Of a stretch of DNA of 64,000 bases, positions 1-64,000 are shown in pieces. How positions within the stretch are numbered: the first letter of the stretch is position 1; every line of letters starts with the position of its first letter. The DNA is taken from assembly GCA_003208885.1 (NCBI GenBank), contig QCUP01000002.1, positions 1-64,000 of the forward strand. The letters run 5' to 3'. The DNA comes from Prochlorococcus sp. AG-679-K21 (lineage in GTDB: Bacteria; Cyanobacteriota; Cyanobacteriia; PCC-6307; Cyanobiaceae). A program made the translations under genes and the position numbers. The notes under the pieces were generated by a model. It had not been told where the DNA came from, searched no databases, and was given only the letters and a program-made list of their open reading frames with translations.

Positions 1-1
1 A

Positions 2-490
2 AATAATCAACTAAATGGGGCTTCAAGAAAAACTAGACAAAAACTTCGAAGAAATATAGGCATGATTTTTCAGGGACATAATTTGCTTAGATGTTTAACA
101 GCAGAACAAAATGTTCAAATGGGCGCAGATTTAATTAGAAATTTAACATACTTGCAAAGAAGAGAAGTAGCAAGGAAGTGGTTATCTGCAGTTGGTTTGG
201 AGGATCATCATAAAAAACTGCCAAATGGGTTGTCAGGAGGGCAGAAACAAAGGGTTGCAATTGCAAGAGCATTATCCGCGAATCCCAAACTTTTACTTGC
301 GGATGAACCTACTTCAGCTTTAGACAGTGTCACTGGAAGAGAAATAGTTTCACTTTTACGGAAATTAGCAAAAGAGCAGAATTGTTCTGTCCTTATGGTT
401 ACTCATGATCCAAGGATTTCAGATATGGCCGACAGGATATTAAACATGGAAGATGGTAGGATATTTAATGCACTTAGTGAGCTAAGATAG
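2..490 (+). CDS. ABC transporter ATP-binding protein (DevA/LolD-like), 5' truncated by window edge
   Basis: Frame open from base 2 (NNQLNGASRKTRQKLRRNIGMIFQ...); LSGGQKQR signature, LLLADEPTSALD Walker B. Confidence 0.85.
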   Translation, partial: NNQLNGASRKTRQKLRRNIGMIFQGHNLLRCLTAEQNVQMGADLIRNLTYLQRREVARKWLSAVGLEDHHKKLPNGLSGGQKQRVAIARALSANPKLLLADEPTSALDSVTGREIVSLLRKLAKEQNCSVLMVTHDPRISDMADRILNMEDGRIFNALSELR

Positions 491-512
491 TAAAAAACAA
501 AAAAGATTTTTC

Positions 513-662
513 ATGTCAAAGAGAAGAAATTTAAAAAAAGAAAAGCAAGACCGTAATCGTGCATATGCTAGAAAATTCAAAAAAAGAAAGCTTAGATCCG
601 ATGGTAGACCAGAAGGAAATAACGTAACTGGAACAGCTAATAATGGCGGGGCGGCAGATTAG
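513..662 (+). CDS. small basic conserved protein (49 aa)
   Basis: ATG..TAG ORF MSKRRNLKKEKQDRNRAYARKFKKRKLRSDGRPEGNNVTGTANNGGAAD; highly basic; fills the gap between genes. Confidence 0.6.
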   Translation: MSKRRNLKKEKQDRNRAYARKFKKRKLRSDGRPEGNNVTGTANNGGAAD

Positions 663-718
663 TAAAAAATTGGATCTTTTATATTTTGAAATTCTGTATA
701 TTAATAAATAAATAATAT

Positions 719-1636
719 ATGGTCATGAATGTAAGTATCGTTATTCCAACTTATAACAGAAAACCAATATTGAAAAAATGTTTAAAGGCTCTTGAGAATC
801 AGAACTTAAACGAGAATATCAGTAATTATGAAGTAATAGTTGTTGATGATGGCTCTACGGATGGCACAACCTCTTGGATAAAAGAGAACAATAAAGTTCT
901 CTCTCATGTGGTCTTATATGAACAAGAACATGGTGGAGCTGCTTTAGGAAGAAACTTAGGTGTAATGAAATCTAAATATGAAATTATTATTTTTATCGAT
1001 AGTGACCTTATTGTTTTAGATGACTTTTTAGCCTGTCATGTGAATAAACTATTGTTCTATTGGAATAAAAATAATAAAAAATGCTTTACTTATGGTTCAG
1101 TTATTAATACTTCTAATTTCAAAAATCCAGAAAGTGAAAGGTATAAATTAACTGATTTTTCCTTTGCATATTTTGCTACTGGAAATGTTGCTATTTCAAA
1201 AGAAATACTTTTAAGTGTTGGATTATTTGATACTTCTTTTAGCCTTTATGGGTGGGAAGATCTAGAGTTGGGAGAGAGATTAAAAAAATTTGGGACAACA
1301 TTAATTAAATGTCCAGAAGCTGTTGGATTTCATTGGCACCCCCCTTTTAATTGTGGGCAAATTGAATCATTAGTATCCCAAGAAAAAGAAAGAGCAAGGA
1401 TGGCATTATTATTTTATAAAAAACATTCAAATTTGAGAGTTAGATTTATGATTCAATTAACCCCTATTCATATTTTGCTTTGGCAAATAATTTGTCTGGG
1501 GGGATTGATAAGTATTAAAAGATTATTCCCGTTATTAAGATTTCTTGTTGATTCAGGTAGAAATAGAATTGCACTAGAGATTGTTAGAATTCCCCTTAAT
1601 TTTATTTACGTAAAAGAACTTAGAAGATTAATTTAA
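719..1636 (+). CDS. family 2 glycosyltransferase
   Basis: SIVIPTYNR...VVDDGSTDGT...GAALGRNLGV...DSD motifs. Confidence 0.85.
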   Translation: MVMNVSIVIPTYNRKPILKKCLKALENQNLNENISNYEVIVVDDGSTDGTTSWIKENNKVLSHVVLYEQEHGGAALGRNLGVMKSKYEIIIFIDSDLIVLDDFLACHVNKLLFYWNKNNKKCFTYGSVINTSNFKNPESERYKLTDFSFAYFATGNVAISKEILLSVGLFDTSFSLYGWEDLELGERLKKFGTTLIKCPEAVGFHWHPPFNCGQIESLVSQEKERARMALLFYKKHSNLRVRFMIQLTPIHILLWQIICLGGLISIKRLFPLLRFLVDSGRNRIALEIVRIPLNFIYVKELRRLI

Positions 1637-1722
1637 ATTTTAATAATTTATCTTAAATGATATTCTTTTAGGATTTCTGATTATTTGCTACAATAAAAAA
1701 AACTAAAACCACACATCTGACT

Positions 1723-1777
1723 GTTTCGGGTGATTTAATTATTTAAATTTCCCGTCGGATGGAGGCTAACCCGAAAC
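1723..1777 (+). promoter_or_regulatory. candidate structured leader of rpsB
   Basis: Perfect 9-bp inverted repeat gtttcgggt (1723-1731)/acccgaaac (1769-1777) enclosing ggatggagg, 10 nt upstream of the rpsB ATG. Confidence 0.5.
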
Positions 1778-1787
1778 CTATTTAATC

Positions 1788-2492
1788 ATGGCTGTTGTAT
1801 CACTATCTGAAATGATGGAAGCTGGTGCCCACTTCGGGCATCAAACTAGACGTTGGAATCCCAAAATGTCTAAATATATTTACTGTGCGAGAAATGGAGT
1901 TCATATTATTGACCTTGTTAAAACTGCCTTATGTATGAATAATGCTTATAAGTGGACAAGGAATGCTGCAAAAAGTGGAAAAAGATTTCTCTTTGTAGGT
2001 ACAAAGAAACAAGCATCAGATGTTGTTGCTCAAGAAGCTGTTAGATGTGGTGCTGCTTATGTAAATCAGAGGTGGTTAGGAGGTATGCTCACTAACTGGA
2101 CTACTATGAAAGCAAGAATAGAAAGATTGAAGGATCTTGAGAGAATGGAAAGTAGTGGTGCTATCGCTATTCGACCTAAAAAAGAAGCGGCTGTTTTGAG
2201 GAGAGAATTAGAACGCTTGCAGAAGTATTTAGGTGGTCTTAAAGGTATGAGAAGATTACCTGATGTAGTTGTTCTAGTTGATCAAAGAAGAGAATCTAAT
2301 GCTGTTCTTGAAGCTAGGAAATTAGACATTTCTTTAGTATCAATGTTGGATACTAACTGTGATCCTGATTTGTGTGAAGTTCCTATTCCATGCAATGATG
2401 ATGCAGTGAGATCTGTTCAACTTATTTTAGGAAGGCTTGCAGATGCAATTAATGAGGGAAGAAAAGGTTCTAATGATCAAAGAAAGAATTAA
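1788..2492 (+). CDS. rpsB: 30S ribosomal protein S2
   Basis: [27 protein letters not shown]..., [16 protein letters not shown]. Confidence 0.97.
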
Positions 2493-2538
2493 TTTTAATT
2501 TCAAACTTCAACAAAAACAAACAACATCATCTTTTTAA

Positions 2539-3195
2539 ATGGGAAACATTACAGCAAAACTAGTTAAAGATCTTAGAGATAAAACTGGAGCCGGAATGAT
2601 GGATTGCAAAAAGGCTTTAAATGAGACGGATGGAAATATTGAAAAAGCTTTAGAATGGTTAAGGAAGAAAGGTATAGCAAGTGCAGAGAAGAAATCAGGA
2701 AGAGTTGCTGCAGAAGGTTCTATTGGTAGCTATATTCATACGGGTGCAAGGGTGGGTGTTCTTTTAGAGCTAAATTGTGAAACTGATTTTGTTGCTAGAG
2801 GAGATATATTTCAATCTCTTTTAAAGGATGTTTCTATGCAAGTTGCCGCATGTCCAAATGTAGAGTACGTATCCATTGATCAAATACCTAACGATATAGT
2901 TGAAAAAGAAAAACAAATAGAAATGGGAAGAGATGATTTATCTGGCAAACCAGAAAATATTAAAGAAAAAATTGTTGAGGGAAGAATAGCTAAAAGACTA
3001 AATGAATTAGTCTTGCTCTCTCAACCATACATAAAAGATAGTGCACTAACAGTTGAGGACCTTGTAAAACAAGCAGCAGCAAAAATCGGTGAAAATATAA
3101 AAGTTAGACGTTTTACAAGATATACATTAGGAGAGGGCATTGAAAAAAATGAGATGGACTTTGCTGATGAAGTCGCATCTTTAAAGTCAAACTAA
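2539..3195 (+). CDS. tsf: elongation factor Ts
   Basis: [20 protein letters not shown]...CETDFVAR; downstream of rpsB. Confidence 0.97.
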
Positions 3196-3200
3196 AAAAT

Positions 3201-4274
3201 TTGAATAATAATATCAAAGGGAGAAATTCAAAAGAAGTAACAATTCAGCTCAAGAGGGCTGAAATCCAAAAAAATATATTATTAAAAAATATTTATAAAG
3301 AATATGAGGCTTATTTTAAGATCGTTAGAAAATCTATATTTACATCTGCTGAAAAAGGTATATTTAGCATTTATTCTGACTCTTATATCAGTGAAAAATT
3401 ATTAACTTCAAGGGAATTAAATATTTTATTAACTAAAAAAATTAGTTTGCTTATCAAATCAAAACTTCCTTTAATAACTATTGAACAACTAAAGTTAGGT
3501 GACATTAGTGACCCTATAAAACATTTAGTAAATGTAAATGTCTTACAAGAATTAGTAATATCGAAAGAAAATCAAACAGTTAATATTGATTATGAGAATG
3601 AATTAATTAATAATGAATCAAATAAATTTCATTGTAATAACAATCTAAATACATATGAATATTATGCAACTTTGACTGATGATGAAATTTTCTCTGTAAA
3701 TTTAGATGAAAGTACTTATTTAAATTCTTTTTCTAAAGAAATCAGTATTAAAAAAGATGTAAATGAAAAACTTTTAGTTAAAGCAGTTCTTGAATTAATA
3801 GAAGACACAAATGATAATAAATTAAATGATTATGAGAAAATAAATGATCAACTAAATAATGTTTTTATATCAAGTGATAATTTAGATATTTTTGAATTTA
3901 TTGATAAATCTTTTAGCAATCTTTTATTGAATCTTTCTTATAATATTAATTTAGAATTATTTAATATTAAATTAATAAAAAAATTTATATCTGAGGAAAA
4001 GTTTAAATGTTTATCAAACAATAATTATTTAATTAAACATCCATATCCTTTTGTTATTAGATATGACTTATATCCAGATAAATTATCTTCGACTAATATC
4101 AAATCTTCTGAAGTATATTTATTTAATATAACCAATATTGAATTAGAATTTTATAACTTAGATCTTTCAATCTGTAGAAATAAAATAAATGAATTAAAAA
4201 GTAGATTTATGTTATTAAATAAAAAGCAAAGATACTGGAAAAGTAAGGAACTTGCCTCAAATAGTTCAAATTAA
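3201..4274 (+). CDS. hypothetical protein, cyanobacterial
   Basis: 357-aa ORF between tsf and recG, TTG start. Confidence 0.7.
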   Translation: MNNNIKGRNSKEVTIQLKRAEIQKNILLKNIYKEYEAYFKIVRKSIFTSAEKGIFSIYSDSYISEKLLTSRELNILLTKKISLLIKSKLPLITIEQLKLGDISDPIKHLVNVNVLQELVISKENQTVNIDYENELINNESNKFHCNNNLNTYEYYATLTDDEIFSVNLDESTYLNSFSKEISIKKDVNEKLLVKAVLELIEDTNDNKLNDYEKINDQLNNVFISSDNLDIFEFIDKSFSNLLLNLSYNINLELFNIKLIKKFISEEKFKCLSNNNYLIKHPYPFVIRYDLYPDKLSSTNIKSSEVYLFNITNIELEFYNLDLSICRNKINELKSRFMLLNKKQRYWKSKELASNSSN

Positions 4275-4304
4275 TTAAAAGACTAAATTTATCTTATTGA
4301 TAAT

Positions 4305-6761
4305 GTGACTAAGAATGAAGGATATATTAATTTAATTAAGGATTGGATTAGACCTCTTCAGAAATCTCTTACTCTTGAATCAGAAAATAAATTCACTAAT
4401 TTACTAGGTAATAAACAATATTTTAATGATTATTTAAATAAGTCTTTAAGTAATTTAAGCAATCTGAAATTGACTAATGAATTTATTATATTATTTAGTC
4501 AATTCGCAATTAAATATTCTGAATATAAAAATTTAGACGTCAATCAAAGAAAAAGACTGGTAATTGATACCAGAAAAGGTCTACTAAAATTAGGTAAATA
4601 TATTGATTTAAATTATTCTAATAAAAAAATAAATAGTTATTATTCTAAAATTATAGATTCTAATCTATCCTTAAACTCAGATATTGCATCAATAAAAAGT
4701 ATAGGCAAAGTTAATAAAAATAAGCTAAATGAATTAGGTATATATAATATAAAAGACATAATTAATTATTTTCCACGAACCTATTTAGATTATACAAATA
4801 GAGTTAAAATAATTAATTTAAGACCTGATAATCTATATACCTGTATTGCAACTATTAAAAAGTTTTACATTTATAAGAGTCCAAATAATAGTAATTTATC
4901 AATAATGAATATAGTGATATTTGATGAAACCTCCTCAATAAAAGTCACAAAATTCTTTCTAGGCAAAAGATTTAGATCTTACTCTTTTTTTTCTTCTCAG
5001 AAATCCCTTTATGCTCCAGGTACTAAATTAGCAATATCTGGTAAGGTCAAATCATCTGAATATGGAAAAACTTTTGTAGACCCGCAGATAGAAATTTTAA
5101 ATAAAAATGAAGAATCTTTTAGTTTCTCTGGAAAGATTATGCCTTTATATTCGCTATCAGAATCATTCTCAAATATAAGTTTTATAAAATTAATTAAAAA
5201 AGTAATTATTTATTCAAAACAATATCCAGATCTACTTAATCAAAAACAACTTAATTCCTTATCTTTATTTTCAAAAAGTGATTCTTTAATAAATATTCAT
5301 TTACCTATAAATCAGAATGCTTTGATGGAGTCAAAAAAACGATTGGTATTTGATGAACTATTTCTATTACAAATGAAGTTTTTATTGAGAAAAAGGAAGA
5401 ATAATAAAAAATTAATTATTCAAAAATCTATTAAAAAGAATTTTTTACTTAAAGATTTTTTAAATAAAGTTCCTTTTCAATTAACAAAATCTCAGGAAAA
5501 AGTACTTGATGAAATTAAATATGATTTATCAGATTTAACACCTATGTCGAGACTCCTTCAAGGAGATGTTGGCAGTGGTAAAACTATTATTGCAATCGCA
5601 TCTCTTTTAATTGAACTTGAAAAAGATCAACAGGGTGCCTTAATGGTTCCGACTGAAGTACTTGCCTCACAGCACTATATGAATTTAATAAAACTATTGA
5701 ACCCACTTTTAGTTTCTGTAGAACTTCTTACTGGTAATACCCCACAGAAAAAGAGAAAAGAAATACTTACAAATTTAAAAAATGGAATGGTAGATATTCT
5801 CGTAGGTACTCATGCATTATTTGAAGATAAAGTTGTTTTTAATTCATTAGGGATTGTAGTCATAGATGAACAGCATCGGTTTGGTGTTACACAAAGAAAT
5901 CGATTACTGAATAAAGGTAATAATACAAATTTGTTATCAATGACAGCTACTCCCATACCTAGGACTCTTGCTTTGTCACTATATGGTGATTTAGATATTA
6001 GTCAGATTACAGAACTTCCCCCAGGAAGAGTTCCAATAACAACAAAAATTATTTCAGAAGAAGAGTTAAATAAACTTTTTAAATGTGTTGAAAATGAGAT
6101 AAATAAAGGGAAGCAAGCTTATGTAATTTTGCCATTAATTGAAGATTCTGAAAAAATGAATTTAAGATCTGCTAAAAGGATTTTTAAATATTTATCAGAG
6201 GAAATTTTTTTAAAAAATAAAGTGGGCCTATTACATGGGAAATTAAATTCTGAAGAAAAGAATAATATCATTAATTCTTTTGTAAAAAATGAAGTAAATA
6301 TATTGGTCTCTACTACAGTTATTGAGGTAGGAATTGATGTACCTAATGCTTCAATTATGATTATTTATAATTCTGAAAGATTTGGGTTGTCACAATTACA
6401 CCAGTTACGCGGGAGAGTTGGGAGAGGATCCCATAAATCATTTTGTTACTTAGTAACTTCTGAAAAAAATAGATTCGAAAATAAAAGGCTAAGTGTTTTA
6501 GAAAAATCTAATGATGGTTTTTATATCGCGGAAAAAGACTTGGAACTTAGAGGCCCCGGCCAACTATTGGGATATAAGCAGTCGGGATTACCCGATTTTG
6601 TATTGGATAACTTACCAAATAATAGATTTTTAATTGAAAAGGCTAGAGAAGAGGCTCAGAGGGTTCTTACTGATGATCCTGACTTAAGAAAAAATGTTTT
6701 AATAAAAGATTTACTAATAGACAATTCTGATAATAAATTTATTCATGACTTCTTAAATTAA
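4305..6761 (+). CDS. recG: ATP-dependent DNA helicase RecG
   Basis: LLQGDVGSGKT, DEQHRFGV, SMTATPIPRTLAL, LRGRVGRG motifs; GTG start. Confidence 0.96.
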   Translation: MTKNEGYINLIKDWIRPLQKSLTLESENKFTNLLGNKQYFNDYLNKSLSNLSNLKLTNEFIILFSQFAIKYSEYKNLDVNQRKRLVIDTRKGLLKLGKYIDLNYSNKKINSYYSKIIDSNLSLNSDIASIKSIGKVNKNKLNELGIYNIKDIINYFPRTYLDYTNRVKIINLRPDNLYTCIATIKKFYIYKSPNNSNLSIMNIVIFDETSSIKVTKFFLGKRFRSYSFFSSQKSLYAPGTKLAISGKVKSSEYGKTFVDPQIEILNKNEESFSFSGKIMPLYSLSESFSNISFIKLIKKVIIYSKQYPDLLNQKQLNSLSLFSKSDSLINIHLPINQNALMESKKRLVFDELFLLQMKFLLRKRKNNKKLIIQKSIKKNFLLKDFLNKVPFQLTKSQEKVLDEIKYDLSDLTPMSRLLQGDVGSGKTIIAIASLLIELEKDQQGALMVPTEVLASQHYMNLIKLLNPLLVSVELLTGNTPQKKRKEILTNLKNGMVDILVGTHALFEDKVVFNSLGIVVIDEQHRFGVTQRNRLLNKGNNTNLLSMTATPIPRTLALSLYGDLDISQITELPPGRVPITTKIISEEELNKLFKCVENEINKGKQAYVILPLIEDSEKMNLRSAKRIFKYLSEEIFLKNKVGLLHGKLNSEEKNNIINSFVKNEVNILVSTTVIEVGIDVPNASIMIIYNSERFGLSQLHQLRGRVGRGSHKSFCYLVTSEKNRFENKRLSVLEKSNDGFYIAEKDLELRGPGQLLGYKQSGLPDFVLDNLPNNRFLIEKAREEAQRVLTDDPDLRKNVLIKDLLIDNSDNKFIHDFLN

Positions 6762-6819
6762 AACTTTTAATTGTCAATTTTTAAATATATGCAAATATAA
6801 AAATTATAGGAAAAGTTTA

Positions 6820-7485
6820 TTGAAAATTTGGAATGAAATCCCAATTGAGGAGAATAAAGATAAACTAATTGCAATACCAAATTGTTTTAAATTTCTTAGT
6901 CCTCATCCTTACTATGTTTTAGGTGCTCCTTATAAGGAAAAAAAGTCCATTTGGAAATTAAGAGGAGAAGTTGTAATGAGATTAATAAAAGTAAACGAAT
7001 TTTTAAAATTAAAAAATAATAGTTTATCCCTTTTGATTTATGACAGTTGGCGACCTATCGAAGTTCAAAAATTCATGTTCAACAGAGCTCTTGGTTTGGA
7101 ATGTAAAAGGCTAGATATTGATTCTTCTGGAAAAGATATGGAACTATATCCCCTGGCAAAAAAAAATGTTGAGAAATTTTGGGCATATCCATCGTCCGAT
7201 GAGAGATGTCCTCCTCCTCATTCAACTGGAGGGGCTTTAGATATCACGTTGGTCGATAAGTATGGAAATATTTTAGATATGGGAAGTAATATTGATCAGA
7301 TGGATGATAGATCAAAACCAGATTTTTATAAAAATAATGAAAATGAAGATGCAATTATCTGGAATGACAGAAGAAATTTACTAAAAGAAATTATGATTAA
7401 ATTTGAATTTGTTCAGCATCCAAATGAGTGGTGGCATTTTAGTTATGGAGATCAACTATGGGCTTGGAAGAGTAAAAAAACCTAA
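6820..7485 (+). CDS. D-alanyl-D-alanine dipeptidase (VanX/Ddp, peptidase M15)
   Basis: YDSWRP, HSTGGALDITL, EWWHF motifs. Confidence 0.85.
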   Translation: MKIWNEIPIEENKDKLIAIPNCFKFLSPHPYYVLGAPYKEKKSIWKLRGEVVMRLIKVNEFLKLKNNSLSLLIYDSWRPIEVQKFMFNRALGLECKRLDIDSSGKDMELYPLAKKNVEKFWAYPSSDERCPPPHSTGGALDITLVDKYGNILDMGSNIDQMDDRSKPDFYKNNENEDAIIWNDRRNLLKEIMIKFEFVQHPNEWWHFSYGDQLWAWKSKKT

Positions 7486-7510
7486 TGCTTTGTATGGAAA
7501 AATTTAATTT

Positions 7511-9301
7511 TTAATGTATCTCGCTTAGTAAATTTGAAATTAAGGATACATTTTGATTGTTAATAAAATCGCCAAAATCTTTTTCTACACTGCTTTTCTT
7601 CCATAATTCTAGTAAAGGTTGTATGGTTTTTTCTAAATCGTCAAGTTCCATTCTTTGCAAGTATGGTTTAGCTAATCTTTGAAGGTTTTTACTTCCCCCC
7701 AACCATAGTTGATATTTATTCTGCCCACTCCCAACGAGAGCTAATTCTGCCATATAAGGTCTTGTACATCCATTAGGACATCCGGTCATTCTAAATAATA
7801 TTGTCTTTTCTATATTCATATCATTTAATAGGTTTTCTATTCTGGTGAGAACTTCAGGTAAAATTCTTTCAGCTTCGGTCATGGCTAGACCACAAAGAGG
7901 AAGGGCTGGACATGCTAAAGCGTGTCTTTGAATTTCATTGATATCATTAAGATTGTCATATCCAATTTTTTTTAAGGCCTTTTTAATTTGACTTTTGTTT
8001 TTATTGGGTATATTACAAAGCAAAATATCTTGATTAGGAGTAAGTCTTAAATCAAGATCATTTTCTTTAACAAGATCTCTAATTAATGATTTCTTATTTC
8101 CAGAAAGCCTTCCTGATAATAAAGGTAATCCAACAAAAAGATAATCTTCATTTTGTTTATGCCAACCTAGATAATCAATTAATTTATTCTCGGGTTCTTT
8201 TCTTAAAGGCTTAATTTCTTTTCTAAAGTATTTATCTACAAGTATTTTTTTAAACCATTTGATACCTTTCCTATGCAAAAGGTATTTCATTCTGGAATTT
8301 TTCCTTGATTTCCTATCGCCATAATCTCTCTGAATGGCAACGATACTTTGAATTAGTTCATAGGTGTCTTTCTTTTCAACATATCCAAGTGGATCTGCAA
8401 CTCTTGCGAAGGTCTCTTCATTATTGTGAGTCCGACCCATACCTCCGCCGATATAAAAATTACATCCTTCGAAGTTCCCTCCTTTTGAGGTGAATGCAAC
8501 TATTCCAATATCATTAGTTAAAAGATCAACAGAATTATCGCCTGGAACGGTAACAGCACATTTAAACTTTCTTGGTAGGTAGGTAGATCCATAAAGAGGT
8601 TCTTTTTTAGTCCCGCTAAAAACATTCTCTTTAAATTGTAATTTTCTATTCTCTTCAATTTCTTTATCTGGTTTTATCGTATATTCCAAATCTCCGTCAG
8701 CCCATAGCTCCAAAAAGGTTCCTTGTCCCGCTACAGGTGTTAAAAGATCAGCAACTTTTACCGCTAACGTTCTTGCGGTTATATATTCTGATGTTTCAAA
8801 AGGTGCAGCTGGTGCCATAACGTTTCTATTTATATCCCCACAAGCAGCTAAAGTTGAACCCATCGAATTTACAATAGATTTAATCACTTCCTTCAAGTTA
8901 TCTTTTCTGATCCCATGCATTTGGAAGGCTTGTCTAGTTGTTACCCTGAGTGTTCCATTTCCAAGTTTGTCAGATAATTCATCTAAAGATAGGAATAACT
9001 TTCCAGGAATTTCTCCACCTGGACTTCTTAGCCTAAGCATCATCTGCCAATCTTTACTTTTGCCAGGTTTTCTATTTTCTCTATTATCTTGTTGATAACT
9101 CCCATGGAATTTCAATAGTTGAACAGCATCGTTGGTAAAATGATCGCTTCCATTTTTTAATTCGCTTGCAAGTGGCTCTTTGAGAAATTCACTGCCTTTC
9201 TTAAAATTTTCAAATTTAGATACTTCTAGACCATTTGCCAAACAAACTGTCTCTTGTTTCGCGATCTCTTTTTTCTTTTTTACTTTTTCGACCTTGATCA
9301 A
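7511..9301 (-). CDS. sir: ferredoxin-sulfite reductase
   Basis: TRQAFQMHGI, CPALPLCGLA, RMTGCPNGCTRPYMAE siroheme/4Fe-4S motifs. Confidence 0.92.
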   Translation of the reverse strand: MIKVEKVKKKKEIAKQETVCLANGLEVSKFENFKKGSEFLKEPLASELKNGSDHFTNDAVQLLKFHGSYQQDNRENRKPGKSKDWQMMLRLRSPGGEIPGKLFLSLDELSDKLGNGTLRVTTRQAFQMHGIRKDNLKEVIKSIVNSMGSTLAACGDINRNVMAPAAPFETSEYITARTLAVKVADLLTPVAGQGTFLELWADGDLEYTIKPDKEIEENRKLQFKENVFSGTKKEPLYGSTYLPRKFKCAVTVPGDNSVDLLTNDIGIVAFTSKGGNFEGCNFYIGGGMGRTHNNEETFARVADPLGYVEKKDTYELIQSIVAIQRDYGDRKSRKNSRMKYLLHRKGIKWFKKILVDKYFRKEIKPLRKEPENKLIDYLGWHKQNEDYLFVGLPLLSGRLSGNKKSLIRDLVKENDLDLRLTPNQDILLCNIPNKNKSQIKKALKKIGYDNLNDINEIQRHALACPALPLCGLAMTEAERILPEVLTRIENLLNDMNIEKTILFRMTGCPNGCTRPYMAELALVGSGQNKYQLWLGGSKNLQRLAKPYLQRMELDDLEKTIQPLLELWKKSSVEKDFGDFINNQNVSLISNLLSEIH

Positions 9302-9355
9302 GGGACCAAAATATATATCTATTTATACATTAGCGAAAAGCTTATTTAACTGGTA

Positions 9356-11551
9356 GTGAATTATAGTTGTAATAGCCATAAATTATTCTTGTCTAAATAT
9401 TTACTTGAGATAGGAACAGAAGAGTTACCAGCAAAATTTTCTCATTCTGTAATAAACCAAATTAATTCTCTTATAAAATTTGAATTTGATAAAAAACTTA
9501 TCAAATTTAATAATATTATTTGCACCTCCACACCAAGAAGAATCGTTCTATTCCTTGACGGGTTAGTTGATCAGGCGGATGATAAGACAGTTATAAGAAA
9601 AGGACCAAAAGCTACTTCTGCATTTCTAAATGGCTTACCAACAAATGCTGCCATAGGTTTTGCAAATAGTTTAGGAATTAATATAGATGACTTAGAAATA
9701 AGGCAAACAGAAAAAGGTGAGTTTGTATTCGGAACAAAAATTGAGAAAGGAGAATCTACAAAATCTTCTTTATCTTCAATAATCCCTAGAGTAATAAAAA
9801 ATTTGCAAGGCCCTCGATTCATGAAATGGGGATGTGGAAGCTTTAAATTTTCAAGACCTATCAGATGGTTAGTCTCTCTTTACAATGATGAAATTCTTGA
9901 TTTTGTTTTCGATGAATGTGATCCTAAGATTTCAATAAGCAACAAATCAAAAAGTCATAGATTAATTAATAAAGTTATTGAAATTCATTCTCCAGATAAT
10001 TACTTTGAATTAATGGCTAAGAGTGGAGTTTTTGTTAAAAGAGAAGAAAGAAAAGAAAAAATTTTTAATCTCATAAATCAAGAATCTCAATTGGTTAATT
10101 TAGATCCCGATCTTTCAGATCATTTACTGAACGAACTAACTGATTTAGTTGAATTCCCTAATTTAATAACTAGTAACTTTGATAAGCAATTTCTTAATTT
10201 GCCTGTTGAAGTTCTCTCGACGGTAATGAAAAATCACCAAAGATATATTCCTCTTCTAAAAAAAGATAAAACATTTTCTAAATTAGATTTGAGTTCTGAA
10301 AAAGTTATAAGTACAAATTTCTTTGTCTTATCTAATGGTCTTAGAGAATCTAATAATATTATTTCTAAGGGGAATGAAAAAGTATTAAGGGCTAGATTCT
10401 CTGATGCGAAGTTTTTTGTAGAAAGTGACATAAAAGTTTCTTCTAAAGAAAGGAATGAAAAACTTAAAACTGTTTCTTACTTGAAAGGAATGAGTAATGT
10501 TTTTAAAAGAGTAAAAAGAATTGAGGCTATATCAGAAAAGATACTTAATTACTTAAATGATGAATCTTTAGACAGAAAAAAAGTAATAGAAGCTGCAAAG
10601 TATTGTAAAAACGATTTATGTAGTGAAATTGTTTATGAATTCCCAGAATTGCAGGGAATAATGGGTGGTAAATACTTACGAAATGAGGGTTTTAGTAAAG
10701 ATATTTGTTTAGCTGTAGCTGAACATTATTTGCCCGGTTTTTATAAAGATGATTTGCCTTCTACAAAATATGGAGCTATTGTCTCTATTGCTGACAAAAT
10801 TGAAACTTTAATAAGCATATTTATTTCTGGAAAAAGACCAAGCGGTTCATCTGATCCTTATGCACTTAGAAGGAATTTAAATGGAGTTATTGTAATTATT
10901 TGGCATTTTGACCTAGATTTAGATATTGAAAATATTTTTGAAGAACTTCTTGAATATTGGAATATTTCACTCCCAAATTTGAAATTTGTTAAAGAAAAAG
11001 TTTTAAATGATTTAATTGAATTTACTAATCAAAGAATTATTAGCCATCTTGATGAATTATCAATCAGTAAAAATCTAATTAAAGCGATTTGTTTTATTGA
11101 TCCCTCCACTGAAAAAAGCATAATGAATATTTTGGATTTAAAAAAAAGAATTAATACTATTAATCAACTTAAAGGAAAAGCAGATTTTTCTGAAATTCAA
11201 AAAGTTATCTCCAGAGTTAGTAAACTTGCTCAGCATGGAAATCTTAAAACAACTATTTTTTCATACAAAGATTATGTAAATCCAGATCTATTTGAAAAAG
11301 AATGTGAAACCAAGGTATTTGAATTAATCAAAGAATTAGATGAAATTATTAAATTACCGAATTGGGATTATTTTCAACTATTTAAACTATTTGAGGCTAA
11401 TTCTAATAATCTTAATGAACTTTTTGATAATGAAAGAGGTGTTCTGATCATGGTAGAAGATCCTGAAATAAGAAATAATCGTCTCAATTTATTAGGTTTG
11501 GTAAGGAACTACTCTTTAAAAATTGCTGACTTTACACTTTTTAACTCTTAA
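9356..11551 (+). CDS. glyS: glycyl-tRNA synthetase beta subunit
   Basis: LLEIGTEELPAKF, KNHQRYIPL, SDPYALRR motifs. Confidence 0.95.
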   Translation: MNYSCNSHKLFLSKYLLEIGTEELPAKFSHSVINQINSLIKFEFDKKLIKFNNIICTSTPRRIVLFLDGLVDQADDKTVIRKGPKATSAFLNGLPTNAAIGFANSLGINIDDLEIRQTEKGEFVFGTKIEKGESTKSSLSSIIPRVIKNLQGPRFMKWGCGSFKFSRPIRWLVSLYNDEILDFVFDECDPKISISNKSKSHRLINKVIEIHSPDNYFELMAKSGVFVKREERKEKIFNLINQESQLVNLDPDLSDHLLNELTDLVEFPNLITSNFDKQFLNLPVEVLSTVMKNHQRYIPLLKKDKTFSKLDLSSEKVISTNFFVLSNGLRESNNIISKGNEKVLRARFSDAKFFVESDIKVSSKERNEKLKTVSYLKGMSNVFKRVKRIEAISEKILNYLNDESLDRKKVIEAAKYCKNDLCSEIVYEFPELQGIMGGKYLRNEGFSKDICLAVAEHYLPGFYKDDLPSTKYGAIVSIADKIETLISIFISGKRPSGSSDPYALRRNLNGVIVIIWHFDLDLDIENIFEELLEYWNISLPNLKFVKEKVLNDLIEFTNQRIISHLDELSISKNLIKAICFIDPSTEKSIMNILDLKKRINTINQLKGKADFSEIQKVISRVSKLAQHGNLKTTIFSYKDYVNPDLFEKECETKVFELIKELDEIIKLPNWDYFQLFKLFEANSNNLNELFDNERGVLIMVEDPEIRNNRLNLLGLVRNYSLKIADFTLFNS

Positions 11552-12872
11552 CTTTAATTCCACCTTTAATTGAATAGTTTTTTAACATTTTTTCTACTTC
11601 TTTTTCTTCTCTTACAGCACTATTAACTGGTTTGTATTTTAGTGGCGCGAGTGCTTTTCCTCTTAAAATTGATCCAAGAGTAAGCATAGTAAGTTTAATT
11701 TGCTGGAGGGGTTTCATTGCAACAACTCGTTTGTAAAGGTAACTATCAAAAGTGAGTCTTTGAACATCCATATCATCACACATTTCTACAAAAGCTTCTC
11801 TAGCAGAATCATTTCTATAAAAAATATTTTGAAGAATTTCTAATACTTTGTAGGTTGTTCCATATTTTTTGTCCCATTTCTTTAAATAATTTTTTAAATC
11901 TTTTTCTGATGGAATTTCTTGCCCATTTTTTGAAGCTTCAACGATTTCTTCAGCACACATTCTCCCACTTTTCGCGGCAAAATAAATACCTTCTCCAGAG
12001 CTTTTCGTTACATAACCTGCTGCATCTCCTACCAGAGCCATTCTTCCTACAACTCTCCGAGGTCTTGGATGCTCCGGGATAGGATGTGCTTCGACTTTGA
12101 TAACTTCTCCATTAACGAGTCGTTTTTTTGCTCTATTCCTTACACCTTCTTGAAGACCTTTTATTAGTGATTGGTTTTTTTGCATTGTGCCTGTTCCTAC
12201 TGCGACATGATCATATTTAGGAAATACCCAACCATAAAAGTCTGGAGAAACATCAGTACCTACATACATTTCAGCAAGGTCTTCGTAGTAACCCATTTCC
12301 TCTTTAGGCAATTTAATTCTTTCTTGGAAAGCAATAGCTACTTTGTAATCGCCAGCATCCATAGCTTTAGCAACTCTGCTGTTTGCGCCGTCAGCACCAA
12401 TCAAGAGGTCTACAGTTAGCTCTTTTAGTTCTCCTTTCTTGTCTCCAGAAGAAAAATCAGAATAAGAAAGTTTGTAAGGACCTTGATTATCTTTACCAGT
12501 TTCAATTGAAGTAACTAATCCATTAATTAATGTTGCCCCAAGTTCAGATGCTCTGTTTCTCATAAATGCATCCATAACTTCCCTTCTGCACATTCCTATG
12601 TATTCATTTTCACTTTTGCCATAAACATTATCCAAGCTAATATCAACTTCTCTGTTAGAAGGAGATATCATTTTCATATGTCTTACTTTTCTATCTATAA
12701 TAGATTCTGGCAAGTCAAACTCTTCAACCATGCAAAGTGGGATAGCTCCCCCACAAGGTTTTGCATTATCTAATTTCCTCTCAAAAAGCCAAGTTTTTAT
12801 CCCAGATTTAGCAAGTATTTCAGCAGCACATGAACCACTTGGACCTCCACCGATAACAGCAACTCTCAACAT
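11541..12872 (-). CDS. chlP: geranylgeranyl reductase
   Basis: VAVIGGGPSGSCAAEILA...PCGGAIPLCM...GDAAGYVTKSSGEGIYFA. Confidence 0.94.
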   Translation of the reverse strand: MLRVAVIGGGPSGSCAAEILAKSGIKTWLFERKLDNAKPCGGAIPLCMVEEFDLPESIIDRKVRHMKMISPSNREVDISLDNVYGKSENEYIGMCRREVMDAFMRNRASELGATLINGLVTSIETGKDNQGPYKLSYSDFSSGDKKGELKELTVDLLIGADGANSRVAKAMDAGDYKVAIAFQERIKLPKEEMGYYEDLAEMYVGTDVSPDFYGWVFPKYDHVAVGTGTMQKNQSLIKGLQEGVRNRAKKRLVNGEVIKVEAHPIPEHPRPRRVVGRMALVGDAAGYVTKSSGEGIYFAAKSGRMCAEEIVEASKNGQEIPSEKDLKNYLKKWDKKYGTTYKVLEILQNIFYRNDSAREAFVEMCDDMDVQRLTFDSYLYKRVVAMKPLQQIKLTMLTLGSILRGKALAPLKYKPVNSAVREEKEVEKMLKNYSIKGGIKVKS

Positions 12873-12980
12873 TTAATAATAATATATACCTATTTAAAAC
12901 TACATCTATTTTGCTTAGAAAAGTGCATTTCTTAAAATAATAGTTAATATCGAAATATCTTTTATATTTTAGAAATATTT

Positions 12981-13724
12981 TTGAAAAAAAAGAATTATAT
13001 AAATCAAACCAAAGATATACCAGTCGCAGAGAGAAGATACTTAAATCAGAACTATTTAAAATTCAAGAAAAATTTTTTATTTTTAGTACCTTTTTTAATA
13101 TTAATTTTATCTTTTACTGGATTGAGCTTGTTTAGGAATTCAAAAATTAGTTCTTTTGTGAATACATATATTTATACTCCTAATAATATTGATCAAAGTA
13201 TCTTGGGCCATTTACCCTACAAGGAAATTTCAAAAGAAAAATTGGTTTTGATTGAACCTAATATTGAAGTTCATATCGACATGAGTAAACCCCTTCTCAA
13301 AATGAGGGATGATGCTAAGAAAGATGGAATATATTTGGTATTCCTTAGTGGTTATAGGTCAATAAATTTGCAAAAAGATATTTTTTATTCTTTAAAATCC
13401 ATTAGAAATCAAATAGCTTCAGAAAGGGCTAGGGTTTCAGCACCTCCTGGATATTCTGAGCATAGTACTGGATTTGCCATTGATATTGGAGATGCTTATA
13501 AAAGAGAGACAGACTTTGAAGTTCAGTTTGAGAACACCGATGCTTTTAGATGGCTTAAAAAGAATGCAGCTAAGTATCACTTCAAATTATCTTTCAATCA
13601 AAATAACAAAGATGTTGATTATGAGCCTTGGCATTGGAGATTTGAAGGATCCATTGAGGCTCTCAAAGTTTTTGAAACATCAAATAGGAATTTAAAAAAC
13701 ACTATAAAAGTAAAAAACTGGTGA
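12981..13724 (+). CDS. D-alanyl-D-alanine carboxypeptidase, VanY family (M15)
   Basis: SGYRS...PPGYSEHSTGFAIDIGD...EPWHWRFEG; N-terminal TM. Confidence 0.88.
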   Translation: MKKKNYINQTKDIPVAERRYLNQNYLKFKKNFLFLVPFLILILSFTGLSLFRNSKISSFVNTYIYTPNNIDQSILGHLPYKEISKEKLVLIEPNIEVHIDMSKPLLKMRDDAKKDGIYLVFLSGYRSINLQKDIFYSLKSIRNQIASERARVSAPPGYSEHSTGFAIDIGDAYKRETDFEVQFENTDAFRWLKKNAAKYHFKLSFNQNNKDVDYEPWHWRFEGSIEALKVFETSNRNLKNTIKVKNW

Positions 13725-13826
13725 CAATTTTATATATGATTTTCAAAGTCTTATAATTAAACCTTCAGAATAAGCATTCTTTGGGTTAGCCTTAATATAG
13801 TCAATTAATGGTTTGTAAGATTTTAG

Positions 13827-15629
13827 ATGTCAACTTCAATTAAAGAAATAAGAAACGTAGCAATTATAGCTCATGTAGATCATGGAAAAACAACCCTTGT
13901 AGATGCATTATTATCTCAATCCGGAATATTTCGAGATAATGAAGTAGTGCCTACTTGCGTGATGGATTCAAATGATTTGGAGAGAGAAAGAGGCATAACA
14001 ATCCTTTCAAAAAATACAGCTGTTAATTATAAAAATACTAGAATCAATATCATTGATACACCCGGACATGCTGACTTTGGAGGAGAAGTTGAGAGGGTTT
14101 TGGGCATGGTTGATGGCTGTTTATTAATCGTTGATGCTAATGAGGGGCCTATGCCTCAAACAAGGTTTGTATTGAAAAAAGCTTTAGAAAAAGGTCTTAG
14201 GCCTATAGTTTTTGTAAATAAGATAGATAGACCTAGAGTCGTCCCAGAAATTGCTGTTGATAAAGTTCTTGATTTATTTCTTGAATTAGGCGCAGATGAT
14301 GATCAATGCGATTTTCCTTATTTATTTGGGAGTGGATTATCTGGCTTTGCAAAAGAAGAAATGGAATCAAATAATGATAATATGATGCCTCTTTTTGAAG
14401 CTATTCTTAGGCATGTACCACCACCTGTTGGAGATTTAAATAAGCCTCTGCAGCTTCAAATTACAACTTTGGATTATTCTGATTTCTTAGGAAGAATTGT
14501 GATTGGAAAGATTCATAATGGAACTATAAAAAATGGCCAACAAGCAAGCCTAATAAAAGAAAGTGGGAAAACTATTAAGGGTAAAGTAAGTAAACTTTTA
14601 GGATTTGAAGGATTACAAAGAATTGATATTAATGAGGCCTTTGCCGGAGATATTGTTGCAGTTTCGGGTTTTGATGATGTAAATATTGGAGAAACTATTG
14701 CTTGTCCTGATTCTCCTCATCCACTTCCTTTAATTAAAGTTGATGAACCGACATTAAATATGACCTTTGTTGTAAATGATTCTCCATTTGCGGGTAAAGA
14801 AGGGAAATTCGTTACTAGTAGACAATTAAAAAATAGATTGGAGAGGGAATTATTAACTAATGTAGCCCTAAGAGTTGAAGAAACCGATTCTCCAGATAGA
14901 TTTTCTGTGTCTGGGAGAGGTGAACTTCATTTGGGGATTCTGATAGAAACAATGAGAAGAGAAGGTTTTGAATTCCAAATCTCGCAACCTCAAGTTATTT
15001 TTAGAGAAATTGATGATGTTCAATGCGAACCCATAGAAACATTAGTTTTAGATGTTCCAGAAGTAGCAGTTGGCTCTTGTATTGAAAAATTGGGATCAAG
15101 AAAAGCTGAGATGAAAAACATGCAGACAAGTTCAGATGGAAGAACCCAGTTAGAATTTCTTGTGCCATCAAGAGGTCTTATAGGCTTTCGTGGTGAATTT
15201 GTTCGAATAACTAGAGGCGAAGGAATTATGAGTCACTCTTTTTATGAATATAAACCTAAAGCTGGAGATTTTGAAACGAGAAGAAATGGTGTACTTATTT
15301 CATTTGAAGAGGGCACTGCTACATTCTATGCTTTAAAAAATGCGGAAGATAGAGGTGTTTACTTTATTAAACCAGGAGTGAAAGTTTATAAAGGAATGAT
15401 TATTGGCGAGAATAATAGATCACAAGATTTAGAATTAAATATCTGTAAAACAAAGCAATTGACTAATATGAGATCTGCTGGAGCTGAAGAATTAGATACT
15501 TTACAATCTCCTGTAGATATTACACTTGAGCGAGCACTTGAATATATAGGTCCCGATGAAATGTTAGAGGTGACGCCTGATTCAATAAGAATGAGGAAAT
15601 TAAATAAGAAGAAGGCTATCAAAAAATAA
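13827..15629 (+). CDS. typA: GTP-binding protein TypA/BipA
   Basis: [39 protein letters not shown]. Confidence 0.96.
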
Positions 15630-15635
15630 AATATT

Positions 15636-16016
15636 ATGGGAGAAAATATTAAAAGTTTTCAGGATACTTTTTTTGATGCTTTAAATCTCTTTAATAATCA
15701 AAAATGGTATGAAGCTCATGATGCTTTTGAAGATATATGGAATACTCTTGATGGAGATGAGAGACAAATTATACAAGGAATACTTCAAGTATCCGTTTCT
15801 CAATTTCATTTAAGTAAAGGGAATCTAAATGGAGCGACTATATTATTAGGAGAGGGCTTAGGTAGGATAAAAAATAGAACTAATATTGATTTAGGAATTG
15901 ATCTCGATTCTTTTTGCAAATGTCTTGAGGAATTATTACGAAAACTTCAATATCAAGAGGAATTAACTAAAAATGATAAACCTTACCTATTTATAAAAGA
16001 GAAAAATGAATTTTGA
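15636..16016 (+). CDS. DUF309 domain protein
   Basis: FNNQKWYEAHDAFEDIWNTLDGDERQIIQGILQVSV. Confidence 0.8.
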   Translation: MGENIKSFQDTFFDALNLFNNQKWYEAHDAFEDIWNTLDGDERQIIQGILQVSVSQFHLSKGNLNGATILLGEGLGRIKNRTNIDLGIDLDSFCKCLEELLRKLQYQEELTKNDKPYLFIKEKNEF

Positions 16017-16734
16017 AATAAAAAATGTATTTCTGACTATTGAAGGAAAATCTATAGTTAATGATGTGTCAATAAAGGTATGCCCAGGTGAAATTGTTGG
16101 TTTAATGGGACCTAATGGAGCTGGTAAAACAACTACTTTTAATCTTGCAGTTGGAAATTTAAAACCTGATAAAGGAGATATACTAATAAATGGCAAGTCT
16201 ATAAAAAATTTGCCTTTGCCTAGAAGAGCAAGACTTGGTTTGGGATATTTAACTCAAGAAGCAAGTGTATTTAGAGATCTTACAGTTAAAGAAAATATTG
16301 ACTTAGCCTTACATAATTCATTTTTGACAAGCGCAATAGTAAGAAATAAGAGAGAAAAAATAATTAATGAATTTAATCTTAATAAAGTTGTTGATAATTA
16401 TGGGTATCAACTATCTGGAGGGGAGAGGAGAAGGTGTGAAATCGCAAGAGCTCTATCAGTCGGAATAAAAGGACCTAAATATTTACTATTGGATGAACCT
16501 TTTGCTGGGATCGACCCATTAGCTGTGAATGATTTAAAGAAACTTATTTTTAAACTTAGTAAGAGTGGCATGGGAATTCTCATAACAGACCATAATGTAA
16601 GAGAGACTCTATTAATTACAAGCAAATCATATGTTTTAAGTGAAGGAAAGATTCTTGCACATGGATCATCTGATGAACTCGCAAATAATCAAATAGTGAA
16701 AAAGTTTTATTTGGGGGATGATTTTCAGCTTTGA
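16006..16734 (+). CDS. lptB: LPS export ABC transporter ATP-binding protein
   Basis: GPNGAGKTT, GLGYLTQEASVFRDLTVKEN, LSGGERRRCEIARAL, LLLDEPFAGIDP. Confidence 0.92.
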   Translation: MNFEIKNVFLTIEGKSIVNDVSIKVCPGEIVGLMGPNGAGKTTTFNLAVGNLKPDKGDILINGKSIKNLPLPRRARLGLGYLTQEASVFRDLTVKENIDLALHNSFLTSAIVRNKREKIINEFNLNKVVDNYGYQLSGGERRRCEIARALSVGIKGPKYLLLDEPFAGIDPLAVNDLKKLIFKLSKSGMGILITDHNVRETLLITSKSYVLSEGKILAHGSSDELANNQIVKKFYLGDDFQL

Positions 16735-16837
16735 GTAATGTAATTAAGAAATAAATTTAAATTAAAATATTTCATATAATCATGAATTTTTTATTATTTT
16801 ATAAATAAGTCAAATAATACAGTCTTATATTTTACTG

Positions 16838-17782
16838 ATGATACTTGATGGTTTTATAAAAAATTTAATCTACGATCCGGTATCTTCTCTAGGCCTTTTA
16901 ATTTTTTATTTTTTATTAATTAATTTGCCTATCTCTCTAGTAGCCTTATTTAATAAAAAATCTTCTTTATATGTGAGATTAATTACTATCTTAATTAATC
17001 TCTTCATAGCTTTACAGCTTATCTCAAGATGGATTGTCTCTGGACATTTCCCAATAAGTAATTTATATGAATCTCTTTATTTCTTAGTTTGGGGTATATC
17101 TTTAGGTCAATTATTAGTTGAGAATGAATACCCGACTCCTATAATTCCAGCAATAGCAATACCTGTTGAACTTTTAACTGTTGCTTTTGCTTGCTTTGTT
17201 TTACCTGAAGATTTAAAGTTATCGTCTAATCTTGTTCCAGCATTAAGATCAAGTTGGTTAATTATGCATGTAAGCGTAGTAATGCTTAGTTATGCCGCTC
17301 TTATCATTGGCTCTTTACTTTCAGCTTCCGTACTATTTATAAATAATAGTCAACCTCTTCAACTTAGAAGTAGTTCTACAGGTGTAGGAGGTTTCAAAAT
17401 ATCTAATTCTTACTCGATAAATAATGTCATTGAGCCTATAAATTTTTCCCACTCTGAGGAATTAGATACTCTTAGTTATCGATCTATATTAGTAGGCTTT
17501 GTTCTTCTCACTCTTGGATTAATTACTGGAGCTATTTGGGCTAATGAAGCGTGGGGTACCTGGTGGAGTTGGGATCCTAAGGAGACATGGGCTTTCATAT
17601 CTTGGTTATTTTATGCTGCCTATTTACATATGAGAATAAGTAGAGGTTGGCAAGGTAGAAGACCTGCATTACTAGCTACTTCTGGTTTTTTTATTGTACT
17701 TATATGTTATATCGGAGTAAATTTCTTAGGTGTAGGTTTACACAGTTATGGTTGGATATTTGGAATAGTTAATTTACTTTAA
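16838..17782 (+). CDS. ccsA: c-type cytochrome biogenesis protein CcsA
   Basis: WWD motif [19 protein letters not shown], multiple TM segments. Confidence 0.92.
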
Positions 17783-17792
17783 GTTCGAGTTA

Positions 17793-18548
17793 TTAAGGCT
17801 CTAAAATTATCTTTCCATTTTGAGCATCTTGCGCAACTGACCTTAATTCATCACAACCCTCTTTTAAAGTTGGATAAGCAAACATTCCACTTCCCGCAAT
17901 AAAACAATTAGCACCGGCTTCTGCACATTGCGAAATGGTCCAATTTGCTTTTATTCCCCCATCAACTTCAATATCTACATTCAAATTCTTTTCAAGTATG
18001 AAATGTCTTATCTTTCTTATTTTATTTAACATTGTTGGTATATAAGCTTGGCCTCCAAATCCCGGATTAACTGTCATTACTAAGACATGATCAACCATGT
18101 CCATAATGTTTTCAATCATTTCAAATGGTGTATGCGGATTTAATGCAACCGACGGGGACCCACCAAGATCTCTTATCTTTCCTAGAACTCTGTGAAGGTG
18201 AACGTTAGCTTCGGCATGAGCTATGACAACTCCTGGCTCTCCATTCGGCCCTTTGGTAGCTTTCACATATGCCTCGAGCATTGTTTCACAATTATATTGA
18301 CTCACCATTAATTGAGTCTCAAAAGGCACCTCGCAATATTTTCTACATGCAGCTATCATTTCAGGTCCAAATGTAAGATTTGGAACAAAATTTCCATCCA
18401 TGACATCAAATTGAATACGGTCAACTCCTGCTTCTTCAAGATCTTTAACACATGCACCCATATTTGCCCAGTCTGCGGGTAGTACGGAAGGAATTATTTG
18501 AATTGGTCGATTAACACCTACTGAATTTTTAGAATTAGTTTCGAGCAT
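17793..18548 (-). CDS. rpe: ribulose-phosphate 3-epimerase
   Basis: IIPSVLPADWANM, DVMDGNFVPNLTFG, VNPGFGGQ, EVDGGI. Confidence 0.96.
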   Translation of the reverse strand: MLETNSKNSVGVNRPIQIIPSVLPADWANMGACVKDLEEAGVDRIQFDVMDGNFVPNLTFGPEMIAACRKYCEVPFETQLMVSQYNCETMLEAYVKATKGPNGEPGVVIAHAEANVHLHRVLGKIRDLGGSPSVALNPHTPFEMIENIMDMVDHVLVMTVNPGFGGQAYIPTMLNKIRKIRHFILEKNLNVDIEVDGGIKANWTISQCAEAGANCFIAGSGMFAYPTLKEGCDELRSVAQDAQNGKIILEP

Positions 18549-18663
18549 ACAATTTTTAAATATTTAATAAAGATACTATATTTGGTTGTTTATTCCTAAT
18601 TTCAAGTCGCGGCCTGATAAAGTAACATCTGCAAAGAGTTAAAAAAAGCTAATTAGCAAAATA

Positions 18664-18695
18664 ATTCTTATAAAAAAGTCATTTTTTATGAGAAT
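18664..18695 (+). promoter_or_regulatory. hairpin in the glpX upstream region
   Basis: attcttataaaaaa / ttttttatgagaat, 14-bp stem (one G-U), 4-nt loop. Confidence 0.4.
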
Positions 18696-18734
18696 ATGTT
18701 TTAAACCTCTTAGAAAATCTTTTAAAATTTAATT

Positions 18735-19736
18735 GTGAATCAAACTTTAATTCAGGAAATTCTCGAAGTAGTCGAGCAAGCTGCAATCGCATCAGCGAAA
18801 CTTACAGGTCTCGGCCAGAAAGACGAAGCTGACGCCGCTGCTGTTGAAGCAATGAGGTTGCGAATGGGTAAAATTGAGATGAAAGGTAAAATTGTGATAG
18901 GTGAAGGAGAACGTGACGAAGCACCAATGTTATATATCGGGGAAGAAGTAGGTAGTGGAAACGGGCCAGGAGTTGACTTCGCTGTAGACCCATGTGAAGG
19001 CACAAATCTTTGTGCTAACAATCAACGAGGATCCATGGCAGTATTAGCTGCCTCAGATACTGGGGGTCTTTTCAATGCGCCTGATTTTTATATGAATAAA
19101 TTAGCAGCACCTCCAGCGGCAAAAGGAAAAGTTGATATTAGGAAATCAGCTACTGAGAATTTAAAGATTTTAAGTAATTGCTTAGATCTAGCGATTGATG
19201 AACTTACTGTAGTGGTTATGGATAGAGCAAGACATAAAGGTTTGATCAAGGAGATTCGAGAATGTGGAGCAAAAATCCAACCAATTTCTGATGGAGATGT
19301 TCAAGCTGCTATTGCATGCGGATTTGCAGGTACAGGGACCCATTGCTTAATGGGTATTGGAGCAGCTCCAGAAGGTGTAATATCAGCTGCTGCTATGAGA
19401 GCTCTTGGTGGACATTTTCAAGGACAGTTAGTTTATGACCCTGCAATTGCGCAAACTACAGAGTGGGCTGACTACACTAAAGAAGGAAATATAAAACGTT
19501 TAAATGAAATGGGAATTACTGATATTGACAAAATCTATGAAGCCAACGAACTTGCCTCAGGAGAAAATGTGATATTTGCGGGTAGTGGAATTACTGATGG
19601 ATTATTATTTGACGGAGTCAAATTTGAAAAAGATTGTACTAGAACCAGTAGCCTTGTAATTAGTACACTAGATAGTACTTGTCGATTTACAAATACAATA
19701 CACATGAAAGATGGTGCTAAAAGCATCAGCCTTTAA
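18735..19736 (+). CDS. glpX: fructose-1,6/sedoheptulose-1,7-bisphosphatase class II
   Basis: [40 protein letters not shown]. Confidence 0.95.
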
Positions 19737-19753
19737 TATCTCAATTTGATTTT

Positions 19754-21064
19754 ATGCATATTGTTGTCGTCGGACTAAGTCATCGCACGGCACCTGTCGA
19801 AGTCCGTGAGAAGTTAAGTATTCCTGATCAATCGATTTCAGAATCATTAAAAACTCTAAGGGCCTATTCTGATATTTTAGAAGTTTCTATTTTAAGTACC
19901 TGTAATAGGTTAGAAATATACGCTCTAGTTAAAGATATAAATATTGGTATTTCTTCTATTAAAGAATTTTTAGCAGATTACTCTTGCGTAAATTTTGAAG
20001 AGCTTAATCCTCATCTTTTTGATTTTAGACAAGAGGAAGCTGTTTTACATTTAATGAAGGTCTCAGCTGGATTAGATAGCCTCGTTTTGGGCGAAGGGCA
20101 AATACTCTCGCAAGTTAAAAAAATGATGAGATTAGGTCAGGAGAATCAATCTACTGGACCAATTCTTAATAGGTTGTTGAGTCAATCAGTTAGTGCCGGG
20201 AAGAAAGTTAGATCTGAAACAAATTTAGGAACTGGTGCTGTATCAATTAGTTCAGCCGCAGTAGAACTAGCTCAATTAAAAATTGGACAGGATCATGGTG
20301 TTGATGGCCTTGTAAGTTTGAAATCAGAAAAAGTTCTAGTTGTAGGCGCTGGAAGGATGAGTAGACTTTTAATAACTCATTTGAAATCCAAAGGATGCCA
20401 TAAGCTTACTCTTTTAAATAGAAATATTGATAGAGCCATTAGTCTTGCAGGAGATTTCCCAGATCTTGAAATAAATTGCAAGAGTTTAAATGAATTGGAT
20501 GAAAATATATCTTTATCATCTCTTGTCTTTACAAGTACTGCTTCGGAAAAACCTTTTATTGATTTAGCAAGAGTTGAAAATATTAGTTTAAATAATAAAC
20601 TTAAATTTATTGATATAGGTGTTCCAAGAAATATTTCAAATGATGTTAAACATCATGCTTTCATAGATTCTTTTGATGTAGATGACTTGGAGGAGGTTGT
20701 TTCTAGAAATCAGGAATTTAGACAAAAAATAGCAAAAGAGGCTGAATCTTTAGTTAAAGATGAAAAAATCATTTTTCTGGAGTGGTGGGCAAGTTTGGAA
20801 GCAGTTCCAGTTATCAATAAATTAAGATCTGATTTGGAGTTAATAAGAAAAGAAGAGTTACAAAAGGCGTTAAGTAGAATGGGTCCTGATTTCTCTGCTC
20901 GAGAAAGGAAAGTTGTAGAAGCTTTAACTAAAGGAATTATTAATAAGATCCTTCACACACCAGTAACTAAATTGAGAAGTCCTCAGTCAAGAGATGAAAG
21001 ACAAGCATCGTTAAAAATCGTTGAAAAATTGTTTTCTTTGGTAGAAGATGATCAAAATTATTAA
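19754..21064 (+). CDS. hemA: glutamyl-tRNA reductase
   Basis: VVGLSHRTAPVEVREKL, STCNRLEIYA, SLVLGEGQILSQVK. Confidence 0.97.
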   Translation: MHIVVVGLSHRTAPVEVREKLSIPDQSISESLKTLRAYSDILEVSILSTCNRLEIYALVKDINIGISSIKEFLADYSCVNFEELNPHLFDFRQEEAVLHLMKVSAGLDSLVLGEGQILSQVKKMMRLGQENQSTGPILNRLLSQSVSAGKKVRSETNLGTGAVSISSAAVELAQLKIGQDHGVDGLVSLKSEKVLVVGAGRMSRLLITHLKSKGCHKLTLLNRNIDRAISLAGDFPDLEINCKSLNELDENISLSSLVFTSTASEKPFIDLARVENISLNNKLKFIDIGVPRNISNDVKHHAFIDSFDVDDLEEVVSRNQEFRQKIAKEAESLVKDEKIIFLEWWASLEAVPVINKLRSDLELIRKEELQKALSRMGPDFSARERKVVEALTKGIINKILHTPVTKLRSPQSRDERQASLKIVEKLFSLVEDDQNY

Positions 21065-21188
21065 AAAAAACTAACTTTATATTAAGTTTTTCATTAGATT
21101 TTTCTAAATACCTTTGTAAAGTGGCCATTTCCATTTTTAAATTTGCACATAATCAGTTAATTTTAATAACTGAGTATACCTCCATTAA

Positions 21189-22484
21189 ATGAAGCGTGTG
21201 TTGGCAATCATCCTCGGAGGAGGAAAAGGTTCTAGGCTTTATCCCTTAACAAAAATGAGGGCTAAACCTGCGGTTCCTTTAGCAGGTAAATATCGTTTAA
21301 TTGATATCCCAATTAGTAATTGTATTAATTCTGGGATTAATAAAATGTACGTCTTAACTCAGTTTAATAGTGCTTCTCTTAACAGACATATTGGGAGAAC
21401 ATATAATTTAAGTGCTCCTTTTGGGCAAGGATTCGTTGAGGTTCTCGCCGCTCAGCAGACTCCGGATAGTCCAAAGTGGTTTGAAGGTACTGCTGATGCA
21501 GTAAGAAAGTATCAATGGTTATTCCAAGAGTGGGATGTGGACGAATATCTAATTTTGTCTGGTGATCAACTTTATAGAATGGACTATAGTTTATTTGTTC
21601 AACACCATAGAGATAATAAAGCTGATTTAACAGTAGCTGCTTTACCTGTTGATGAGTCTCAGGCTGAAGGTTTTGGGCTTATGAGAACAGATGATTTGGG
21701 TAATATTAAAGAATTTAGTGAAAAGCCAACTGGTGAGAAATTAAAATCAATGGCGGTTGATACCTCTAAATTTGGATTAACCAAGGAATCGGCATCAGAG
21801 AAACCGTATCTTGCCTCGATGGGCATTTATGTTTTCAGTAGAAAGACACTTTTCGATCTCTTAAATAAATTCCCTAGTTATACAGATTTTGGTAAAGATA
21901 TAATCCCTGAGGCATTAAGTAGAGGGGACACATTAAAGAGTTATGTTTTTGATGATTACTGGGAAGATATAGGAACTATTGGAGCATTTTTTGAATCAAA
22001 TCTAGCATTAACACAACAACCAAAACCTCCTTTTAGTTTTTATGATGAAAAATTTCCTATATATACTAGGCCTAGATATCTTCCTCCATCAAAACTTGTA
22101 GATGCTCAAATTACTGATTCAATAGTTTGTGAAGGAACTATTTTGAAATCTTGTAGCATCTTGCATTGTGTTTTAGGGGTGAGAAGTAGAATTGAAAGTG
22201 ATTCTGTTATTGAAGATACTCTTGTAATGGGATCTGATTTTTTTGAATCGCTAGAAGAGAGGATCGAATTAAGAAAAGGTGGTGGTACCCCTCTTGGAGT
22301 AGGGGAAGGTTCAACTATAAAAAGGGCAATTCTTGATAAGAATGCAAGAATTGGAGATAATGTTGTGATAGTAAATAAGGATAGAGTAGAAGAAGCAGAT
22401 AAACCAGATTTAGGATTTTATATAAGAAATGGAATTGTTGTTGTAGTTAAAAATGCAACTATTGCAAACGGAACAATAATTTAA
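21189..22484 (+). CDS. glgC: glucose-1-phosphate adenylyltransferase
   Basis: [45 protein letters not shown]. Confidence 0.97.
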
Positions 22485-22564
22485 TTTAGTTTTTCGATCA
22501 TTTTTCGCTGACATAAGTAATTTTTTTTATGCAATTTCTCTAACTTGCATGCAATATATATTTA

Positions 22565-24001
22565 TTGCGTTTTTTATTTTTTATGCCCAAGGCACATTTT
22601 GGTTTAATCGGTCTTGGAGTTATGGGGGAGAATTTAGTTCTTAATGCAGAAAGAAATGGATTTTCTAGTGTGGTTTTTAATAGAACCTATTCAAAAACTC
22701 AAGAATTCTTAGAAGGTAGAGGTTTAGGAAAGAATGTGGAAGGTGCTAAAACACTTCAAGAATTTGTGAATAAGCTTGAGAGACCAAGAAGAATTTTAAT
22801 GATGGTTAAAGCCGGGGCAGCTACAGATGCTGTTATTGATAATATTTCTGAATATCTTGAAGAAGGTGATTTATTAATTGATGGAGGTAATTCTCAGTTT
22901 AAAGATACTGAAAGAAGAGTTGAGACTCTTGAAAGTAAAAGCTTTGGATATATAGGAATGGGTGTCTCTGGAGGGGCTAAAGGAGCCTTGGAGGGGCCTA
23001 GTATGATGCCTGGCGGAACTAAAGCCTCTTATGACGCTATAGAAAGTTTATTGACTAAAATGGCTGCGAAAGTAGAAGACGGTCCTTGTGTAGCTTATGT
23101 TGGACCCGGTGGTTCAGGCCATTTCGTTAAAACCGTTCACAATGGTATTGAATATGGCATTGAACAAATTCTTGCAGAAGCTTATGACCTCATGAAAAGA
23201 GTTAAAAATATGAATGGATCACAAATGGCTGAGGTTTTTGGTCTATGGAATAATACTGATGAATTGGCATCTTATCTTGTAGAAATAACGCAGATATGTT
23301 TAAACACCAAAGATGAACTAACAGGCGAAGATGTTGTGGAAAAAATATTGGATAAAGCTGGCCAAAAAGGTACCGGATTGTGGACTGTTGTTAGTGCTTT
23401 AGAACTTGGTATATCAGTTCCCACTATTTATGCTTCATTAAATGCAAGGGTTATGAGTTCCCTTAAGGTTCAACGTAGTGAAATCGAGAAAACAATTCCG
23501 ATGGAAGCTATTGAAGATTTTGATTTAGGAGAAATTTCTAATGGTATGAAACCTTTGTTTGATGCTGTCGTACTTGCTACTATTGCTAGTTACGCTCAAG
23601 GGATGGATATATTAAGTGAAGCTTCATCAGTTTATAATTATGAGCTAAATATGCCATCTATTGCTCAAATATGGAAAGGTGGTTGCATTATTAGATCAAA
23701 ATTATTAAAGAAGATTCAAGATGCATATCAAAAAGATCCAAATTTGAAGAATCTAATTTTTGATGATTGGTTCAACAACGAAATTTCTACAAGAATTGAT
23801 AATTTAGCACGTGTCGTTTCTTCTTCAACTAAGGCTGGTATTCCAGTGCCTTGTCTATCAAGTACTTTAGATTATTTAAATAGTTACAGAACAAACAGAC
23901 TCCCTCAGAATTTAGTTCAAGCCATGAGAGATTGTTTTGGCTCGCATACTTACGAAAGAGTTGATAAAGAAGGAAGTTTTCATACTGAATGGATGAAATG
24001 A
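22565..24001 (+). CDS. gnd: 6-phosphogluconate dehydrogenase
   Basis: GLIGLGVMGENL, MGVSGGAKGALEGPSMMPGG, KTVHNGIEYG. Confidence 0.96.
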   Translation: MRFLFFMPKAHFGLIGLGVMGENLVLNAERNGFSSVVFNRTYSKTQEFLEGRGLGKNVEGAKTLQEFVNKLERPRRILMMVKAGAATDAVIDNISEYLEEGDLLIDGGNSQFKDTERRVETLESKSFGYIGMGVSGGAKGALEGPSMMPGGTKASYDAIESLLTKMAAKVEDGPCVAYVGPGGSGHFVKTVHNGIEYGIEQILAEAYDLMKRVKNMNGSQMAEVFGLWNNTDELASYLVEITQICLNTKDELTGEDVVEKILDKAGQKGTGLWTVVSALELGISVPTIYASLNARVMSSLKVQRSEIEKTIPMEAIEDFDLGEISNGMKPLFDAVVLATIASYAQGMDILSEASSVYNYELNMPSIAQIWKGGCIIRSKLLKKIQDAYQKDPNLKNLIFDDWFNNEISTRIDNLARVVSSSTKAGIPVPCLSSTLDYLNSYRTNRLPQNLVQAMRDCFGSHTYERVDKEGSFHTEWMK

Positions 24002-24726
24002 TTGAACAATCTTATGGTGGATACAAACTTTACATATATAAAGATAAACTTGAACTCTCATCTAATGTCTCTAATTTTATAGAAAATCAAATTGTTCAAA
24101 CATTAAAAATTAAAGACAAATTTCAATTTTGTGTAAGTGGTGGTTCAACTCCTAAAGTTGTATACCAATTACTATCAGAAAGAGATATTGAATGGGAGAA
24201 AGTTGATATTTTTTTAGGCGATGAAAGGTGTGTTGATCCAAAATCTGAATTAAGTAACTCTATGATGTTAAAGAATTCCTTACTAACTAAATATGGTTCT
24301 AAAGCCTTCTTTTATGAAATTTTTAGTGATAAAAAAGTTGACGATAATATCTCTAAAAATTTATTAATTTCTAAATTAAATGAAAAATGTAATGGTAAAC
24401 CTCCATCTTTCGATTTAACTTTATTAGGCCTTGGAGATGATGGACATACCGCTTCATTATTTCCATATCAGAAAGATAATAATGCTGATGATTTAGTAAT
24501 TTTTAATGAAGGTAAGGGGCTTAAAAGAATTTCTCTAACACCTAAAGTACTCTCTGCTTCTTCAAATATAATATTTTTAGTTAGTGGAGCTTCTAAACAA
24601 TTAGCACTCCAGAGGTTATTGGATAAAGATGAATCTGAAGAAAGGACTCCTTCTAAACTAATTAAATCAAGTAACCAGATATCAATATTTTGCGATGAAG
24701 AATCTTCAAAAGAATTATCAATTTAG
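23989..24726 (+). CDS. pgl: 6-phosphogluconolactonase
   Basis: SGGSTPKVVYQLL, FLGDERCV, GLGDDGHTASLFP; overlaps gnd. Confidence 0.93.
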   Translation: MDEMIEQSYGGYKLYIYKDKLELSSNVSNFIENQIVQTLKIKDKFQFCVSGGSTPKVVYQLLSERDIEWEKVDIFLGDERCVDPKSELSNSMMLKNSLLTKYGSKAFFYEIFSDKKVDDNISKNLLISKLNEKCNGKPPSFDLTLLGLGDDGHTASLFPYQKDNNADDLVIFNEGKGLKRISLTPKVLSASSNIIFLVSGASKQLALQRLLDKDESEERTPSKLIKSSNQISIFCDEESSKELSI

Positions 24727-24756
24727 TTAAAGTCTATATTAGTTCTAAACTAATTA

Positions 24757-25305
24757 ATGAGTAATAAAAAAGTTTTATTCCAGAAAAAAGAGTTTGAAGG
24801 ATGGAAAACCTTAAACGATACTGTTATGGGTGGTTCAAGTTCAGCTTATTGCGATAATACAAATTCTGGGTTGCTATTAAAGGGGAATATCATAGAGAAA
24901 GCTGGAGGCTTTGTTAGTTGTAGATCATCTATATATAAACCTTCATTAGATATTAACGAGTATCAATCTTTTGAATTAAAAATAGATGGACAAGGAAGAA
25001 CCTTTAAATTTGCAGTCGCATGTGAAGATGACATCTTTGGCCTGACAGAATTTATTCCTGGTGGTCTGAGATGGATAAAATCATTTCCTACTAAAAAATT
25101 TGGAACAACTAAGATAGAAATTCCTTTTAATTCTCTTAATCAATAAGTAAGAGCTAATAAGGTCCGTTTCCCTTTCAAATTCAAACCATCAAAAATTAAG
25201 AGATTACAACTGCTGCATTCTAAATTTGGAGATGATGGTCTACTTAATGATGGATTCAAATCTGGTCCAATAAAAATTTTAATAAAATCAATCAGTGTTC
25301 TTTGA
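24757..25305 (+). pseudogene. CIA30-family protein interrupted by an in-frame TAA (25144-25146)
   Basis: MSNKKVLFQKKEFEGWKTLNDTVMGGSSSAY...FNSLNQ*VRANKVRFPFKFKPSKIKRLQLLHSKFGDDGLLNDGFKSGPIKILIKSISVL*; same frame continues 52 codons past the stop with domain-like sequence. Confidence 0.65.
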
Positions 25306-25681
25306 AGATTTTGATGAAAAATTTAATACTTTAATTGCTAAGTCTGCAGATTTAACAAATAAACCTTTTCTGCACTCAGTCGTAAATATTAATGGGGAAT
25401 ATGAAAGAGATAATGAGAATATTGATTTAACTGTAAATATTTTATGTAGAGATAATGAAGGGAAAAGATTGGATATTTATGATCTTGAGTTAGAACTTTT
25501 TAAATCAAATAGTGAATTAGTTTTAGTTATATCAAAGCTGAACTTTCCTGATGAACCTATTTTATGGAGTGGTGTAAAAACAATATGGATGAATAGTAGT
25601 GATGGCAAAAAATGCTTTCCACCAAAATATAGTTCAAGATTGGAGAACCTTGCTACGAGGATAAAAAATTTTATTACTTAG
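25295..25681 (+). CDS. hypothetical protein
   Basis: GTG-start ORF of 128 aa immediately after the CIA30 gene. Confidence 0.65.
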   Translation: MFFEDFDEKFNTLIAKSADLTNKPFLHSVVNINGEYERDNENIDLTVNILCRDNEGKRLDIYDLELELFKSNSELVLVISKLNFPDEPILWSGVKTIWMNSSDGKKCFPPKYSSRLENLATRIKNFIT

Positions 25682-25698
25682 AAAAGTTTATTAGGAGA

Positions 25699-27378
25699 TT
25701 ATTCTTCCAAATCTGTTACGGCTCCTAGGCTTGAGGTGCTAACAATTCTTGAATATTTAGAAAGAACTCCTTTTTTATATTTTTTACTGGGCTTTTCCCA
25801 GTTAATTCTTCTCATTTCTAATTCCTCATCAGATAGTTCAACTTCGATTAATTGGTTTGTCGCATCAACAGTTATTAAATCGCCTTCTTTTATTAACGCT
25901 ATATTTCCTCCAACTGCTGCCTCTGGTGCAATATGGCCAACAACAAGGCCATAGGTGCCTCCACTAAATCTACCATCAGTTATTAGAGCTACTTTTTCTC
26001 CAAGTCCTTGCCCAACAATTGCGGATGTTGGTGCCAACATTTCTCTCATCCCTGGTCCCCCCACAGGACCTTCATTTCTTATAACAACAACATTACCAGC
26101 TTTGATATCATTATTCAAAATTGATTTGAGACAATCCTCCTCACTCTCAAAAATGCGAGCAGGTCCTTTTAATACAGGATTCTTTATTCCACTAATTTTG
26201 GCTACACAACCTTCCGAGGCTAAGTTACCTTTTAGAATTGCTAAGTGACCTTTTTTATAAAGCGGATTATCAATATCTCGAATGACATCCTGATTCTCTG
26301 GAGGTTTATCTGGAATATCTATTAAGGATTCAACTATTGTTTTACCCTCTATGTTTCTACAATTACCATTTATCAAACCTGCGTTTAGGAGTATTTTCAT
26401 AACTTGTGGGATTCCACCTGCTTTATGAAGATCGACTGTTACGTATTTACCGCTGGGTTTTAAGTCGCAAATTACAGGTACTTTTTGTCTAATTCTTTCG
26501 AAATCATCAATATTGATATCTATACCTGCTGTATTTGCTATGGCTAATATATGGAGAACGGCATTAGTTGAACCTCCAATTGCCATAATGACAGATATTG
26601 CATTCTCAAATGATTCTTTAGTCATGAGAGTTAAAGGTCGAATGTCTTTTCTAATAGCATCAACTAATATTTCAGCACTTTTTTCTGCGCTAACTTCCTT
26701 CTCATAGTCTTCAGCTGCCATTGTTGAACTATAGGGAAGACTTAAACCCAAGACTTCTATAACGGCAGACATGGTGTTAGCTGTAAACATTCCTCCACAA
26801 CTTCCAGCTCCTGGGATACAATTTTTTTCAACTTCAATTAATCTCTTCTCATTTATTTTCCCAGAAGTTAATTGTCCAACAGCTTCAAATGCACTGACAA
26901 CTGTAAGATCTTCACCGTTTAATTTACCAGGTTTTATTGTTCCTCCATAAATAAATATGGATGGGATATTCATTCTTGCAATTGCAATCATTGCTCCTGG
27001 CATATTTTTATCACAACCTCCAATAGCTAAAACCCCATCCATACTTTGCGCATTGCATGCTGTTTCGATTGAATCAGCTATAACCTCTCTTGAAACTAGA
27101 GAATATTTCATTCCCTCTGTTCCCATAGAGATTCCATCACTTACGGTAATGGTCCCGAACATCTGAGGCATTCCTCCTGCTTCTCTTATTGACTCTTCAG
27201 CTTTTAGAGCTAACTTGTTTAATCCCATATTGCATGGTGTGATAGTACTAAATCCGTTAGCAACTCCAATAATAGGTTTAGTAAAATCTTCATCACTAAA
27301 ACCAACAGCTCTTAACATTGATCTGTTGGGAGATCTTTGGACACCTTGAGTTATTGCAGATGATCTTAATTTATTCAT
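25699..27378 (-). CDS. ilvD: dihydroxy-acid dehydratase
   Basis: [39 protein letters not shown]. Confidence 0.96.
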
Positions 27379-27401
27379 ATGATTTGAGAACCTTTTTTAT
27401 T

Positions 27402-27692
27402 TTATTGTCCTAACTCCTCAAGTTGCCTCCTTACATCAGCAATTGCAGAATTAAGCTCTTCAACTTTCTGCTCTAATTTGTCCCCTTCAACGTCTTTAAT
27501 GTTTTCGTTAGTGTCAATAGCCTCTGAACCATCTTGAATTCTAGATGAATACATCATTGCTTTTTGTTTCTTTTCTTCTTTTCTTTTATCTGCTTCTGAG
27601 ATTAACCACCATGCCAAACCTGCAGCTCCGATAAAAGCCCCACTTATTAAAGATAAAAAATTATTTGAAGACGAATCTCTATATTCAGACAT
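27402..27692 (-). CDS. hypothetical protein, one TM segment and coiled-coil tail
   Basis: 96-aa ORF; FIGAAGLAWWLIS TM; acidic/Gln-rich tail. Confidence 0.65.
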   Translation of the reverse strand: MSEYRDSSSNNFLSLISGAFIGAAGLAWWLISEADKRKEEKKQKAMMYSSRIQDGSEAIDTNENIKDVEGDKLEQKVEELNSAIADVRRQLEELGQ

Positions 27693-27721
27693 TGGTAATT
27701 AATTTCTATTTCTATTATATC

Positions 27722-28366
27722 TTAGTTCTTATCTGAAAATATAGTGCTCAAACGCAATAAAGGGTTTCCAATCCCGGGTTTCAACAAATTTGAATTTTCT
27801 TCTTCTTCATCAATACAAGATGTATATATAACTTGTTGAGGAAATATCTTTGCAATTTCATTTAGACCTTTATTGCTGCAAATGGATGATATTAACAAAA
27901 TCCTATTAGATTCAACACCTAATCTTTTTAGGTTAATAAGAGTTTCAATTGGATTTGATTTCATCTTTATTTGATCTGAATAAACGATAACTCCTACATT
28001 TTCTTCGATGTTTGTTGGTAATTCTCCTAACAGAAGAGTTGAATTTGGGATCACTTCTTTTGCTCCGTACCATAGGGATAACCCTTCAGGAATTTTCGCT
28101 ATTACTTTTATTGGATAATCATTATTTATAAACACACCTTCTGCCTCCCCATTATCTGTTTTTATCGACTCTTTTTTATATGGAAGCCAATCTCTTAAAG
28201 CTTCATAAGTTAGCCATTTTCCTAATTGTTCATAGCTAGTAGAATATAAAACATTAGGAGTATTTTTCTCTCTTAAAATTGAAAGCCAATGTTTTATTAA
28301 TGGATGAGGAGGAACAATAACCTTTAGTGACATTGCCATATATTTTCCTTTAAGATAGTAATACAA
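27722..28366 (-). CDS. upp: uracil phosphoribosyltransferase-like
   Basis: VIVPPHPLIKHWLSILRE..., TYEALRDWLPY; start may be the internal MAMSLKVIV. Confidence 0.7.
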   Translation of the reverse strand: MYYYLKGKYMAMSLKVIVPPHPLIKHWLSILREKNTPNVLYSTSYEQLGKWLTYEALRDWLPYKKESIKTDNGEAEGVFINNDYPIKVIAKIPEGLSLWYGAKEVIPNSTLLLGELPTNIEENVGVIVYSDQIKMKSNPIETLINLKRLGVESNRILLISSICSNKGLNEIAKIFPQQVIYTSCIDEEEENSNLLKPGIGNPLLRLSTIFSDKN

Positions 28367-28401
28367 ACTTTAAAACCCTAGATCTAAAATACATTTTTAT
28401 T

Positions 28402-28914
28402 ATGATTAAATCAATTAATTTTCCTTCTCTCAAGAATGCTTTTATAACTATATTTTTTATCGGAATCCTATTTTTTAATTTTGTAAACTCTGCTTGGGCT
28501 AAGCGACCTCCAGAAATAAGAAACCAGCAAGAACTTGATTTAGAGGAAGATATGCATGGTCAAGATCTTAGTGGTAATGAATTTGTAAAGTTCAATTTAA
28601 ATGGATTTGATTTTAGTCAAAGTAACTTGGAGGGCGCAGTTTTTAATAATAGTAAATTGCAAAACGCAACTATGACTGGAGCTAACCTTAGTGATGCTTT
28701 AGCATATGCAACAGATTTTACAGACGCAGATCTTTCAGATGTGAATTTCACAAATGCTTTATTAATGGAAAGTAATTTTGAAGGGGCTAAAATTGATGGT
28801 GCAGATTTTACGAATGCAGTTCTTAGCCGTATACAACAAAAAGAATTATGTGAAATAGCAAATGGTATTAATAGTTCTACAGGAGAAAGTACAGAATATA
28901 GTCTTGGTTGCTAG
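28402..28914 (+). CDS. exported pentapeptide-repeat protein
   Basis: Signal peptide; repeats NLEGAVFNNSKLQNATMTGANLSDALAYATDFTDADLSDVNF. Confidence 0.88.
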   Translation: MIKSINFPSLKNAFITIFFIGILFFNFVNSAWAKRPPEIRNQQELDLEEDMHGQDLSGNEFVKFNLNGFDFSQSNLEGAVFNNSKLQNATMTGANLSDALAYATDFTDADLSDVNFTNALLMESNFEGAKIDGADFTNAVLSRIQQKELCEIANGINSSTGESTEYSLGC

Positions 28915-28923
28915 AAAACAAAT

Positions 28924-29979
28924 ATGAATAAAAGAATACCTGTAATTGTAATTTCTGGATTTCTTGGTTCTGGTAAGACTACTTTTTTAAGATATTTACT
29001 AAGAGAGAGCAATAAAAAATTTGGGTTAATAATTAACGAATTTGGTGATGTTGGGATTGATGGAGACTTGGTTAAAAGCTGTAATGGCTGTGACGATTCG
29101 GATGAAGGCTGTATTATTGAATTAAATAATGGTTGTTTATGTTGCACCGTTCAAGATGATTTTATTCCCTCGATAAAATCACTTTTAAATTTTAATCCTG
29201 ACATAGAAGCAATAATCATTGAGACGAGTGGACTTGCCTTACCCTTACCATTGATACAAGCACTCAATTGGCCTGAGATAAGGACATCAATATATCTTAA
29301 TCTCGTGATTGGAATAGTCAATGGAGAGTCAATGCTTAAGGGCTCTCCAATAAATGATTTAAATGAAATAACTAATCAGTACGATGAGTTAAATAAGATT
29401 GATCATAATGCATCCATTGACGAACTCTTTGAAGAACAGTTAGAGGTTTCTGATATCGTTCTAATATCTAGAGCAGATGTTTTAAATGATAAAGAATTTA
29501 AATCTATCAAAAATATAATCAAAGAAAAGTTTAATTCAACTGTTCCCATTCTTAAATCTCTTAATGGAAAAATTGATTTAAAATATATATTTGATATTGA
29601 TTTAAAAAAGGATAATTATAAAAAATTTATTTCTGAAGGACATGATCATAATCACGTTGAACTTGTCTCGGATTCAGTAAGATTAAATTATTTTCTTGAC
29701 AAAAAAGAATTTGAAAAAGAGATATTAAACGTTTTAAGTGAAATTAATATTCTTCGAATAAAAGGACGCATATGGATTCCAAATAAATCGTTGCCTTTGC
29801 AAATACAAATAGTTGGAAAAAAAATAAATACTTGGTATGAAGAAGCACCTCTTAATTGTTGGAGGCCAATTGATAGTGGTGGACTTGAATTAGTCATAAT
29901 TTCTTTTGATAGTGAATCGATTAATAAATTTATAAAAAAAATTAAAGAGAAATTTAAGGTTTTAAACGTCATAAAATAA
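28924..29979 (+). CDS. CobW/Nha1-family GTPase (metal chaperone type)
   Basis: ISGFLGSGKTTFLRYLL, ELNNGCLCCTVQDD, EAIIIETSGLALP. Confidence 0.93.
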   Translation: MNKRIPVIVISGFLGSGKTTFLRYLLRESNKKFGLIINEFGDVGIDGDLVKSCNGCDDSDEGCIIELNNGCLCCTVQDDFIPSIKSLLNFNPDIEAIIIETSGLALPLPLIQALNWPEIRTSIYLNLVIGIVNGESMLKGSPINDLNEITNQYDELNKIDHNASIDELFEEQLEVSDIVLISRADVLNDKEFKSIKNIIKEKFNSTVPILKSLNGKIDLKYIFDIDLKKDNYKKFISEGHDHNHVELVSDSVRLNYFLDKKEFEKEILNVLSEINILRIKGRIWIPNKSLPLQIQIVGKKINTWYEEAPLNCWRPIDSGGLELVIISFDSESINKFIKKIKEKFKVLNVIK

Positions 29980-30031
29980 GCATTTAATTTTATAGTAAAT
30001 CTGGAAAATTTCCTTGATTTCAAAATTGAAA

Positions 30032-30199
30032 ATGGAAGATTCAAAAATTGCTTTTAAAGCTCCTATCCTTACTGAAGATTCAATTCCTTGTTTTAAAGTT
30101 ATTTGTTCTAAATGTGCTGGGTCAGGTAATTTTAAAACTCCTGAAAACTCAAGAAGAACTTGTTTGGAATGTTTTGGTAAGGGTTATGTAAACGTTTAA
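30032..30199 (+). CDS. small zinc-finger-like protein
   Basis: 55 aa with paired DnaJ-type motifs CSKCAGSG and CLECFGKG. Confidence 0.65.
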   Translation: MEDSKIAFKAPILTEDSIPCFKVICSKCAGSGNFKTPENSRRTCLECFGKGYVNV

Positions 30200-30300
30200 T
30201 TAAAATTTTTTGTTTTTAATGATAAAAATATTTGTTTATTAATTAAGAGTACTTTTTTATCAATATTTAAACTATTCTTCTATTAGAAATAATTTTTTAA

Positions 30301-30552
30301 TTGGATCAATTTGAAGTTAAAGTTTTTGTAAGGTTAAGACCTTCAGTTCTTGATCCAGCAGGAGAGGCAATCAAATCTGCTTCCAGCAAACTTGGAGTCG
30401 CAGGAATTAAATCTTTAAGAATAGGAAAAATGATTGAAGTTAAAATCGAAAGTCATGAAGAAGATATTAAAGAAAATATTGAATTATTATGTGATCGATT
30501 ATTTGCTAATACAGTCATTGAAGACTATGAATATTCAATAAATAAATTATAA
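30301..30552 (+). CDS. purS: phosphoribosylformylglycinamidine synthase subunit PurS
   Basis: FEVKVFVRLRPSVLDPAGEAIKSA; adjacent to purQ; TTG start. Confidence 0.94.
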   Translation: MDQFEVKVFVRLRPSVLDPAGEAIKSASSKLGVAGIKSLRIGKMIEVKIESHEEDIKENIELLCDRLFANTVIEDYEYSINKL

Positions 30553-31218
30553 ATGGCTAGTTTTACTGTTGGCATTGTCGTTTTTCCTGGTTCTAATTGT
30601 GATCGTGATGTTTCTTGGGCTTTAGAGGGTTGTTTAGACATTAAAACAAAATTCTTATGGCATGAATCATCTGATTTGAATGATGTTGATTCAATTGTTT
30701 TGCCAGGAGGATTTAGTTATGGTGATTATTTAAGATGTGGAGCAATAGCAAGATTCTCTCCATTAATAACTTCTTTACATGACTTTGTTAAAAGCGGAAG
30801 ACGTGTTTTAGGAATATGTAATGGGTTTCAGATTTTAACTGAATCAGGTTTTCTTCCCGGAGCACTTGTTGCTAATAAAAATCTCAATTTCATTTGTGAT
30901 GATGTTGACTTAAATGTGATCACTTCGAAAGGCGGTTGGTTTCAAAAGTTAAACGAAACGCAAAATATAAAATTACCAATAGCTCATGGAGAAGGTCGTT
31001 ATCATTGCGATCAAGATACACTTAAAAAACTTACTGATAATGATTTAATTGCATTGAAATATAAAACTAATCCTAATGGTTCAACCTCTGACATAGCAGG
31101 TATAACTAATGAAAAAGGAAATGTTTTAGGATTAATGCCTCATCCTGAACGAGCTTGTGATGAATCCATTGGCGGAATAGATGGTCTCTATACTTTGAGG
31201 TCTTTAATTACCCAATAA
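30553..31218 (+). CDS. purQ: phosphoribosylformylglycinamidine synthase subunit PurQ
   Basis: [38 protein letters not shown]. Confidence 0.96.
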
Positions 31219-31248
31219 AAAAGACCTCGATTATTGAGGCCTTTTTTT
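31217..31248. terminator. bidirectional rho-independent terminator between purQ and fba
   Basis: aaaaaagacctc gattatt gaggccttttttt. Confidence 0.8.
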
Positions 31249-31268
31249 ATTTTATCTTTGCTTAAATA

Positions 31269-32342
31269 TTAAACTGTTGCTTTTACTTTTGGATCTAAGT
31301 TACCTTTGGCATAAAGATCAGCGTAATAATTTGTACTGCTTTGTTTAATCTTACTTGCTTGACCTTCGCACCAGAATTGCTTATATCTATCTAGACAAAC
31401 TTGCTTCATGTATTTTCTTGCAGGTTTATTGAAATGTCTTGGGTCGAAATTGGCTGTGTCAGCAAAAGCAGCTTCTCTAACTGCTGCTGTAAATGCAAGT
31501 CTATTATCAGTATCGATATTTACCTTCCTTACCCCGTTTCTAATTCCCTCTTGAATTTCTTCTACAGGTACACCGTATGTCTGTGGAATTTCTCCACCAT
31601 ATTTATTAATTATATCTAACCATTCTTGAGGAACTGAACTTGACCCATGCATTACAAGATGAGTATTAGGTAGAGCTTTATGGATCTCAGCAATTCTGCT
31701 TATAGCAAGAACCTCTCCTGTTGGCTTTCTTGTGAATTTATATGCCCCATGACTTGTTCCTATCGCTATAGCTAAAGCATCAACTTTAGTTTTCGCTACA
31801 AAGTCTGCAGCTTCTTCAGGATCAGTTAAAAGCATATCTGTTGATAGTTCACCTTCAAATCCATGACCATCTTCAGCTTCACCTTTCCCTGTTTCTAATG
31901 ATCCCAGACAACCTAATTCTCCTTCTACACTAACCCCAACTGAATGTGCAAAATCAACTACTTTTTTTGTTACGGCAACATTATATTCATAACTTGCGGG
32001 TGTTTTTGCATCTGCCTCTAAAGATCCGTCCATCATTACTGATGTAAAACCATTAATAGCTGCTGAATAACAAGTTGATGGCTCATTACCATGATCCTGA
32101 TGCATTACAACTGGAATATTTGGATAAGTTTCTGTTGCGGCAAGGATCAGGTGACGTAGGAAAATTTCTCCAGCATAATTTCTTGCTCCTCTTGAAGCTT
32201 GAAGAATTACAGGACTATCAGTTTCGTAAGCAGCCTCCATGATTGCTTGAACTTGTTCAAGATTATTTACATTAAAAGCTGGTATACCGTAACCATTCTC
32301 GGCTGCGTGATCTAAAAGTAGTCTCAGTGGAACGAGGGCCAT
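31269..32342 (-). CDS. fba: fructose-bisphosphate aldolase class II
   Basis: [39 protein letters not shown]. Confidence 0.96.
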
Positions 32343-32495
32343 AATTAAAAATTAATTAGATGCTTAAGAAAAATAAGCAATATGTTCCGAGAGTTTAATA
32401 TATAGAGGTAACAAATGTCACGTCATTGAATATACAAATCACTAAAGGTATGAAACTATTTAAATACCTAAGTGTATATTTTCTTCTTTATTTTG

Positions 32496-33563
32496 TTAGT
32501 AAGTATAACCAGCAACAAATAATTGCTCATCAGATGATGGTTGAGATCCTGCTACATATGAACCTTTTGAAGCCTCAGAGTTTGCCTGAGCTCTAGCAAT
32601 TAAAGCCTTTTGCCCAGCATCTGTTTCGCTTCCTTTCCATGCCTTTAAGCAAGAATGTTGTAGAGCTCGTCCATAGGAGAATGAAACGTTCCATAAAGCT
32701 TTTCTATAAAGAGTATTCATGTTATTTAAATAAACTGAAGCAGCTTCTTCACTTAAACCTCCGGAAAGAAAAACAATTCCAGGAACTGATGCCGGTACGC
32801 ATCTTTCCATTGTTCTTATTGTCATTTCAGCAACTTTCATAGGATCAGCTTTTGTTGGGCACTCAGCTCCATTAACAGTCATTGAAGGTTTTAAGAGTGT
32901 TCCTTCTAGGAAAACTCCATTAGCCTGACAAGCTATGTATACCTGCTTAATAACTTCTTCTTGAACTTCGGCAGTTTTCTCAATAGTATGATCACCATCC
33001 ATTAAAATTTCTGGCTCAATTATTGGTACTAATCCTGATTCCTGAACTGATCTAGCATATCTTGCTAATCCCCATGCGTTTTCTTGTATAGATAATTTTG
33101 ATGGGCATCCATCCTCTGTTATTTGTAAAACTGCTCTCCATTTTGCGAATCTTGCTCCTTGCTCGTAGTATTTTGCTGCTCTTTCAACTAATCCATCTAG
33201 ACCAGAACAAAATGTTTCTACGTCTCCTCCTCCTGGAAGAGGATTCAAACCTTTATCAACCTTAATACCTGGTATGATTCCCAATTTATTAAGCTTTTGT
33301 ACCATTGATTCGCCATCCTGATGGTGCTGAAAAAGTGTTTCTTCAAATAAAATTGCACCACTTATATATTTCCCAAGACCTTCCGTGGTGAAAAGCATTC
33401 CTCTATATGCTTTTCTATTCTCTTCAGTATTTTCTACTCCAATACCTGCCAATCTTTTCCCTACTGTTTTAGTAGATTCATCTACAGCTAATATTCCTTT
33501 ACCTTTGGAAGCTAAATGTTGAGCATTTTCTTTGAGCTCATTTTTGTAATAATTTAATGCCAT
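32496..33563 (-). CDS. fructose-bisphosphate aldolase class I
   Basis: GKGILAVDESTKTVGKRLAGIGVENTEENR, FARWRAVL-like FAKWRAVLQI, LLKPSMT, FLSGGLSEEAAS. Confidence 0.95.
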   Translation of the reverse strand: MALNYYKNELKENAQHLASKGKGILAVDESTKTVGKRLAGIGVENTEENRKAYRGMLFTTEGLGKYISGAILFEETLFQHHQDGESMVQKLNKLGIIPGIKVDKGLNPLPGGGDVETFCSGLDGLVERAAKYYEQGARFAKWRAVLQITEDGCPSKLSIQENAWGLARYARSVQESGLVPIIEPEILMDGDHTIEKTAEVQEEVIKQVYIACQANGVFLEGTLLKPSMTVNGAECPTKADPMKVAEMTIRTMERCVPASVPGIVFLSGGLSEEAASVYLNNMNTLYRKALWNVSFSYGRALQHSCLKAWKGSETDAGQKALIARAQANSEASKGSYVAGSQPSSDEQLFVAGYTY

Positions 33564-33666
33564 TCTTTAAAATTTCGGTTCAGTTGATTTTTCCAGAATA
33601 TGAAGAAAAAATAAAATCAATTCAATACTTAATCGAGTAATAATTGTTACTCAGCAATGTAAAAAG

Positions 33667-34770
33667 CTAAATTTTTATAGAAATACCACTCTCAGAGGAT
33701 CTTCTTATTGCTTCACAAATTCTTTGACTAGTAAGTCCCTCAGACAATCCAGGGATTACGGGTGTTTGATTATTGATACTCTCAGCCCATAAATTGTGAA
33801 TTCTCTTAACAGGCGCAATTCTTCCATCGGACCAGGTTTTTTCAAAATTGTAGAGAGGATCAGCAGGCAAATTATATGTTTTATCCTCTTTGTCTGAAAT
33901 TTTTAAATTAAAACCATGTACGTAATCTTTTTGATTCTCACTCCTAAGGAAAAGTGACCCTTCACTTCCGTACACTTCCAAACTAAATCCTCTTCCATTT
34001 TTTGAAATCGAGGATAATGAAACCTGACATGGTATGAGAGCGCTATCGTAGTTAGTTATTTCAAGGTTAGCTATACAAATATCTTCACTTGTTACTTCCA
34101 ATATCTTGGCAGAATTAGGCAAAGATCTTTCCTTGATTGATGTTGATATTTTTCCAGATACCTTTGTCGATTCTCCAAAAAACCAGTTCAACATATCGAA
34201 CGCATGAGTTCCCAAAGCCCCAATTACTCCTCCCCCTTTTTCTTTTAATGAATACCAGTTCCATGCTCTCTTGGGATCAGATCTGCTTCCCATTAACCAA
34301 TCAAGCTTAATTAAATAAATTTTACCTAAAATATTTTCATCAATTATTTTTTTGGTTTGTAGAAAAAGAGGCACTGCTCTATATTCAAAATCTACGCAAA
34401 CACTCAAATTATTAATTAAGGATATTCTTTGGAGTTCTTCAATTTCTTCGCAAGTTAAGGCAACAGGTTTTTCTAACAAGAGATGTTTATTATTCTGAAG
34501 TGCTTCCTTTGCTAATTTAAATCTTGATTCAGGAGATGTAGCGATTATTATACCGTCGATATTTTTAGATTTAACTAATTTTTCCCAATCGTGGTAAAAA
34601 TTTAAACCAGTTTCTTTCTTTAATGATGGTCCTTTTTCTTTTTTATAGTGATAAATTGAAGTTGGAATTAAGTAATCTGATTCTTTTAAAGCTTCCAAAT
34701 GAATTGTTTTTCCAAATCCTAACCCAGCAATTGCGATTCTTAATTTTTGTGAAATATTAGTGTTTGTCAT
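33667..34770 (-). CDS. GFO/IDH/MocA-family oxidoreductase
   Basis: IAIAGLGFGKTIHLEAL, LLLEKPVALTCEE. Confidence 0.88.
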   Translation of the reverse strand: MTNTNISQKLRIAIAGLGFGKTIHLEALKESDYLIPTSIYHYKKEKGPSLKKETGLNFYHDWEKLVKSKNIDGIIIATSPESRFKLAKEALQNNKHLLLEKPVALTCEEIEELQRISLINNLSVCVDFEYRAVPLFLQTKKIIDENILGKIYLIKLDWLMGSRSDPKRAWNWYSLKEKGGGVIGALGTHAFDMLNWFFGESTKVSGKISTSIKERSLPNSAKILEVTSEDICIANLEITNYDSALIPCQVSLSSISKNGRGFSLEVYGSEGSLFLRSENQKDYVHGFNLKISDKEDKTYNLPADPLYNFEKTWSDGRIAPVKRIHNLWAESINNQTPVIPGLSEGLTSQRICEAIRRSSESGISIKI

Positions 34771-35177
34771 TTATTTATTTTTTCAGAACAACCTTTTTCA
34801 ATAACAACATCAATAAGCTCATCATTATTTGAAGTTTGCCACTTTGAACCGAACTGTGGGATCCCATTAATTGAAGTATCTTTATATGTTTTATCATTAC
34901 AATTAATTCTCATAACATAAAGAGATAATTCTTCCTTATCGTTTGGTTCTTTAGGATTTTTAAGGAACTTAGTTAAAACTGTTATTTCATCAGCATTTAT
35001 TACCTTAATACTGCCCATATCAATCCATTCTTTCCCATCACTATTTTCTTTTAAAAGTATCCAATCTACATTACTGACACCATATGCAAATCCAGAGTTA
35101 TTTAAAATTAAAATTAAAAAGGCAAAACATAAAGATAAAAAATTAAAAATAATTTTCATATTTTTAATTTGCCTCAA
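34767..35177 (-). CDS. hypothetical exported protein
   Basis: N-terminal signal-like segment; overlaps downstream oxidoreductase start. Confidence 0.6.
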
Positions 35178-36042
35178 TGAGTTCTTTTACACCATGGATT
35201 TTTAAAATTTTTGTCAAAGTGCTTTTAAGATCCTTTCTATTTACGATTACATCGACGAATCCATGTTCTAAAAGATATTCTGCTGTTTGAAAATTATCAG
35301 GTAATTTTTCTCTTAATGTTTGTTCTATTACTCTTCTCCCTGCAAATCCAATAAGAGCTTTTGGCTCTGCCAATATTAGATCCCCTAACATTGCAAAACT
35401 AGCAGTAACTCCTCCAGTTGTTGGATGAGTTAATAAAGGCATATAAAGAAGATTTTTAGCTCTATGTTTTTTTAGTGCCCCTGATATTTTGGCCATTTGC
35501 ATAAGGCTTAACATTCCCTCTTGCATTCTTGCTCCACCAGAGGCACAAACAATTAAGATTGGATAGTTTTCAATTGTTGCTCTTTCAATAATTCTAGTAA
35601 TCTTTTCTCCTACAACGGACCCCATTGATCCTCCCATAAATCTAAAATCCATTACTGCCAAGGCCAAAGGCATTGAATTAATTGAGCATAATCCAGTTAT
35701 TACTCCATCTTTGAGGCCAGTACCCTCTTGACTCTCCTTTATTCGGTCTGAATAAGATCTCCTATCCTTAAATTTTAATGGGTCAGTAGGGCTTAATGAA
35801 CTATCAAACTCTTTAAATGAATCTTTGTCCGCGATTATTTTTATTCTTTCATCACTGTTAATCCTATTATGATGGGCACAATTGTTGCACACATTAAAAT
35901 TTGAAATTAAATCTTTTCTATAAGCAACTTGCCCACATTCTGAACATTTAACCCAAAGACCGTCACTCTCCTCAGGATCTTGAGAAACCTTCCCAACAAA
36001 TTGATCTTTTCTCCTTGCGGCAAACCAGTCGATTAAAGACAC
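35164..36042 (-). CDS. accD: acetyl-CoA carboxylase carboxyltransferase beta subunit
   Basis: [13 protein letters not shown]...CNNCAHH zinc finger; [17 protein letters not shown]. Confidence 0.96.
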
Positions 36043-36225
36043 AATATCCTCTGTTTTTTCTATTTAAGTCCAAATACGGCCCTTTTATCAAGGAAGATAT
36101 ATAAATATTTGAAATTCTTTTTTAGTTATATTCTATAAATACCAAAAGAATTTTATTTTGATTAATTTATGTCTTCAAAAAATAAAGATTATTTTGAAGG
36201 CTTAAGTAAAAGGAATTAAAACTAT

Positions 36226-37125
36226 CTATGAATGTTTCTTTTCTTCAATCATTTTATGGATTATGGGAGTAAGGATCAATTCCATGGCAAAACCCATTTT
36301 CCCTCCATTAACAACAATGCTCGTTGGACTTGACATGAATGAATCATGAATCATTCCTAAAAGGTATTGAAAGTCAATTCCCCATTTTTCTCTTGCCCCT
36401 TTTCTGAAATGTATTATTACAAAACTTTCATCTGGTGTAGGAATGTTTCTACATATAAAGGGATTAGAGGTATCAATAGTAGGTATTCTCTGGAAATTTA
36501 TATCCGTTTTACTAAATTGTGGACAAATATGATTTATGTAGTCTGGCATTCTTCTCAAAATAGTATCAACTATAGTCTCAGCTGAATAACCTCTTTCAGC
36601 ATTATCCCTATGAATTTTTTGTATCCACTCTAAGTTTGTAATAGGAACAACACCAACAAGTAAATCTGCATAGGAGGAAACATTGTATCCTTCTCCCTCA
36701 ACACCCCCATGTAATCCCTCGTAGAAAAGAACATCTGTTCCATTTGGAATATCTTCCCATGGGGTGAATTGACCAGGTTCTAATGATGTTCCTAGTCTTG
36801 CATTATGTTCCTGTGCTTCTTCAGGGCTGTGAAGATAATATCTTTTTTTTCCTCCACCAGATTCACCATAAATTTTAAAAAGTTCTTCTAACTTGTCAAA
36901 AAGATTTGCTTCTGGTCCGAAGTGAGAAAAATTTTCCCCTTTTGAGAGTGCTTCTGCCATGGCTTTTTTCATAGGCATTCTTTCGAACCTGTGATAACTA
37001 TCTCCCTCAACAACAGCTGGAACTATATCTTCTCTTGCAAAAATATGCTCAAATGCTCTTTTTACTGTACTTGTTCCTGCACCTGATGACCCTGTTACAG
37101 CAACTACTGGATGACGTTTAGACAT
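36226..37125 (-). CDS. prk: phosphoribulokinase
   Basis: VAVTGSSGAGTSTVKRAFEHIF, EGDSYHRF, FYEGLHGG. Confidence 0.96.
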   Translation of the reverse strand: MSKRHPVVAVTGSSGAGTSTVKRAFEHIFAREDIVPAVVEGDSYHRFERMPMKKAMAEALSKGENFSHFGPEANLFDKLEELFKIYGESGGGKKRYYLHSPEEAQEHNARLGTSLEPGQFTPWEDIPNGTDVLFYEGLHGGVEGEGYNVSSYADLLVGVVPITNLEWIQKIHRDNAERGYSAETIVDTILRRMPDYINHICPQFSKTDINFQRIPTIDTSNPFICRNIPTPDESFVIIHFRKGAREKWGIDFQYLLGMIHDSFMSSPTSIVVNGGKMGFAMELILTPIIHKMIEEKKHS

Positions 37126-37215
37126 TTAATTAAAACAATATTTATTGATTCTGACAGGTCATATGCCAACTTTTTGCTCAAGTTAAAGATATTTTTTAAT
37201 TTATTAATTTTTTAT

Positions 37216-38289
37216 TTAAATTTCTTGGATTATTTTTTCTCCAATTTCGCTACAAGAAAGGATTTGGCAATTTCCATTGTCTAAATCTGTTGTTCTATAT
37301 CCTTTTGATAAAACATTATCAATAGCTATTTCTATATCTTCTGCTGCTTCTATCTCATTTAGACCAATTTTAAGCATCATTGAAGTAGACAAAGCCATCG
37401 CTATAGGGTTAGCTATATTTTTTCCAGCTATATCAGGAGCAGAACCATGCACAGGTTCAAAAACTCCAGGTCCTGAATTACTTAATGATGCTGATGGAAG
37501 CATTCCAATCGAGCCAGTTAACATTGCGGCTAAATCACTCAAAATATCGCCGAATAAATTGCTAGTTAAAATTACATCAAATTGGCTCGGATCTTTTACG
37601 AGTTGCATTGCGGCATTATCCACATACATATTACTTAAGGTTAAATCGTTTTCTTTTGAAGTGACTAATGAAACTGTATCTCTCCATAATTGGCTTACTT
37701 CTAATACGTTTGATTTGTCTACAGAACATATTTTTTTACTTCTTTGATTTGCGATCTTAATCGCAACTTCTGTAATTCTTTCTATTTCATTTGAATCATA
37801 AACCATTGTATTAAATGCTTTTTTAACTTTAGTGTTTGTAATTTCTCCCCTAGGCTGGCCAAAATAGATTCCACCTATTAATTCTCTTACTACAATTAGA
37901 TCTACATTTTCAATGATTTCTTTTCTTAAGGAACTTGAGTCAAGAAGGGATCTTCTTATTTTTACAGGTCTTATATTAGCGAATAAATTCAATGCAGATC
38001 TTAATTTAAGTAAACCACTTTCTGGTCTTAATTCTCTTGGCAAATTATCGTATTTCACATCACCTACACAAGCCAAAAGTACAGCATCACTAGCTTTGCA
38101 TTGATCTAATGTTACTTTAGGTGCTGGATCATTATGCTTTTCGTAAGCTATTCCACCAAAATATTCTTCTTTAATCTCAATATCAAAATCATATTTTTGA
38201 GATAGTCTTTTTAATATATTTATTGAAATTTCTGATATTTCTGGGCCTATACCATCTCCAGAAAGTAGGACAACTTTATATCTCTTCAT
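37216..38289 (-). CDS. leuB: 3-isopropylmalate dehydrogenase
   Basis: LLSGDGIGPEI, RELIGGIYFGQPRG, NLFGDILSDLAAML. Confidence 0.96.
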   Translation of the reverse strand: MKRYKVVLLSGDGIGPEISEISINILKRLSQKYDFDIEIKEEYFGGIAYEKHNDPAPKVTLDQCKASDAVLLACVGDVKYDNLPRELRPESGLLKLRSALNLFANIRPVKIRRSLLDSSSLRKEIIENVDLIVVRELIGGIYFGQPRGEITNTKVKKAFNTMVYDSNEIERITEVAIKIANQRSKKICSVDKSNVLEVSQLWRDTVSLVTSKENDLTLSNMYVDNAAMQLVKDPSQFDVILTSNLFGDILSDLAAMLTGSIGMLPSASLSNSGPGVFEPVHGSAPDIAGKNIANPIAMALSTSMMLKIGLNEIEAAEDIEIAIDNVLSKGYRTTDLDNGNCQILSCSEIGEKIIQEI

Positions 38290-38317
38290 TTGGATTTTTA
38301 TTTATTAAAAGAATAAT

Positions 38318-39352
38318 TTATTTCTTGTCTAGTTGTCTAAGCTTTTTTGCTAATTCAGGCAATTTTTTAAAAATACTTGAACTCCTTAACCAAGATTTAT
38401 TTTTCATAGCTGGGAAGCCGCTAATGACTTCTCCATCTTTAATATCACAATGGATTCCACATTTTGAACTAGCTATGACATTATTCCCAACTTTCACTCT
38501 GTTATTAACTCCTACTTGCCCAGCTAGGATTACGCCATTTCCAATTACAGCTCCTCCTGCTATGCCAACTTGAGCAGCAAATGCACAATTTTTTCCTATT
38601 TTAACTCCATGACCTATTTGAACTAAGTTATCCATTTTAGTTCCTTCATCTATAAAAGTATTACCGACAGATGGCCTATCAATACAACAGTTTGTCCCAA
38701 TTTCCACAAAGCTCCTTATTATTACAGCACCTTTTTGAGGCATTTTAATCCACTTGCCATCTTGGGGAATAAAACCAAACCCTTCAGAACCTATAACAGT
38801 GTTCGAATTTATTACGCAATTATTTTCAATGCTTGTATTTTCATAAATTACACAATTTGGATGAATTACATTATTGTTCCCTAACCTTACATTTCCTAAA
38901 ATAGCTGTACCAGGAAAAATTTTATTATTATCTCCAATTATTGAATTTTCGCCAATATAAACATTAGGTCCTAAATAACAATTTTCTCCTACTTTTGCAG
39001 ATTCTCTGATAATAGCTGAATCATCAATACCTGGGTTGAAATTAATGTCTTCATATAGATAATTTAATACTTCTGCAAATGCAATTCTAGGATTTTCTAC
39101 AACTATATTTGAAATATTTAGTGATTCTAGTAAACCTAATATTTCACTATTATTGGATGTAATAATTGCTGAAGCACTAGTTTTTCCTAAATTATCTTTT
39201 AATAGATTGTTTTCTTCTAAAAAGGATATTTGATTTTTTGATGCAATATCTAAAGAAGCAGCATTTTCTATATCTATATTTTCGAATATGTTTGCTTTGA
39301 TAAATTTTGAATCTCCACTCTTTATGAGATCAGCTAATTTACTTAATAACAT
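38318..39352 (-). CDS. lpxD: UDP-3-O-acylglucosamine N-acyltransferase
   Basis: Left-handed beta-helix hexapeptides; IGSEGFGFIPQDGKW. Confidence 0.94.
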   Translation of the reverse strand: MLLSKLADLIKSGDSKFIKANIFENIDIENAASLDIASKNQISFLEENNLLKDNLGKTSASAIITSNNSEILGLLESLNISNIVVENPRIAFAEVLNYLYEDINFNPGIDDSAIIRESAKVGENCYLGPNVYIGENSIIGDNNKIFPGTAILGNVRLGNNNVIHPNCVIYENTSIENNCVINSNTVIGSEGFGFIPQDGKWIKMPQKGAVIIRSFVEIGTNCCIDRPSVGNTFIDEGTKMDNLVQIGHGVKIGKNCAFAAQVGIAGGAVIGNGVILAGQVGVNNRVKVGNNVIASSKCGIHCDIKDGEVISGFPAMKNKSWLRSSSIFKKLPELAKKLRQLDKK

Positions 39353-39366
39353 TTTTCGATTTTTTT

Positions 39367-40449
39367 TTAGGTAAGAGCAAGGACATCCCTATGAACAACG
39401 ATCATTGATGAATTAATGTTTTCTTTTTTATTTAAGATTCTTTTTAAAGAATCACTACTCATTGATGTTATACCTTTTGCCACTTCCTTATTATTAGTAT
39501 TTACAATTCTAACAGCCTGATTTACGGTAAAATCTCCTTCTACCTCTTTAACTCCTACGACTAGAAGAGATGCACCTTTTTGCTCAATTGCTAGACATGC
39601 ACCTTCATCTAATATTATTTTTCCAACTGTTTTAATAGCATGAGATAACCAACTTTTTTTATTACCTACTGGTTTATCCACAGGATGAAATATTGTGCCT
39701 ATTTTTTTATCATTGAAAATATTTATTAAATTCTTTTGATTTCTGCCATCGGCTAATTGAACTTCTACTCCTCCTTTTGTGGCTATTTCAGCAGCAATTA
39801 ATTTTGTTGTAATACCACCTGTACCCCATTCGTTATTAAAATTTTCTATGTTTTTATCTTTTATCATCTTTAATTCATTACTATTGACTTCTTTTATTGG
39901 ATGAGCATCTTCATTATTTCTTGGGTCTTTAGAATATAAATTTTCTATATCAGTTAATAAAATTAGCTTATTTGCATTTATTGCTAAAGCAACTAAAGCA
40001 GAGAGAGTATCGTTGTCTCCATATTTAAGCTCTTCATTGGCAATAGAATCGTTCTCGTTGACTATAGGTATGACATTCAGATCAATTAACTTTTTAAATG
40101 TTTTTGAAGCATTATTGAAGGATTCACGGGAATCAAAATCAGTTTTTGTGATTAGTATTTGAGCTATATTATAACCCACCTTTTTCATTGTCTTTTCATA
40201 TAAAGTCATTAAATTAACTTGTCCTACTGCAGCCACAGCTTGAAGTGTACTAAGTTCCTTTGGTCTTGCCTTCAAATTAAGTTTTTTACATCCTAATCCA
40301 ACCGCGCCACTTGTTACGAGAATGACTTTATTTCCTTTTGAAATAAAACTTGTTAGAGATTCACATAAACTTTCTATTACTTGTTTTGTCGATTGATTCT
40401 CATTACCTCTGAGAATACTAGTACCAATTTTTACCACCCATGTTTTCAT
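39367..40449 (-). CDS. proB: glutamate 5-kinase
   Basis: [35 protein letters not shown]-like [15 protein letters not shown]-like C-terminus. Confidence 0.95.
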
Positions 40450-40940
40450 TTTAAGAAATTAGAAATCATTTTTTCTAGGATTAATGTTAAATTCATTTTT
40501 ATTGGTAATCCGTTTTTGCTCAATCTTTTAACCAATATTGTCTGAATATTACATCTATTTCCTACGATAATATCTGTAAAAATTCTATCTCCTATTATTG
40601 CAATACATTTTGAGTCCTCATTCATTTCTGAAATTACATCCAAGGTAATTTTTTTCCTTGGTTTAAGTGCATTTGATTTATATTTGATATCTAATTCCTT
40701 AGCAATTTTTCTAATTCGTTCATTAGAGGGGTTATTACTAATTAAGTACATAGAGAATAACTTTTTAGATTCTTTTATCCAATTTTTTACATTTGTTGGA
40801 ATTACATTTGATTGGCGACTTAATAATGTACCATCAACATCTATTAATAAGCTTTTAATTCCTTCATTTTGTAGTTTTAAATGAGATATTTCATATATAG
40901 GTAATTTAGAGTCCCAATGGACATTTACAAGAGAACTCAT
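40446..40940 (-). CDS. YqeG-family HAD phosphatase
   Basis: [34 protein letters not shown]. Confidence 0.85.
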
Positions 40941-40944
40941 TATT

Positions 40945-41481
40945 TTACAAACTACTCTTTTCTAACTCAGATTCAATTAAAGGTTGAACTTTATCAAACT
41001 CATCATCCTCAATTAATAATGCCCCTTGATCTACAAGTTTTCCAACGATAAAAAAAGGATCTAGAGGAATATATAATCCATATTCTTGTTCCAATAAATT
41101 AAAACTTACAAGTAATTCATATGTTTCACTTTCCTCCTCTATTCCATCTTCTTCTAACTCATCATAAATTGGCTCTTCGAGTTCACCAGATACAGTTAAT
41201 GTAACTGCAGATCTTATAAGTTTTAGATCATGTTCTTGTAAAACTGCATCAGCATTCTTTAAGACTTGTTCATTTTTCTCAATTTTTTCAATTAACTCTG
41301 GCTCATCCTTTTCATTTATTTTGAATAAACTGACTGGCGTATCAACGGGTGTTAATAATGCATATTCTTTTTCTTCAACATTTACTATTTGTTCAAGATA
41401 ACAAAATAGTTCGTTACCATTTGAATCATTTAAAATAAGTGTTTGAGCCTCATAATTATCTTGGGATTTATGATCATTCAT
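40945..41481 (-). CDS. DUF3727/DUF1292-type protein
   Basis: ALLTPVDTPVSLF...LIEDDEFDKVQP. Confidence 0.7.
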   Translation of the reverse strand: MNDHKSQDNYEAQTLILNDSNGNELFCYLEQIVNVEEKEYALLTPVDTPVSLFKINEKDEPELIEKIEKNEQVLKNADAVLQEHDLKLIRSAVTLTVSGELEEPIYDELEEDGIEEESETYELLVSFNLLEQEYGLYIPLDPFFIVGKLVDQGALLIEDDEFDKVQPLIESELEKSSL

Positions 41482-41514
41482 TTTTGATTTAACTTATATA
41501 GATTTATAATAATA

Positions 41515-41970
41515 TTATATTTGTTTATTACCCACTAATTCTTTTAACTCAGGACCTTCCTGAATCCATTGCTCAAGAATAATTTTGGCAGATAAGCTAT
41601 CAATAAGTCCAGATTTATCTTTCTTTACACCAAATCTATTGGTTGATTCCCACGTTGAGCTATGTTCATTGACGAAGGTAAAAGGTAGTTTTAATTCATT
41701 TATAAGAAATTCACCATAAGTTTTGCAATCAAAAGCTTGAGATGTCATTTTTCCCGCATCATCAAGTGGTAAACCAACGATGAAACCAGTTAAATTAAGT
41801 TTTTTAATGTGATTTTGTATAGTAATTATTTCGATATTATTTTTTTCTCTCTTTACGGCGGGAAGAATATTTACCGTAATAAAAAGTGAATCACAATATG
41901 CTAATCCTATTCTTTTTTTTCCAACATCTAAACTTAATATTGATTTAGATTTTGGCTTGCAATATTTCAC
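41515..41970 (-). CDS. ruvX: Holliday junction resolvase-like protein (YqgF/RuvX)
   Basis: [37 protein letters not shown]. Confidence 0.88.
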
Positions 41971-43022
41971 TTAGACTTCAAAGGAAATGGGGACGGGTAA
42001 GCGTTACCTTGTGGATTTAATTTTTCAAAAATTGATTCTAATGATTGATTTATCTTATTAATCTGCTTAGATTCGTTCCTAACAATAGTATTCCTTACAA
42101 GGATAATTTCTTGGTAATTATCTCTAAAACCAGAATTTTCTAAATATGAATTTAGTTCAGTATTTTCTGCATAAGTCTTAATTATAGAATAAGGAGATTT
42201 TTCAAAAAATTTATTTAGGATATTTTTTAAAATAGGACTTAATCTACTGTCCCAACTTTTACCAGTCATTAATGTATAAATTCTACTATCTTGAAAATTT
42301 ATATCTTTTAGAATTGTACATAAAACAGAATTGTTATAAATTATTGCACCGCTATTTGAATCATTTCTATTGGAAATATCTTTTTGATCTAGATCCAATA
42401 TCGTCCTTATTAAGGGATATTGATTTGAACGAATAAAATTAAGTACATTTATCAAATTTAAATTGTTAATTGCTTGAAATTCATCAATAGAATAATAATT
42501 TTCATTTTTATGTTTAATAGACTTATTAATATTATTTTTACTCCACATTTTTACCTTCTGTAGTGGCTGAAACCCTAATTCTCGTGAACTGGATATAAGG
42601 TGATTATTGTCAATATCAGAATTTATTACCCAGCTTGAGGTTTTTATATCTGTAATAGAAATTGATTTTTTTATCAACCCCAGTGTCAAATCTTTTTCAG
42701 ATATGGAAGACTTTTTATTTGTTAAATTAGGCTTAGATATTCTTAAACAGGAACCTTTGCAGTTTAAAGGAAATATATTTAAATAACTTACAATTTTTTT
42801 TTCTTCTATTGCAATAATACATTTATGCTTATTTTTTTTTAAATTATTTAAAAAGATTTTCAAGTCTTCAAAAGTGTTTTTAATTGCCATTTTTAAAAAC
42901 CAATTATTTAACTTCTCACTTCTTAAATCCATTAATAGATTTAAATGTCGAATATGAAGCTCCTCAAAGGTAACCTTTTTATCCTTATTAGAATTCAAAA
43001 TATGATTCGAATCTTGTTTCAT
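41967..43022 (-). CDS. hypothetical protein, possibly GNAT-like
   Basis: 351-aa ORF overlapping ruvX by 4 nt. Confidence 0.6.
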
Positions 43023-44186
43023 TTACTTATTATTCCTTATTAATACTATAGGTGTTTTTTCGTCAGAATTGCCTGCTGGATTAACCTTTAAGATTTCTTT
43101 GAGTATGTTATTCACTGAATTATTTGAACTGGCTAATATTTTTACACCACCAAGATCATTTACATCAACAACTGCGACTTCTACTTCAAGTTGTTTTGAT
43201 AATTTATCGCAAAACAATTTGGTATTTATTGGACCCATAACTATGCTTTTGTCATATGGAACAACGGTTCCACTGATGTCATCAATTAGTGCAGATTCAA
43301 AACCAGTTAATCTATAAAATATTCCTTTAATCCCAATACATTTGAATAAAAATCCTAAAATCAATGAAAAGGTTATCCTCGTAACACCTATTTTATTGAT
43401 TAGTAATTGCATCCCACAAGCTGTGGCAAGGCTACTTGTGGGGTGAAAAAAATAACATAATATTTTAGAAAAGATATTATATTCTAAATTTTGAGGTGCA
43501 ATATATCTTCCTTGCATAATTGCTAGTGGTGTTTCTCCTATAATTAAAATATCTTTCTCTCTTGTGACATTCTTGCAGTAATTTATAACAGTTTCAATTG
43601 GATTATCAAATGAACCAAGCAAATCAGTTTTAACAGCTATAGCTTTATAGCCTAGTTTTAAAGGGATTTCAATAAGTTCTTTTTTATTATGACAATTCAA
43701 ATTTACTAATAACCCATCTTGTTTTTTAGTAATTCCAAAATGACCATAATTTTCCCAAAAAACTTTTAACCATATATATTTGATCTTATTTTTTTTTAAA
43801 TCCCTATTTTTAAATCTTAAAATTACTTGTATTAATAATTCTGAATTTGCTTTTATAATTGTTGTTGGCCAATAATTATGTATGTTTTTTTTTATAGATC
43901 CAGAATAAATATAAGTACTTTTATCATAATCTAAATCTTTAAGATATTGATTATTTTTAGATTTAAAAAAATCAATATCTAGATTTAGATTAGAAACCAT
44001 AGTTTCTTTATTTTTACTTTCATTAATTATTTTTAAATCAATAACCACTTCAGTATTATTATCTTTATTTCTAAACTTATAATCTAGTGGTACTAATACT
44101 AAATTTGATTTGGTTAAATTATTAATATACAGATCTAGAAAAATTATTAATAATAAAAATAACAAAAAAATTTTTAGAATAATCAT
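43023..44186 (-). CDS. F420-0:gamma-glutamyl ligase-like protein with N-terminal TM
   Basis: GYKAIAVKTDLLG..., VTREKDILIIGETPLAIMQGRYI, DDISGTVVPYDKS. Confidence 0.75.
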   Translation of the reverse strand: MIILKIFLLFLLLIIFLDLYINNLTKSNLVLVPLDYKFRNKDNNTEVVIDLKIINESKNKETMVSNLNLDIDFFKSKNNQYLKDLDYDKSTYIYSGSIKKNIHNYWPTTIIKANSELLIQVILRFKNRDLKKNKIKYIWLKVFWENYGHFGITKKQDGLLVNLNCHNKKELIEIPLKLGYKAIAVKTDLLGSFDNPIETVINYCKNVTREKDILIIGETPLAIMQGRYIAPQNLEYNIFSKILCYFFHPTSSLATACGMQLLINKIGVTRITFSLILGFLFKCIGIKGIFYRLTGFESALIDDISGTVVPYDKSIVMGPINTKLFCDKLSKQLEVEVAVVDVNDLGGVKILASSNNSVNNILKEILKVNPAGNSDEKTPIVLIRNNK

Positions 44187-44216
44187 ATGATTGTTATTTC
44201 AAAACTTCATTAGAGG

Positions 44217-44750
44217 TCATTTTTTTTCTGAGACAATACTGTTGTATTCGTTAAAGCTTTCAACTGAGAATGATGTCTCATTAATGTCTATTCCTTTTAA
44301 TTCTCCAATAATCTTATTTAAATCATCAATATTAACCAATCCATTCTTATCAAATTTAACTTCTCCAGAGCTATTCAAAATTATAGTCTGAGGAATTAAA
44401 CCATTCCAATAGTAATTAGGTTGATTCGAGTCTGTTTTAGAAGAGTCACTTTGTAATTCATCTGTAGTTAGAGCAATCAAGTCAATATTATTTCTCCAAA
44501 TTAGATCTAAACCAGCAATTATTGGAGCCATAGCTTTACTATCAGAGCTATCGTCAAGATAAAAAAATAAAACAGAGACTCTTTGGTTTTTTAATGATTC
44601 TTCAAGAGTGGTTTGAGGAGGAACTATAGCTCCATTTCCTGCATATATTGGAAAAATATTTCCGTCATAGCTATTAGTATCTCTACTTGCATAGGCAGGA
44701 TAAGAAGTAAAAAATATTAATAATATAAGTATTGATTGAAATAACTTCAT
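44217..44750 (-). CDS. exported thioredoxin-fold protein
   Basis: Signal peptide; VLFFYLDDSSDSKAMAPII; QTIILNSSGEVKFD. Confidence 0.65.
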   Translation of the reverse strand: MKLFQSILILLIFFTSYPAYASRDTNSYDGNIFPIYAGNGAIVPPQTTLEESLKNQRVSVLFFYLDDSSDSKAMAPIIAGLDLIWRNNIDLIALTTDELQSDSSKTDSNQPNYYWNGLIPQTIILNSSGEVKFDKNGLVNIDDLNKIIGELKGIDINETSFSVESFNEYNSIVSEKK

Positions 44751-44764
44751 TAAAGGAAGGGAAT

Positions 44765-46387
44765 TTATTTAGTGCTAGATCTACCTAAACCTTGTAGAAT
44801 TCCTTTCCCAACTAAACCAATAGCTTTACCTACTACTTTTGTTAAGAAATTCACGAAAAGTTTACCGATATATCTTACCGCAATTTCTAATTGTGGAGCT
44901 ATTGCATCTCTAATTTCAACTAATAAAGTAACTTGTTTTTGAAACCACTCTAAATTTTCTAGTTCTTCTTCTCTATTTTCATTTTTATAGTATCTTGTAA
45001 ATTTAGAATCAATGATATCTATATACTCTCGTTTACTTTCATATAAATAGATAGGCATATAAATATTTTCGTGCCACCTATTATAGTTGTTGATATTATT
45101 TCTAAATCTTTCAAAAGATCTTGTAGATTGTAATTGTGGATTTATCAGGATGGTTCTTAATTCAGGCCAACTTGAACAAATATTAAACACTTCAGATGCT
45201 AATAAATTACAATTTCTTATTATCCAATTAGATATTATATTCTCTAGAACAATAAATGATGCTGTCTCGTATAGAGGTAATAATTTGCCATCATAATCTA
45301 TGGGCTCATTTTTTATTATTGGATCGATAAACATTATTGATTCATGTGACTCTTTATCTCTTTCATTACAAGTTACTTCTTTATAAATATATTCATTTAT
45401 TGAGATCGATTCGCCATTCTTTTTAACTCTGAAATAGCTTTCAGTTATATTTGATATAGTATTAAGTCTTAGTTCTTCAATAAGAGAATTAAAGTCCTCT
45501 TTATAGTCTTTTTGTTTATAATTTTCTTTTATATTTTTTATTAAATTATCAAGTTCATCAAGCATTTTGCAAATGAGACGTGAAATAAACTCTTTTTTTA
45601 TTCCTGATAAAATGATAGATGAATTATTAAATTCAACATCAAAATTGGCTGAATCATATCTCTTCCTTAGACGTTCAAGAATTAAATCCCAAATTTCTAA
45701 TGTATTTTTATCTTTTATAAAAATAGTATTAGTATTGTTATTCTGGATATTGATTTTATTTTCAGCGTAAATAGCTTCTGAATAAAGGTCTAATGAATTC
45801 CCCCATAGGAATATAAGAAAGGATTTGACAGTTATAAGTTCTCTTAATCTTCCCTTTAAAATAAATTTGTAAAATTCAGGTGTTGAGTCAGAATTCACAT
45901 ATTTGAAAACATAATTTATCTCATTATCTATTTGCTTGAGACCAGATGATAATAATTTCTGATTAAAAGTAAGTTCTTTTTCTTTTTTAACAACTACAGA
46001 TGGATTGTTTTCTAGGTCGAATACTCTTCCACCCTCTGAAATAATATTAATAGACTCTAAAACTTTATCAACACTTGGGTTTAAAAGTAAACCTTCAGTA
46101 TTTAAAGAGGGAGTTACTTCTGTTTTATTTAAAAGTTCACCAGAAAAAATTACAAGAATATTTGATTCATCCCACCTCTCTTTTAATTTTAATAATTCCA
46201 ATCTTATGAGATCTTCAGACTGGTAATTGAGAATATTCCATATTATTAAATCTGGATTTAAATTTTTACTACCACTATCTAGTGTGATATTTAAATTATT
46301 GTCTAAAGAAGTCAACTTTAATGATAAAGATTCTGCAATTAAGCTTGGAGCAATAATTAGGATCGATTTTTTCTTAATTAATTCCAA
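44765..46387 (-). CDS. DUF3685 (Ycf55-like) protein
   Basis: 540 aa; response-regulator-like N-terminus and a long C-terminal domain. Confidence 0.65.
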   Translation of the reverse strand: MELIKKKSILIIAPSLIAESLSLKLTSLDNNLNITLDSGSKNLNPDLIIWNILNYQSEDLIRLELLKLKERWDESNILVIFSGELLNKTEVTPSLNTEGLLLNPSVDKVLESINIISEGGRVFDLENNPSVVVKKEKELTFNQKLLSSGLKQIDNEINYVFKYVNSDSTPEFYKFILKGRLRELITVKSFLIFLWGNSLDLYSEAIYAENKINIQNNNTNTIFIKDKNTLEIWDLILERLRKRYDSANFDVEFNNSSIILSGIKKEFISRLICKMLDELDNLIKNIKENYKQKDYKEDFNSLIEELRLNTISNITESYFRVKKNGESISINEYIYKEVTCNERDKESHESIMFIDPIIKNEPIDYDGKLLPLYETASFIVLENIISNWIIRNCNLLASEVFNICSSWPELRTILINPQLQSTRSFERFRNNINNYNRWHENIYMPIYLYESKREYIDIIDSKFTRYYKNENREEELENLEWFQKQVTLLVEIRDAIAPQLEIAVRYIGKLFVNFLTKVVGKAIGLVGKGILQGLGRSSTK

Positions 46388-46466
46388 TTCTAAAAGTCTA
46401 CCTCTTATATAAAATTAACTAACAAATTTGGTAAAAACCAGTGCTGTTAAAATATTCAATAGGTTT

Positions 46467-47234
46467 TCAGGCGTAATAGTCTTTATTAATTGGAATATCA
46501 TTTAATCTTTCTTGAGATAAAATATTATTCGCTTCACTTATTGTAAATTTATTTTCATAAAGAGCTTTTCCTACTATTACTCCATATAGTCCAGAATCTT
46601 CAAATCTAGTTAATGATAATAAGTCAGAAATTGAACCTACACCTCCTGAAGCAATAACCGGAATATCAGTAATTTCTATAATCTTTTTTATAAAAGCTTC
46701 ATTTGTTCCTTCTAGGGTCCCATCAGTATTAATATCCGTGACAATAAAACTGGCAATTTTAAAAGAAGAAAATTCCTTTACTAAATCTGTAGCTAACACA
46801 TCTGATTGTTCTAACCATCCTCTTGTACTTACTTTTCCCTCTTTTGCATCAATTCCAACAATAATTCTTCTTGGGAATTTGGTTGATAAACCTTTAACTA
46901 GGTCTTTATTTTCAATAGCGGATGTTCCCATTATAACCTTATCCACACCGTAAGAAAATAATTGTTCAATCCTTTCAAGTGATCTTATACCCCCTCCTAT
47001 TTGAATAGGAATATTTACTGATTTGACAATCTTTTTAATTGATTGATCATTTGTTGGAATTCCGGTCTTAGCAGCATCCAAATCAACGATATGAATACAT
47101 TTTGCACCCTCTTTTTCCCAGTATTTTGCTTGCGCATAAGGTTCTCTGGAGAAGTCTTTTCTCTTGTTAAAGTCACCTTTAAAGAGTCTTACGCATTTGC
47201 CATTCATCAAATCTATAGCGGGAATTAGTTTCAT
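46467..47234 (-). CDS. hisA: phosphoribosylformimino-5-aminoimidazole carboxamide ribotide isomerase
   Basis: LIPAIDLMNGKCVRLFKGDF, IQIGGGIRS, VIASGGVGS. Confidence 0.96.
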   Translation of the reverse strand: MKLIPAIDLMNGKCVRLFKGDFNKRKDFSREPYAQAKYWEKEGAKCIHIVDLDAAKTGIPTNDQSIKKIVKSVNIPIQIGGGIRSLERIEQLFSYGVDKVIMGTSAIENKDLVKGLSTKFPRRIIVGIDAKEGKVSTRGWLEQSDVLATDLVKEFSSFKIASFIVTDINTDGTLEGTNEAFIKKIIEITDIPVIASGGVGSISDLLSLTRFEDSGLYGVIVGKALYENKFTISEANNILSQERLNDIPINKDYYA

Positions 47235-47325
47235 TGATTTATCCTTTTCATTAATTACTTCTTAGTAGTAATATTCATTATGTAGTTCTAACTAAGATTA
47301 CTACTTTTTTTAATATTTTTGGAAT

Positions 47326-48246
47326 ATGAAAATTCTTGTAATGGGTGGAACAAGATTTGTTGGCAAGTCTTTGGTCAGTAAGTTGCTAAATCAAAATCAT
47401 GATATTGATATCTTTACAAGGGGCAATAAATCCAATCCTGACAATACAAATTTAATAAAAGGGGATAGAAATAATATCGAATGTATTCTTAAACTAAAAA
47501 ATAAAAGATATGATGTAATTTTCGATATATCTGGTCGTGAAGTAAAGCAAACTAAACTTCTTATCGAGAATTTAGAAAATTCTTTCCAAAGATATATCTA
47601 TGTTAGTTCAGCTGGCGTTTATAAAGATAGCTATGAATTACCTTTATCCGAGAACTCTCCGCTTGATACTAATAGTAGGCACAAAGGAAAATTCGAAACT
47701 GAAAATTGGCTAGTTGAGAAAAAGATACCTTTTACAAGTTTTAGACCTACTTATATTTATGGACCTGGAAATTATAATAAAATTGAAAATTGGTTTTTTG
47801 AGAGGTTATTTCATCTAAAAAAAATTCCAATTCCTGGCGATGGTTCATTGATAACTCAGTTAGGTCATGTTTCAGATTTAAGTGATGTAATGATTAAGTG
47901 TTTGGATTCTGAAAAATCAAAAAATAGTATCTATAACTGTTCTGGTGAAAAAGGAGTAACTATTAAAGGTTTAATTTATAAGTGTGCAGAAGTTTGTGGC
48001 TTAAATAAAAACGATATTTCTCTAAATAAATTTGATTTTAAAAAATTAGATCCCAAATCAAGAAAAGGATTCCCAATTAGATTAAATCACTATCAAACCG
48101 ATATTTCAAAAATTAAAAACGACTTGAATTGGGTACCAAAATTTGATTTACTTAGTGGTCTGAAAGACAGTTTCAACAAGGATTATCAATTTAAAAAGAA
48201 CAACGAATTTGATAAAAATTCAGATAGTATTCTTTTTAACTCGTAA
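47326..48246 (+). CDS. NAD-dependent epimerase/CSP41-like SDR protein
   Basis: ILVMGGTRFVGKSLV, YVSSAGVY, FRPTYIYGPGNYN. Confidence 0.88.
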   Translation: MKILVMGGTRFVGKSLVSKLLNQNHDIDIFTRGNKSNPDNTNLIKGDRNNIECILKLKNKRYDVIFDISGREVKQTKLLIENLENSFQRYIYVSSAGVYKDSYELPLSENSPLDTNSRHKGKFETENWLVEKKIPFTSFRPTYIYGPGNYNKIENWFFERLFHLKKIPIPGDGSLITQLGHVSDLSDVMIKCLDSEKSKNSIYNCSGEKGVTIKGLIYKCAEVCGLNKNDISLNKFDFKKLDPKSRKGFPIRLNHYQTDISKIKNDLNWVPKFDLLSGLKDSFNKDYQFKKNNEFDKNSDSILFNS

Positions 48247-48762
48247 ATAATCTATAAAAGTTATTAATGTCAAAATAAATCCTAACCAATAAAATTTTAA
48301 TCCAAAACTAAATAATAAATCTTTTGAAAAAGGTTGGAAAAATATAACTAATGCAATAAAAAAGGAGGACGTTTTATATTTGCCTAGTTTAGAGGCAGGT
48401 AATCCATCTTTCATGGTGGTTCTTAGTGCAGATATTATTAATTCTCTAAATAATATTATTGCTAATGACCAAAAAGGTATTATTGCCATTTTGCATAGCC
48501 ACAATAAAGGGATTAGCAAAAATATTTTGTCTGTTAATGGGTCAATAATAGCTCCAAACTTTGTTTTAAGATTTAATTTTCTTGCAAAATATCCATCAAG
48601 ATAATCAGTTATTCCTCCAATAATTATTAAAACAAAAACTAAATTGGTTTTGTTTATTTCTAATAATATTATTAGTGGAAATGTTAGAAATAATCTCGAT
48701 ATTGTTAAAATATTTGGAATATTTGCTATCGATTTTGTAATATTTTTATTTTTGTATAACAA
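48220..48762 (-). CDS. pgsA: CDP-diacylglycerol-glycerol-3-phosphate 3-phosphatidyltransferase
   Basis: NIPNILTISRLFL, CDP-alcohol motif GGITDYLDGYFARKLNLKTKFGAIIDPLTDK. Confidence 0.93.
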   Translation of the reverse strand: MLYKNKNITKSIANIPNILTISRLFLTFPLIILLEINKTNLVFVLIIIGGITDYLDGYFARKLNLKTKFGAIIDPLTDKIFLLIPLLWLCKMAIIPFWSLAIILFRELIISALRTTMKDGLPASKLGKYKTSSFFIALVIFFQPFSKDLLFSFGLKFYWLGFILTLITFIDYLRVKKNTI

Positions 48763-48893
48763 AGTTTTATAAATAAATTATATTTTACACTCTTCTCTGA
48801 CCTTAGTTTTTAACAAAATTCTAAGGATTATAAACACTTCTACTATCTAATAATCACCATATTTTATATTATTAAAACATTATTGGTATTCAT

Positions 48894-49505
48894 ATGCAGC
48901 CCCATAGCTTAAAGCTATCTCCAGAATCTGATTTGATTTTTTCTATTAAAGAATTTTCTTTTTCAAATAATTTATATGGTTATGTTTCAGGTGTAGTTGG
49001 TAATCTTAGAAAAGCTTGTATTCAGTGTCCTAGTAACCAAGAAATTAGTAAATTTGAAGGTAACTTAGAAATAGTATCTCTTAATGGTCATTTTAAAAAT
49101 GGCGATGTCCATCTTCATTTAAGTTTTGCTGATGAGGGATGTAATGTTTTTGGAGGACATTTAGAAGAAGGTTCGATTGTTAAAAAAGGAACTGATATCT
49201 TTTTAGTTTCTTTTGAAAATAATACTATTGATATCTCAAAACAAAATTTAAAGGATAATCAATCACGAGTTAAAGCATATATCCTTAAAAATTGTCCTTG
49301 GTCAAAAAGAAGCATTAGGTTGCTTGACTCGTTATCTATACCCTATAAAGCAATTTTAGTTGATAATGATCAAGACTATCATAAGGTGAATTCATTAAGT
49401 AATCACAATACTTTTCCTCAAATATTTTTAGATGATGTGTTTTTTGGAGGATATGATGAACTTTCAAAACAAGCTAAATATGATTATTTAAATTCTTTTA
49501 AATAA
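48894..49505 (+). CDS. PPC (DUF296) domain fused to a glutaredoxin domain
   Basis: GYVSGVVGNLRKACIQCP...GHFKNGDVHLHLSFADEGCNVFGGHLEEGSIV (PPC) then KAYILKNCPWSKRSIRLLDSL...TFPQIFLDDVFFGGYDEL (Grx). Confidence 0.85.
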   Translation: MQPHSLKLSPESDLIFSIKEFSFSNNLYGYVSGVVGNLRKACIQCPSNQEISKFEGNLEIVSLNGHFKNGDVHLHLSFADEGCNVFGGHLEEGSIVKKGTDIFLVSFENNTIDISKQNLKDNQSRVKAYILKNCPWSKRSIRLLDSLSIPYKAILVDNDQDYHKVNSLSNHNTFPQIFLDDVFFGGYDELSKQAKYDYLNSFK

Positions 49506-49516
49506 TTTTATTTAAA

Positions 49517-49705
49517 CTAATCTTCTCTAGTTATAATTTTTTCAGAATTTAATTCATCCTCTAATTGCTTTATTAATCTTGAAACAAGATTTTGAAATTC
49601 GGGCTGACATCCTTTAAATGCTGCTTTATGCCTAATAGGTTCATTTCTTGTTCTTAAATCAGTAAGCATTAATTGTAATGCATCAATTTTTGAGTTTATT
49701 TTCAT
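49517..49705 (-). CDS. hypothetical small protein
   Basis: 62-aa ORF in a gap, codon use consistent with coding. Confidence 0.55.
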   Translation of the reverse strand: MKINSKIDALQLMLTDLRTRNEPIRHKAAFKGCQPEFQNLVSRLIKQLEDELNSEKIITRED

Positions 49706-49729
49706 AGTTTTTATTTATCTTTGCATCTT

Positions 49730-50389
49730 TTAAATACTTTGCATAGCCTTTTTAAAAGATACTTTCTTATTTTCACTGGAACTTGTTACTTCTATTATTT
49801 TATTAATAGACTGTTTGTTATTTAGGGAATCTATGCAACATTTTGCTACCAATCTTCTTGGGATAGAGCCTTTAAATTGTGTATCTTCTTTTGTGTAGTC
49901 AATGTTTTCAGATTCTATTTCTTCTATTTCCTTTAATCCTCCAGGTCTTATTATTGTCCAATCAAAACTTTGATTTTTTAGGAAGTTTTCACCAATTTTT
50001 TTCCAGATAAGAATTAAACCAAATAGGTTTAATGGGTGAAATAATTTACCACTACACAAAGAGCTAACTAAGATTACTCTCTTTATTCCAACTCTTTTGC
50101 AACTCTGTAATTGTCTGTATACTCCAAGTGCATCTACCTTTGCAGGTCCAGTTAAATCTACTGAAGCTCTTGCTCCTGTTGCAATTATTAAAGCCTCAAC
50201 ATTTTCTAAAGCCTCATCTAATGCATCTTTATTATCTAATGAGAGTCTAAAGGTCTCTGTATTTTTAAAATTATCATTAACCTTTGATTTTTCTCTAACT
50301 ATCTGCTTTACTTTTATTCCTCTCTTTACTGCTTCTTCAGTTATTCTGTATCCTGTTTTACCTGAAGCTCCGGTTATCGCAATTCGCAT
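49730..50389 (-). CDS. NAD(P)-binding atypical SDR (NmrA-like)
   Basis: IAITGASGKTGYRITEEAVKRG, VILVSSLCSG, WTIIRPGGL. Confidence 0.88.
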   Translation of the reverse strand: MRIAITGASGKTGYRITEEAVKRGIKVKQIVREKSKVNDNFKNTETFRLSLDNKDALDEALENVEALIIATGARASVDLTGPAKVDALGVYRQLQSCKRVGIKRVILVSSLCSGKLFHPLNLFGLILIWKKIGENFLKNQSFDWTIIRPGGLKEIEEIESENIDYTKEDTQFKGSIPRRLVAKCCIDSLNNKQSINKIIEVTSSSENKKVSFKKAMQSI

Positions 50390-50420
50390 TTTTTTTTTTT
50401 TTATTTAATTATATGTAGTT

Positions 50421-51074
50421 TTAAGGCTTTTTACATATAAATTTCTTTTTTCTATTGGGATATAGAGTTCTACACATTAAGCATTTTGTACCATCACAAC
50501 CTCTTGCAGTACAGTATTCTCTTCCATAGAAAATTATTTGCAAATGTAGGTTGTTCCACTCTGATATTGGAAAAATATATTTAAGATCTTTTTCGGTTTG
50601 CTTTACATTAGCCCCATTTGTAAGCCCCCATCTTTGTGATAAACGATGTATGTGTGTATCTACTGGGAAAGATGGAATTTTGAATACTTGTGACATTACA
50701 ACTGAAGCTGTTTTATGACCAACTCCAGGTAATGATTCAAGTTCTTCAAATGAACTGGGGACCTGACTATGAAATTTTGTGATTATTAATTTTGATAAGA
50801 GGTATATGTTTTTTGATTTTTGGTTAGAAAGACCTAATTGTTTTATGTATTCATAAATTCTAGAAACTCCGAGTTCTTCCATTTTTTCTGGAGTATCTGC
50901 CACTTTAAATAGTTCTTTTGTTAATTCATTAACTTTCTTATCTGTAGACTGGGCGCTTAATACAACTGCAACAAGGAGCGTAAAAGCATTTGTATGATCA
51001 AGGGGGATAGGAGGAGATGGATATAATTTTTTAAGCTCTTTTAATATTCTTTTCGCTCTTTCACTCTTCTTCAT
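50421..51074 (-). CDS. nth: endonuclease III
   Basis: LLVAVVLSAQSTDKKVNE, LPGVGHKTASVV, VDTHIHRLSQRWGL, C-terminal 4Fe-4S cysteines. Confidence 0.96.
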   Translation of the reverse strand: MKKSERAKRILKELKKLYPSPPIPLDHTNAFTLLVAVVLSAQSTDKKVNELTKELFKVADTPEKMEELGVSRIYEYIKQLGLSNQKSKNIYLLSKLIITKFHSQVPSSFEELESLPGVGHKTASVVMSQVFKIPSFPVDTHIHRLSQRWGLTNGANVKQTEKDLKYIFPISEWNNLHLQIIFYGREYCTARGCDGTKCLMCRTLYPNRKKKFICKKP

Positions 51075-51171
51075 TTATTCTTTTTTTAAGGGGATGTATA
51101 AAATTATACAGGTGTAATTTAGTATTAATGTTTTCTGCTAATTTAAATAAAAAAAAGGTTTTGTCATTTTA

Positions 51172-52227
51172 GTGGAAAAAGAGGCGTTAATAATTGATGA
51201 TCTTTATCATAAATATGATAATCAAAAATATTCTAATTGGATATTAAATGCAATTAACTTAAAAATTGAAAATGGAGAATTACTTGGACTTCTTGGACCT
51301 TCTGGTTGCGGTAAAACTACTCTCCTAAGATTGATAGCAGGATTTGAATATCCATTTAAAGGAAGGATTATTTTAAATGAAAGGGAAATTTCAAACAAAA
51401 ATAAGATACTTACTCCAGAGAAAAGAAAGATAGGAATGGTTTTCCAGGATTATGCACTTTTCCCACACCTTAATGTTCTAGAAAATGCAATGTTTGGTTT
51501 GAAAGATAAAAAGAACAAATCTAGAGTAAATTTTCTTATAGATATTGTTGGTCTCAATAAATTTATAAATAGATATCCACATGAATTATCAGGAGGACAA
51601 AAACAGAGACTTGCTATTGCTAGAGCGTTGGCTCCGGGAACAGATTTCATATTATTAGATGAACCATTTTGTAGTTTAGATATGCACGTAAAATTAAAAT
51701 TAAGAAGTGAACTTCCAAATATTCTTAAAAGTTGTAATGCTAGTGGATTAATGGTTACTCATGATCCAGAAGAAGCAATGTCTATTTGCAATAAAGTTGC
51801 AGTAATGAATGAAGGGAAAATACATCAAATTGATGAACCTATTAAACTTTTAGAAGATCCTAAAACACTTTTTGTAAGTAGTTTTATTCTTGGTAATAAC
51901 ATTCTTAATCTCAAAAAAAATTCTAATTCTTTCTCCTGTTGTTTAGGTAAAATAAGTACTTCTTCAATTAATAATAAAAATATTAAATTTATTTCTATTT
52001 CTCCGAAATTTATTTCTATTGAAAGATCTTTAAATGGGGATGCAAGGATAGTTTCAAAAGAATTCCTGGGTGAATATTTTATTTATAAACTATTGTTTAA
52101 AGAAGAAACATTAAGGGTTAGAACTAACATAAATCAAGATCTTAATGTCGGAGATAATTGTTTTTTAAGTTTAGATAAAGATTGTTTCGGTTTTGTATAC
52201 CCTGGAGCCCATAAGATATTTATTTAA
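51172..52227 (+). CDS. ABC transporter ATP-binding protein, iron(III) type (FutC-like)
   Basis: GPSGCGKTTLLRLIAGFE, MVFQDYALFPHLNV, LSGGQKQRLAIARALAP, LLDEPFCSLD, TOBE-like tail. Confidence 0.8.
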   Translation: MEKEALIIDDLYHKYDNQKYSNWILNAINLKIENGELLGLLGPSGCGKTTLLRLIAGFEYPFKGRIILNEREISNKNKILTPEKRKIGMVFQDYALFPHLNVLENAMFGLKDKKNKSRVNFLIDIVGLNKFINRYPHELSGGQKQRLAIARALAPGTDFILLDEPFCSLDMHVKLKLRSELPNILKSCNASGLMVTHDPEEAMSICNKVAVMNEGKIHQIDEPIKLLEDPKTLFVSSFILGNNILNLKKNSNSFSCCLGKISTSSINNKNIKFISISPKFISIERSLNGDARIVSKEFLGEYFIYKLLFKEETLRVRTNINQDLNVGDNCFLSLDKDCFGFVYPGAHKIFI

Positions 52228-52368
52228 TAAATTTTTATAGGCAATTACACTTGCCCCCTTTCCAGTTTGAACATTTTTTCTTTTTACATTTCTTTTTTTT
52301 GTTTGCATATAATTTATTAATTAATAGCAATTCAGAATAATATTTTTCAAAATTCATTTATTGATATT

Positions 52369-52387
52369 GCTATTGATATTCATTATC
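52369..52387. promoter_or_regulatory. Fur-box-like site upstream of ferritin
   Basis: GCTATTGATATTCATTATC, 16/19 to GATAATGATAATCATTATC, about 80 bp 5' of the ferritin ATG. Confidence 0.7.
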
Positions 52388-52465
52388 ATATTCACTTATG
52401 TATTTTTAATCTTTTTTAAGTTACCAATTTATACAAAATGTTGTATTATTTACTTATCTATTTAA

Positions 52466-53026
52466 ATGACAATGATTGAGAATAATTTAAAAACAAACAA
52501 ATTAATTAATTTTGGCCCTTCTGGAAGAGCTGTTGCACAGCCGATGGATGCTGGATTATTGGAAAATTTCTATGAACATTTAACAATGGAGAGATATGCC
52601 AATGTTCAATATTTTTCTATTTATTTATGGTTTCAAGAAAGAGATTTAGACGGCTTTGCTTCATATTTCTTAAGTGAATCTCAAGGAGAAATGGAACACG
52701 CCTATAAATTTGCTAATTACTTTATAGCTCGTGGACAAACTGTAAAATTGAATAATTTACCTGCACCAATTCAGGCTTGGGATTCTATTGAGGATTTAAT
52801 ATCTTATTCATTCAATATGGAGGCTGATTTAACTTCTTCATTACAACAGTTATATTCGATTGCAGAGAGAATTTCAGATACAAGAACAAATGTTTTCTTA
52901 GACCCGATTGTTGATGCTCAAACAAAATCTGAGGATGAATTTGCTCACATACTAGGGAAAGTTAAATTTGCGGCCAACCAACCTTCCGCAATATTATTGA
53001 TTGATAGTGATTTAAAGAAAAAATAA
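52466..53026 (+). CDS. ftn: non-heme ferritin
   Basis: ENFYEHLTMERYANVQYFSIYLWFQERDLDGFASYFLSESQGEMEHAYKFANYF. Confidence 0.93.
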   Translation: MTMIENNLKTNKLINFGPSGRAVAQPMDAGLLENFYEHLTMERYANVQYFSIYLWFQERDLDGFASYFLSESQGEMEHAYKFANYFIARGQTVKLNNLPAPIQAWDSIEDLISYSFNMEADLTSSLQQLYSIAERISDTRTNVFLDPIVDAQTKSEDEFAHILGKVKFAANQPSAILLIDSDLKKK

Positions 53027-53302
53027 TTTTTTTTCCAATCTTGTTTGAGCAATTGTTCTTTCACTTTTCTCAAGGAGTAAACTAGCAAAACTAATATTCT
53101 CAATGGTCCTATTTTTTAAAAATTGGGCTATTGAATGTATCTCTTTTAATCTTTTTGAGATATTATTATTTTCATAAAATAATCTTTCTCGCAAGCCATC
53201 ATGTAAAGTGTTGCTATAAGTTTGTTTAATATTCTCTATCCTGTTAGCTAGTGAATCAACTTCCACTAATAAGTTACTTGTTATGGATTCGGATATATAC
53301 AT
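53012..53302 (-). CDS. hypothetical protein
   Basis: 96-aa helical ORF, 8 nt downstream of the crp-like gene, converges on ferritin. Confidence 0.6.
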   Translation of the reverse strand: MYISESITSNLLVEVDSLANRIENIKQTYSNTLHDGLRERLFYENNNISKRLKEIHSIAQFLKNRTIENISFASLLLEKSERTIAQTRLEKKLFFL

Positions 53303-53310
53303 AATTAGGT

Positions 53311-53898
53311 TTAGAGTGGTGAGGCTTCAATAAAAGAAGGAGCTACACTTACTGTTTGTGTTCCGATTGGAGCTATTAATAACTCTGATGAGCGGAGCTT
53401 TGAAATTAATCTTGTAGATGTTACCCGTGTTGAACCTATCAATTCTCCGATCCTTTCATGAGTCAGTCTAAAAGGTAATTCGCACCATTGACCGCATCTC
53501 CTCCCGAGACGGTTCACTAATATTGAAAATAGAGCTTGAAGTCTTTGCTCTGCATTCCCTAGATGTCTGATTCTTAAAAGTTGAAGAGTCCATTCATTAA
53601 CAGCGTCAAATCCTGAGTTTTCAGCAATATGAACATTACTATGAAAGGATAAATCAGTTAAAGCTTCTACACAAACTCCTTCACTGCATAATAAATCAGT
53701 TCTTAATTGATCTCCAGATTGTAAGAAAGCAAGAGTCATTCCTTCTGTTTCTTCACATGGGCAATATACTCTTGCAATACCACTCTCAACCTCAAGACAG
53801 GTTCCCTTTGGTCTTGATGATGGATCTATAAGAACTGACTGACCTGTTATTATTCGAACTGTTTTTGATGAAAACTCTCCATAATTATGGAAATTCAT
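53311..53898 (-). CDS. cysteine-rich Crp/Fnr-family transcriptional regulator
   Basis: HTH segment LPFRLTHERIGELIGSTRVTSTRLISKL; cNMP-like N-terminus; YCPC, LLCSEGVC, RRCGQWC. Confidence 0.85.
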   Translation of the reverse strand: MNFHNYGEFSSKTVRIITGQSVLIDPSSRPKGTCLEVESGIARVYCPCEETEGMTLAFLQSGDQLRTDLLCSEGVCVEALTDLSFHSNVHIAENSGFDAVNEWTLQLLRIRHLGNAEQRLQALFSILVNRLGRRCGQWCELPFRLTHERIGELIGSTRVTSTRLISKLRSSELLIAPIGTQTVSVAPSFIEASPL

Positions 53899-53912
53899 AT
53901 TAATTAAATTTT

Positions 53913-53931
53913 GATAATGAGAATTATTATC
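53913..53931. promoter_or_regulatory. Fur-box-like site upstream of the Crp-family gene
   Basis: GATAATGAGAATTATTATC, 17/19 to consensus. Confidence 0.75.
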
Positions 53932-54055
53932 AATTATGTATCAAATTATTCCTTATTGCAATAGATTCTCATTATCATGTTCTGTTTTGAATTTTTTCTT
54001 AACATAATTTATTTGAATATAATTCAAATAGGAATTGTAAATTTTAAAATTTAAT

Positions 54056-54247
54056 ATGAGCTCTAATAAAATCTGTTTAAATTGCGGTAGTTCCGATCTT
54101 GTCTCTGACAGATCATTGGGAGGTAGGATGGTCTGCTTTAAATGTGGTTCCTCTTCATTTAAAAATAAATCTTTTACACTTATCCAAAACAAAAAGATTC
54201 TTTATTTGTTAATTGCCTTAGTTGTTCTAATCATTGTGCTTCTCTAG
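54056..54247 (+). CDS. zinc-ribbon plus single-TM small protein
   Basis: CLNCGSS(x14)MVCFKCGSSSF then LYLLIALVVLIIVLL. Confidence 0.7.
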   Translation: MSSNKICLNCGSSDLVSDRSLGGRMVCFKCGSSSFKNKSFTLIQNKKILYLLIALVVLIIVLL

Positions 54248-55028
54248 TTTTTCTATAAATATGCCAATAGCCTTTATATTTAATAACATCGATATTGATA
54301 TCAAATAAAATACTTAAATTTTTGCTATTTAAAGTTTCACTTTGCGTTCCATCTGCAATTATCATTCTGTCTTTTAACATTATTATCCTGTTGTATATCT
54401 CTGTAATGATTGATACATCATGAGTTATGCAAATTATTTTTGTATTTAATTTAGTTAACTTACTAATTTGATCTGTTACAAAAAATTTTGATTTTAAATC
54501 TAAATTAGCAATTGGTTCATCTAGTATTAAGATCTCTGGATTTTTAACTAAAGCTCTTGCAATTAGAACAATTTGTTTTTCACCTTCAGATAAATGAGAA
54601 AAAATTCTATGAGATAAATTTGTTAATAACATCTTATTTATGAGATTTTCTGCCAAATATATATCCTTTTCAGATTTATGGGATATTTTGCCATACTTCC
54701 CATATAAGCCACTAATAATTAAATCAAATACCGTTGTGTTTTTATTTATTCTTGCCTTAACATCGTAATTTACTGTACTAATCTTTTTTCTAAGTTCCCA
54801 AATATTAATAAGTTCTTTATTAAATAGTTTAAAAACTGTATCTTTCTTTAAAACTGGATATATGTTTCTATTTATTAATTCTAATAAAGATGATTTTCCT
54901 GAGCCATTAGGTCCAATCAAAATTACATTTTCACTATATTTAAGTTTTAAATTTAAATTTTTAACAACCTCATATTCATTTTTAAAGCAACTAATATTTT
55001 TTGCTTCAAGCCAACAGTCATTAGTCAC
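54231..55028 (-). CDS. ABC transporter ATP-binding protein
   Basis: GPNGSGKSSLLELI, LSEGEKQIVLIARAL, ILILDEPIANLD; GTG start. Confidence 0.85.
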   Translation of the reverse strand: MTNDCWLEAKNISCFKNEYEVVKNLNLKLKYSENVILIGPNGSGKSSLLELINRNIYPVLKKDTVFKLFNKELINIWELRKKISTVNYDVKARINKNTTVFDLIISGLYGKYGKISHKSEKDIYLAENLINKMLLTNLSHRIFSHLSEGEKQIVLIARALVKNPEILILDEPIANLDLKSKFFVTDQISKLTKLNTKIICITHDVSIITEIYNRIIMLKDRMIIADGTQSETLNSKNLSILFDINIDVIKYKGYWHIYRKTREAQ

Positions 55029-55129
55029 TAAAATTTGTTACTCCAGAATGTGAATAACTGTATTGAGCTAAGAACGAATATTAAAAGATAAAGCCAATTA
55101 AGCCAAGCGGGTCGATCAACTTTTTTCAT
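55028..55129 (-). CDS. 33-aa single-TM peptide
   Basis: MKKVDRPAWLNWLYLLIFVLSSIQLFTFWSNKF; its TAG overlaps the ABC GTG start by 1 nt and it begins 5 nt after the Rieske stop. Confidence 0.6.
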   Translation of the reverse strand: MKKVDRPAWLNWLYLLIFVLSSIQLFTFWSNKF

Positions 55130-55134
55130 ATAAA

Positions 55135-56457
55135 TTATATTATGAGCAACAAAAGCAAAAGTGGTGCTGCATATCTTATAAATGTTTTTCTTATTATGTT
55201 TATATTATTAATAACTTCCAATTTCTTGATTTCTGGAGGATATTTGAAAATTATCTCATCATAAACATTTAGTTCCTTATTTTTGTTTATGTGTTTCCAA
55301 GGAGTATCCTTTTCTTCAGATCTCTTATACCAGTTCCAGAAATAATTTATTATTCTGTCTTCACCTAGTAATTTTATCTCGTCATTTTTAATTAAGCCTA
55401 ATTTTTGATTATAAGTTTGGGTTTTAAGAATCATATAATCCTCATCAAATATTTTATAAAAAATCTTTTTTTGAATCTCTTTAAATAATATTAAGTTATT
55501 AAGAAATTTGTTTTTAAGGAATTTCCTATAATGTCTCACAATTACTCTCGCTTTATTATCTCCTAAGGGAATATGATCAAGGACTTGCACGTATCGAGAA
55601 ACAGCTGGATCTCCTTTATAGATTAAAATCCTTCCGGGTGGAATATACTTTATTCTTATAAATTCTTTTGTTGGATTGTTTTTATAGAAATATATACTCT
55701 CAATATATTTTGGATTGATATTTATTTTTTGATTAAAACTTACGAGTACATTTTTATTTACATCTTTGTCTGGAATTGTATCTCCATGCACCCAAAATAT
55801 ATGAAGAATATCCAAATGATTTTCGATAATTCTTGACCAATCACATTTAAAATCAACTAATACCTCTTCCGATACGGAGTCTCTAAAAGAAAATCCATTA
55901 GCATTTAATTCATAATTACTGATTAATGAATCATGGTTAAAATTATTTAAATCTGTCTCTGACTTGTCAGTAAAATAGATAAAAATATAATTATCCTTCT
56001 CTAGTGCCTTGTATTGAGATAAGTGAATTCTCTTTGCATAATTATCATAATTATTATCAACTATATGACTACAAGTTATCCTATCTATGTTTTGACAATT
56101 TCCTTGAGAACTGAATCTTGCTCCATGGTATGGGCATGTTAATTCACCATTAGAAATTGAACCTCCATAAAATGAGGAGCCTCTATGAGGGCATATGTTT
56201 TTTATACATCTAATATTATTTTTCTTATCTCTAAAAAGAAGAAGAGGTTCATCAAACAATGAGAAATAATGAATCTTATTTTTTTGAAGCTCCTTTGAAG
56301 GACAAATTGCATACCAACCATATAAACCTAATTTTAATTCATTTTGCTTTTCTCTTACCTCTAAATTATCGATATTAACGACAGTTCCTTTTTTAAAAGG
56401 TTTTAAAACCGTATTAATGTCTTTAGCTTTAAAAAAATTAATTTGCTTATTTTCCAT
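55135..56457 (-). CDS. Rieske [2Fe-2S] oxygenase, pheophorbide a oxygenase/chlorophyllide oxygenase-like, C-terminal TM
   Basis: NICPHRGSSFYGGSISNGELTCPYHGARF Rieske motif; NHLDILHIFWVHGD mononuclear-iron-like motif; YAAPLLLLLLII C-terminus. Confidence 0.85.
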   Translation of the reverse strand: MENKQINFFKAKDINTVLKPFKKGTVVNIDNLEVREKQNELKLGLYGWYAICPSKELQKNKIHYFSLFDEPLLLFRDKKNNIRCIKNICPHRGSSFYGGSISNGELTCPYHGARFSSQGNCQNIDRITCSHIVDNNYDNYAKRIHLSQYKALEKDNYIFIYFTDKSETDLNNFNHDSLISNYELNANGFSFRDSVSEEVLVDFKCDWSRIIENHLDILHIFWVHGDTIPDKDVNKNVLVSFNQKININPKYIESIYFYKNNPTKEFIRIKYIPPGRILIYKGDPAVSRYVQVLDHIPLGDNKARVIVRHYRKFLKNKFLNNLILFKEIQKKIFYKIFDEDYMILKTQTYNQKLGLIKNDEIKLLGEDRIINYFWNWYKRSEEKDTPWKHINKNKELNVYDEIIFKYPPEIKKLEVINNINIIRKTFIRYAAPLLLLLLII

Positions 56458-56822
56458 AAACTAATATCTTTTTTTAATTGACCAGTTATCTTTCGGAACT
56501 ATAACTCAAGTAAATAATCAATTTCTGATATAAGAAAAATTCTCTATCATTTGTAGCAATATTTGGATAAAAAATTTTTAATTATCATCACCTAATTAAA
56601 TTATGTATCTTTTGATCAAGTTTTAAGTATATTTTTACTCTACGCCTGTGGTTTTTAAGTTTTTATATGATTTATATAGTTTTTATAGATATAAATCTTT
56701 CTAAATAACTCTAACTAAATATTTATAATTCTTGTTTACCCCTAATTCTTCATGTTTTTTTAAATGAGATTGATTATTAGATCTCTTTAATGTAAATTAA
56801 ATAAAAAATTTTTTGGTACTCA

Positions 56823-57167
56823 ATGATAAAAAATTTTTTGAATTTTCTAATATTATTTCTTTTATTGATATTCGGAAATCCAGCTTATCCTGATGACTTT
56901 TCAGCAAAGGCTGTTGAAAAATATACTTTAAAAATTTCGAGGAAGTTTGCGAATACTTATTGTAATTCTACTAAATTTGGTATTTCTAAAGATGGCGCTT
57001 TGAAATTTTCAATAGGAGAGACAAATAAAGAATTTTCAAATAATAGATTAAATAAATTCATCGACTTTGAACTACTTAATAAAAATATCATTTTAAGCCT
57101 TGAAAATAATTGCCAGATAATCGACTTTCCAGAATATGAATTAGACAAATTAACATTCAAAAATTAA
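56823..57167 (+). CDS. hypothetical exported protein
   Basis: 114 aa; signal peptide NFLNFLILFLLLIFGNPAYPDDFSAKAVEKY. Confidence 0.65.
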   Translation: MIKNFLNFLILFLLLIFGNPAYPDDFSAKAVEKYTLKISRKFANTYCNSTKFGISKDGALKFSIGETNKEFSNNRLNKFIDFELLNKNIILSLENNCQIIDFPEYELDKLTFKN

Positions 57168-57194
57168 ATTTTTAATATTTCTTAAAATGTAGCT

Positions 57195-57377
57195 TTATTT
57201 TCTTCCTATCCAATCATTTGGCTTCTCCATCATCCAGTCAAAAACACCCTTTGCATCAAGATTTTTAGAGGCAATTATGAATAATATTGGGAATAACAAC
57301 AATACTATTCCAATTACAAATAATTCTAATTTCCCTATTCCAATTTCTTTAAATGTTAAAGCAAAAGTTTCAATCAT
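57195..57377 (-). CDS. small single-TM hypothetical protein
   Basis: MIETFALTFKEIGIGKLELFVIGIVLLLFPILFIIASKNLDAKGVFDWMMEKPNDWIGRK. Confidence 0.65.
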   Translation of the reverse strand: MIETFALTFKEIGIGKLELFVIGIVLLLFPILFIIASKNLDAKGVFDWMMEKPNDWIGRK

Positions 57378-57777
57378 TTTTAGATTGTAATATGAGTTTC
57401 TTGATTAATAATAGTTTATAAATCACGATCGGATGAAATTTTCTAGATGTGAATATTAATTCATTAATTATGATTAAACCAAGTTTAAATTATGTACAAA
57501 GTACCTATTTAAGGACTCATATTATTCAAATAACGTATATAAATAGATTACTTTATTAATGACGTTTAATTCACTAATTTTTTTTATTGCATCAGTTTAC
57601 CATTAATGATTATTTTCTCAATAACTAAGGCTTTATTAAAAACGAAGAAGAGAAGTGCATAATCTATTTATAAAATGATTGACGATTTAGAAAAAAATAT
57701 ATTTATTAGATTAATTCTTATTTCTAAATCCCAATTGAATTTTAATAAATGAAAGTTATTTTCACTTATTAATTAAA

Positions 57778-58086
57778 TTAATCAAATTCTATTCCAACCT
57801 CTTCTTTAGCATCTCTATCTAAATCAGGAAGATGTGGTTCTACCCAGTGTTCTTTATTATCTATACCAGCTGCATTGACATAGTTCATAATGTGTTGGTC
57901 AACTTGCTTATATAAGTCGTGGAGGTTTAAGTCCATCCGAATGTCATGAGCAATCTCTGAAACTTGTTGTTCAGTTAGACAATGATCGGGGTGTAATAAG
58001 TCACAACAAGGAATTCTTTTTTCAATCAACTCATTTATGTTGAGCTTTATTTCGTAATCTTGATGTACAGTCATAACTGTATGCAT
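57778..58086 (-). CDS. hypothetical protein
   Basis: 102-aa ORF with CC/C/H-rich segment RIPCCDLLHPDHCLTEQQ. Confidence 0.65.
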   Translation of the reverse strand: MHTVMTVHQDYEIKLNINELIEKRIPCCDLLHPDHCLTEQQVSEIAHDIRMDLNLHDLYKQVDQHIMNYVNAAGIDNKEHWVEPHLPDLDRDAKEEVGIEFD

Positions 58087-58275
58087 TAGTTATTAATAAT
58101 ATTAATTACTCTTTAATTTATTTACGCGTTCGGTTATGAAATGAAGTTGTTTGGTGCAATGATTTTATTTTTTCATTCCTTTATTCTTAAATATTAAATG
58201 AAATAAGATGAAAATTGAAACTACACTTGCATTAATATGTTTATATGTTTGAGTTAAATAAAAAAGAAATTAATT

Positions 58276-58455
58276 ATGAAGTCCTTAAGGTTTAGTAGAG
58301 ATACTAATATTTACTTTCCATACATATTTGATAAATTTAAAAAGAAGCAATCTAGTGGAGGACCATTCGTAACGTGGTTCCTTGTGTGGTATTTAGGCTC
58401 TTCAATACTATTATTACTAAGCTTACATTCTTATTATATGGGATTTGGTCAATAA
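58276..58455 (+). CDS. 59-aa single-TM hypothetical protein
   Basis: MKSLRFSRDTNIYFPYIFDKFKKKQSSGGPFVTWFLVWYLGSSILLLLSLHSYYMGFGQ; not in the supplied ORF list. Confidence 0.5.
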   Translation: MKSLRFSRDTNIYFPYIFDKFKKKQSSGGPFVTWFLVWYLGSSILLLLSLHSYYMGFGQ

Positions 58456-58482
58456 TAATATACGCAATTTAAATAATCCTAA

Positions 58483-58641
58483 TTATATAAATAGGTCTTC
58501 TAAGTCCTTATACAAATCATCTTGATCTATTTGATCACTTGGAGAATCTAGTTTCTCTACTTCAACTAAAGAAACTTCATCTTTAGACTTGTAATAAAGA
58601 TATCCAATAGCCCCGAACAAAAGTGTGAAAGGTATGATCAT
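58483..58641 (-). CDS. small membrane protein with acidic tail
   Basis: MIIPFTLLFGAIGYLYYKSKDEVSLVEVEKLDSPSDQIDQDDLYKDLEDLFI from an internal ATG; the ORF track's longer version uses a GTG start. Confidence 0.5.
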   Translation of the reverse strand: MIIPFTLLFGAIGYLYYKSKDEVSLVEVEKLDSPSDQIDQDDLYKDLEDLFI

Positions 58642-58670
58642 AAGAAAAATTATTGACTTGTATTGAATAT

Positions 58671-58681
58671 AGTGCAACACT
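58671..58681 (+). repeat. left copy of the inverted 11-bp repeat flanking the RHH gene
   Basis: agtgcaacact. Confidence 0.6.
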
Positions 58682-58709
58682 TACTTTAGTCAAGTGCCGA
58701 ACTTTTATA

Positions 58710-59086
58710 TGCCTACTAAGAAGACGAGAGTTGGTTTTATCCCGAGAACAGATGTGTTGGATCTAATAAATAAATTAAGTTTTGAAAGCAATTTAAGTAT
58801 TTCTAAAATTGTAAACATTCTAGTAGAAGAAGCACTATATAAAAGAGGAATATTCAATATAAAGAATGGAAAAGTTTTAAATTATGAGAAAGGAATTAAT
58901 TTAGTTATGGAAAATCGAATAAAGATAAAAAATGATGATAATGATTTCACTAATGAATTTAATAATATTAAAAATACTGAGAATGAATATATTAAAGATA
59001 CGAGCGATGGATTTATTGACAAGGAAATTTATGCAAAATTTTTAATGTTCCTTCAATTTCAAGAAAAGATGAAAAAAAGTGGTTAA
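58710..59086 (+). CDS. ribbon-helix-helix-like DNA-binding protein
   Basis: ATG at 58710: MPTKKTRVGFIPRTDVLDLINKLSFESNLSISKIVNILVEEALYKRGIF. Confidence 0.65.
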
Positions 59087-59093
59087 CTAAATT

Positions 59094-59104
59094 AGTGTTG
59101 CACT
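59094..59104 (-). repeat. right copy of the inverted 11-bp repeat flanking the RHH gene
   Basis: agtgttgcact, exact reverse complement of 58671-58681. Confidence 0.6.
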
Positions 59105-59159
59105 GTTCAGTAAAGTTAGGTACTATTTAGGTATGTATTTTTGGATGGATGAGTCATAG

Positions 59160-59207
59160 CCAAATATTTATTTCCTGGGCATAGAAAATAAATATTTGGT
59201 TATTTTT
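59160..59207 (+). terminator. long rho-independent-type hairpin
   Basis: ccaaatatttattt (59160-59173)/aaataaatatttgg (59186-59199), perfect 14 bp, followed by ttattttt. Confidence 0.75.
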
Positions 59208-59233
59208 ATGCTCTTTTTCCTTTAACTTTTATT

Positions 59234-59566
59234 ATGAATTCTTATACTCAGGAATTAAAGCTTAACCTACTTCCTCCAGATAAATTATATTGTGATTTTA
59301 CTTATTGGAGCTCTTTGTTTACTGAAGATATGTCCATCCTTTGGGAAAAAGGTCATTGTGTTCCATTAAAGAAGCTTCCACCAAAAGTCTCAGATATGAT
59401 ATTCCCTTATTTATTACTAGCTTTATCAGACTACAAAATTTTGAACAAAAAATATTTGAAAGGAATTGGACTTGATAACTTATTAAACCTATGGTTTGAT
59501 AAATATTCTTTGAATAAGAATGGTTATTTCCAACTTACAACTCCATCAAGAAAAAGTTTAATTTAA
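59234..59566 (+). CDS. hypothetical protein
   Basis: 110-aa ORF MNSYTQELKLNLLPPDKLYCDFTYWSSLF... Confidence 0.6.
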   Translation: MNSYTQELKLNLLPPDKLYCDFTYWSSLFTEDMSILWEKGHCVPLKKLPPKVSDMIFPYLLLALSDYKILNKKYLKGIGLDNLLNLWFDKYSLNKNGYFQLTTPSRKSLI

Positions 59567-60249
59567 ATAATAATAAATTTTAAGATTAAATTTATATTCG
59601 AAAGCATTTGAAGAACCAATAGTTAAATATTTTGGAATTTGAAAAAATTATTTTATGAATAAAGATAGTAAATTTCCTTATCTAATACTCAATTAAGTCA
59701 ATTAAATCTTTATTTCCATAAAACTTTTTTTGATTTTTTAATGATTTAGTTTTAGAAATTGCTTATTTTGCATTCAGCAACAAATTATTCACTAATTTAT
59801 AGCCGATACAAACTTATAATTTTTATGAAAAATCTGTAAACCACATAAAAAGATTTAAGTTGAATTTTGTACAATATATAAATAAAAATAAATATAAATA
59901 TTGGCTATAAATATATTCTGCAAATTACACAGGTAAGTATTTAAAAGGTTTTACTAATTACTTCTTAAAAAGTATCCCAAAATATAAATTAAATAACTTT
60001 AAAAAGTAATTGTAGTTGAAATAAATTGACTTTCAAATTATTAAATAAAAAAGATTAATTTATTTATTTAAAGCGGATAACTTATGTTGTGAGATTGACT
60101 TAAGTTCACTCTTTTCTTTGGCAATGGAATATTAAAGTGGCAAATTAAGTCGCAATTATTTTTTGAATCAAATTTATATATCAATTTTGAAACTATTTTA
60201 AGATTCTATATTGTTAATTAATTTAGGTTCAATATTTATAAATTACCAT

Positions 60250-60372
60250 TCACTTACTTACAAATAAAATAAGACCACGAGTTAAGATAATTGCAACTGC
60301 GAAAAGATAAATCCAAAACAACACCATACTTATTTTGTTCTCTAAATTACCTCTGTGATAATCGTCTTTCAT
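60250..60372 (-). CDS. 40-aa single-TM peptide
   Basis: MKDDYHRGNLENKISMVLFWIYLFAVAIILTRGLILFVSK. Confidence 0.45.
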   Translation of the reverse strand: MKDDYHRGNLENKISMVLFWIYLFAVAIILTRGLILFVSK

Positions 60373-60497
60373 TAATATTTAATCGCAATATTATATTAAG
60401 CATAAATGGAATTCTATATTCCTATCAATAATTGTAACTTCCTGGAATTTAATTTTTTTTCAAAACCATTTGTGTGATATTTCTCACTAATTTATAG

Positions 60498-60599
60498 CTA
60501 TATCCTTACTTTTTGACTTATAAGATCTCTCCATAAACAAGCCATTATATAAATTAATAGTGAGATTGAAAAAATTAAAAAAAATGTGGTAGTAGTCAT
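60498..60599 (-). CDS. 33-aa single-TM peptide
   Basis: MTTTTFFLIFSISLLIYIMACLWRDLISQKVRI. Confidence 0.45.
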   Translation of the reverse strand: MTTTTFFLIFSISLLIYIMACLWRDLISQKVRI

Positions 60600-60714
60600 G
60601 TTGTTTTTTATTTAAGAAATCTTCTTAGTGCTGAGTCGTAACAGATAGTGAAATATATGTTTAATCTATTAAATCTTAAAATGGTCTAATTTAATAAATT
60701 AACTTGAGTCGTAT

Positions 60715-60909
60715 TTATGACCTAACTGTTTTGTCTAGGTCATATTCTTCAGATTTATTTGATTGACATTTAGTATCATCCTCAGCACACTCGATTGCTG
60801 CTTTTTTGTCAATGTGACTGCTGCATCCCCCTGCGATAACTGGTAAACTAATTGTCGTTGTGAATCCAGTCAAACATATAAAGGATGTATACAGAATAAT
60901 TTTTTTCAT
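60715..60909 (-). CDS. small exported cysteine-containing protein
   Basis: Signal peptide MKKIILYTSFICLTGFTTTISLPVIAGG then CSSHIDKKAAIECAEDDTKCQ. Confidence 0.6.
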   Translation of the reverse strand: MKKIILYTSFICLTGFTTTISLPVIAGGCSSHIDKKAAIECAEDDTKCQSNKSEEYDLDKTVRS

Positions 60910-61098
60910 CTATTTATTACTTTATGTAAACTTATTATGTTACATTAAATTCACAATCGTGAGTAAATAAAAGACAAGTTTGAATTTGATTGGATTTTTT
61001 AATGAATTGAAGTTTATGTGTTTTTAAATTTGTTGATTGATATGGAAAATACTTGATTATTGCTTTTTTAAAAATAAGTTATTAAAAAAAAAAGACTC

Positions 61099-61176
61099 AT
61101 GCAAATAATGCCGAGCCTAGGTGATGGGGACTTTTATTATTGCAGAAATTTTTATAGAGATCAACCCCAGAAATAG
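61099..61176 (+). CDS. candidate 25-aa ORF (or part of a small RNA)
   Basis: MQIMPSLGDGDFYYCRNFYRDQPQK; higher GC than surroundings; followed by a terminator hairpin. Confidence 0.3.
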   Translation: MQIMPSLGDGDFYYCRNFYRDQPQK

Positions 61177-61243
61177 TGCAAATTATTTCTTTTAAATCAC
61201 AACATGTTGCTTCGTGAAGATTAATTTCGATATATCTTTTTTT

Positions 61244-61277
61244 AAAAGACTGATTGATTAAGACTAATCAGTTTTTA
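61244..61277 (+). terminator. rho-independent-type terminator
   Basis: aaaagactgatt gattaagact aatcagttttta. Confidence 0.6.
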
Positions 61278-61564
61278 AGCTTCTAATGAAGTTAATTTTT
61301 ATTATGTAAAGTACATAATTAATCATTAATTTCCAAAATTACTTTTGGACGAAGAATATTTTATACTTTATTTTTATTTGAGTAAACGTGTAGAAATTAT
61401 CCCTCTATTTTGTTTTTGGTTAAGTTATAAAAATTATAAGGTTTGAGAACTTAATTTGCTAGTATTTTAATGGCTTTATTAGTAACAAGCTTAATCTCTG
61501 AGCCACATTGAAATCCATATCTTTTTAGTCAAAACTTTTAATCTTCCAGACTTTAAATTTCATT

Positions 61565-61735
61565 TTGCTTTTCTTATTAAAATTTTATGTTTATATTATT
61601 TTTGTAATCATTTTCATGATTAGTCTTGATGCTGTTAAGACAAAAAGTAAATTCGAATAAATTGAACCAAAGTATAAAGTCATACCTGTTCAAATTCAAC
61701 CAAAATATGAAAACAAAATAGAATCAAGACAATGA
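61565..61735 (+). pseudogene. possible decayed membrane-anchored small protein with in-frame TAA at 61658-61660
   Basis: LLFLLKFYVYIIFVIIFMISLDAVKTKSKFE*IEPKYKVIPVQIQPKYENKIESRQ*. Confidence 0.4.
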
Positions 61736-61852
61736 TTTTGGCAAAGTGACTAAAAGTAAATTATAAATAATTACTATCTATAAGTAAAGATTTTGATTTC
61801 TATCGTAGGAAGTTAATTTCTTTTTCTCTTTTTTGAGACTAAACAATATAAA

Positions 61853-61880
61853 AGCTTGCTTATATCCCTAAAAGCAAGCT
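61853..61880 (-). terminator. hairpin downstream of the hli gene cluster
   Basis: agcttgctt/aagcaagct perfect 9 bp, 10-nt loop; on the minus strand followed by tttatatt. Confidence 0.55.
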
Positions 61881-61904
61881 CATGACGATTTAATTTTTAA
61901 ATAT

Positions 61905-62084
61905 TTATGCTGGCAATCTACAATCAAGTTCTATTATTCCCTCATCCATAAGGCGACCAATTTTTAAAACTAGTGCCATATCTAATCTTGAGAAATCTGA
62001 TTGGTGATTTGTAATCCAATCTAATTCAGCTAAAGTTATTACTCCAGTAGTATTAACTTTGAGGAATAGTAATCCTAAATTCAT
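61905..62084 (-). CDS. 59-aa hypothetical protein
   Basis: MNLGLLFLKVNTTGVITLAELDWITNHQSDFSRLDMALVLKIGRLMDEGIIELDCRLPA. Confidence 0.6.
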   Translation of the reverse strand: MNLGLLFLKVNTTGVITLAELDWITNHQSDFSRLDMALVLKIGRLMDEGIIELDCRLPA

Positions 62085-62090
62085 TTGCGA

Positions 62091-62180
62091 TTAATTAGTT
62101 GCTTTTTTTCCTTTAGCAATCATCAGTACTGGTACTAAAAGATATGCAAAGAATGAGATTAAAAAAATATCTAAATTCAT
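62091..62180 (-). CDS. 29-aa single-TM peptide
   Basis: MNLDIFLISFFAYLLVPVLMIAKGKKATN, begins 2 nt after the preceding hli stop. Confidence 0.5.
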   Translation of the reverse strand: MNLDIFLISFFAYLLVPVLMIAKGKKATN

Positions 62181-62182
62181 TT

Positions 62183-62311
62183 TTAAAAGATCCCAGGTAT
62201 GATCCAGCCAAATAAGCCGTAATTTACCACTAATGCGAAGAATCCCATCATTGCCATTCTTCCATTAGTTTTTTCTGCATTTTGCCAATAGCTAGATTTT
62301 GAGTTTTCCAT
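62183..62311 (-). CDS. hli: high light inducible protein (42 aa)
   Basis: MENSKSSYWQNAEKTNGRMAMMGFFALVVNYGLFGWIIPGIF; HLIP NGRxAMxGF core. Confidence 0.85.
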   Translation of the reverse strand: MENSKSSYWQNAEKTNGRMAMMGFFALVVNYGLFGWIIPGIF

Positions 62312-62340
62312 TTTTTGTTTTAGTTATTTAAAATTTGTAT

Positions 62341-62601
62341 TTAAACGAAACCAGGAATGATTTGACCTGTTGTTAGATATGCACCAATTGCAGCTATAAG
62401 TCCGATCATTGCAAATCTACCGTTAAGAGTTTCTGCAACAACTTTTTCCTTCTCGATTGTTTTAGTTTTTGTGTTTGAATTTGTCATTTGATTTTTGTTT
62501 GAGTAAATTAAATTTTCTTCTTGAAATTGTTTAGTTAGGGAAGCAACGAGTAAAGCAGTTAGAAATACTATTAAAATCAAAAAAACTGCTAGTGGACTCA
62601 T
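62341..62601 (-). CDS. hli: high light inducible protein with an extra N-terminal TM (86 aa; alternative 48-aa start at 62487)
   Basis: MSPLAVFLILIVFLTALLVASLTKQFQEENLIYSNKNQMTNSNTKTKTIEKEKVVAETLNGRFAMIGLIAAIGAYLTTGQIIPGFV. Confidence 0.8.
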   Translation of the reverse strand: MSPLAVFLILIVFLTALLVASLTKQFQEENLIYSNKNQMTNSNTKTKTIEKEKVVAETLNGRFAMIGLIAAIGAYLTTGQIIPGFV

Positions 62602-62810
62602 TAAAAAATACCTGGAATGATTTGGCCTGTTGTTACGTACGCACCTAATAATGCTACGAAACCGATCATCGCCCAACGACCATTAACTTTTTCTGCATTT
62701 TGAGGGTAACCGTCATAAGAAACTGACTCATCTATGTAAGGACGAGTTTCTGAAGGAAACATATTTTGTCTTCCGCCAGACTCAGTTGTAGTGTATGAAG
62801 AATTTGACAT
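62601..62810 (-). CDS. hli: high light inducible protein (69 aa)
   Basis: ...YPQNAEKVNGRWAMIGFVALLGAYVTTGQIIPGIF. Confidence 0.9.
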   Translation of the reverse strand: MSNSSYTTTESGGRQNMFPSETRPYIDESVSYDGYPQNAEKVNGRWAMIGFVALLGAYVTTGQIIPGIF

Positions 62811-62917
62811 TAGAAGAAACCAGGAATTATTTGACCAGTTGTTACGTATGCGCCAACTGCTGCTACGAAACCAAGCATTGCTGCTAAGCCATTAAATCTT
62901 TCTGCGTCAGGTGTCAT
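62810..62917 (-). CDS. hli: high light inducible protein (35 aa)
   Basis: MTPDAERFNGLAAMLGFVAAVGAYVTTGQIIPGFF; TAATG overlap with the next hli. Confidence 0.88.
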   Translation of the reverse strand: MTPDAERFNGLAAMLGFVAAVGAYVTTGQIIPGFF

Positions 62918-63451
62918 AATTAGAATGTGATTATGTAAACAAATATAACACAACTATTAATGAATGTAAAGAAATTAGTCAGTATACATGTATATGTAGC
63001 TATATTCATACAGTTACGATACATTAATGTATATTTTTTTAGTTAAATCTACAATTCATTGAAGATAGGCAAGATTTAGGTGCAACATAAGCAATTATTT
63101 ATGAAACTTTTTATAAATAGACAATGCTTTTATTCTTGGGATACTTAATCCAAGCCAAAATTAAATATTTTAGATAATGAAAGATAAAGTAAACAAAGAA
63201 GAATCTGAAAGATAAATAAAATTATTTGTGAATATTTAGATAAATTAAGTAATTAATTCATTGTATTTTTCATGACTTTCATATTATGAAATTAACATTA
63301 AATTATATCGATACCATGTTTGATTATGATTTGAATAAATAAGATTTTATCCACTTTTTTAAGCAAATTTTAAAACATTTTCGATATTCCTCCAGAAATT
63401 TAACTCATTTAATTTTGATCTTAACGGAGAATAAATTAGCTTATGTTTTTA

Positions 63452-63610
63452 TCAACTATCTTCTTTTAGTATCAATTTAAGTTGCTCAGTATCTAACTGC
63501 TCTAAATAATTTCTCATTGCTAGCCAAGATCTTTGGCTTTCTAACTTTCCGCTTTTCTTAAATAAATTTGCGGAAACTTGATCTACTAATACTTTATGTG
63601 TAATATGCAT
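63452..63610 (-). CDS. 52-aa hypothetical protein
   Basis: MHITHKVLVDQVSANLFKKSGKLESQRSWLAMRNYLEQLDTEQLKLILKEDS; overlaps upstream ORF by 17 nt. Confidence 0.6.
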   Translation of the reverse strand: MHITHKVLVDQVSANLFKKSGKLESQRSWLAMRNYLEQLDTEQLKLILKEDS

Positions 63611-63734
63611 AATCTTCATCTAGCTTAATTACTACTCCATTAAAATATTCAAATAATAATTTTAATGGGTCATGAACAGATACTTTTCTATTCTTTTTAA
63701 ACAGTTTCTTTTTGATTGGATTTAAATTCGTCAT
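63594..63734 (-). CDS. 46-aa hypothetical protein
   Basis: MTNLNPIKKKLFKKNRKVSVHDPLKLLFEYFNGVVIKLDEDYAYYT. Confidence 0.55.
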   Translation of the reverse strand: MTNLNPIKKKLFKKNRKVSVHDPLKLLFEYFNGVVIKLDEDYAYYT

Positions 63735-63736
63735 GC

Positions 63737-64000
63737 TTATTCTTGAAATTGGTTCGTTACTTCAGTCCATCCTCCAGCTATAAGTTCATTCCATGTTTCA
63801 AACGCAGCGTCAAGATCGTGAAGTCTTCTGTTTTTAAGTCCTGCAGGTTCTCCTAGATGATTTGCATAGAAGAGATGGGTATAGACTTTAATGTTGTTCT
63901 GCGCTGATTTCTTGGACTTTTCAAATAAGATCAAAAAGCTGCTTTGTGGGTTAAGTAACCAGCAATTTGGGGTGTCATCACGACTGCTATAAGAAAAATT
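63737..64000 (-). CDS. DUF1651-like protein, 5' end likely beyond the window
   Basis: Frame open to window end: ...DDTPNCWLLNPQSSFLILFEKSKKSAQNNIKVYTHLFYANHLGEPAGLKNRRLHDLDAAFETWNELIAGGWTEVTNQFQE. Confidence 0.65.
   Translation of the reverse strand, partial: NFSYSSRDDTPNCWLLNPQSSFLILFEKSKKSAQNNIKVYTHLFYANHLGEPAGLKNRRLHDLDAAFETWNELIAGGWTEVTNQFQE

Follow-up and report, generated by a model that had tools for sequence, protein, structure and literature searches.

A compact Prochlorococcus gene unit of a Rieske oxygenase, almost certainly chlorophyllide a oxygenase, an apparently undescribed Cyanobiaceae microprotein and a ModF-like ABC ATPase

The DNA analysed here, called the window below, is a stretch of 64,000 nucleotides from Prochlorococcus sp. 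AG-679-K21, whose genome is available as a partial assembly (66% complete). On its minus strand it carries a unit of three genes, in the order Rieske oxygenase, 33-aa putative membrane peptide and ABC ATPase, together with a neighbourhood that is conserved in Prochlorococcus (nth, FutC-like ATPase, ferritin, Crp, zinc ribbon, ATPase and chlorophyllide a oxygenase, CAO). The features concerned are as follows.

51172-52227, plus strand: FutC/FbpC-like ATPase of the ferric/phosphonate/polyamine ABC importer type, of another class than the ATPase at 54231-55028
52466-53026, plus strand: ferritin (Pfam Ferritin, 1.3e-27; conserved synteny)
53311-53898, minus strand: Crp-family regulator, PtrA-like but scoring far below the NCBIfam cut-off (Pfam and NCBIfam, synteny)
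54056-54247, plus strand: 63-aa protein with a zinc ribbon and a predicted TM segment (Pfam Zn_Ribbon_TF at 1.7e-4, which does not reach the curated cut-off), a convergent neighbour of the ATPase gene kept across Prochlorococcus
54231-55028, minus strand: ModF-like single-domain ABC ATPase of 265 aa, with a GTG start at 55028
55028-55129, minus strand: 33-aa microprotein with a single predicted TM segment, ATG at 55129 and TAG at 55030-55028, pattern RPxWLNWxxLxIFxxSSWxLxxFW
55135-56457, minus strand: Rieske oxygenase of 440 aa, most likely PcCao, ATG to TAA, with a hydrophobic C-terminal tail (Pfam Rieske, 5.5e-22)

The layout described in an earlier note on this DNA proved exact when its coordinates were confirmed in the sequence: the stop codon of the Rieske gene is separated from the ATG of the 33-aa peptide by 5 nt (55134-55130), and the TAG of the peptide shares 1 nt, at 55028, with the GTG of the ATPase (TAGTG). 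The conservation of these junctions was also checked, and they are retained across named Prochlorococcus contigs, especially in the HL clades; in the 77 contigs matched by pattern, the gap between CAO stop and peptide start measures 2-6 nt, and 66 of them retain the 1-nt overlap of stop and start codons. That the genes form a compact unit is confirmed, its tight junctions being conserved in the HL clades. The 2-6 nt gap and the TAGTG overlap probably give rise to translational coupling, and the retention of tight junctions in HL genomes suggests that some selection for co-expression probably exists. An Rfam search of the locus found no RNA element, a promoter scan gave no score above that of shuffled sequences, and the one terminator-like site detected lies on the other strand. 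Upstream of the CAO gene, two proteins of 114 aa (56823-57167, plus strand) and 60 aa (57195-57377, minus strand) are conserved in close relatives and have no Pfam or NCBIfam match.

The strain and clade labels of relatives used here (MED4, SS120, MIT9313, NATL2A, MIT9211, HL, LLIV) are presumptive assignments made from genome size. Satoh and Tanaka are said to have described the Prochlorococcus chlorophyllide a oxygenase, PcCao, in 2006, and the earlier note suspected the Rieske protein of the unit to be a CAO. The Rieske ligand motif C-x-H-x16-C-x2-H is found at residue 89 (CPHRGSSFYGGSISNGELTCPYH), within the general form C-x-H-x(15-17)-C-x2-H, and a mononuclear iron motif D-x2-H-x4-H at residue 216 (DILHIFWVH). 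In an alignment of 16 Prochlorococcus sequences the four Rieske ligand positions as well as D216, H219 and H224 are invariant, and the hydrophobic C-terminal tail is present in most of them. Strong matches to the protein (46-94% identity) occurred in genomes of Prochlorococcus size only among the 251 family genomes searched; no CAO was found there in the larger Synechococcus/Cyanobium genomes, which gave only distant Rieske matches with E above 1e-16. The best 80 named records comprise 79 from Prochlorococcus and one from Synechococcaceae. In the complete MED4-, SS120-, MIT9313-, NATL2A- and MIT9211-like genomes, the sole other Rieske protein is a short one of the PetC type. On the strength of this distribution, of the motifs and of its being the only Rieske oxygenase besides PetC, the protein is, by elimination, almost certainly PcCao; the earlier suspicion was right as far as can be judged from sequence. 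Among the complete genomes of the set, that of the closest relative (1,657,990 bp), which we take to be MED4, encodes a Rieske protein 94% identical to that of the window. The annotation of MED4 lists PMM0808 as a Rieske protein (PMC9606707), and our literature search found no paper equating this gene with PcCao.

The distribution of the microprotein was followed with a first profile built from 13 Prochlorococcus copies and with a wider one of 27 sequences. The 13-copy profile detected the peptide in all 150 genomes of the order draw, including 149/149 near-complete ones, with E of about 1e-20 to 1e-12. A broader draw, with many metagenome assemblies, contained 167 near-complete genomes; 161 of these gave a match with E no higher than 1, which in some cases was only weak. 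Four genomes of that draw belong to genus g44; three of these (G080, 98% complete, G105 and G125) gave no match, and the fourth (G044, 95% complete) matched at E = 1 only. This genus is apparently devoid of the peptide, which is therefore nearly, not strictly, universal. With the 27-sequence profile and a class draw of 194 genomes, full-length matches are confined to the family Cyanobiaceae, and outside it only four partial matches appeared, at E of 0.003 or higher.

The peptide is not a chance open reading frame and is under purifying selection, since synonymous divergence far exceeds non-synonymous divergence (dN 0.025 and dS 0.18 between the window and the MED4-like relative; pS 0.88-0.95 versus pN of about 0.10 between the window and other HL genomes) and the frame is intact in 80/80 named Prochlorococcus contigs. 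We looked there for the disruptions that would have spoken against the gene and found none: 77 contigs matched by pattern and three on inspection, two of the latter having frames that start with TTG. Hydropathy fits one membrane helix, although several members of the family score only modestly.

Profile searches with the peptide returned no credible match in Pfam, NCBIfam, PHROG or PDB, and none of the named small subunits of the photosystems, b6f or NDH-1 in PDB or NCBIfam matches it. The Pfam hits were isolated matches of single members, which we judged spurious, among them a holin match of one member at 2.9e-4. A PDB profile match to PI3K consisted of 12 residues of chance similarity and vanished with the wider profile. 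A phage origin was discarded as well: no phage record matched, viral contigs yielded one irrelevant match of 10 residues, and PHROG matches were weak. The idea of a partner specific to CAO was likewise rejected, as the peptide occurs in genomes that have no CAO. It forms a core family of the Cyanobiaceae, older and wider than CAO and apparently undescribed. Most likely it would serve in a membrane complex, as one of the small subunits. We propose more tentatively, granting that the odds are somewhat against so specific a reading, that the 33-37 aa peptide may belong, as a small subunit so far undescribed, to a central complex of the thylakoid or cell membrane; the peptide would have arisen at the base of the Cyanobiaceae and persisted in nearly all marine picocyanobacteria.

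The ATPase carries the motifs of its class, namely Walker A (GPNGSGKSS), the signature (LSEGEKQ), Walker B (ILILDEP) and the H-loop (THD). Orthologs, scoring 283-370 bits as against about 117 at most for paralogs, were found in 22 of the 25 Cyanobiaceae tested and not in G045, G062 and G052; in five other cyanobacteria the scores were at best of paralog level. The Q-loop glutamine normally couples an ABC ATPase to its permease. In the protein of the window it is replaced by tyrosine, and most orthologs have S, T, N or K at this position, Gln being kept in a few, in a motif comparison that left out several Synechococcus rows. In five other Prochlorococcus lineages (rows L043, L044, L047, L049 and L050 of the comparison), the H-loop histidine is replaced by asparagine. 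The earlier note had remarked on an ATPase with no permease in sight, and this holds: in the loci examined, from Prochlorococcus and from Synechococcus, the gene has no conserved permease as a neighbour. A MntB/ZnuB-like permease, recognised by eye in the Synechococcus locus L149, was rejected as a partner, being on the opposite strand and not conserved. The simplest reading is that the protein would be a stand-alone ATPase; a permease partner may also be located elsewhere in the genome. With its Q-loop glutamine usually lost, this ATPase is a candidate non-transport ABC ATPase.

The arrangement of the three genes varies across lineages. The order CAO-peptide-ATPase occurs in HL, SS120-like and MIT9211-like genomes; isiB, recognised from sequence, lies between peptide and ATPase in several deep lineages; in NATL-like genomes and G003 the peptide is absent from the CAO locus and located elsewhere; and in MIT9313-like (LLIV) genomes the three genes are apart, for example at 845014 (CAO), 876383 (peptide) and 714999 (ATPase) in G071. 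At four loci (L036, L037, L038 and L052) isiB stands 3' of the peptide, ahead of the ATPase where the latter is present. On a tree of the Rieske protein these four arrangements require ten changes, fewer than in shuffles and far from a single event each. The LLIV-like genome G098 has two strong CAO-like matches (G098:C5:11153-12367 and G098:C17:24-1190), each with 47% identity to the query. One of the copies adjoins the ATPase gene in divergent orientation, so the pairing of CAO and ATPase could predate its assumed age.

The earlier note took the three genes for an unusual functional set that could act in chlorophyll/tetrapyrrole or iron handling. The tight coupling and the permease-less ATPase stand; a dedicated set is not supported, as peptide and ATPase are present in Synechococcus/Cyanobium genomes without CAO, the genes are split or the peptide has moved in LLIV and NATL-like genomes, and the complete genome G052 has CAO and peptide and no ATPase. 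The reading that we favour, and consider fairly probable, is that in most lineages of Prochlorococcus three independently inherited genes came together as a single compact unit, by compaction rather than for a shared task. It builds on the observed sequences, their distribution, the selection on the peptide and the gene order. The site of this compaction would be next to a cluster of iron-related genes (ferritin, Crp regulator, FutC-like ATPase); the three genes, presumably co-transcribed, would not serve one biochemical task. PcCao would take electrons, presumably from ferredoxin, via its [2Fe-2S] cluster to the mononuclear iron and, by oxidation, convert the C7 methyl of (divinyl) chlorophyllide a into a formyl group, leading to chlorophyll b; its hydrophobic C-terminal tail may hold it at the thylakoid. 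The peptide would be an older core protein of the Cyanobiaceae, probably a small protein that crosses the membrane once and acts as subunit or modulator in a membrane complex that has nothing to do with chlorophyll b. The ModF-like, stand-alone ATPase is likely active on ATP and would lack coupling to a permease of its own.

Two readings would instead give the neighbours a common task. The better placed of them, which we nevertheless consider improbable, is an iron-economy unit, in which CAO (itself an iron enzyme), isiB in deep lineages, ferritin, the Crp regulator and the FutC-like ATPase would be co-regulated by iron, with peptide and ATPase acting in iron or Fe-S handling. It draws on the conserved neighbourhood with the last three of these genes, on several lineages in which isiB separates the peptide from the ATPase, and on LLIV, where the peptide precedes an isiB gene of the same strand (as at locus L098). 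However, in the Synechococcus/Cyanobium loci examined the ATPase and the peptide are not beside iron genes, and the titles and abstracts read mention no iron-response data for these genes. Still less likely would be a dedicated chlorophyll b or tetrapyrrole module, in which the peptide would anchor CAO to the thylakoid or regulate it there, and the ATPase would drive delivery of substrate or cofactor to CAO. The short conserved junctions in HL contigs, the recurrence of the same gene order in the SS120-like and MIT9211-like lineages, and a hydrophobic CAO tail that could pair with the TM peptide are what such a module would predict, but CAO-less genomes retain peptide and ATPase, NATL-like and LLIV genomes keep the peptide elsewhere, and G052 lost the ATPase and still has CAO. 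The wider distribution of peptide and ATPase and these repeated separations argue against a machine dedicated to chlorophyll b.

That the peptide replaces PetL, a cytochrome b6f subunit which the Pfam model misses in Cyanobiaceae (0/10, versus 4/5 other cyanobacteria, with a PetN control of 15/15), is highly improbable and largely refuted, since a cyanobacterial PetL profile finds a separate, divergent PetL-like protein of 30 aa in several Cyanobiaceae, and other cyanobacteria without a Pfam PetL match also have no peptide. This divergent ORF is seen at L278 (G152:C1:107397-107480, minus strand), L277, L280, L282, L283 and L287, and in the MED4-like genome it reads MNIIFYFAFLGFGFGAAFLLDKLLRAVKLI.

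As the gene for chlorophyll b synthesis is already known, the trio by itself changes little; CAO is the known part and the microprotein family the new one. Marine picocyanobacteria are the most abundant phototrophs on Earth, and the microprotein, which belongs to no described family and is easily missed by annotation, may matter as a core gene that defines the lineage of Prochlorococcus and Synechococcus. It is also a simple target for work that aims to uncover an as yet unrecognised component of a membrane complex.

Each member of the unit can be set beside known systems. The small single-pass subunits (PetN, PetL, and the Psb and Psa peptides) resemble the microprotein in their 30-40 aa, their one hydrophobic stretch and their status as core genes of a lineage; it differs from them in having no credible sequence match to any of them and in its restriction to the Cyanobiaceae. 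For the ATPase, the best NCBIfam model is ModF, at 135 bits versus a cut-off of 459 bits, and hhalign aligns it with the C-terminal domain of E. coli ModF over 224 columns with a probability of 99.8%. The ATP-binding domain is thus shared and the Q-loop glutamine is replaced in both, but the protein has one domain where E. coli ModF has two, and it is not an equivalog in the sense of NF008186, which covers proteins with two ATP-binding domains scoring above 459 bits. The Rieske protein falls below the Pfam PaO cut-off (PF08417, 18.6 versus a gathering score of 27 bits). With PaO, and with the CAO of plants, Prochlorothrix and Prochloron, it shares the enzyme class, the CAO reaction being probably the same. 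With PcCao, as reportedly described, it has in common the Rieske and mononuclear iron motifs, the Prochlorococcus-specific distribution and the position of only Rieske oxygenase in the genome.
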